A stretch of DNA of 32,790 bases from an uncultured Eubacterium sp. (GTDB lineage Bacteria > Bacillota > Clostridia > Lachnospirales > Lachnospiraceae): contig CAMEWO010000025.1 of assembly GCA_945946665.1 (NCBI GenBank), positions 1 through 32,790 on the forward strand, in the 5' to 3' direction. A program made the position numbers and the translations under genes. Shown here in pieces: positions 1-32,790 of this stretch. Each line of letters starts with the position of its first letter. The stretch's first letter is position 1. The notes beneath the pieces were generated by a model that worked only from the letters and a program-made list of their open reading frames with translations, did not search any database and was not told where the DNA came from.

Positions 1-410
1 CGCCATATCAAAATCATAGATTGCCTGCACTTCATCAAAGGAATTGAACGCATATACGCCATTAAAGCATTAATACTTTTAGGTTTCTTTTGCATTGACA
101 CCATACTTTCGTTCGTATACACAGAATTTAGACCTTGCTTTATTCAACGTTTCTTCATACTCCATATGATTAAATGGTACATAAAGCTCTCCTTCGTCTT
201 CACTGCGGTTAACGGTATGCAAGCTAAGTTCTTTGCTCGAAAACATAGGATCTACTTCATATACATTATGAAACTTTGCTCAGAAGAGGAAAACTTATCT
301 CAGCAAAATATAAGGTTTCAAAGTATATCTTCTTTTCGTTGTCTGGATATACAGATTGGTTTGAATCACTATCAGATGAGAATGTGTTGTTACTCACATT
401 GGATTCACTT
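1..410 (-). pseudogene. decayed minus-strand coding remnant, runs off left edge
   Basis: Reading the minus strand gives stretches of protein-like sequence that do not form one open frame. From about 410 down to 270 one frame encodes a Ser/Asn-rich piece ending in a stop. A second frame then continues with polar sequence containing VNRSEDEGELYVPFNH and RSKFCVYERKYG, and meets two in-frame TAA codons near 75-90. The same frame resumes as FNGVYAFNSFDEVQAIYDF to base 1. A frameshift plus two stops suggest an inactivated gene that continues beyond the window. I do not recognise the family. The plus-strand open frame over the same bases (166-522) has no ribosome binding site and looks like a shadow. 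Confidence 0.4.
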
Positions 411-436
411 TACGAATAAAAAAATTAAGGAATTAA

Positions 437-480
437 GGAGTAGATGTACCGCAAAGTACGGTATATTTGCTCCTGTTTTA
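437..480 (+). terminator. hairpin with U-rich tail, possible terminator
   Basis: Bases 437-451 pair with 459-473 around a 7-nt loop. The stem has a TACCG/CGGTA core and GGAG/CTCC ends, with a few mismatched or GU pairs between. TGTTTTATTT follows, and an A-rich stretch precedes, so it could work in both directions. It separates the left-edge remnant from the toxin-antitoxin operon. Confidence 0.5.
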
Positions 481-586
481 TTTATAAATCTACGCGAACA
501 TACTAAATATAAAAAATATTGACAAATAATAATTAAATGATATATTTATAATATATATAAATGTGCAAAAATATATTAAAACAAAG

Positions 587-615
587 TTGACAATATGTCG
601 TATACAACATATAAT
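587..615 (+). promoter_or_regulatory. promoter with embedded operator-like palindrome for the first toxin-antitoxin operon
   Basis: A consensus sigma-A promoter is visible: TTGACA at 587-592, a 17-bp spacer, TATAAT at 610-615. The spacer and half of the -10 are covered by the imperfect palindrome ATATGTCGTATACAACATAT (593-612), which has a single mismatched pair. A site placed there would block RNA polymerase, as expected for autorepression by the Xre-type antitoxin encoded downstream. A second, more AT-rich promoter-like pair lies at 519-524 and 541-546. Confidence 0.75.
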
Positions 616-634
616 GTAGGGGAAAGATTATTAA

Positions 635-991
635 ATGTACGAAATTATATTTTATGATACTCAAGATGGAAAGTGCCCTGTTCAAGAATTTCTGAATACA
701 CTAGATTCGAAATTATTAGCCAAGATGCTTAGGATAATTGATCTTTTGGAAGAAAATGGACCAGTACTGAGAAAACCATATTCAGAACCCATTGGCGATG
801 GATTATTTGAGTTAAGGGCAAAACATGGAACGAATATTACTCGTGTTTTATACTTTTTTGTAGTTGGTAAGAAGGTAGTTTTAACAAATGGATTTGTAAA
901 GAAAACTAAAAAGACACCAAGGGCTGAAAAGGAACTTGCAAAGAAGTATAAGGCTGATTATGAACGGAGGTATGGGAATGAGCAGCTATAA
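635..991 (+). CDS. RelE/ParE-superfamily toxin, HigB-like (phage Gp49-like)
   Basis: This 118-aa protein has the fold signature of the HigB/Gp49-like branch of RelE-type mRNA interferases: an N-terminal strand (YEIIFYDTQDG), a helical middle (LLAKMLRIIDLLEENG), then GLFELRAKHG and ITRVLYFFVVGKKVVLTNGFVKKTKKTP, which matches the family's core strands and basic C-terminal stretch. Such toxins cleave mRNA on the ribosome until bound by their antitoxin. The gene comes first in the operon and overlaps the antitoxin start by 14 bp. The promoter -10 ends at 615, so the predicted leader is only about a dozen bases with a weak GGAAAG-type ribosome site. That suggests lower translation of toxin than of antitoxin. 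The toxin class is an inference from sequence pattern. Confidence 0.85.
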   Translation: MYEIIFYDTQDGKCPVQEFLNTLDSKLLAKMLRIIDLLEENGPVLRKPYSEPIGDGLFELRAKHGTNITRVLYFFVVGKKVVLTNGFVKKTKKTPRAEKELAKKYKADYERRYGNEQL

Positions 992-1268
992 AGAATATAA
1001 AGAGAAGGCTCTTCAGAATGCTGAGGTTAAAGAAGAATATGATGCTTTACAACCGGAATATGATATTATTCAGGCGATGATTAGCGCAAGAGTAAATCAA
1101 AATCTTACCCAGAAGGAGCTTTCTGAAAGGACGGGAATTACTCAGGCTGATATTAGCCGTATTGAGAATGGAACAAGAAATCCAAGCCTGTCTATGGTAA
1201 AGAGACTTGCTGAGGGATTGGGAATGCAGCTTAAGCTGGAATTTATTCCAGCTCCAGCAAAGCGGTAG
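978..1268 (+). CDS. Xre-family HTH antitoxin, HigA-like
   Basis: A 96-aa protein with a central lambda-repressor-type helix-turn-helix: LTQKELSERTGITQADISRIENG, followed by NPSLSMVKRLAEGLGMQLKLEF. This pattern is typical of HigA-type antitoxins, which neutralise the toxin and repress the shared promoter. I place the start at 978 because GGAGG at 966-970 lies 7 bp upstream; an earlier in-frame ATG at 936 lies within the toxin gene and lacks a ribosome site. The strong ribosome site contrasts with the weak one of the toxin. The likely target is the palindrome at 593-612. A GAATTCAA/TTGAATTC inverted repeat follows the gene (1268-1298) without a T-run, so it is only a weak candidate for a transcript end. 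Confidence 0.88.
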   Translation: MSSYKEYKEKALQNAEVKEEYDALQPEYDIIQAMISARVNQNLTQKELSERTGITQADISRIENGTRNPSLSMVKRLAEGLGMQLKLEFIPAPAKR

Positions 1269-1308
1269 AATTCAAAACTATCCTGTGATGTTGAATTCAA
1301 ATCAAACC

Positions 1309-1337
1309 TTGACAAATTCCCATATCAATATTATCAT
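1309..1337 (+). promoter_or_regulatory. sigma-A promoter of the T-box-ileS transcript
   Basis: TTGACA at 1309-1314, a 17-bp spacer and TATCAT at 1332-1337. Transcription would begin about 1344, exactly where the structured leader begins. Confidence 0.75.
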
Positions 1338-1343
1338 TCATAT

Positions 1344-1581
1344 AAGTGCGATGACGAAGACAGTAGGTTATACTTAAACGCTAGAGCGAGCCGGGATGGT
1401 GTGAGCCGGTGCCAGTAGGGTATATCTGAATATCACTTCCAAGCATCCAGCTGAAAGAAGCAATGCTTCAACTAAGCCAGGACGGATATCCCACCGTTAC
1501 AGGGGACGCATATGCTGGTATGTCGTAATGAACAAGGTTGAGTTAATTCTGCCCCTGTCGTAGTTACGACAGGGGCTTTTT
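1344..1581 (+). ncRNA. T-box riboswitch, probable isoleucine specifier, upstream of ileS
   Basis: The leader shows T-box stem I features: GATGACGAAGACAGTAGG on the 5' side, an apical GAGCCGG...GAGCCGG segment (1388-1409), and the specifier side GAATATCACTTCC in which AUC (1432-1434) is the likely isoleucine codon, followed by GCTGAAAG. It sits directly before ileS, the gene it would control by sensing uncharged tRNA-Ile. The end is a strong terminator whose 5' arm can instead pair with ACAGGGG at 1499-1505 (partner CCCCTGT at 1552-1558). The usual GGGUGGNACCGCG T-box core is not readable. AACAAGGTTGAGTT stands in its place (1531-1544), while a TGGT that could contact the tRNA ACCA end lies at 1516-1519. 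Confidence 0.85.
1551..1581 (+). terminator. T-box regulated intrinsic terminator
   Basis: Perfect 12-bp stem: GCCCCTGTCGTA (1551-1562), GT loop, TACGACAGGGGC (1565-1576), then five T residues. It is the off state of the ileS leader. Confidence 0.9.
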
Positions 1582-1732
1582 GAATTGCCGTTAGCAAGAT
1601 TTAGCTGTGACGAATAAGCAGTACAGTCAGGCAGTTACAGCAAGCAGTTACAGTCAAACAGTTACGATTAATCGGTAAAAATGCCCCGAGGCAGAAATAT
1701 AAACAAGAATTCAGGAAAAAGGAGACAAAATC

Positions 1733-4700
1733 ATGGTTTATGAAAAAGTTTCTTCAGACATGAACTTCGTTGAGAGAGAAAAAGAAGTTGAGAAGTTCTG
1801 GAAAGACAACGACATTTTCAAGAAGAGCATGGAGAATCGCAAAGAGGGTGAGACATACACTTTTTATGACGGACCACCAACAGCTAACGGTAAGCCTCAT
1901 ATCGGTCATGTTCTTACAAGAGTTATTAAGGATATGATTCCAAGATACAGGACAATGAAGGGATACATGGTGCCAAGAAAGGCAGGATGGGATACCCACG
2001 GACTTCCTGTAGAACTTGAGGTTGAGAAAATGCTTGGCCTTGATGGCAAGGAGCAGATTGAAGAGTACGGTGTTGAGCCATTTATCAAGCACTGCAAGGA
2101 GAGCGTATGGAAATACAAGGGTATGTGGGAGGATTTCTCATCTACAGTTGGTTTCTGGGCTGATATGGACAACCCATATGTAACATATGATGACAACTTT
2201 ATTGAATCAGAGTGGTGGGCTTTGAAGGAAATCTGGAACAAGGGTCTTCTGTATAAGGGATTCAAGATAGTTCCATACTGCCCACGTTGCGGTACACCTC
2301 TTTCATCTCACGAGGTTGCCCAGGGATATAAGACAGTTAAGGAGCGTTCTGCTGTTGTTCGTTTCAAATGTAAGGATGAGGATGCTTATTTCCTTGCCTG
2401 GACAACAACACCATGGACACTTCCATCCAATGTGGCACTGTGCGTTAACCCGGACGAGACTTATGTTAAGGTTAAGGCAGCAGACGGTTACACATATTAT
2501 ATGGCAGAGGCCCTTCTTTCATCAGTTCTTGGCGGACTTGCTGAAAAATGTGGCGCCAGCGCATCAGAAGAAGGCGCAGCAGGTTCAGAGGCAGCTGAGG
2601 GCGCAGAGGCAAAGGATTACATTATCCTGGAAACATACAAGGGCAAGGACCTTGAGTATAAGGAATACGAGCCTTTATTTGCATGTGCAGGAGAAGCAGC
2701 TGCAAAGCAGCATAAGAAGGGACATTTCGTAACATGTGACGGGTACGTTACTATGGGAGACGGTACAGGTATTGTACATATCGCTCCTGCATTTGGTGAG
2801 GATGATGGACGAGTAGGAAGAAATTATGATTTACCATTTGTACAGTTCGTAGATGGCAATGGTGAGCTTACAGCAGAGACTCCTTATGCCGGCATGTTCG
2901 TAAAGGATGCAGACCCAGAGGTATTAAAGGATCTTGACAAGGAAGGCAAGCTCTTCGCAGCACCTAAGTTCGAGCATGACTATCCATTCTGCTGGAGATG
3001 TGATACACCACTTATCTATTATGCAAGAGAATCATGGTTTATCAAGATGAGTGACCCTGAGGTTAAAGCAAACCTTATTGCCAACAACAAGACAATCAAC
3101 TGGATTCCTGAGACAATCGGAACAGGACGTTTTGGTGCATGGCTTGAAAATGTACAGGACTGGGGAATCTCACGTAACAGATACTGGGGTACACCACTTA
3201 ATATCTGGGTTTGTGAGGATTGTGGCGAGATGCTTTCTATCGGAAGCAAGGCTGAACTGAAGGAACATTCAGACAACTGCCCTGATGATATTGAGCTTCA
3301 CAGACCATATATTGATGCAGTTACCTGTACTTGTCCAAAATGTAAGGGCAGGATGAAGAGAGTTCCAGAGGTTATTGACTGCTGGTTCGACTCAGGTTCA
3401 ATGCCATTTGCACAGCATCACTATCCATTTGAGAATAAAGAAGTATTTGAGCAGCAGTTCCCAGCCAAGTTCATATCAGAGGCTGTTGACCAGACAAGAG
3501 GCTGGTTCTACTCACTCCTTGCTATATCAACACTGCTGTTTAACAAGGCTCCTTATGAAAATGTTATCGTACTGGGTCATGTACAGGATGCAGATGGACA
3601 GAAGATGAGTAAGTCAAAGGGTAACGCAGTAGACCCATTTGACGCATTAAAGACACATGGTGCAGATGCCATAAGATGGTATTTCTATGAGAATTCAGCA
3701 CCTTGGCTTCCTAACAGATTCAATGACAAGGCAGTTACAGAGGGCCAGAGAAAGTTCATGGGAACAATCTGGAACACATATGCATTCTTCGTTCTGTATG
3801 CAAATATAGACGATTTCGATGCAACTAAGTACACACTTGAGTATGACAAGCTGCCAGTTATGGACAAATGGATTCTGTCTAAGCTTAATACTCTTGTTAA
3901 GACAGTTGATAACTACCTTGAGAATTACAAGATTACAGAGACTGCAAGAGTTCTTGAGGACTTTGTAGATGAGCTTTCTAACTGGTATGTAAGAAGATGC
4001 CGTGAGAGATTCTGGGCAAAGGGAATGGAGCAGGACAAGATTAATGCATACATGACGCTGTACACAACATTGGTTACACTGTGCAAAGTATCTGCGCCAA
4101 TGATTCCATTTATGACAGAAAGCATTTACAGGAACCTGGTATGCAGCATTGATAAGAGTGCTCCTGAAAGTGTCCACCTCTGCGACTTCCCTGTTGCAAA
4201 TGAAGCATGGATTGATAAGGAACTGGAGGACAGCATGGAGGACGTTCTTGATGCAGTTGTTATCGGACGTGCCTGCAGAAATGCTACTAATATCAAGAAC
4301 AGACAGCCAATCGGCAAGATGTTTATTAAGGCTGACTGGAAGCTTAATGATTTCTTCACAGCAATCATCGCTGATGAGCTTAATGTGAAGGAAGTTGAGT
4401 ACAAGGATGATGTAAGAGATTTCACATCTTACAGCTTCAAGCCACAGCTTAAGACATTAGGACCAAAGTACGGAAAGATTCTAAATGACATCAGAAAGAC
4501 TCTCTCAGAGCTGGATGGCAACAAGGCTATGGATGAGCTTAACACAAATGGAGTGCTCAAGCTTAATGTGGCTGGACAGGATATTGAGCTTACCAAGGAA
4601 GACCTTCTTATTGAGATGACACAGATGGAAGGATTTGTGGCAAATTCAGACAAGGGTATAACTGTAGTTATGGATACCAACCTTACTCCTGAGCTTATCA

Positions 4701-4951
4701 ATGAAGGATTTGTACGTGAAATTATCAGTAAAATCCAGACAATGCGTAAGGATGCCGACTTTGAGGTTATGGATAAGATTGCCGTTACCGTATCAGGCAA
4801 CGATAAAATAGCAAAGCTTATGGAAGACAACAAAGAGCAGATTCAGAAGGTTTGTCTTGCTGATTCTATTCTACAGGGCGAGGCTAAGGGCTTTGTGAAG
4901 GAATGGGATATCAACGGTGAGAAGGTAAGCTTCGGTGTTGAGAAAATCTGA
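1733..4951 (+). CDS. ileS: isoleucine--tRNA ligase (type 2 IleRS)
   Basis: A 1072-aa class I aminoacyl-tRNA synthetase that charges tRNA-Ile in the cytoplasm. The HIGH motif is at residues 56-59 (GKPHIGHV) and KMSKS at 624-628 (DGQKMSKSKGN). WDTHGLPVE, CPRCGTPLSSHE, CWRCDTPL and two Cys-rich knuckles (CEDCGEML; CTCPKCKGRM) fit the catalytic core, the editing insertion and zinc-binding regions. The N-terminus, the length and the lack of a C-terminal zinc finger resemble the type 2, eukaryote-like IleRS group rather than the B. subtilis type. That group is generally less sensitive to mupirocin; this is family knowledge, not shown here. The editing domain carries a Glu/Ala/Gly-rich insert at about residues 273-292. 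Start chosen from AAGGAG about 8 bp upstream. Expression is governed by the T-box leader. Confidence 0.97.
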   Translation: MVYEKVSSDMNFVEREKEVEKFWKDNDIFKKSMENRKEGETYTFYDGPPTANGKPHIGHVLTRVIKDMIPRYRTMKGYMVPRKAGWDTHGLPVELEVEKMLGLDGKEQIEEYGVEPFIKHCKESVWKYKGMWEDFSSTVGFWADMDNPYVTYDDNFIESEWWALKEIWNKGLLYKGFKIVPYCPRCGTPLSSHEVAQGYKTVKERSAVVRFKCKDEDAYFLAWTTTPWTLPSNVALCVNPDETYVKVKAADGYTYYMAEALLSSVLGGLAEKCGASASEEGAAGSEAAEGAEAKDYIILETYKGKDLEYKEYEPLFACAGEAAAKQHKKGHFVTCDGYVTMGDGTGIVHIAPAFGEDDGRVGRNYDLPFVQFVDGNGELTAETPYAGMFVKDADPEVLKDLDKEGKLFAAPKFEHDYPFCWRCDTPLIYYARESWFIKMSDPEVKANLIANNKTINWIPETIGTGRFGAWLENVQDWGISRNRYWGTPLNIWVCEDCGEMLSIGSKAELKEHSDNCPDDIELHRPYIDAVTCTCPKCKGRMKRVPEVIDCWFDSGSMPFAQHHYPFENKEVFEQQFPAKFISEAVDQTRGWFYSLLAISTLLFNKAPYENVIVLGHVQDADGQKMSKSKGNAVDPFDALKTHGADAIRWYFYENSAPWLPNRFNDKAVTEGQRKFMGTIWNTYAFFVLYANIDDFDATKYTLEYDKLPVMDKWILSKLNTLVKTVDNYLENYKITETARVLEDFVDELSNWYVRRCRERFWAKGMEQDKINAYMTLYTTLVTLCKVSAPMIPFMTESIYRNLVCSIDKSAPESVHLCDFPVANEAWIDKELEDSMEDVLDAVVIGRACRNATNIKNRQPIGKMFIKADWKLNDFFTAIIADELNVKEVEYKDDVRDFTSYSFKPQLKTLGPKYGKILNDIRKTLSELDGNKAMDELNTNGVLKLNVAGQDIELTKEDLLIEMTQMEGFVANSDKGITVVMDTNLTPELINEGFVREIISKIQTMRKDADFEVMDKIAVTVSGNDKIAKLMEDNKEQIQKVCLADSILQGEAKGFVKEWDINGEKVSFGVEKI

Positions 4952-4976
4952 TTAATCAAATAATTGCAAATAATGG

Positions 4977-5018
4977 AAAAAATGTGTATAATCCTCATTA
5001 GGTTATGCACATTTTTTT
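4977..5018 (+). terminator. intrinsic terminator after ileS
   Basis: AAAAAATGTG-TATAATCC is complementary (a few mismatches) to GGTTATGCACATTTTTTT around a CATTA-type loop. The seven-T tail follows directly. Confidence 0.85.
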
Positions 5019-5122
5019 ACTTAATTAATGTGGCAGAGGGTGGATAACATATGGCATAATGCGAAAGAGTGAGTAATGAAGGCATGATGTGGAGAAAGAA
5101 AAACAAAAACTGGAGGGAAACT

Positions 5123-7594
5123 ATGGCAGATACCAAAAAGGAATTTGACAAGGAAGAATTTAAGAAAAGCATTATCAGCAACTGTAAAACTCTTTACAGA
5201 AAGAATTTTGATGAAGCTGACAAACAGCAGCAGTTTCAGGCTGTAGCTTACGCTGTCAAGGATATTATCATTGATAAATGGATTGCAACCCAGAAGGAGT
5301 ATGCAAAACAGGATGCCAAGTGTGTTTACTATATGTCTATGGAATTCCTTATGGGAAGAGCTTTAGGCAACAACATGATTAACCTCACAGTATATAATGA
5401 TGTTAAGCAGGCATTGGAGGAACTGGGAGTAGATATCAATGTAATAGAGGATGAGGAGCCAGATGCAGCTCTTGGTAATGGTGGTCTGGGACGTCTTGCA
5501 GCATGTTTCCTTGATTCCCTTGCAACTCTTGAGTATCCTGCATACGGATGTGGCATCCGTTACAAATATGGTATGTTCAAGCAGGAGATTAGGGATGGTT
5601 ATCAGGTTGAGGTACCAGACAACTGGCTTAAGGATGGTAATCCATTTGAAATAAAGAGATCTGAGTATGCTACTACAGTTAAATTTGGCGGATATGTACG
5701 TTCATATAAGGACGAGAAGACAGGAAGAGATATGTATGTCCAGGAGGATTACAGGGCAGTTACAGCTATTCCTTATGATATGCCAGTTATAGGATATGGT
5801 GTGAATACAGTTAACAGCTTAAGAATCTGGGATGCAGAGCCAGTTGATACATTTAACTTAAGCCTTTTCGATAAGGGTGATTACCAGAAGGCTGTTGAGG
5901 AAGAAAACCTTGCAAAGAACATTGTTGAGGTACTTTATCCTAACGATAACCATTACGCAGGTAAGGAGTTACGTCTTAAGCAGCAGTATTTCTTCGTATC
6001 AGCCTCTGTTCAGCGTGCAGTTGCCCAGTACAAGGAGAGACATGATGATGTGAGAAAGCTGTACGAGAAGGTTGTATTCCAGCTTAATGATACTCATCCA
6101 ACAGTTGCAGTTGCAGAACTTATGAGAATCCTCATGGATGAGGAAGGCCTTAATTGGGATGAGGCATGGGATGTTACAACTAAGACAGTTGCCTACACTA
6201 ACCATACAATTATGGCTGAGGCTCTTGAAAAATGGCCAATCGAGCTGTTTTCAAGACTTCTTCCAAGAATTTACCAGATTGTTGAAGAGATTAACAGAAG
6301 ATTTGTTGAAGAGATTAAGGCTAAATATCCTGGTAACCAGGAGAAGATAAGAAAGATGGCAATTATATATGATGGTCAGGTTAAGATGGCTCATCTTGCC
6401 ATAGCTGCAGGCTTCTCTGTAAATGGTGTTGCCAAGCTTCACACAGAGATTTTGAAGAATCAGGAGCTTAAAGATTTCTATGAGATGATGCCTGAGAAGT
6501 TCAACAATAAGACTAATGGTATCACGCAGAGAAGATTCCTTCTTCATGGTAATCCACTTCTTGCTGACTGGGTTACAGACAAGATTGGTGATGGCTGGAT
6601 TACAGACCTGTCAGAACTTAAGAAGCTTGCTGTATATGTGGATGATGCCAAGTGCCAGAGCGAGTTCATGCAGATTAAGTATAAGAACAAGGTTCGCCTT
6701 GCAAAGTATATTAAGGAGCACAACGGAATTGATGTTGACCCTAACTCAATATTTGATGTCCAGGTTAAGAGACTTCATGAGTACAAGAGACAGCTTCTTA
6801 ATATTCTCCATGTAATGTATCTGTATGACCAGTTAAAGAAGCATCCTGATATGGAGATGACTCCAAGAACATTTATATTTGGAGCCAAGGCAGCAGCAGG
6901 ATACAAGATTGCCAAGCTTACAATTAAGCTTATTAACAGTGTTGCTGATGTTATTAATAACGATGCTTCAATCAATGGCAAGATTAAGGTTGTATTCATA
7001 GAGAATTACAGAGTATCTAATGCCGAGATTATATTTGCGGCAGCAGATATATCTGAGCAGATTTCAACAGCTTCTAAGGAGGCTTCTGGTACAGGTAACA
7101 TGAAGTTCATGCTTAATGGTGCCATGACTCTTGGTACCATGGATGGTGCTAATGTTGAGATTGTCCAGGAGGTTGGCGAGGATAACGCAGTTATCTTTGG
7201 TTTAAGCTCAGATGAAGTTATTAAGTATGAGAACGAGGGTGGTTATGACCCAATGGAGATATTCAACAATGACCAGGATATCAGGGAAGTTCTCATGGAG
7301 CTTATCAATGGAAGGTATTCTCCACAGGATACAGAGCTGTTCAGGGACATTTACAATTCACTTCTTAATAACCAGGGTGGAAGAAGAGCAGATACTTACT
7401 TCATCCTTAAGGACTTCCGCTCATATGCAGATGCACAGAAGAGAATTGAAGCCAAGTACAACGATAAGAGTGGCTGGGCTAAATCAGTTATGCTCAATGT
7501 TGCTAACGCAGGTAAGTTCTCATCAGACAGAACTATTGAGGAGTATGTAGAGGACATCTGGAAGTTAGAGAAAGTTCATGTACCTATGGATTGA
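5123..7594 (+). CDS. glgP: glycogen/alpha-glucan phosphorylase (GT35)
   Basis: An 823-aa enzyme that releases glucose-1-phosphate from alpha-1,4-glucans in the cytoplasm using pyridoxal phosphate. Family signatures include YYMSMEFLMGRALGNNM, ALGNGGLGRLAACFLDS, GYGIRYKYG-type sequence, HPTVAVAELMRILMDEEG, NGITQRRFL, VQVKRLHEYKRQLLNIL and the cofactor motif EASGTGNMKFMLNGAMTLGT, with the PLP lysine at K661. The length is normal for a bacterial GlgP/MalP. I prefer the ATG at 5123 (GGAGGG at 5112-5117) over the in-frame GTG at 5069, which has no ribosome site. The gene stands alone between two terminators, so it is probably monocistronic. A GH13 glucan hydrolase 3.7 kb downstream could feed the same pathway, but they are not in an operon. 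Confidence 0.97.
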   Translation: MADTKKEFDKEEFKKSIISNCKTLYRKNFDEADKQQQFQAVAYAVKDIIIDKWIATQKEYAKQDAKCVYYMSMEFLMGRALGNNMINLTVYNDVKQALEELGVDINVIEDEEPDAALGNGGLGRLAACFLDSLATLEYPAYGCGIRYKYGMFKQEIRDGYQVEVPDNWLKDGNPFEIKRSEYATTVKFGGYVRSYKDEKTGRDMYVQEDYRAVTAIPYDMPVIGYGVNTVNSLRIWDAEPVDTFNLSLFDKGDYQKAVEEENLAKNIVEVLYPNDNHYAGKELRLKQQYFFVSASVQRAVAQYKERHDDVRKLYEKVVFQLNDTHPTVAVAELMRILMDEEGLNWDEAWDVTTKTVAYTNHTIMAEALEKWPIELFSRLLPRIYQIVEEINRRFVEEIKAKYPGNQEKIRKMAIIYDGQVKMAHLAIAAGFSVNGVAKLHTEILKNQELKDFYEMMPEKFNNKTNGITQRRFLLHGNPLLADWVTDKIGDGWITDLSELKKLAVYVDDAKCQSEFMQIKYKNKVRLAKYIKEHNGIDVDPNSIFDVQVKRLHEYKRQLLNILHVMYLYDQLKKHPDMEMTPRTFIFGAKAAAGYKIAKLTIKLINSVADVINNDASINGKIKVVFIENYRVSNAEIIFAAADISEQISTASKEASGTGNMKFMLNGAMTLGTMDGANVEIVQEVGEDNAVIFGLSSDEVIKYENEGGYDPMEIFNNDQDIREVLMELINGRYSPQDTELFRDIYNSLLNNQGGRRADTYFILKDFRSYADAQKRIEAKYNDKSGWAKSVMLNVANAGKFSSDRTIEEYVEDIWKLEKVHVPMD

Positions 7595-7619
7595 TGACGA
7601 TGATTTAATTTAAGATAAA

Positions 7620-7658
7620 CACTCCGGTATGTGCGCGGGCACAGCCGGAGTGATTTTT
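7620..7658 (+). terminator. strong terminator between convergent genes
   Basis: CACTCCGG (7620-7627) pairs with CCGGAGTG (7645-7652), with an inner TGTGC/GCACA stem and GCGG loop, followed by ATTTTTATTT. It ends glgP. On the other strand a T-rich stretch also follows, so it may serve the small minus-strand gene as well. Confidence 0.9.
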
Positions 7659-7663
7659 ATTTA

Positions 7664-7819
7664 TTATTTTTGTTCTTTTGCAGTTGCTATTTTATCAAGC
7701 AACTCAACAATTTCTTTTTTCGTGTACTGTTCTTTATCTCCTTGTGCAAAAAGTAAACGCAATTCATATATAGTCGACATTTTTACAGTTTTCATTTCTT
7801 TTTCAGTCATTCCTTCCAT
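7664..7819 (-). CDS. 51-aa conserved-looking small protein, function unknown
   Basis: The minus strand carries a 52-codon frame starting MEGMTEKEMKTVKMS and ending DKIATAKEQK. A purine-rich AGGCGGTGG segment sits just ahead of the ATG. The sequence is strongly charged (many Lys and Glu) and predicted to be helical, with YTKKEIVELLDKI looking like a helix that packs against TIYELRLLFAQGD. There is no signal peptide, no cysteine and no membrane segment, so it is probably cytosolic. It converges on glgP, shares the terminator between them, and has an AT-rich upstream region. I do not recognise the family. The composition and ribosome site favour a real gene over the overlapping plus-strand frame (7629-7928). 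Confidence 0.65.
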   Translation of the reverse strand: MEGMTEKEMKTVKMSTIYELRLLFAQGDKEQYTKKEIVELLDKIATAKEQK

Positions 7820-7987
7820 CTTTCCACCGCCTTTTCTTAATGATAATAGTATTCTAGCGGATTTACGTCATTATGTAAAGTGTTACAATGTATTTATGGT
7901 TAATATATTAACTAAATTAAATATATAATAAAAAGTGCGTCATGTCAATGAAAATATTTTACCAATATAAATTTTAAATATTAAATA

Positions 7988-8016
7988 TTGACAATACTTG
8001 TATTATAATATACTAT
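7988..8016 (+). promoter_or_regulatory. promoter-like pair upstream of the second toxin-antitoxin operon
   Basis: TTGACA at 7988-7993, 17-bp spacer, TACTAT at 8011-8016. It would give a leader of roughly 110 bases. A second promoter lies closer to the gene. Confidence 0.5.
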
Positions 8017-8059
8017 AAATATAAATATTACATAAATAACATTTAGATTATAAAATGAA

Positions 8060-8088
8060 TTGCTTTTGTGCGTACAAATTTGTATAAT
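8060..8088 (+). promoter_or_regulatory. promoter with 12-bp palindrome over the -10, second toxin-antitoxin operon
   Basis: TTGCTT at 8060-8065, a 17-bp spacer and a perfect TATAAT at 8083-8088. The perfect palindrome TACAAATTTGTA (8073-8084) overlaps the upstream edge of the -10, where a ribbon-helix-helix antitoxin could bind and repress. Confidence 0.6.
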
Positions 8089-8135
8089 TTAATTATTAAA
8101 TTAAAAACTATAATATATATAAGGAGAATTTGATT

Positions 8136-8444
8136 ATGGCAACTAAAACTGCAAATTTGTATGCGAGAATAGAACCGGATGTGAAAGAACAGGCAGAAAG
8201 AATTCTATCTGTGCTTGGTATACCAGCATCTAATGCAATTAATATGTTTTATAAGCAAATAATATTAAATAATGGTCTTCCATTTGACGTTAAGATTCCA
8301 GCAGAAAAACCTGTGAATATGGCTGAATTGACTGATGCTCAGATAGATGAAGAATTACAGAAAGGATATACGGATATGGTAAATGGACGGACAAAGTATG
8401 CTGACCAGACATTTGCTGATATTCACAAAGATTATGGTATATGA
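8136..8444 (+). CDS. RelB/DinJ-family antitoxin
   Basis: A 102-aa protein whose first 50 residues match the ribbon-helix-helix RelB/DinJ pattern: KTANLYARIEPDVKEQAERIL, then LGIPASNAINMFYKQIILNNGLPFDVKIP. The N-terminal strand and two helices bind DNA as a dimer, and the C-terminal tail (TYADQTFADIHKDYG-like) is expected to wrap the toxin. AAGGAG at 8121-8126 precedes the ATG at 8136 by 9 bp; an in-frame TTG at 8130 is less likely. The stop overlaps the toxin start as ATGA, so the two are translationally coupled with antitoxin first. It probably autorepresses at 8073-8084. Confidence 0.92.
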   Translation: MATKTANLYARIEPDVKEQAERILSVLGIPASNAINMFYKQIILNNGLPFDVKIPAEKPVNMAELTDAQIDEELQKGYTDMVNGRTKYADQTFADIHKDYGI

Positions 8445-8752
8445 TTTATAAGGTTACAATTACTGATAAGGCGGAAGCTGACTTAAGGGGAATATATGAA
8501 TATATTGCATTTGAATTGCTTTCGCCAATGAATGCCAGAGGACAACTTGACAGATTACAAAAAAACATTATGAATCTTGATAGATTTCCAGAAAAACATG
8601 AAATATATGGCAAAGAACCATGGCAAAGCATGAAAGTAAGGGTAATGCCTGTTGATAATTACCTTGTTTTTTATAAAGCTTACATGGATACAGGGATTGT
8701 AACAATAATGCGAATTATGTATGCTGGCAGACAACTTGATGAGCAATTGTAA
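8441..8752 (+). CDS. RelE/ParE-family toxin
   Basis: A 103-aa protein of the RelE/ParE superfamily: YKVTITDKAEADLRGIYEYI at the N-terminus, a linker with NARGQLDRLQKNIMNLDRFPEKH, then VRVMPVDNYLVFYKAYMDTG and VTIMRIMYAGRQLDEQL at the C-terminus. The YLVFYK...ITIMRIMYAGRQ block is typical of the plasmid-stabilisation ParE/RelE branch, which acts either on ribosome-bound mRNA or on DNA gyrase. The sequence does not decide which. It starts within the antitoxin stop codon (ATGA). This is the second, unrelated toxin-antitoxin pair within 8 kb. Confidence 0.9.
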   Translation: MIYKVTITDKAEADLRGIYEYIAFELLSPMNARGQLDRLQKNIMNLDRFPEKHEIYGKEPWQSMKVRVMPVDNYLVFYKAYMDTGIVTIMRIMYAGRQLDEQL

Positions 8753-8859
8753 ATAACCCCGGCTTGGGAATGAAACAGGGAGTTTCTGCATAAGATATCT
8801 ATGGGCATTTTTTGCCATGCACACCCATGGCAAACAAAAAGCCCAGAAATGGGGACTAT

Positions 8860-9837
8860 ATGCTTAAACATGTCAGAATACGCAAAATCGGTAAATGGCT
8901 TGTGCTTATTACAGCTTACCTGTATATTCCGCTTCTGGTTACTTTCATATTGAAGGGGGACAGGTCAGGAAGCTTGGATATTCCGGTGGAAAAAAGCGTG
9001 ATTACGGGACCTAAAGTAAATATTGTATATAATAATGGAAGCCAGGCAGTAAGTCTGGAAGACTTCGTTACCATGGCAGTGGCAAGGGAATATAGTAAGG
9101 ACAGCAATGGTATCGGAGACCAGGATGAGACGCTTAAGGCGCTGGCAGTACTTATAAGGACAGATGTGGTATGCCAGATGGACGGGAGAAATGTAATAGA
9201 CAGCACCAGTCTTGAAAATGGTTATCTTCGCAAATCACAGATGAAAACTCTGTGGGGGAAGAACTGGCAGGAAACCTATGACAAGATTGCAGGGCTGGTG
9301 AAGGAAACATCTGGGCAGGTGATAAAATATCAGGAAAAATGTGTAAGAACAATGTATACAAGAGTCAGTACCGGAAAAACAATGTCCGGCAGCAGACTGT
9401 TGGGAGAGGAATTCAGTTATCTTGCCGAAGTAGAATGTCCTAAAGACCTGGAATCTCCCGATTACCAGGTGACAAAGGAATTCACGGGAAGCCAGATTCT
9501 GTCATGCATTAAGGACAAGAAAAAAGAAACAGGAATTGATACCGACAATCCATGTCAGGATATCCAGGTTGTATCCAAAACAGATGAAGGTTATGTTACC
9601 GGAATGCAGGTGGGAGACCTGGTAATGTCTGGAGAAGAATTTGCCCAGATGATGGGGCTTAATTCTGCATATTTATCAGTGGAATACAGGAAGGATTCCA
9701 TAAAAATCACAAGCAGGGGCGTGGGAATGGGATTTGGAATGAGCCTGTATACAGCTAATATTATGTCACTGGATGGAGAAAATTATCAGAAAATCATAAA
9801 GCATTTTTATCCGGAATGTATAATTTTAAGCCTTTAG
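8860..9837 (+). CDS. spoIID: SpoIID-like sporulation protein
   Basis: A 325-aa membrane-anchored protein with one N-terminal transmembrane helix (about residues 11-31) and a SpoIID domain. SpoIID is a lytic transglycosylase that trims glycan denuded by SpoIIP during forespore engulfment. VSLEDFVTMAVAREY matches the conserved segment holding the catalytic Glu (here E77), and the C-terminal GVGMGFGMSLYTANIM...YQKIIKHFYP matches the family end. The usual GHGVGMSQYGA is altered to RGVGMGFGMSLYTA, so the conserved His and Gln positions differ. The start at 8860 uses GGGGAC just upstream; ATG 8827 is an alternative. The gene order with the spoIIQ-like gene 44 bp downstream is the clostridial arrangement. 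Confidence 0.85.
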   Translation: MLKHVRIRKIGKWLVLITAYLYIPLLVTFILKGDRSGSLDIPVEKSVITGPKVNIVYNNGSQAVSLEDFVTMAVAREYSKDSNGIGDQDETLKALAVLIRTDVVCQMDGRNVIDSTSLENGYLRKSQMKTLWGKNWQETYDKIAGLVKETSGQVIKYQEKCVRTMYTRVSTGKTMSGSRLLGEEFSYLAEVECPKDLESPDYQVTKEFTGSQILSCIKDKKKETGIDTDNPCQDIQVVSKTDEGYVTGMQVGDLVMSGEEFAQMMGLNSAYLSVEYRKDSIKITSRGVGMGFGMSLYTANIMSLDGENYQKIIKHFYPECIILSL

Positions 9838-9881
9838 GACAACATATCAGTATCAAGCTAGGAATGGAGGTTGAGGCTGAT

Positions 9882-10763
9882 ATGAGAAATGCCAAGATGG
9901 TTATTAATAAGGAAAAATGTATTCTTGGAGGAATTATGGCAGTGGCACTGCTGTCAGTTGGGATTGGCCTGGCATCGGTATTATCCGATACTAAAGGCTA
10001 TAAGAACAATAAAGAAAATGTTATTGATTTAAATGAAGGAATTGCCGGTAACACAGATGATGAGAAGGACGGTGGAGATGACGGACAGGAAAGTCTTGTG
10101 TCTTTAGGAAATGAGACAGGAAACGCAGGAGGCGCGGGAAGTACAGGCACAGCAGGAAGCTCAGGAAGTGCAGGAAATTCAGGCAGCAGAAATACCGGGA
10201 ATGAACTGTATGGAGAGGATGACAGTGCAGGAATGACTGGAAGCACAGGCACAGCAGGAGAAGAAGGGGCAGGAACAGAAGAAGCTGGCTCAGAGGAAAT
10301 GCCAGTGGCAGCAGGCGTGGCAATTGACCCACTGGAGGGATATACATTTGGCGAAAATAGCGTGCTTATGTGGCCTATAGCAGGGAATATTGTGATGAAT
10401 TACAGTATGGACAGCACAATTCTTCATAAGACACTGGGAACTTACAAGACTAACCCTGCTATCAATATAAGCGCAGAAATAGGAACTAATGTAGGGGCGG
10501 CAGCCAGTGGAATAGTGCAGTCAATTTACGATAGTGAGGAGACAGGCACTACTATGGTGATAGCTGTAGGAAGCGGCTATGTAACCACATACGGTTTGCT
10601 GGACAACCTGGCAGTTGAAGAAGGGGACAGCGTAACTGCAGGTCAGGTAATAGGAACTGTGGGAGCGCCAACTGCATATTATGTAGAAGAAGGACCTAAT
10701 GTGTATTTTGCAGTAAGCAAGGATGGCACACCGGTAGACCCGACTGAATATCTTGCAGAGTAA
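9882..10763 (+). CDS. spoIIQ: SpoIIQ-like protein with degenerate M23 (LytM) domain
   Basis: A 293-aa protein with an N-terminal membrane helix (LGGIMAVALLSVGIGLASVL), a long Gly/Ser/Thr/Glu-rich linker (about residues 60-150), and a C-terminal M23-type beta domain. SpoIIQ is made in the forespore and joins SpoIIIAH across the intermembrane space during engulfment. In M23 enzymes the zinc ligands lie in HxGID and HxH; here the matching segments read NPAINISAEIGT and GPNVYFAVSKDG, so the ligands are missing and the domain is likely a non-enzymatic scaffold. Location directly after spoIID supports the assignment. The spoIIID gene often found next in clostridia is not present downstream. The start at 9882 is chosen by the GGAGG/GAGG region upstream. 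Confidence 0.82.
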   Translation: MRNAKMVINKEKCILGGIMAVALLSVGIGLASVLSDTKGYKNNKENVIDLNEGIAGNTDDEKDGGDDGQESLVSLGNETGNAGGAGSTGTAGSSGSAGNSGSRNTGNELYGEDDSAGMTGSTGTAGEEGAGTEEAGSEEMPVAAGVAIDPLEGYTFGENSVLMWPIAGNIVMNYSMDSTILHKTLGTYKTNPAINISAEIGTNVGAAASGIVQSIYDSEETGTTMVIAVGSGYVTTYGLLDNLAVEEGDSVTAGQVIGTVGAPTAYYVEEGPNVYFAVSKDGTPVDPTEYLAE

Positions 10764-10991
10764 ATACGCCTTATATCTTATACTACAAATGTACTACAAA
10801 TGCAGCTGCAGCCACATATGCAGCGAACAGGGCAGAAACATATCTCTGAGGCAGGAATTTCTGCAGCATAGAAGCAGATGTAAGTGTATGTAAGCATGTG
10901 TAATATATGTACAATGGCTGATGATTGTACGTATGCTGACCAGATGCAGACAGAGACTGTAATATGCCGGAACCACATAAGGGTATGGCTG

Positions 10992-11038
10992 GTGAGGTGA
11001 AAACTCACACAGTGATTCGCCCAGTGAGGTGAAAACTC
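10992..11038 (+). repeat. 15-bp direct repeat GTGAGGTGAAAACTC, two copies
   Basis: Exact copies at 10992-11006 and 11024-11038 (32 bp apart, start to start). Each can fold into a short GTGAG/CTCAC-like hairpin with a GTGAAAA loop; the first forms five pairs, the second three to four. Confidence 0.8.
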
Positions 11039-11102
11039 TTACAGGGGCAATATCCAGTGGGGATGATAACGTACGGGCAGTGATAAGGCGTTCATATAAA
11101 TG

Positions 11103-11125
11103 GTGGGAGTCCTGCTCCCACTTAC
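11103..11125 (+). terminator. 7-bp hairpin, weak terminator candidate
   Basis: GTGGGAG (11103-11109), TCCTG loop, CTCCCAC (11115-11121), followed only by TTACAT. The poor T-run makes it a weak terminator. It may end the spoIID-spoIIQ transcript. Confidence 0.4.
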
Positions 11126-11273
11126 ATAGGCAATCTGCACATATAATTTATTAAATCAAAGACCACATATAACCTAATATAGAATAGTCAGTTTAGAATA
11201 TGAAAATATTGAGTGGCAGAAGAGTTTGTGATATTATAATCTTACATTTGTAAAGATGAGGAGGAGTAAGGAT

Positions 11274-12710
11274 ATGTGGTATGAGGAGGGTGTGATTTAT
11301 CAGATATATCCCCTGGGGCTGTGTGGAGCACCAGAGAGGAATTACGAGCTGGGGCAGACCGGAACAGACTGGGACAGGAGCAGAGACGGACAGGCTGGAA
11401 ATGGGGCTGACGGACAGAACGTAGCAGGTGGACAGGCTGGAATAGAGACCGAGGCGGTAGCGTGGCAGCAGCAGGAGAGGGACAAGCACAGGATATTAAG
11501 AGTTCTTGACTGGATTCCTCATATTAAGGAGCTGGGAGCTACATGCATAATGTTTAATCCTGTATTTGAGAGCGATGCCCATGGATATGACACAAGGGAT
11601 TACAATCTGATTGACTGCAGGCTTGGAACTAATGAGGACTTCAAGCAGGTATGCAAGGCTATTCACGATGCAGGCATGAAGGTTATGCTGGATGGCGTGT
11701 TTAACCATACAGGCAGAGGATTTATGGGATTCCGGGATGTGCAGAAGAATAGATGGGACAGCCAGTATAAGGACTGGTTTAATATATCATTTGACGGAAA
11801 TACCAATTACAACGACGGCTTCTGGTACGAGGCATGGGAGGGCTGTAACGAGCTGGTAAAGCTTAATACAGGAAATCCACAGGTAAGGGAATATCTGGCA
11901 GATGCCATCAGGGGATGGGTCAGAGATTACGATATAGACGGATTAAGACTGGATGTGGCATATCTGTTAAGTGGCGATTTCCTGCATTTCTTACGTGACC
12001 TGGCAAATAATATCAAGCCTGATTTCGCACTGGTAGGCGAAACTCTTCATGGAGATTACAACACATGGATGAATGATGGGGCATGCCACGGTGTGACTAA
12101 TTATGAGTGCTACAAGGGACTGTATTCAAGCTTTAACTGTGCAAATATGCATGAGATAGCCTACAGCCTTAACAGGCAGTTTGGCGGTGAGAACTGGTGT
12201 CTGTACAATGGAAAGCATCTTCTGAGCTTCCTTGATAACCATGATGTGTCAAGGATTGGAACGATACTTACAGATAAGAATCATTTGAAGCCAGCATACG
12301 GACTGCTTTTCGGAATGCCTGGGGTGCCTTGCGTGTATTATGGCAGTGAATGGGGTGTTGAGGGCGATAAGTCAAAGGGCGACAAAGACCTTCGTCCGGA
12401 TATAGCCGCTCCTGTAGAAAATGAGCTGACCCAGTGGATAAGCAGCCTGGCAAAGGCAAGAAAGGAAAGCAGGGCGCTTGTGTATGGAAGCTACAAGAAT
12501 CTTCTTGTTATGCCTAACCAGCTTATATTTGAGAGAAGCTGTGATGGAGAGAGGGTTATTGTGGCTATAAATGCTGATAGCAGTACTTTCCATGCGGGAT
12601 TCAATGCTGGTGCAGGAAGAGGCGTTGACTTAATTACAGGAGAAGAGCATGATTTTGGCGGAGGAAGTGATTTGCAGCCATATTCATGTTCATACTGGAA
12701 GGTCTGCTGA
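11274..12710 (+). CDS. GH13 alpha-amylase-family glycoside hydrolase
   Basis: A 478-aa enzyme without signal peptide, so probably intracellular, acting on alpha-glucans or maltodextrins. The GH13 motifs are in order: DGVFNHT (from residue 140), GLRLDVAY with nucleophile D227, GETLHGD with acid/base E256, FLDNHDVSRI with stabilising D324. It begins MWYEEGVIYQIYPLG, as in compact cytoplasmic maltodextrinase-like members. Between that start and the first helix (DWIPHIKELGA) is a Gly/Gln/Asp-rich stretch of about 45 residues (roughly 22-68) that looks like a disordered insertion. The start at 11274 follows GAGGAGGAG by 7 bp; the in-frame ATG at 11256 has no ribosome site. It may act with the glycogen phosphorylase upstream. 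Exact substrate cannot be read. Confidence 0.92.
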   Translation: MWYEEGVIYQIYPLGLCGAPERNYELGQTGTDWDRSRDGQAGNGADGQNVAGGQAGIETEAVAWQQQERDKHRILRVLDWIPHIKELGATCIMFNPVFESDAHGYDTRDYNLIDCRLGTNEDFKQVCKAIHDAGMKVMLDGVFNHTGRGFMGFRDVQKNRWDSQYKDWFNISFDGNTNYNDGFWYEAWEGCNELVKLNTGNPQVREYLADAIRGWVRDYDIDGLRLDVAYLLSGDFLHFLRDLANNIKPDFALVGETLHGDYNTWMNDGACHGVTNYECYKGLYSSFNCANMHEIAYSLNRQFGGENWCLYNGKHLLSFLDNHDVSRIGTILTDKNHLKPAYGLLFGMPGVPCVYYGSEWGVEGDKSKGDKDLRPDIAAPVENELTQWISSLAKARKESRALVYGSYKNLLVMPNQLIFERSCDGERVIVAINADSSTFHAGFNAGAGRGVDLITGEEHDFGGGSDLQPYSCSYWKVC

Positions 12711-12814
12711 TTTCGCAGAGTGGCAATGTTATAGAGTAGTAATATCATTGTTGAAATAAGGCTACCGCAATCCCACTGGCTTTAGGCAATGGGTAGTTCA
12801 CTTCATGTGAGGTT

Positions 12815-12852
12815 AAATAAACGCACGCGTAAACACACGCGTGCGTTTATTT
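12815..12852. repeat. 16-bp inverted repeat built from the TAAACGCACG motif, also terminator-like
   Basis: AAATAAACGCACGCGT (12815-12830) and its exact reverse complement (12837-12852) flank a 6-nt loop. TATT follows, so it may end the GH13 transcript. It contains two of six copies of the motif that brackets the next gene. Confidence 0.85.
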
Positions 12853-12854
12853 TA

Positions 12855-12883
12855 TTGCGAAAACGCACGGGAAGTGATAGAAT
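12855..12883 (+). promoter_or_regulatory. putative promoter with motif copy in spacer, AlbA_2 gene
   Basis: TTGCGA at 12855-12860, 17-bp spacer, TAGAAT at 12878-12883. The spacer begins with AAACGCACG (12861-12869), another copy of the flanking motif, so a protein bound there would occlude the promoter. The predicted leader is about 14 bases and starts at the GGAGG ribosome site. Confidence 0.5.
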
Positions 12884-12903
12884 TGCCATTGGAGGTATGG
12901 ACG

Positions 12904-14556
12904 ATGAGAATGATACCAAAAAAAGAAACGCTTACAATTGAATTTAAAAGTGATGTTGACTGTATTGACGAGAAAGAACTCGTTTCAGAAATTGTCGGTA
13001 TGACAAATACTGAAGGAGGAGTATTGTATCTTGGAGTCGAAGACAATGGTGATATAACAGGCGTACACAAAAAACACAAAGATCCGAATGGAGCCATGGC
13101 TTTGATTGCTAATAAAACAGTACCATCATTATCTGTGCGCGCTGAAATTATCGAAGAAGAAGGAATTGAGGTCCTTCAGATACAAATTCCTATGAGCAAG
13201 ACGATTATTGCGACATCGGATGGAAAGATACAAAGAAGACGTTTGAAACCAGATGGAAGTCCGGAAAATGTTCCTATGTATCCGTATGAAATTCCTGGAA
13301 GATTATCAAGCCTCAGCCAGCTTGATTATTCGGCGCAAATTCTTATAGGCGCGACTATGGATGATTTGGATGTAAATGAGAGAGATAGACTTCGCAATAT
13401 CATCAAATATCGCAAAGGTGATAAGACCCTACTAGAGCTTACGGATGAAGAGCTTGATAAGGCTTTGCAACTTGTAAAGGAAGAAGCGGGTGTTTTATAT
13501 CCAACAGTTACAGGGATGCTGTTGCTGGGAAAAGAAGATAGAATCGCTGAATTATTACCTACGGCGAAATCAGTATTTCAAGTTCTTGAAGGTACAAAAG
13601 TCAGAAAAAATGAGCAAACATCAAAGCCTTTGCTTGCTACTTTTGAAATGTTTGAAGAATATATGAAAGCATGGAATCCGGAAAGAGAAATGGAATATGG
13701 CTTATTTAGAGTGCCGATTCCAGAGTTCTCAGAAGCTGCATATCGTGAAGGTTTAGTAAATGCGTTCTGCCATAGAGACTATACTGTAATTCAGGCTGTG
13801 CGAGTTGCTATAGAAGATGAGGGATTAACAATTAGTAGTCCGGGAGGATTTATTGAGGGCGTAAATTTGAAAAACTTACTGACAGTGGAGCCTCATGGAC
13901 GTAATCCGGTATTAGCAGATGCATTAAAGAGAATAGGTCTTGCTGAAAAAACAGGTAGAGGAATAGATAGAATTTTTGAAGGTTCTATCGTATTTGGTAG
14001 ACCGTTACCAGATTATTCGGAAACAACATCAACATATGTAAAGCTGTTTATTCAGAGAGCAGAGCCTGATTTGGCATTTACAAAGATGATTTCAAATGAG
14101 GAGAATCGATTGGGAAGGTCATTGCCTATTAACTCGTTATTGATTCTTTCAGCCTTGCAAAGCCAGCGTAGGTTAACAATTGCAGAAATTGCAGAGGTAA
14201 CGAATATTGGGGAAATACGTGCTAAAGCAGTTGTGGAAAAGTTGGTTGAAGCTGGTTTGGTTGATGCTAGCGGTAATAATAAGTCGCGATTCTATATACT
14301 TAGTTCCAAGGTATATAAAGAGCAGGATAACATCGTAGGATATGTTCGTCAGACAGGAATTGATGCAGTGAAATATGAAGCGTGGATTATGGAACTAATA
14401 CAGAAGCAAGGCGGAATGATTACAAGGGATAATGTTGTAAAATTACTAAATGTTACTCCATCACAAGCCTATCGTTTGTTGAAAAAAATGTCTGATAAAG
14501 GACGGATTAAACTTGTTGGAAGTGGTCGCTCTGCATATTATGAATTGGTTAAATAA
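12904..14556 (+). CDS. AlbA_2 / HATPase_c_4 putative transcriptional regulator
   Basis: A 550-aa protein of the ATP-binding, AlbA_2 (Schlafen-like DNA/RNA-binding) family. The N-terminal AlbA_2 domain (about residues 5-120) shows TIEFKSD, LVSEIVGMTNTEGGVLYLGV and GDITGVHK. The middle holds the HATPase_c_4 pattern AYREGLVNAFCHRDYT, LTISSPGGFIEGV and NPVLADALKRIGLAEKTGRGIDRIFE. The last 150 residues look like two winged-helix units (LTIAEIAEVTNIGEIRAKAV; VTPSQAYRLLKKMSDKGRIK). Such genes are common in accessory regions, with poorly defined regulatory or defence roles. GGAGG at 12891-12895 sets the start at 12904. Repeated TAAACGCACG sites on both sides suggest the protein binds its own flanks. 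Confidence 0.88.
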   Translation: MRMIPKKETLTIEFKSDVDCIDEKELVSEIVGMTNTEGGVLYLGVEDNGDITGVHKKHKDPNGAMALIANKTVPSLSVRAEIIEEEGIEVLQIQIPMSKTIIATSDGKIQRRRLKPDGSPENVPMYPYEIPGRLSSLSQLDYSAQILIGATMDDLDVNERDRLRNIIKYRKGDKTLLELTDEELDKALQLVKEEAGVLYPTVTGMLLLGKEDRIAELLPTAKSVFQVLEGTKVRKNEQTSKPLLATFEMFEEYMKAWNPEREMEYGLFRVPIPEFSEAAYREGLVNAFCHRDYTVIQAVRVAIEDEGLTISSPGGFIEGVNLKNLLTVEPHGRNPVLADALKRIGLAEKTGRGIDRIFEGSIVFGRPLPDYSETTSTYVKLFIQRAEPDLAFTKMISNEENRLGRSLPINSLLILSALQSQRRLTIAEIAEVTNIGEIRAKAVVEKLVEAGLVDASGNNKSRFYILSSKVYKEQDNIVGYVRQTGIDAVKYEAWIMELIQKQGGMITRDNVVKLLNVTPSQAYRLLKKMSDKGRIKLVGSGRSAYYELVK

Positions 14557-14587
14557 ACGCACGATAAACGCACGCGTGCGTTTACGC
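14551..14587. repeat. TAAACGCACG array with perfect 20-bp palindrome, downstream flank
   Basis: TAAACGCACG lies at 14554-14563 (its first three bases are the stop codon) and again at 14565-14574, followed by its inverse at 14575-14584. The latter two form the perfect palindrome TAAACGCACGCGTGCGTTTA. Confidence 0.9.
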
Positions 14588-14647
14588 AATCTTTAATATC
14601 TCGCATAAAGTATGTTCCTCCAAAAAAGAAAGGCTCTGCTAATCCCC

Positions 14648-15337
14648 CTACCCAATCGGAAACAAAGCCACATACTTGAACATCATAATGAAGTGGCACA
14701 CACTTCCTGCCATAACAAACAGGTGGAATATCTCATGGCTGCCGAAATTCCTGTGTCTTGCATTGAATATAGGCAGCTTCAGGGCATATATAACGCCACC
14801 AACAGTGTATATAATGCCTCCAGCCAGAAGCCATGCAAATGCCCCAGCCGGCAGTGCATTAATCAGCTGGGTAAATGACAACACACAAGCCCAGCCCATG
14901 ATAATATACAGAGCCGAAGAAACCCAGCGTGGGCATGTAACCCAGCACAGCTTGAATACAATGCCTATAATGGCGATACCCCAGACAAGTGCAAGAAGCC
15001 CATAGCCCACAGGGCCATGAAGCACAATCAGGCACACCGGCGTGTAGGAACCGGCAATCATTACCGAAATCATGCAGTGGTCAAGCTTCTTTAGCATCTT
15101 ATTAATCCTTGGTGATATGTCAAATGTATGATAAGTAGTACTTGCCCCGTACAGCATAACCATGCTTACTATAAATATAGACAGAGAAGCCACGTGAATC
15201 AGGTCCGGCGCCCGCAGAGCCTTAATAATAAGAGGCATGCCGGCAAATATAGCCATAAGCATTCCAATAAAATGAGTAATAGCACTGCCAGGGTCTTTTA
15301 TCTTTGAGGTAGTGATTGTTTTAATCATCTTTTCCAT
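14648..15337 (-). CDS. hemolysin III / PAQR-family membrane protein (YqfA/TrhA type)
   Basis: A 229-aa polytopic membrane protein with about seven hydrophobic helices. It matches the hemolysin III (PAQR) family: DPGSAITHFIGMLMAIFAG, YGASTTYHTFDISPR, KLDHCMISVMIAGSYTPVCL and the C-terminal FGSHEIFHLFVMAGSVCHF. The conserved His residues in these segments are thought to bind a metal. The bacterial role is thought to be membrane homeostasis rather than lysis. I place the start at 15337, after GGAG 6 bp upstream; the open frame extends 43 codons further but only through low-complexity DNA. It is transcribed towards the AlbA_2 gene and is probably monocistronic. Confidence 0.92.
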   Translation of the reverse strand: MEKMIKTITTSKIKDPGSAITHFIGMLMAIFAGMPLIIKALRAPDLIHVASLSIFIVSMVMLYGASTTYHTFDISPRINKMLKKLDHCMISVMIAGSYTPVCLIVLHGPVGYGLLALVWGIAIIGIVFKLCWVTCPRWVSSALYIIMGWACVLSFTQLINALPAGAFAWLLAGGIIYTVGGVIYALKLPIFNARHRNFGSHEIFHLFVMAGSVCHFIMMFKYVALFPIG

Positions 15338-15383
15338 ATTAATCTCCATCCTCCAATCTTTCAGAAAAAATGTGCATGAGAAA

Positions 15384-15466
15384 GATACACATAACAAAAC
15401 GCATAACAAAACACACAACACAATATACAACACATTATGCAACACAATACAAAACACAATATGCAT
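15384..15466. repeat. degenerate ACAAAACACA-type low-complexity tract
   Basis: Imperfect short repeats of AACACAAT / AACAAAACACA lie upstream of the hemolysin III gene. On the minus strand they read as an artificial Val/Leu/Cys-rich peptide, which explains the over-long open frame. Confidence 0.6.
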
Positions 15467-15627
15467 AACTGTTACACATAGTAATTAAAACTACATGACG
15501 TGATTATAATATTACTTATCATGAAAAAATGCAACAGAAAAATAAAAAAATCCACAAAGAAAGACTAATATATGGTATCATATAGCTGTTATCCACAAAA
15601 TGGATATTACGATATGCGGGTTAACAA

Positions 15628-15666
15628 GTCAGAACCTTTATCCTGCAAGCAGGAACGAATTCTGAC
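15628..15666 (+). other. nested hairpin in leader of CAP lipoprotein gene
   Basis: GTCAGAA (15628-15634) pairs with TTCTGAC (15660-15666), and inside it CCTG/CAGG (15642-15645 with 15650-15653) forms a second stem. There is no T-run, so it is more likely an RNA leader element or a protein site than a terminator. Confidence 0.5.
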
Positions 15667-15709
15667 CTTATGACTCATGTATTATCATATGGATATGGAG
15701 AAGGGAACA

Positions 15710-16807
15710 ATGTACAAAAAAGTAAAAAAGATGTCATATGGATTGATACTGGCAGCTTTGCTGGCGGTATCTTTTACTGCGTGCCAGGCAGATAACAGGC
15801 AGGGCAGGGAAACAGGGATGAATGCAGCAAACCAGTCAGCAGGTCAGGCAGTAGACCAGTCAGCGGGGCAGGTAGCAGATCAGACGGGAAATAAATCAGG
15901 AAATCAGTCAGGAAATCAGTCGGAAAATCAAGTGGCAGGTCGGTCAGCAAACCAGGCAGAAAAGACCACAGAACACCAGCATACTTACCATGAAGAACAG
16001 GTGCCTGGCAGTTGCGTTGCCTACACTAAGACAGTATACACATGTACTGGCTGTGGCGATACATATGAGGAGATTCATGAGGAAGCAGGCTACAGCGGAC
16101 ATCAATATGAGGAAAGAAGAACTCAGGCAACATGTACAGAAGCTGCAAAGATAATATATACATGTTCAGTCTGCAAAGACTCCTATAGCGTTGATGATGA
16201 GAATAACCCTGCACTTGGACATGAATCCGTATTTCAGTCAGTTGTTGTGACAGCAACAGATACCTCCCCGGGAGTTAAGAGATTTGCATGTAAAAGATGT
16301 GGGGAATACAGTGATGTTAATTATGCTCTTCCACACAAGGTTAATGCCTATAATGGAACACAGATTGTCTACGGATATTGGGACAAGGAGTGCGAGAAGG
16401 AGATAGCATCCATACTTGACGAATACAGGAAAGCCAATGGCCTCAGACCATTCCTGTCATATTCCGAGCTTAGTCAGACAGCTCGCACACGGGCAATGGA
16501 GATAGCATACTCATACAGACATAATCATTCACGTCCTACTAATGCATCATGGAGAACAGCATATAACAGTAATCTGGGGACATGTGGTGAAAATATAGCA
16601 GCCGGACAGGAAGATGCAGAGACTGTAATGTATGCCTGGAAGAATTCAAGCAGTCATAATGAAAATATGCTTGACCCTGACTTTGACAGCGTGGGAATAG
16701 GCGTATTTGTGCGGGTGGACTGCGTAGAAAGTGGTGAGGTGACAGTGCCGGACCCTGAGGGCTTATCATATAATGACAGATATTACGTCCAGTCCTTCTC
16801 AGATTAA
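15710..16807 (+). CDS. CAP/SCP-domain lipoprotein with Cys-pair modules
   Basis: A 365-aa exported protein. The N-terminus has a lipoprotein signal peptide (LILAALLAVSFTAC, lipid on the Cys of FTAC), followed by an imperfectly repeated Gln/Asn/Ser/Gly linker (NQSAGQAVDQSAGQ and variants). Next come three CxxC-type segments, YTCTGCGDTYEE, YTCSVCKDSYSV and FACKRCGEYSDV, about 40-50 residues apart, perhaps metal-binding or disulphide modules. The last ~130 residues form a CAP domain: EIASILDEYRKANGL, HNHSRP, TCGENIAAGQ, and AWKNSSSHNENMLDPDFDSVGIGV. CAP domains in bacteria are secreted and mostly uncharacterised. The start at 15710 follows AAGGGA. It probably sits on the outer face of the membrane. 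A second CAP lipoprotein lies at 27516. Confidence 0.88.
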   Translation: MYKKVKKMSYGLILAALLAVSFTACQADNRQGRETGMNAANQSAGQAVDQSAGQVADQTGNKSGNQSGNQSENQVAGRSANQAEKTTEHQHTYHEEQVPGSCVAYTKTVYTCTGCGDTYEEIHEEAGYSGHQYEERRTQATCTEAAKIIYTCSVCKDSYSVDDENNPALGHESVFQSVVVTATDTSPGVKRFACKRCGEYSDVNYALPHKVNAYNGTQIVYGYWDKECEKEIASILDEYRKANGLRPFLSYSELSQTARTRAMEIAYSYRHNHSRPTNASWRTAYNSNLGTCGENIAAGQEDAETVMYAWKNSSSHNENMLDPDFDSVGIGVFVRVDCVESGEVTVPDPEGLSYNDRYYVQSFSD

Positions 16808-16954
16808 ACCCAGGCAGTAAGTATCACAACTGAGTCAGCATACATCACAACTGAGCCAACACAACATAAAGGATGTGTAGACTGACAAAACCACATAATG
16901 TTGTGAAAGCCAGTAAAATACAGGCTTTCAGACAAAAAATATCTGATAATTTCA

Positions 16955-16983
16955 TTGACAAAGGCGTATTATCATTCTATTAT
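16955..16983 (+). promoter_or_regulatory. promoter of the Tyr-rich protein gene
   Basis: TTGACA at 16955-16960, 17-bp spacer and TATTAT at 16978-16983. Upstream at 16905-16929 GAAAGCC/GGCTTTC forms a hairpin that may end the preceding CAP gene transcript. Confidence 0.75.
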
Positions 16984-17023
16984 AAAATTAATTAATAAAA
17001 TACACCAAAGGGGACAGAAAGAT

Positions 17024-17863
17024 ATGGTTAGATTAGCAAAAAGAATCAAAGCTGTTGTATGCGCATCCATTCTGGTGGCATCTACAGCAATTGCAAGTTT
17101 AGTACCTGCAACACCGGTTAAGGCAGAAGCACCTGCAGGCTGTTCAATCAGTATCGTTGCACAGGATGAGTACAATGCCGGAGAGACAGTAAAGATTAAG
17201 ACAAGCTTTACAGACGCAACCAAGGTAACTTATGAATTCTATTCACAGAGCTTCAATCCATATTATGGATATGTACCTTCTACTAAGAAGTTCTCAGTAG
17301 AGAAAGATATTTCGGATGAAGATATTACAACAGGTGATGATGTGGTTATTGACATTCCATCTAATGCACGTGGAACATACACAGTGAAAGCTGTATTTTC
17401 TAATGATGATGATGAGGAAACAACTGTAAAAGCAGCAACTAAGTTATCAGTTAAGAACAGCAGCTATGACAAATCAATGGCTTACTATTACTATTTGAAT
17501 GGTAATAGTGGAAGCATATCAGACCCATATCTGTATTATCTGTTATCAGATGATGAGAATACAGATAAGAATGCATTACTTTACTATTATTACCTGAATA
17601 ATAACAGTGGAAGCTCAACAGTACCATCATGGTATTACTATTACCTTCTTGATGATGATGAAGATAATGATAATAACGCATTACTTTACTATTATTACCT
17701 GAATAATAACAGCACAAGCTCAACAGTACCATCATGGTATTACTATTATCTTCTTGATGATGATGAAGACAACGATAATGATGCGTTACTTTACTATTAT
17801 TATCTGAATAATACCAGCAGCACAACACCATCATGGTATTATTACTATCTTCTTAACAAATAG
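17024..17863 (+). CDS. secreted tyrosine-rich tandem-repeat protein
   Basis: A 279-aa protein I do not recognise. It has a signal peptide (residues 1 to about 35, ending PVKAEA), then an Ig-like beta domain (about 37-144: SISIVAQDEYNAGETVKIKT ... GTYTVKAVFS) containing QSFNPYYGYVPS. From residue 151 to the end it consists of four repeats of about 35 residues. Each has YYYYLN, a short Ser/Asn/Gly/Thr turn, SWYYYYLL, then an acidic DDDEDNDN link. There is no LPXTG-like motif, no membrane helix and no wall-binding domain, so anchoring is unclear. AAGGGG upstream and a consensus promoter suggest good expression. The paired four-Tyr blocks separated by acidic links suggest assembly, stacking or Tyr cross-linking; this is inference only. 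Confidence 0.85.
   Translation: MVRLAKRIKAVVCASILVASTAIASLVPATPVKAEAPAGCSISIVAQDEYNAGETVKIKTSFTDATKVTYEFYSQSFNPYYGYVPSTKKFSVEKDISDEDITTGDDVVIDIPSNARGTYTVKAVFSNDDDEETTVKAATKLSVKNSSYDKSMAYYYYLNGNSGSISDPYLYYLLSDDENTDKNALLYYYYLNNNSGSSTVPSWYYYYLLDDDEDNDNNALLYYYYLNNNSTSSTVPSWYYYYLLDDDEDNDNDALLYYYYLNNTSSTTPSWYYYYLLNK
17474..17860 (+). repeat. four tandem ~105-bp coding repeats
   Basis: Units begin at 17474, 17573, 17678 and 17783. Units 2 and 3 are both exactly 105 bp and nearly identical in DNA as well as protein, which points to recent duplication. Unit 1 is more diverged and unit 4 is truncated at the end of the gene. Confidence 0.9.
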
Positions 17864-17899
17864 AATGTAATTACGAAGTGCAATTATGCATTATATAAT

Positions 17900-17950
17900 A
17901 AGCCCGGCAAGGAAGAATTATGAAAGCACAATTCTTCCTCTGCCGGGCTT
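17900..17950. terminator. long hairpin between convergent genes
   Basis: A 20-bp arm (17900-17919, beginning AAGCCCGGCA) pairs with 17930-17950 with one bulged base. Neither side has a strong T-run, but the stem is very stable and lies between two convergent genes, so it is probably a bidirectional terminator. Confidence 0.75.
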
Positions 17951-17973
17951 AACGTATCAGATATTAATGGTAC

Positions 17974-19998
17974 TTAATAAGTTATATTAAGCTTTATCGT
18001 ATGATTAATACCGCCATACTTCGGATCGTTGAAGTACAGTCTTATGGTGTGGGTTCCAGGCTGCAGACTGTCCAGACTCTTGAAGTAATAATTAGAATTC
18101 TTAGTTGAGTAGGAAAGGGATGGGGATATACCGATACAGTTCATAGCCTCAATCTCCTTTGAAAGTTCTTCCGTTACATGTCCCTTTCGGAAAGTGTACT
18201 CATCCTTGGTGGTTTTAATATACGGGTCAGTCAGAACAATCTCATAGTTGTGGTAAGAGAACTTAGAAACATCCATATCTACATACCCTTCGATACCATC
18301 AACAGTGTTGGTAACACCGTACTGCCACATGTCATACTTGTACTTGAAATCCGGTCCAGGCTCCTTGGCAGTCCAGCGCTTGCTGGTGTAGTAGTTCTTC
18401 TTGTAATACATGGCAAGCCATACCTTGTATTTGCTGGTGAGAGTCTTCGCATCAACAATATTGTACCAGTCGTTGCGGCAGAAATATATCATCGGAGTAT
18501 AACCTGCATCTGCTATCTTATCTGCAAATGTAGTGCAGATTGAGGTTAATGCAGATTTACTTATCTTATACTTGGCAACGCGGTAGCCCTTAGCAGATTC
18601 CCAGTCAAATGCCACCGGATATATGATGTTATACTTCTTAATAAGGTTAATACAGTATTCTGCCTCGGCAGCAGCCTCCTTAGTGTTAATTGCCTGGGAG
18701 AAGAAATATATTCCCACCTGTAATCCGTTGGCGAGGGCACCTTCTATATTCTTCTCAAATGCTTTATCCGTATACAATGTTCCATCAGAACCAGTTGAAC
18801 GTCCTCCGCACTTAATAATTACAAAATCCATGCCAGAAGCCTTGACCTTAGCCCAGTCGATTTTCTTCTTATCACTCTGGTAATGGGATACATCTATACC
18901 GAAGCACATGTCTTTAGTTTCAAGCAATTCCGTGGTGGTTGGTTCATCTTCAACAACAGCAGCTTCATTGGCATCACTGGATTCCTCAACTACGTCACTG
19001 CTTGTCTTGGCGGCAGCGACAGCGGCTTCAGCGGCAGCCTTGGCAGCAGCTTCCTCCTCTGCCTTGATTTTCATCAGGCGTTCATTAACTATATTATTGT
19101 ATGTGTCCTCATCAGGTATTGAATCTACTGATGCAAGATATGTTGCTGTATCAGATTCCTGATTGTAGTACGCCAGTTTCGATGATAAAGCTGATGTTAC
19201 AGCATTATATTCCTTATATGTGAACCCGTCTTTAATAGAGAATGCAGAACTATACTCAAGCTTGTCTGTATATGGGGTATAAGCCTCATCAATAAGTTCG
19301 TCATTAAGTAACCGCTCAGTAACAGCGTCGACAATCTGCTGTTTCTCATTATCAAGCTCTCCGGGAGTGCTGTTGATGGCTGATAAAGCACCAGACATTA
19401 CAGTAAGCTTTTCCGTTGCTTCACCATCTATATCATACAGAATTCCGGAACTGGAATAAATGTTCTGTAATTCCCTTAACTTCTGGGATTTAATAACCTG
19501 ATTAGTCCTCTCCGCCTCAGCCAGCTTTAACTGTTCTTCTGCAATAGATTCTGATTCCGCTATAGAGGCAGCCTCTGCCGTAGCTAGAGCCGCCGCAGTA
19601 TCCCTTGAATGCTTCATATACACAGCAGTTCCACCAATGGCAAGAATTAAAGCAGCCGCTCCAATGGCAGCTCCTGTTATAAGCTTCTTTTTAGATGTTT
19701 TAGATAGCTTGGTAGAATGATTGGTAGAGTGCTTCGAAGAATGGTTCGTAGAAGGCTTTCTTTTACGAGGTTTCTTGGAATGCTCCTTCTGAGGCTTATC
19801 ATGAGAATCATCATGAGAATCATCATAAGAATCATCATAAGAATCATCATAAGAATCATCGTAAGAACCATCATAAGTATCATCCTGAAAATCATCATAA
19901 GTATCATTCTCAAACCCATCAGTATCCTTGTTATCAGTATCATCATCAAATTCATAATCAAGCACATCATCAAGCTGGACTTCCGTATAGTCTTTCAT
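17974..19998 (-). CDS. membrane-anchored GH25 muramidase with acidic repeat tail
   Basis: A 674-aa type II membrane protein. Residues 1-104 are cytoplasmic: acidic at first, with DDSY repeats at 43-66, then Lys/Arg/Ser/His-rich. A membrane helix lies at about 105-128. The outer part begins with a helical Ala/Glu-rich region (130-350), followed by a GH25 lysozyme domain (about 365-575): GIDVSHYQ with D369, DFVIIKCGGRS, VGIYFFSQA and PVAFDWES with the D465/E467 pair. GH25 enzymes cut N-acetylmuramyl-1,4-N-acetylglucosamine bonds in peptidoglycan. The last ~95 residues form an extra C-terminal domain of unknown role. The start at 19998 is 6 bp from GAGAGAG. A cytoplasmic tail on a muramidase is unusual and could link it to a cytoplasmic partner. 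Confidence 0.9.
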   Translation of the reverse strand: MKDYTEVQLDDVLDYEFDDDTDNKDTDGFENDTYDDFQDDTYDGSYDDSYDDSYDDSYDDSHDDSHDKPQKEHSKKPRKRKPSTNHSSKHSTNHSTKLSKTSKKKLITGAAIGAAALILAIGGTAVYMKHSRDTAAALATAEAASIAESESIAEEQLKLAEAERTNQVIKSQKLRELQNIYSSSGILYDIDGEATEKLTVMSGALSAINSTPGELDNEKQQIVDAVTERLLNDELIDEAYTPYTDKLEYSSAFSIKDGFTYKEYNAVTSALSSKLAYYNQESDTATYLASVDSIPDEDTYNNIVNERLMKIKAEEEAAAKAAAEAAVAAAKTSSDVVEESSDANEAAVVEDEPTTTELLETKDMCFGIDVSHYQSDKKKIDWAKVKASGMDFVIIKCGGRSTGSDGTLYTDKAFEKNIEGALANGLQVGIYFFSQAINTKEAAAEAEYCINLIKKYNIIYPVAFDWESAKGYRVAKYKISKSALTSICTTFADKIADAGYTPMIYFCRNDWYNIVDAKTLTSKYKVWLAMYYKKNYYTSKRWTAKEPGPDFKYKYDMWQYGVTNTVDGIEGYVDMDVSKFSYHNYEIVLTDPYIKTTKDEYTFRKGHVTEELSKEIEAMNCIGISPSLSYSTKNSNYYFKSLDSLQPGTHTIRLYFNDPKYGGINHTIKLNITY
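19801..19872 (-). repeat. 12-bp coding microsatellite (DDSY/DDSH repeats)
   Basis: Six units of a 12-bp repeat (plus strand about GAATCATCATAA) encode DGSY, DDSY x3 and DDSH x2 in the cytoplasmic tail of the GH25 protein. The 12-bp unit keeps the frame, so copy number changes would alter tail length only. Confidence 0.85.
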
Positions 19999-20058
19999 AT
20001 TATTCTCTCTCTCATCCTTATTAGTATAGGGTATCCACATGAAGAATACTCAACAGCT

Positions 20059-20087
20059 ATTATATTTCTTTGATGTTGGATTTTCAA
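20059..20087 (-). promoter_or_regulatory. promoter of the GH25 gene
   Basis: On the minus strand: TTGAAA (20087-20082), 17-bp spacer, TATAAT (20064-20059). Divergent to the defence cassette. Confidence 0.75.
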
Positions 20088-20238
20088 GGATAAATATGGA
20101 GAGGATATTCTTTTATTATATAGAGAAATTAATGTAGAAGCTGAAGAAAAGGAAAAGATAAGATGACAAAAAATAGGCAAAATGTATAGAAAAAGAGAGG
20201 GTAGTGTGTTATAGTAAATACACTGGGTGGGTTGTGTG

Positions 20239-20244
20239 TATAAT
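20239..20244 (+). promoter_or_regulatory. -10 element for the hamAB cassette
   Basis: A perfect TATAAT lies 23 bp before the hamA start. No good -35 was found 16-18 bp upstream, so the promoter may be weak or need an activator. Confidence 0.4.
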
Positions 20245-20266
20245 ATGTTTGAAGGTGGTTTATACA

Positions 20267-21130
20267 ATGGCAGGTATATCAAAGGTACTGGAAACAGAAT
20301 TGAATGGCTTGAAGGTTAATCTTTTCGAATTTGATATTGAAAATGAAGAAAGCTTTAATGAGATAAAAGCATATTTAGTTAATAAAGTAAAAATATCTAA
20401 AGTACATGATATAGAAGAATATGATTTGACGTATTATGGAACAAAAAATTTGAACCCAGATTTTGTAGCTAGATTTAATGAGCAGGTTTCAAAAATCAAT
20501 ATCCCTAAAAAAACGAAAATATCACAATTTGATGTTCGAAGAGAACGCGTGACAGAATGGATGGCACAGTATTTGTTAGAACAAGAATATGGTTGTAAGT
20601 TTTACGATGAAGCTGATAAAAGAGTAAATTTAAAAACCGTTGAAATTGATAAGCATACTGACGGGATAGATGTTCCTGGTATTTGGATAGATAATGATAG
20701 AATTCGATTTGTTGTATGTGAGGTCAAGGCATCTGAAGAAAATAAAATACCATGTGATTCTGTGCAACCTTTACAAGAGGATATTCAGAAAGCTATTGAT
20801 GATGTAGATAATCGGGTTTCTCACGAAATTTTGGAATATATGCATGGTATAAGAAATGTTAAAATGCAGGACGATATATTAGAAAAAATAGTGGACTTCT
20901 TAGCGCAATTAATTGCGGGAGAAAAGAAAGACTTAGCAGATAATATAATGTTTTTCCCGTTTTTACTTAGAAATAACGAGAAAATTGTTCCAGAGATGAA
21001 CATAGACGATTATAAGAATTTTTCTTTACAGGGAGTTAAAAGAGAAAATGTCAAGAATATAATCTTATCATTTAGGAAGAAATTTTCTGAATTTAGCAAT
21101 GAAGTCTATGAAGAGGCGATAGGTGAATAG
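20267..21130 (+). CDS. hamA: HamA-like DUF1837 nuclease, Hachiman anti-phage system
   Basis: A 287-aa cytoplasmic protein that I assign to HamA (DUF1837). The central segment has a PD-(D/E)XK-type core: KHTDGIDVPGIW, acidic residues at D132/D135, then RIRFVVCEVKAS with E152 and K154. Upstream helices include RERVTEWMAQYLLEQEYGCKFY. The rest is helical and ends in an acidic tail. In Hachiman (and related AbpAB) systems this effector is held by the HamB helicase and released to cut DNA when phage replication is sensed. GAAGGTGG sets the start at 20267, 8 bp away. hamB begins 2 bp after the stop, so the two are translationally coupled. The low GC and AT-rich codon use differ from the flanking genes. 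The family call rests on gene order and motif, without a search. Confidence 0.8.
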   Translation: MAGISKVLETELNGLKVNLFEFDIENEESFNEIKAYLVNKVKISKVHDIEEYDLTYYGTKNLNPDFVARFNEQVSKINIPKKTKISQFDVRRERVTEWMAQYLLEQEYGCKFYDEADKRVNLKTVEIDKHTDGIDVPGIWIDNDRIRFVVCEVKASEENKIPCDSVQPLQEDIQKAIDDVDNRVSHEILEYMHGIRNVKMQDDILEKIVDFLAQLIAGEKKDLADNIMFFPFLLRNNEKIVPEMNIDDYKNFSLQGVKRENVKNIILSFRKKFSEFSNEVYEEAIGE

Positions 21131-21132
21131 CA

Positions 21133-24100
21133 ATGGAATATATTGAGAGCATAATAAATACAATAGAAAAAGTGTTTAATGTAAGCGAAGAAAATATTTC
21201 TTCGCTTACTGTTATGCTCTCAGATATTGAAACTAGTCACTTATATAATAAGTTTTCAGCAGAAGAACAAAGTAAGAAATATTTGAATAGTGATTTACTT
21301 TCTAAGGCGAATTTGCTGAATGCGTTATTGGAAATTGTTTTAGAGAATCCTAATATGGATTTAATTGAGAGCGACAAACGAAAAGAGTTACTTGTAGGAT
21401 TATGTGGAACAGTAGCATCCCTGTATGAACAAGTTCTAGATCAGATTAATGATAATGAGTGTTGGGAAAATATGTCATATCTGGTTATGTATAGTATGTT
21501 ATCTTATATGGCAGATAAACAGACAATGTCTGATTTGGCTATTAAGGAATATAATGCTAAATTGACCAAAATGATGAGTTTATACAATGAATTCCCAATA
21601 ATTCAGAAATTAGAATATGATACATACTATCTAATTGTATTATTGATGAGTAATATTAAAAACTATGATGGATTGACACAGTTAAATTCCTTTATTAAAA
21701 GAGCAAATGATAATTTAGATGAGGCTCAAAGGGAAGAGCTTGCAAAAGCTGAATTAGATATAACTGCTGGACTAAAGATTGCTTCTTATGGGAACATTAT
21801 TTATTTGACAACGGTTTTAAAAGAATATCTTTTTAGCGGCAAGATTGATAGTTCGGAAAATCAAGATATATATAGTGTTATTGATATGTATTCATATAAT
21901 GCATTTCATTTGCTGGATAATGAAAGCATTGACTTGAGACTCATTGGGCATTTGTTGCGATATGCATATGAAAGAGTGGCAGAAAATTCAATATGGAACA
22001 TTGCAGAAAAGTCACCATTAATAAGAAAGTTTATCGAAGAAAACCTTTCCAATGGTAATAGATACATATATTCTTTATTGCCATCTCAGAGAGAGGTTAT
22101 TTCGGATGTGTTAACGCCTAAAAAGAGTATTGTTGTTGGAATGCCGACTAGTGCAGGAAAGTCGTTGCTGGCAGAGATGCAGATATTATTTAGTATTCAT
22201 AACTATAAAACAGCCGATTTTAATCCTACAGTATGTTATATTGTTCCAACTAATGCACTTATTGATCAAGTTAAAATTGATTTGCAAAGTGATTTTAAGG
22301 AATTTAATTTTAATATAGAAACAGCATTACCATATTATGATGTTGATGAGATAGAAAATGAAATATTGACGAGAACGCATATTGATATATTAATTAGTAC
22401 ACCCGAAAAATTAGAGGCACTTGTAAGACAGAATCATCCGGCAATACAAAACACTCGTTTAGTTATTATGGATGAAGCTCATAATTTAGGAGACAAATCA
22501 CGAGGCTCTAAATTTGAACTGGTCTTATCGTCTATAAAGCAAAATATGAAAGAGGCAAATTTTCTTTTATTAAGCCCCTTTATTAGTAATGCTCAGGAAA
22601 TAAGTGAGTGGTTAGCCGACTCACCAAGAAATGCAGACATTATTTCCATTGAGTGGGCACCAACCAAACAATATATTGGTTGTAATTTACTTGATAGAAA
22701 GAAAACAAAATCTGTTCTGCAGTTTTACAGATCACCAAGAAACCAATTGGGGACAGAAGATGTAGAAATTTCCCTGAACCTGAATCCGCAGGATGTGAAA
22801 GAAGAACTTGGATTAGATAGTATTGATAATACGGTTCGACTTTGTGTGGTTCTGAATGATTTTATTGAACAGGAAGGGAATATTCTGGTTTTGTGTGGTG
22901 GCAGAGGTACCACTTTGAAATTGGCATCATATACGAAAATGTATTTTGAAGAAAAAGGTATGCTGCCTGATATGAACTGTGACGAGGAAATTCAACGTGC
23001 AATAGAAATTGTAAAGTTAGAAAATGGAGAAAATGATCCTTTAATTGAATGTTTGAAATTTGGTATCTGTTATCATAATTCTGGATTATCAAGTTTGGTC
23101 AAGGAAACTATCGAGGAATTAGTTCGAAATAATAAGATAAAACTTATATTTGCAACAACAACATTGGCACAAGGAATGAATTTCCCGATTAATACGGTTA
23201 TTTTTGATACAGTTAAATTGCGTAATAAAGGTGATTTATCAAATGATGAGTTTTGGAATATAGCAGGGCGTGCTGGTAGAGCATACAAGGATAAAGAGGG
23301 ATATATTATTCTTTCCTATTCTAATTCCCAGAAAGAAACCAAGTCAATAGTGAAAAGATATATTGAATCAGATTTAAAAGAAGTAATATCTTCACTGAAT
23401 GCTTATTTTACGGGAAATAGTACTATAAGTTTTGACTACAATGTGTTAAAAGAACCCAATAATGCACCAATATTAAATCTGCTGCAATATATAAACCATA
23501 TATTAAACATTAGTTATGATTATAATATTAGCCCAAAAGATATTGCTAAAATCAGGGGAATATTAACGGATTCTTATTTGTATCATAGCTTGAGTAAACA
23601 GGAAGGTTTTGTTAATGCACAAAGAAAACTTAATACTTTTGTAGCGCAATATATTCGTCATGTTAACGAAAATAAAAAGGAAGATATGGCGAAGGCTGAT
23701 GAATTAGGTATTAGTGATATAAGTTACACAAAGGTTAAAGATATCATAGGTGCGTTTATCCATAGACTGAAAGAAAACGGAGATGATGAGTATAAGGCTT
23801 CAGAAATTATTCTTCGAACTAAGAATATTGAGCGCTTGACAGAGATTATTAATATTATTGCAAAAATTCCTGAAATAAAAATTGATATGTTAGGGCAAGG
23901 GACGATGGATCCAGAAAGTATAGCTAAGTTGCTTATGGGCTGGGTAAATGGCGATAAGGTAAGAGATATTGCGAAAGAAATTAAACGACCAGGGCAAAGC
24001 GATGAAGATGCAATTTCTTTATGCAATCGTTATCTTAATAGCCAGATGAAGTCTTATATGCCATGGGGAATAAATATATATCAGACCGTGAGCTTTGATT

Positions 24101-24372
24101 TGCAGACAGAAAATGCACAAATGTTACCTTCTTATATTTATTATGGGGTATCAAGCAAGGAAGCAGTAATTGTATCGAAGTTGGGGGTGCCAAGATTTGC
24201 TGTTGGTAATGTGTTGAGGGTTCTTAAAGAGAAGAATCCTGAATTACCAATTACTATAGATAATATGAATCGGTTAAGGGCGGCAATAAACAAAATAGAA
24301 TCTGCTGATTATGAAATCGAAAATGTGTCAAATAAGGTAATTAAGGAAATTGTTGATAAGCGAATCGGGTAG
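21133..24372 (+). CDS. hamB: HamB-like Ski2-type DEAH helicase, Hachiman anti-phage system
   Basis: A 1079-aa superfamily 2 helicase. An N-terminal helical region of about 310 residues precedes the motor: LPSQREVI (Q-like), Walker A MPTSAGKS (337-344), motif Ia PTNALIDQV, VIMDEAHN with the DEAH box at 447-450, a motif III that reads LLLSPFISN rather than SAT, then ATTTLAQGMNFP and the arginine-finger motif AGRAGRA (711-717). The C-terminal ~300 residues are helical. This arrangement matches HamB of Hachiman, which tracks DNA and controls the HamA nuclease. AGGTG at 21121-21125 lies 8 bp before the ATG. No clear terminator follows; the next gene starts 110 bp downstream with its own promoter. 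The family call rests on length, motifs and the DUF1837 partner. Confidence 0.85.
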   Translation: MEYIESIINTIEKVFNVSEENISSLTVMLSDIETSHLYNKFSAEEQSKKYLNSDLLSKANLLNALLEIVLENPNMDLIESDKRKELLVGLCGTVASLYEQVLDQINDNECWENMSYLVMYSMLSYMADKQTMSDLAIKEYNAKLTKMMSLYNEFPIIQKLEYDTYYLIVLLMSNIKNYDGLTQLNSFIKRANDNLDEAQREELAKAELDITAGLKIASYGNIIYLTTVLKEYLFSGKIDSSENQDIYSVIDMYSYNAFHLLDNESIDLRLIGHLLRYAYERVAENSIWNIAEKSPLIRKFIEENLSNGNRYIYSLLPSQREVISDVLTPKKSIVVGMPTSAGKSLLAEMQILFSIHNYKTADFNPTVCYIVPTNALIDQVKIDLQSDFKEFNFNIETALPYYDVDEIENEILTRTHIDILISTPEKLEALVRQNHPAIQNTRLVIMDEAHNLGDKSRGSKFELVLSSIKQNMKEANFLLLSPFISNAQEISEWLADSPRNADIISIEWAPTKQYIGCNLLDRKKTKSVLQFYRSPRNQLGTEDVEISLNLNPQDVKEELGLDSIDNTVRLCVVLNDFIEQEGNILVLCGGRGTTLKLASYTKMYFEEKGMLPDMNCDEEIQRAIEIVKLENGENDPLIECLKFGICYHNSGLSSLVKETIEELVRNNKIKLIFATTTLAQGMNFPINTVIFDTVKLRNKGDLSNDEFWNIAGRAGRAYKDKEGYIILSYSNSQKETKSIVKRYIESDLKEVISSLNAYFTGNSTISFDYNVLKEPNNAPILNLLQYINHILNISYDYNISPKDIAKIRGILTDSYLYHSLSKQEGFVNAQRKLNTFVAQYIRHVNENKKEDMAKADELGISDISYTKVKDIIGAFIHRLKENGDDEYKASEIILRTKNIERLTEIINIIAKIPEIKIDMLGQGTMDPESIAKLLMGWVNGDKVRDIAKEIKRPGQSDEDAISLCNRYLNSQMKSYMPWGINIYQTVSFDLQTENAQMLPSYIYYGVSSKEAVIVSKLGVPRFAVGNVLRVLKEKNPELPITIDNMNRLRAAINKIESADYEIENVSNKVIKEIVDKRIG

Positions 24373-24393
24373 TATGCACAGCATTGGCAATAG

Positions 24394-24422
24394 TTGACAA
24401 ATACATTATAAAGATATATCAT
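24394..24422 (+). promoter_or_regulatory. promoter of the SPKTS surface protein gene
   Basis: TTGACA at 24394-24399, 17-bp spacer, TATCAT at 24417-24422. Confidence 0.7.
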
Positions 24423-24482
24423 CAAAATAGTTTGATTTATTACAAAAATACTAAAATACGTAAGTACGGAGGGGATAATATT

Positions 24483-25535
24483 ATGAGATCTTTCATTAAA
24501 CGGGCAGGTGCCATAATGGTGGCTGCAACGCTGGTTGTGACCAGTGGATTATTCAGCACACAGGTTAAGGCGGCTTCAAGACCCAATATAACTGATGTTA
24601 GCGTATCAAGTGATACTGTATCGGCGGGAGGAACAGTTACTGTAAGCATAGAATATCAAAGTGATTCGCCTGTTACAGTCCAGATTAATTGCTATAATCC
24701 ATATGCTACATATGATTACAATTTATATTCATATGGAATAAGTGTTCCTAATTATCAATATGGTGGAATTGGAGGATTTTCGGCATCAGGAGCAGGAGCA
24801 GCAAGTGCACCGGGATTTTTTGGAGTAGTAAATATACCGGTTACTGTTCCGTCCACAGCATATGGAAGCTATGTGATATCGGCAAAGGTGACGAATGCTT
24901 TAGGTACTGACACTGGTTCGGGTTCGCTCTTTGTTAGTAATACAACATTGGATACTGCAAAACCATCACTTCTTAGTGCCACTGTAGGAATAAAAAATGA
25001 TGGAAGTAAGCAGTATGTGGAAATAACAGCAACAGCAACAGATGATTACTCAAGAGCAGGTCAGACATCTTCAAGTGTTGCGTCAGTAAGTGTTGCATTC
25101 GAGAATGTTGAACAGCCTGGAACATGGACAAAGACAGTTACATTATATCCTCTTAATAAGATATATGTTGGAAGAATTGATATATCATCAATTGAGACAA
25201 CAGGTACATATGTACTCAATTATGCTCAGGTTATTGATACATCAGGAAATATTGCGACATATAAAAAATCAGGAACTACACTTATGTCAAGTTCATCAGA
25301 TGTGAAATTCTTTCCAAGTAATATGAATAAAGTAACATTCCAGGTAGGAGATGCTGCAGGTCAGCCAGTTAAAGATAATAAAAACGAAACAACACAGGCA
25401 GGAACAGGGAATGACCCTAATCTGTCTCCTAAGACATCAGAGAATGGGGTAATAATTCCAGCTCTTATTATGCTGGCAGTTGTTTTATCAGGAAGTGTAT
25501 CTGTAGTAACTGCTATGGCAAGGAAAGTGAAATAA
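24483..25535 (+). CDS. secreted beta-rich surface protein with SPKTS sorting-like tail
   Basis: A 350-aa exported protein. It has a signal peptide (MRSFIKRAGAIMVAATLVVT, cleaved near QVKAA), then an Ig-like domain (about 33-150) with Tyr-rich INCYNPYATYDYNLYSYG and GGIGGFSASGAGAASAPGFFG segments. A second beta domain follows (about 165-300, including EITATATDDYSRAGQ and GTYVLNYAQVIDTSGN). The end has SPKTS (315-319), a hydrophobic helix and the basic tail ARKVK. This resembles a class B-type wall-sorting signal (S/P-P-x-T-G) with Gly replaced by Ser, so it may be anchored or merely membrane-held. The start at 24483 follows GGAGGGG. The signal peptide and first domain resemble the Tyr-rich repeat protein at 17024, suggesting paralogues. 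Function unknown. Confidence 0.85.
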   Translation: MRSFIKRAGAIMVAATLVVTSGLFSTQVKAASRPNITDVSVSSDTVSAGGTVTVSIEYQSDSPVTVQINCYNPYATYDYNLYSYGISVPNYQYGGIGGFSASGAGAASAPGFFGVVNIPVTVPSTAYGSYVISAKVTNALGTDTGSGSLFVSNTTLDTAKPSLLSATVGIKNDGSKQYVEITATATDDYSRAGQTSSSVASVSVAFENVEQPGTWTKTVTLYPLNKIYVGRIDISSIETTGTYVLNYAQVIDTSGNIATYKKSGTTLMSSSSDVKFFPSNMNKVTFQVGDAAGQPVKDNKNETTQAGTGNDPNLSPKTSENGVIIPALIMLAVVLSGSVSVVTAMARKVK

Positions 25536-25619
25536 TATGTAAAATACAGGTATTTACTGGATAGAATACACTCGTTCATAATTTGTTCAAAAATATTTAA
25601 AATAATTTTTAAAAAGGTG

Positions 25620-25648
25620 TTGACAAATTATGACGACAGGTTTATATT
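25620..25648 (+). promoter_or_regulatory. promoter of the SPKTGD surface protein gene
   Basis: TTGACA at 25620-25625, 17-bp spacer, TATATT at 25643-25648. The leader of about 65 nt ends with AAAGGAGG. Confidence 0.8.
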
Positions 25649-25722
25649 CATACTTGTAAAAAATATAACGGAGGCGGAAGCGTAATGCTGACGCACTTCA
25701 AATTTAAAAGGAGGATCTCAAT

Positions 25723-26994
25723 ATGAGAAAGAAGTTACTTGCACTTTTAATGTGCGCAACAATGGTTCTCGGTACAGTTGTAACAGCTTCAGCTGCAACA
25801 TCTGAGAGCGATGCAAAGAAAGTATACGGCGACAACTATAATAAGTTTGCAGCTGAGTACTATCCAGAAGATTCAATTGTTAAGGCTGATGCTTACAACG
25901 GAAAGAAAGGTACTGTAGAGTATGGTTACCTTGATGGTACTGCAGCAGGTCTTTCTGATCAGTTCACACCTGTAGTTGTATACAAGGCTGGTGATAACTA
26001 CGCAGCTCTTGGTGTAACAAAGAATCAGTACTATGCAGCTAAGGCAGTAATGAAAGTAGATAAGAAATTGGAAGTTACTGAGGGTGCTTCTGAGTCAGTA
26101 GCACAAGCAGCAGAGAGAAGAGTTTCAGAAGGTGTAACAAACGGCAGTATTACAGCTGATGGTGTATATGCTGTAACTGTTAAGGATGATAACGCAAATT
26201 CAAAGCAGGTTGTAACAGTTAAACTTGCTTCTGGAGTTCCATCTTATGATAACTTTACAGAGGGATATGTAACTAACACAGAATTATATGTTAAGGCTCC
26301 TAGAAATGGAGATGCAACAGCTGCTAATAACCTTGTAAAGGGTTCTAAGAGCATTCTTAAGTCAACAGATGAGAACGCTTATGGTACACTCTATGCTAAC
26401 ATTTCAGCTGGTGATGCTTTAGCAGCTGATTTAGATGCTGTTATTTCAGCTATCGACGGCAAGGTATTCACTAAGGATGCAGTAGCTGTTAAGGTTACAG
26501 CTTACCTTCAGGGAACAATTGCTACAGAGAATCTTGGTCTTGAGTATGCAAACATCTATGGTGGTAATGCTAAGCTTCTTTACAATGTAGATAAGCTTCA
26601 GGCAGGAACATACACATTTGATTCAGACCTTATCTCAAGAACAGCATTCAAGGATGCTGCTGCAGTTAACGTATTCCAGCCAACACTTGCAAAGACAAAG
26701 TTCGATACAGAGTTTGGTACTCTTGTTAAGGATTTCGTAAAGGTTGCTACAGTTGAAGTTGGTAAGACAATCACATTCGATAACGATGCAACATTCGTAG
26801 ATGGTGTATTCGTATTCGATAAGGGTGAGCTTGCTGCAGAGCCAGAGGCAGACAAGAACGATGGCGTATCTGATAAGACAACAGATAACACAGCTTCACC
26901 AAAGACAGGTGATGTAGCTCCAATCGCAGCTCTTGCAGTTGTAATGATGGGTGCTTTCGGTGCTATGGTTGTAGCTTCTAAGAAGAGAGCTTAA
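25723..26994 (+). CDS. sortase-anchored surface protein (SPKTGD signal), unknown function
   Basis: A 423-aa exported protein. The signal peptide is MRKKLLALLMCATMVLGTVV with cleavage near TASAAT. The mature part has no recognisable domain; it is rich in Ala, Asp, Lys and Val, with beta-rich composition. The end is a clear wall-sorting signal: SPKTGD (392-397), a hydrophobic helix (VAPIAALAVVMMGAFGAMVV) and the tail SKKRA. SPKTG-type motifs are recognised by class B sortases in clostridia, so the protein should be linked to peptidoglycan; no sortase is in this window. A consensus promoter, an optimal ribosome site (AAAGGAGG), a strong terminator and AAG/GCT/GTT/ACA-biased codons suggest high expression. 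It could be an abundant surface-layer-like component. Confidence 0.88.
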   Translation: MRKKLLALLMCATMVLGTVVTASAATSESDAKKVYGDNYNKFAAEYYPEDSIVKADAYNGKKGTVEYGYLDGTAAGLSDQFTPVVVYKAGDNYAALGVTKNQYYAAKAVMKVDKKLEVTEGASESVAQAAERRVSEGVTNGSITADGVYAVTVKDDNANSKQVVTVKLASGVPSYDNFTEGYVTNTELYVKAPRNGDATAANNLVKGSKSILKSTDENAYGTLYANISAGDALAADLDAVISAIDGKVFTKDAVAVKVTAYLQGTIATENLGLEYANIYGGNAKLLYNVDKLQAGTYTFDSDLISRTAFKDAAAVNVFQPTLAKTKFDTEFGTLVKDFVKVATVEVGKTITFDNDATFVDGVFVFDKGELAAEPEADKNDGVSDKTTDNTASPKTGDVAPIAALAVVMMGAFGAMVVASKKRA

Positions 26995-27079
26995 TCTAAT
27001 CGGAAGATTGATTAAATCGAATCGAGGAATTACACAATTAAGCATTGTTGTAAACATTAAATTGAGAAGTTAATCTCAG

Positions 27080-27119
27080 TTCCCATGGTATACACGTTCA
27101 GTATACCATGGGAATTTTT
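27080..27119 (+). terminator. strong terminator after the SPKTGD gene
   Basis: TTCCCATGGTATAC (27080-27093), 7-nt loop, exact complement (27101-27114), then TTTTTGTG. Confidence 0.92.
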
Positions 27120-27356
27120 GTGTTGTTGAATAATGCGTATATATCTGATAAACATAAATTAAGTTTATAGACTATACTATGTCGTTCACAAATCGTTAAC
27201 ATATAATTTAAATAATGTTTAATTAGAATGCATTGTTTTTTAACAGACATTTTGTAATATATAATTAACTTAAAGATAACAAGTTATATTTTTTACAAAA
27301 CTTTTTTCTCATTTATTAACTGATGAACGTAAGGTTAATAAAATCCTCAAGTAAAC

Positions 27357-27390
27357 AAAGGAACTGCTTTCGTGAAGCAGTTCCTTTTTT
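27357..27390 (+). terminator. terminator without an upstream coding gene
   Basis: AAAGGAACTGCTT (27357-27369), TCGTG loop, exact complement (27375-27387), and a further three T residues. Confidence 0.88.
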
Positions 27391-27451
27391 ACGTCAATAG
27401 AAAATACTTTATTATTTACACATATTTGGAAAAAATTAATTTAAGCTTTTA

Positions 27452-27480
27452 TTCACCATATGAAAGTAATGTGTTATAAT
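27452..27480 (+). promoter_or_regulatory. promoter of the second CAP lipoprotein gene
   Basis: TTCACC at 27452-27457, 17-bp spacer, perfect TATAAT at 27475-27480. Confidence 0.6.
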
Positions 27481-27515
27481 CTTAAGAGGTGAAAATAGTC
27501 TGGAGGTTTAGATAT

Positions 27516-28361
27516 ATGTTTTATAAAAGAATAGCTGCCTGTATAATGACTGTTGCGATGGTGGCGTCAATGGCAGCATGTGCTAATAGCGTTGATACAA
27601 GCTCTGCTTCAGTTGAACCAACAACGGCAGCGTCAATAGAGAGTGCGGGACAGGCACAGACAACAACATCTGCGACATCAAGTATTGAAGCTGAGAAGGC
27701 TTCCGCAGAAGAAGCAGCCAGGAAGGCTGAGGAGATAAAGGCATCTATGGCTGCAGCCATTGAAGAAGCTTCCAGAGAAGCTGAATCTAAGGCGGAAGCG
27801 GCAAGGCAGGAGCAGGAGTCAATAATTGCTGCAAGACAGGAAGAGGTGGAATCTCAGGAGGCGGCTTTGAGAGAAGATATAGCACAGGAAGCAAACAAGG
27901 CAGCTGGACCGGATTCAGAAATAATAACAGTTGTAGATTCTTATGGTGTTGAATCTGCAAAGCTTCAGTATACAGCTAATTACTCTATATATGTAGAGCT
28001 TGTAAGACTGACTAATGAGCTTCGTGCAAGTCTTGGAGTTGCACCACTGACTATGGACGAGAATATATGTATTGCATCATGTAAGAAGGCAGTTGATTAT
28101 TATCTGGCAGATTATTATGATGGTGAAAATCATAAGATGATTGATGGCAGACGCTGGCAGGCTTTATATGAGGACTTTAATATTGTAGCAACTGCCCGGG
28201 CTGAGAATCTTGCCAAGGGTCCTTCCTTTAAGACAGCAAGGGCGATGTTTGAAGGTTGGAAGAATTCTAAGATTCATTATGACAACATGGTTAATCCTGC
28301 TTATACAAGAGTTGGCGTAGGAAGCTGTGGATATGTGTGGTTTATGGATTTGGCTAACTAA
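27516..28361 (+). CDS. CAP/SCP-domain lipoprotein with coiled-coil stalk
   Basis: A 281-aa exported protein. It begins with a lipoprotein signal (MTVAMVASMAAC), a short Ser/Thr-rich linker, and then an Ala/Glu/Lys/Arg coiled coil (about residues 45-130: AEEAARKAEEIKASMAAAIEEASREAE and similar, split here only by text). The CAP domain occupies the last ~130 residues: YVELVRLTNELRASLGVAP, ENHKMIDG, ARAENLAKG and WKNSKIHYDNMVNP followed by VGVGSCGYVWF. The coiled coil would hold the CAP domain away from the membrane. GGAGG at 27502-27506 sets the start. It is distinct from the CAP protein at 15710, which uses a repeat linker and CxxC modules. The role of bacterial CAP domains is not well known. 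Confidence 0.88.
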   Translation: MFYKRIAACIMTVAMVASMAACANSVDTSSASVEPTTAASIESAGQAQTTTSATSSIEAEKASAEEAARKAEEIKASMAAAIEEASREAESKAEAARQEQESIIAARQEEVESQEAALREDIAQEANKAAGPDSEIITVVDSYGVESAKLQYTANYSIYVELVRLTNELRASLGVAPLTMDENICIASCKKAVDYYLADYYDGENHKMIDGRRWQALYEDFNIVATARAENLAKGPSFKTARAMFEGWKNSKIHYDNMVNPAYTRVGVGSCGYVWFMDLAN

Positions 28362-28412
28362 TTTGATTAATTGAACGTATTCATATAGTCTTTAAATATA
28401 AGGAGTTAATTA

Positions 28413-29612
28413 ATGAGCAGTAAAATTAAGAAAACTAATAAACAGAATGATATTATGACAGACAACAAAAGAAAGCTTAGTAAACCTGCAAAAGTTGCGA
28501 TTGTCATTGGATTGGTTATTGTGATACTGGTTGGAGTGGTGATGGGGGCATATGCTGTTATTAAGGATAATGGCAGGAAATCTCTTCTTAATTCGGATGT
28601 TGTGCAGGAGTATGATGGTCGTTATGTTGGTCGGATAAACTGCAGCATACATGATAGAATAGATGTTGAAAATCTATACACAGCAGGGGGAGCGGGAGAT
28701 AATGAGATAATTGCCAATATGGCAGATAATAAGAATTTTGATATTATATATAACCATAAGAAATATACATATAATAATGGTATCATTAATCTTCTGGTAC
28801 TTGGAATAGATGATTTGAATGTGGTAAGTGAGAAACAGGGCTTGTATGATGGTGGCCAATCAGATGCTATATATATGCTTTCATTAGATACATCTAATAA
28901 AAAATTCTGGTTAGTACAAGTGCCAAGGGATGCAGTTGCTTATGTAGATATATATGATGAGGAAGGTAATATAACTAATTCAATCGAAGCTCAGATAACT
29001 GTTCAACATGGATTTGGTAATGGTCTGGAGGAGAGTAATTACCGTTCTGCCAAGGCAATATCAAGGATGTTTTATGGACTTCCAATTCATTCCACAACAT
29101 CTGCTAATATGGGAGGCGTTATTGCTGTAAATGATGCAATTGGTGGTGTAACAGTGCAGTCACTTTACACATTTACAACATATGGCAATGACTATGGAAC
29201 TAATGAGACATTTGTTGAGGGTGAGACATATACTCTGATGGGAACATCCGCATATAATTATATTCATTTCCGTGATATTAACAGGATGAATACATCTTCA
29301 GAGCGCCTTGCAAGACAGAAGCAGTATCTGAACAGCTTCTTTAATTCGGCATGGAGTACAATAGCACACAATCCAACTAAGATTATAGATATATATAATA
29401 CTGCTATGGATTACATAATTACGGACCTTTCTACAAGCGAGATGGTTACATTAGTTTCAGAAGCAGCAGAGTGCTCATTTGGAGGAATATATACCCTTGA
29501 GGGTAAGGTAAGAGATGGTCAGCAGGTAGGTGAGTCAGAACACTATGACCTTGACCAGGATAAACTTAAAGAGTACCTGATAAATAACTACTATATTGAG
29601 GTTGAAAAGTAG
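28413..29612 (+). CDS. LytR-CpsA-Psr (LCP) family ligase
   Basis: A 399-aa type II membrane protein with an N-terminal cytoplasmic basic tail, one membrane helix (VAIVIGLVIVILVGVVMGAY) and an extracellular LCP domain. LCP enzymes transfer polyprenyl-linked glycopolymers such as capsule or teichoic-acid-like polymers to peptidoglycan. Matching segments include NLLVLGIDDLN, SDAIYMLSLDTSNKKFWLVQ followed by VPRDAVAYVDIY, NDAIGGVTV and the HFRDINRMNTSSERLARQKQ block, which holds the conserved Arg residues that bind the polyprenyl phosphate. AAGGAG precedes the ATG by about 8 bp. It is followed about 100 bp later by the glycosylphosphotransferase, so the two probably act in one polymer pathway. 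Confidence 0.93.
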   Translation: MSSKIKKTNKQNDIMTDNKRKLSKPAKVAIVIGLVIVILVGVVMGAYAVIKDNGRKSLLNSDVVQEYDGRYVGRINCSIHDRIDVENLYTAGGAGDNEIIANMADNKNFDIIYNHKKYTYNNGIINLLVLGIDDLNVVSEKQGLYDGGQSDAIYMLSLDTSNKKFWLVQVPRDAVAYVDIYDEEGNITNSIEAQITVQHGFGNGLEESNYRSAKAISRMFYGLPIHSTTSANMGGVIAVNDAIGGVTVQSLYTFTTYGNDYGTNETFVEGETYTLMGTSAYNYIHFRDINRMNTSSERLARQKQYLNSFFNSAWSTIAHNPTKIIDIYNTAMDYIITDLSTSEMVTLVSEAAECSFGGIYTLEGKVRDGQQVGESEHYDLDQDKLKEYLINNYYIEVEK

Positions 29613-29712
29613 ATTTTAGAAGACACATGGCGGTGAAAAGTAGAAACGACAAATGGTTGACAATATAGATACACCATAACAATGGGAATATACAGAAGCG
29701 GGGGAGAATACA

Positions 29713-31143
29713 TTGCACAGCAGCGGAATAAAGAATAGAGACAGTATACAGAATGTAATATTATTCTTTACAGATGCATTATGTATATTTGCGGCATATT
29801 ACCTGTCAGGACTAATATGGCTTGCCAAATATAAGAATCTGGGTATGCAGATGGTGGAGACGAAACTCTCTGACAATCTGGTTACAATCGTGATTGCTGT
29901 TCTGATAACGGCTCTGTTTGTCAATGTGCCACAGGATTTCGTAACCAGAGGAAAATTCATTGAATTCAAATCTGTTGTTAAGAAGTCCCTGATATTTGGA
30001 GCCATAGTGGCGGTGTATGAGCTGATTCGCAGGTCATCAGACATGCCTAGAGGTGTGTATGTGCTTACAGTAATTGGCGGTGCTCTGTTAATGTATGTAA
30101 CAAGATTCCTTGTGAAGTTCTACCTCATATCAAGAAGCAGAAGCTTCATGCACTCCACTAATGTAATAGTTATAACCATGAAGAATCGGGCGAGGAGAAT
30201 AGTGAAGGAGTTACGTCAGGGAGACGACTGGACTGTGACTATAGCAGGAGTTGTAGTTATGGATGAAGACATGACAGGCCGGACAATCAGCAAATACAGC
30301 GTAGTTGCCAATAAGAATACAATGATGGACTACATTAAGCGTGAAATTGTTGACGAGATATACATAGATGTAGACTCCAGGATGAGGGAAGAATTAAAGC
30401 CAATGGTCCTTCAATTCGAGGATATGGGTATTACAGTCCATTTAAGGTTAGAGGTACTGGATGGCTTTAAGGACTTTAATACAGCCATGGGAACATTTAA
30501 TTCCATTCCAGTTATAACATTCTTCAACAGAGAATTTGATGCCAAGGATATGGCAGTTAAGAGGGCATTTGACCTGATAGGCGGTGTAGTCGGAACCATA
30601 ATTCTTGCCGTGACAACAGTGATTGTGGGACCACTTATTAAGCTGGAGTCGCCGGGACCAATATTCTTCAAGCAGAAACGTGTGGGAAAGAACGGAAGAG
30701 TATTTGAACTGTATAAATTCCGTTCAATGTATGTAGATGCTGAGGAGAGGAAAAGTGAGCTGATGTCCCAAAACGAGATGAATGGTCTGATGTTCAAGAT
30801 GGATAATGACCCACGAATTACCAAGGTGGGAAAGTTTATTAGGAAGACAAGCATAGATGAACTTCCGCAGTTTATAAATGTACTTAAAGGCGACATGAGC
30901 CTTGTAGGAACAAGACCACCTACAGTAAATGAATTTAATCAGTACGAGGGACATCATAAGAGAAGACTATCCATGAAGCCGGGAATAACAGGTATGTGGC
31001 AGGCTTATGGCAGGAATACAGTTAAAGATTTTGAAGATGTGGTTAAGATGGACCTTAATTATATAGATAACTGGAGCCTGGGGCTTGATATGAAGATACT
31101 GGGAAAGACTGTGGTTACAGTGTTTACTAATGGGGGGAAATGA
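29713..31143 (+). CDS. polyprenyl-phosphate glycosylphosphotransferase (initiating sugar transferase)
   Basis: A 476-aa integral membrane protein with about four N-terminal helices, a cytoplasmic CoA-binding-like middle region (TNVIVITMKNRARRIVKEL...), a further helix (LIGGVVGTIILAVTTVIVGP) and a C-terminal bacterial sugar transferase domain. Hallmarks are SPGPIFFKQKRVGKNG, FELYKFRSMYVDAE, PRITKVGKFIRKTSIDELPQ, NVLKGDMSLVGTRPP and MKPGITGMWQAYGRN. Such enzymes start exopolysaccharide repeat units by placing a sugar-1-phosphate on undecaprenyl phosphate. The start codon is TTG (GGGGGAG about 6 bp upstream). A TTGACA lies at 29657-29662 but no good -10 was found. The sugar cannot be read from the sequence. 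Confidence 0.94.
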   Translation: MHSSGIKNRDSIQNVILFFTDALCIFAAYYLSGLIWLAKYKNLGMQMVETKLSDNLVTIVIAVLITALFVNVPQDFVTRGKFIEFKSVVKKSLIFGAIVAVYELIRRSSDMPRGVYVLTVIGGALLMYVTRFLVKFYLISRSRSFMHSTNVIVITMKNRARRIVKELRQGDDWTVTIAGVVVMDEDMTGRTISKYSVVANKNTMMDYIKREIVDEIYIDVDSRMREELKPMVLQFEDMGITVHLRLEVLDGFKDFNTAMGTFNSIPVITFFNREFDAKDMAVKRAFDLIGGVVGTIILAVTTVIVGPLIKLESPGPIFFKQKRVGKNGRVFELYKFRSMYVDAEERKSELMSQNEMNGLMFKMDNDPRITKVGKFIRKTSIDELPQFINVLKGDMSLVGTRPPTVNEFNQYEGHHKRRLSMKPGITGMWQAYGRNTVKDFEDVVKMDLNYIDNWSLGLDMKILGKTVVTVFTNGGK

Positions 31144-31188
31144 TATTCGTGTATAATAGTGTAGATATATCAATATAATTCGTTGAAA

Positions 31189-31228
31189 AAAGGAGTCTCT
31201 TCAACCAATGAAGGACTCCTTTCGTTGT
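31189..31228. terminator. bidirectional terminator between convergent polysaccharide genes
   Basis: AAAGGAGTC...CTTC (31189-31202) pairs with GAAG...GACTCCTTT (31210-31222). On the minus strand the stem is followed by a run of T residues, so it mainly ends the minus-strand gene; the plus-strand side has a weaker T-rich tail. Confidence 0.85.
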
Positions 31229-31237
31229 AAATATAAG

Positions 31238-32557
31238 TTATAATGTCTCAATCCATATGAAACCTAATATATTAGGATTATCAATCTTAAGGTTTTCAAG
31301 AAGCTGCTTTAAAGCAGTTTTCTTATTAATTCCACTCTTAAGAGCAATCACTACGCCATCGCTTCCGTTAATATCAGATATACCGGCAAGGTAGCTGTCA
31401 GGATACTGAAAAGCCCTGGCAGATAAGGCGTCATTAGTAACATCGGTACATATAGATGAAAGAAGTGGAATAGCACTCATGGATACAATAGAAAGGGATT
31501 CATAGTTATTATTCTTGGCTATTGTAGCAATTCGTTCAGATATAATTCCTGCAGAGTTGGTATCAGCTTCCCTGCATTCACCAATTTTATCAAGTCCCAG
31601 ATAATCAATCTCAGCTGGAATATCAATAATCTGGTCAAATACGGCTATGCAGAATAATATGCCAAATCCAAGAATAATGGAGGCAAGCAGTAAAACTATA
31701 TTCTTCTTAGTCATGAGAGCAGACTTAAAACTGGTCTTTGCCACAGGCTGTTCAGCTTGTTCCGGAGCTACTGCATCAGTATCTGATATGGCGGCACCTT
31801 TACCTTTAGCCATCTCTTTATCAAGCCATTCAACAGCGGACATATTAAGAGCAGTAAAATTACCATCCTTTCCCTTGTTGTAGGCGTATACATCATTAGT
31901 TTCTATAGTAGAACAATTGCCAAGGTTGAAAAGAGTTTGACCTTTCTTAACATAAGAATCTACAGCTGCATTAAGAATACAGCGGATTCTGTCAACAGAA
32001 CACTGTCCGTATATAGTAAAACGTAATACATCGTTACCATAGATATCACAGAAAATTAAGTCTGTACTGGTAAGGCTGGTAAAATTCTCAGAGCTAAGAA
32101 CATTGTTAATGTCATTTTTAAATGAATCGTAGCTTAAGATGTTATTGCAGTTATTAAGAATTTCTTTTTCATAATTAATCTGGTTGTTAATTCTGCTAAG
32201 AATATAGTAGTTGTCCTCGTCTGATTTATCATTGGACACAGACACATCAGGATATATATCGCTCCAATCCACTTTCACATAGCGTACAATGCTAAAATAC
32301 GTGGTTCCTGAAGGGGAAAGCCTACCTTCTGTAGAGGAAATGCTGTCTGATGATGCATCAGTGGCTGCATTCTGGTTTGCAGTGGTTGTGACTGTCTGGT
32401 TAGTGGAAGAAGCAGCTGGCTTGGACATTGCCTTCATGGTCATTACCCCTACGCATGCAACTCCCAATATGAATGTAATCAGTACAATGTACCAGTATGT
32501 GCTGAATACTCGCTTAAACTTCTTTAATGAGAATACAATCTCTTCTTCTTGATTCAT
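31238..32557 (-). CDS. Wzz-like chain-length protein with degenerate tyrosine-kinase-like C-terminal module
   Basis: A 439-aa membrane protein. It starts MNQEEEIVFSLKKFKRVFSTYW, then TM1 (about 22-42), a large extracytoplasmic domain (43-280) with a Ser/Thr/Asn-rich start, and TM2 (about 285-311). This is the Wzz/CapA topology used to set polysaccharide chain length. The C-terminal cytoplasmic part (about 312-439) follows a bacterial tyrosine kinase (CpsD-like) pattern, ending in DGVVIALKSGINKKTALKQ and NPNILGFIWIETL, like the end of CpsD. The P-loop position reads LSIVSMSAIPLLSS with no GKS/GKT, so kinase activity is not expected. GGAG lies 9 bp before the ATG at 32557. It is convergent with the glycosylphosphotransferase. 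Confidence 0.85.
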   Translation of the reverse strand: MNQEEEIVFSLKKFKRVFSTYWYIVLITFILGVACVGVMTMKAMSKPAASSTNQTVTTTANQNAATDASSDSISSTEGRLSPSGTTYFSIVRYVKVDWSDIYPDVSVSNDKSDEDNYYILSRINNQINYEKEILNNCNNILSYDSFKNDINNVLSSENFTSLTSTDLIFCDIYGNDVLRFTIYGQCSVDRIRCILNAAVDSYVKKGQTLFNLGNCSTIETNDVYAYNKGKDGNFTALNMSAVEWLDKEMAKGKGAAISDTDAVAPEQAEQPVAKTSFKSALMTKKNIVLLLASIILGFGILFCIAVFDQIIDIPAEIDYLGLDKIGECREADTNSAGIISERIATIAKNNNYESLSIVSMSAIPLLSSICTDVTNDALSARAFQYPDSYLAGISDINGSDGVVIALKSGINKKTALKQLLENLKIDNPNILGFIWIETL

Positions 32558-32601
32558 TGTATTAATCTCCTTGTCGATAATTATTAAATTGATACAGTAA
32601 C

Positions 32602-32630
32602 ATAATAACATTGGAGAATGGACAAGACAA
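32602..32630 (-). promoter_or_regulatory. promoter of the Wzz-like gene
   Basis: On the minus strand: TTGTCT (32630-32625), 17-bp spacer, TATTAT (32607-32602). Confidence 0.65.
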
Positions 32631-32776
32631 GGGAGAATTAAATATTGTAGAAATACTGTATTGGTTTGAAAATAAAAGTGTTGAAATAGATTATTCGTCT
32701 CAGTCGTATGTGTATGTAAGTGGGATATAGTTATATCTATTTGATGGTTTATCATGATAATAGTTATATTGTAACA

Positions 32777-32787
32777 CTTGACAAGTA
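32777..32787 (+). promoter_or_regulatory. possible -35 at window edge with short palindrome
   Basis: TTGACA at 32778-32783 lies within ACTTGACAAGT, an 11-bp palindrome. The window ends before a -10 could be seen. Confidence 0.3.
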
Positions 32788-32790
32788 GAG

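Follow-up and report, generated by a model that had tools for sequence, protein, structure and literature searches.

A lineage-restricted, putatively secreted protein with a tandem tyrosine-block repeat array in an uncultured Eubacterium sp.

Results

The repeat gene and its neighbourhood

The window analysed here, the whole stretch of 32,790 nucleotides, spans a complete contig (G000:C25); the genome to which it belongs measures 2.45 Mb and is split into 48 contigs. An open reading frame of 279 codons was confirmed on the forward strand at 17024..17863, from ATG to TAG, where an earlier note, made from the sequence alone, had placed a gene for a secreted repeat protein. The gene is preceded on the same strand by a promoter-like site, TTGACA-17-TATTAT (16955..16983), which agrees with the consensus at 11 of 12 positions, a match to consensus and not a proof of function, and by a putative ribosome-binding site, AAGGGGA (17008..17014), read from the sequence 9 bases before the ATG. 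On the 3' side, a strong hairpin (17899..17951, no strand assigned) lies between the repeat gene and a convergent GH25 gene, and the segment 17861-17965 containing it folds at -41.7 kcal/mol (z -7.36). The hairpin is terminator-like, has no clear T run and is absent from the terminator-scan list. The GC content of the repeat gene is 0.35 and its GC3 is 0.29; since this GC3 lies inside the range of the 18 window genes measured (0.22-0.49), composition does not mark the gene as foreign. An opposite-strand ORF of 127 codons (17451-17834) overlaps the repeat array. In L011, a contig closely similar to the window, 112 bp are inserted relative to the window at 16844, just upstream of the repeat gene, and this insertion consists, in part at least, of additional copies of local sequence around 16821-16856.

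The surroundings are secreted or wall-related in character, with two CAP proteins and the GH25 protein recognised by Pfam and an LCP-type protein and Ig2 recognised by eye. The upstream neighbour, CAP1 (15677..16807, forward strand), encodes a secreted CAP-domain protein (Pfam CAP, 4.8e-14), whose gene lies on the same strand as the repeat gene. Its residues from about 100 to 220 comprise Cys-rich, zinc-ribbon-like segments (by eye), which match parts of very long congener frames (e.g. 1952 and 2426 aa). The convergent neighbour (17974..20040, reverse strand) encodes a GH25 muramidase-type protein (Pfam Glyco_hydro_25, 1.9e-30) with a TM-like segment and, N-terminal of it, DDS/YDDS repeats (by eye); its gene carries a 12-bp array at 19798-19907, and the aligned array is gapped in L011 from 19818 on. 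Beyond it lies a Hachiman-like candidate defence pair, composed of a HamA-like protein (20204-21130; PDC-M23A, E 7e-9) and a helicase (21133-24372; PDC-M23B 2.7e-154, HamB 2.7e-66). The GC content of this pair, 0.31-0.32, is the lowest among the 18 window genes measured. Two further genes, at 24480-25535 and 25723-26994, encode secreted proteins in which sortase-type tails, SPKTS / SPKTG, were recognised by eye, and for one of these sortase-tailed neighbours NCBIfam gave a sub-cut-off match (E 0.033).

The first of them, Ig2 (24480..25535, forward strand), is a possible distant paralogue of the N-terminal domain of the repeat protein. The alignment score of 59 between this domain and the first domain of Ig2 was reached by 4 of 2000 shuffles, and BLASTP between Ig2 and the N-terminal part gave E 5e-4 with the signal peptide and 0.005, over 28 residues, without it. 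A two-sequence profile of both domains found these two proteins only in 397 family genomes, and at E <= 0.01 Ig2 was present in 1 of 22 genus genomes, its own.

The gene order spoIID-M23-amylase-hemolysin III is kept in the genomes G016, G007 and G004, in the latter two together with glgP. Downstream of hemolysin III the content differs in each of the three, with a phosphatase and ABC genes, a MATE-type exporter, or MscL, GGDEF and an ATPase pair (by eye). A tblastn search of the seven genome stretches compared, at E 1e-5, recovered no window gene from the part that begins with CAP1. The G002 and G009 stretches contained the amylase only, that of G011 only the amylase, M23, spoIID and the end of glgP, and hemolysin III was not found in the 15 kb of G006 examined. 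Judged from gene order, three sister genomes carry different genes here in place of the segment with the repeat gene and the Hachiman-like pair.

Secretion, N-terminal domain and anchoring

In agreement with the claim that the protein is secreted, a Sec-type signal peptide was recognised by eye at residues 1-34 (17024..17125, forward strand), with an n-region MVRLAKRIK, a hydrophobic core and an AxA-type end (PVKA|EA); the site ending at residue 34 is one of seven candidate positions by pattern. It is followed by a predicted N-terminal beta-sandwich domain (residues 38-145; 17135..17458, forward strand), which a single-sequence AlphaFold model presents as all-beta, the mean pLDDT of ten-residue blocks being 58-83 from residue 41 on. 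The one domain claimed earlier stands as a single, predicted all-beta domain; the label Ig-like is supported only loosely, at the level of fold: in a Foldseek search against the PDB, 0 of 1816 matches reached E <= 0.001, the best having E 1.3e-3. Among the 50 matches listed, the targets included SoxY, Ig, complement and LPMO-type beta proteins, several being of Ig-fold type, with probabilities of 0.77-1.00, and the TM-scores on the whole query were low (0.16-0.29). The picture from BFVD was equally vague, with E <= 0.001 in three of 721 matches and poor TM-scores for these, and Pfam returned for the domain Cupredoxin_1 alone, below cut-off. The protein ends in PSWYYYYLLNK (by eye). No sortase-type tail (LPXTG/NPXTG-like motif, hydrophobic stretch, positive tail) was found in it by eye, in contrast to the two neighbours that have one, no membrane anchor was seen by eye, and no NCBIfam anchor model matched up to E 0.1. 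A pI of 4.05 was calculated for the mature protein, which would make it strongly acidic.

The tyrosine repeat array

The remainder of the protein consists of four tandem units on the forward strand, as had been noted earlier with a unit length of about 35 residues. Unit 1 (17462..17572) has 37 residues with YYYY and YLYY blocks and the link SDDENTDKN; unit 2 (17573..17677) and unit 3 (17678..17782) have 35 residues, 105 bp, each, with two YYYY blocks and the links DDDEDNDNN and DDDEDNDND; unit 4 (17783..17860) is truncated to 26 residues, with two YYYY blocks and no link. Two YYYY blocks per unit therefore hold for units 2-4, but the array as a whole has seven YYYY blocks and one YLYY rather than eight YYYY, and a DDDEDNDN separator, also part of the earlier description, applies to two of the three links but not to the first. 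The consensus of the array is ALLYYYYLNNNSGSSTVPSWYYYYLLDDDEDNDNN. Thirteen columns are invariant across all four units, mostly the tyrosine blocks with the adjacent Leu, the rest being one Asn, one Ser and one Pro. Tyrosine makes up 32 of the last 132-133 residues (24%), and the 132-residue repeat region contains three Gly, none of them in the acidic links. In 20000 residue shuffles of the tail, YYYY occurred 0.30 times on average and at most three times, compared with the seven blocks observed. Outside the repeat gene, YYYY was found in none of the six frames of the 32.8-kb window. At the DNA level, a YYYY(L/F) pattern had seven matches each in the repeat gene and in its copy in G009:C44, and it occurred twice within 1 kb nowhere else in 22 genus genomes (list, by eye).

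A multi-repeat structure prediction, as the earlier note had suggested, was obtained with AlphaFold. When the C-terminal tail was modelled alone, strands were placed on 8 of 8 tyrosine blocks, but with a mean pLDDT of 45 and a pTM of 0.28; the full-length model placed strands on 7 of 8, with tail pLDDT below 40. The tyrosine-block regions had a mean pLDDT of 30-52 per ten-residue block, so the strands are predicted at low confidence. They would suit hairpins but establish no fold for the tail. Since there is no deep family, there is no covariation.

Families, literature and distribution

The claim that the protein belongs to no named family was borne out in Pfam, NCBIfam, PHROGs and the PDB, and no characterised family was found. 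No Pfam or NCBIfam model reached cut-off for the whole protein, its N-terminal part or its repeat part, and the sub-cut-off matches up to E 0.1 (Cupredoxin_1, INCENP_ARK-bind, DUF5067) were unrelated. PHROGs gave no match, and the PDB sequence search gave chance-level chain matches alone, among which the fibronectin-type chain 1x4y_A (E 0.21 and 0.04) and KtrA 5but_A (E 4.4e-4 with the two-row profile A2) were taken as chance matches. No such protein was described among the literature matches listed, from a coverage outside which most subscription journals lie. The general plan, in which a secreted protein combines aromatic repeats with an Ig-like domain, is known from Gram-positive bacteria; the exact repeat was seen in no family library or literature listing searched.

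The protein is lineage-restricted, with a narrow spread among the genomes searched, the genome draws being samples that overlap. In full length it was present in 2 of 61 genomes of the set of relatives, its own and G009, and the search of genome contigs returned one locus, L011, which by length and match is the same contig as G009:C44. No full-length match was found in viral contigs, plasmids or phages. L011 is 9 kb long and shares 96-99% identity with the window across three main aligned pieces, with protein identities of 98% for GH25 and 99% for CAP1. The amylase of G009, however, is only 57% identical to that of the window, and therefore the contig is probably misbinned or recently transferred. 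The nearest relative by amylase is G011 (97% identity), in which neither the repeat gene nor CAP1 was matched and GH25 matches were at paralogue level only; this need not mean a true absence, since the completeness of that genome is 77% and the contig breaks off about 100 bases past the amylase match.

Searches at order level (392 genomes) and phylum level (398) returned, beyond the gene itself, one noise hit each (L138 and L139, E 1.3e-4). Both lie in unrelated proteins, so that with a query of such biased composition an E of around 1e-4 has to be regarded as noise. For the N-terminal part, 17 genus-level rows beyond self, G009:C44 and Ig2 (E 0.009 to 0.36) were rejected; the 13 whose reading frames were read by eye, all but L023, L028, L029 and L030, are DegV-type, ABC-transporter, aldolase-type, ClpB-type and other proteins without repeats. 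The repeat part matched in 39 of 397 family-level genomes at E <= 0.1, its own included, and L089, L090, L091, L092 and L097 were set aside as low-complexity frames, wall-binding-repeat-like proteins or unrelated. When the collected loci were scanned for frames with two or more tyrosine runs or high tyrosine content, the gene's own loci, the wall-binding-repeat-like L090 and four short Tyr-rich frames in three loci from other searches (L002, L044, L047) were obtained. In viral contigs, a first pattern had one match in each of six contigs and a second had none.

Translation and age of the array

Synonymous divergence exceeded nonsynonymous divergence in all six unit pairs, with pS/pN values of 0.63/0.25, 0.63/0.29, 0.66/0.34, 0.26/0.04, 0.41/0.12 and 0.35/0.14, the pairs not being independent of one another. 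This excess argues that the array is translated in the forward frame and that its protein sequence is kept by selection, as far as comparison of the units can tell. The central units, described in the earlier note as near-identical, are both 105 bp long and share 33 of 35 residues, but they differ at 8 of 105 bases, of which five were counted as synonymous. When eight differences were thrown at random, at least five were synonymous with a probability of 0.06, so this pair alone is weak evidence of selection. The same differences weaken the claim of a recent expansion: with a pS of 0.26 between units 2 and 3, and of 0.35-0.66 between the others, the array appears not to have expanded very recently. 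The gene in L011 is identical to that in the window (0 of 840 bases differ). This was rejected as a sign of strong constraint, since the gene sits in an identical tract of 992 bp and the same comparison contains two more identical tracts, 1006 and 914 bp long.

Discussion

The reading favoured here, put forward tentatively and at somewhat less than even probability, is that the gene encodes a lineage-restricted secreted surface or matrix protein, which would act through beta-strand pairing and aromatic stacking between copies. A Sec signal peptide would be followed by one Ig-like beta-sandwich and four beta-hairpin units, in each of which two short strands of consecutive tyrosines, aromatic on both faces, would be joined by a Ser/Asn/Thr-Pro turn. 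The acidic links would serve as spacers between the hairpins and maintain their solubility, and they may respond to Ca2+. Within a strand, a run of four tyrosines points both ways, and a hairpin array would thus expose aromatic ladders on both sides; the strands could pair edge to edge and stack with the copies of neighbouring molecules, forming a sticky surface or a matrix layer. The array itself is proposed to hold the protein at the surface or in the matrix because no sortase or membrane anchor was seen in it. The assembly, the surface location and any effect of Ca2+ are what we infer, and among the genes of the window we recognised no partner for assembly. A more far-reaching reading, which is unlikely, is that the protein is a new kind of extracellular building block in one gut lineage, in which the array, hung on the Ig-like domain, would pair end to end and edge to edge into ladder-like sheets or fibres, possibly tuned by Ca2+.

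The main rival to self-assembly is glycan binding, itself rather doubtful, in which the paired tyrosine strands would be aromatic platforms that hold the protein on polysaccharide as a glycan- or wall-binding module. The ligand, a suggestion held with similar reserve, could be a wall polymer, an exopolysaccharide or a dietary glycan, bound by a protein analogous to the choline- and glucan-binding ones without being a member of them. Glucan-binding repeats with conserved Gly and aromatics, and with an affinity rising with repeat number, are described in PMC12375890. The two neighbours from wall-related families (CAP, GH25) fit such a role, as do the weak matches of the N-domain model to porphyran-binding CBM and LPMO folds (E 3e-3 to 2e-2) and two chance-level matches of the repeat region which are of wall-binding-repeat type by eye (L090, E 4.2e-4; L092, E 4.1e-3). 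However, non-homologous frames match as strongly or more (L089, E 3.4e-7; L138, L139), neither Pfam nor NCBIfam has a repeat model of this type that matches up to E 0.1, and a unit of 35 residues with three Gly in 132 differs from choline-binding / CW_binding repeats, whose unit is about 20 residues. It is also unlikely that this is a young orphan gene, with repeats grown by slippage and unequal exchange and a low-complexity tail that has a spacer or generic sticky role at most. Its restriction, within the searched genomes, to a single lineage, the replacement of the segment in three sister genomes, the low GC (0.35), the repetitiveness and the low model confidence would all agree with this, and a young gene without an important role also fits the narrow distribution; yet the synonymous excess between units and the invariant tyrosine positions argue that the protein sequence is kept, and the near-consensus promoter also speaks against it.

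Tyrosine cross-links had been raised in the earlier note as well. A coat or matrix protein cross-linked in the dityrosine manner is very improbable: the 32 Tyr in 132 residues speak for it, and nothing else but composition does, inspection of the window's proteins by eye, and for six of them also a Pfam scan, revealed no peroxidase or oxidase in the window, and the likely host is a strict anaerobe. Scarcely credible is an array untranslated in the forward frame, where the opposite-strand ORF or the DNA itself would matter. The 127-codon reverse ORF does exist, but over 34 codons units 2 and 3 have no synonymous and seven nonsynonymous differences in its frame, compared with four synonymous and two nonsynonymous in the forward frame, and Rfam gave no match at gathering score in 16700-18100. 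The synonymous excess supports translation of the repeat region, and assembly through paired tyrosine strands is the reading tentatively retained. If the array self-assembles or binds glycan, it would be a small, regular, natural tyrosine-strand repeat outside the family libraries searched, on which aromatic beta assembly could be modelled, and a candidate factor for colonisation or matrix formation in a gut commensal lineage. Should it do neither, a clear lineage-restricted secreted repeat gene still remains.

Several known systems may be set beside the repeat protein. RTX-type Ca2+-binding repeats are GGxGxDxUx nonapeptides, and no such motif was found by eye in its translation. The Ig2 protein shares with it a signal peptide, a similar first domain and an NPY stretch followed by further Tyr, but has no YYYY array; instead its chain extends further and ends, as judged by eye, in a tail of sortase type. 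With choline- and glucan-binding repeats (YG, CW_binding) it has in common tandem short units, clustered aromatics, beta structure and occurrence in secreted Gram-positive proteins; it differs in having no Pfam or NCBIfam profile match, no Gly-x-aromatic pattern (by eye), and a 35-residue unit with two tyrosine strands and acidic links, whereas the glucan-binding domain is a beta-solenoid according to PMC12375890. TasA/CalY, the sortase-independent matrix filaments of PMC13082335, offer a possible parallel at the level of general plan. The repeat protein is likewise Gram-positive, secreted and without a sortase tail, and could polymerise outside the cell, but no chaperone-like partner was recognised in the window. 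In fungal adhesins, aromatic belts and cross-beta sequences mediate homotypic adhesion, as PMC8398270 describes. Flo11 and Als5, discussed there, are fungal, their self-association is reported in that paper and only proposed here, and they are likened by principle and not by sequence; the possible likeness lies in self-association via aromatic and beta-strand contacts on secreted surface proteins.
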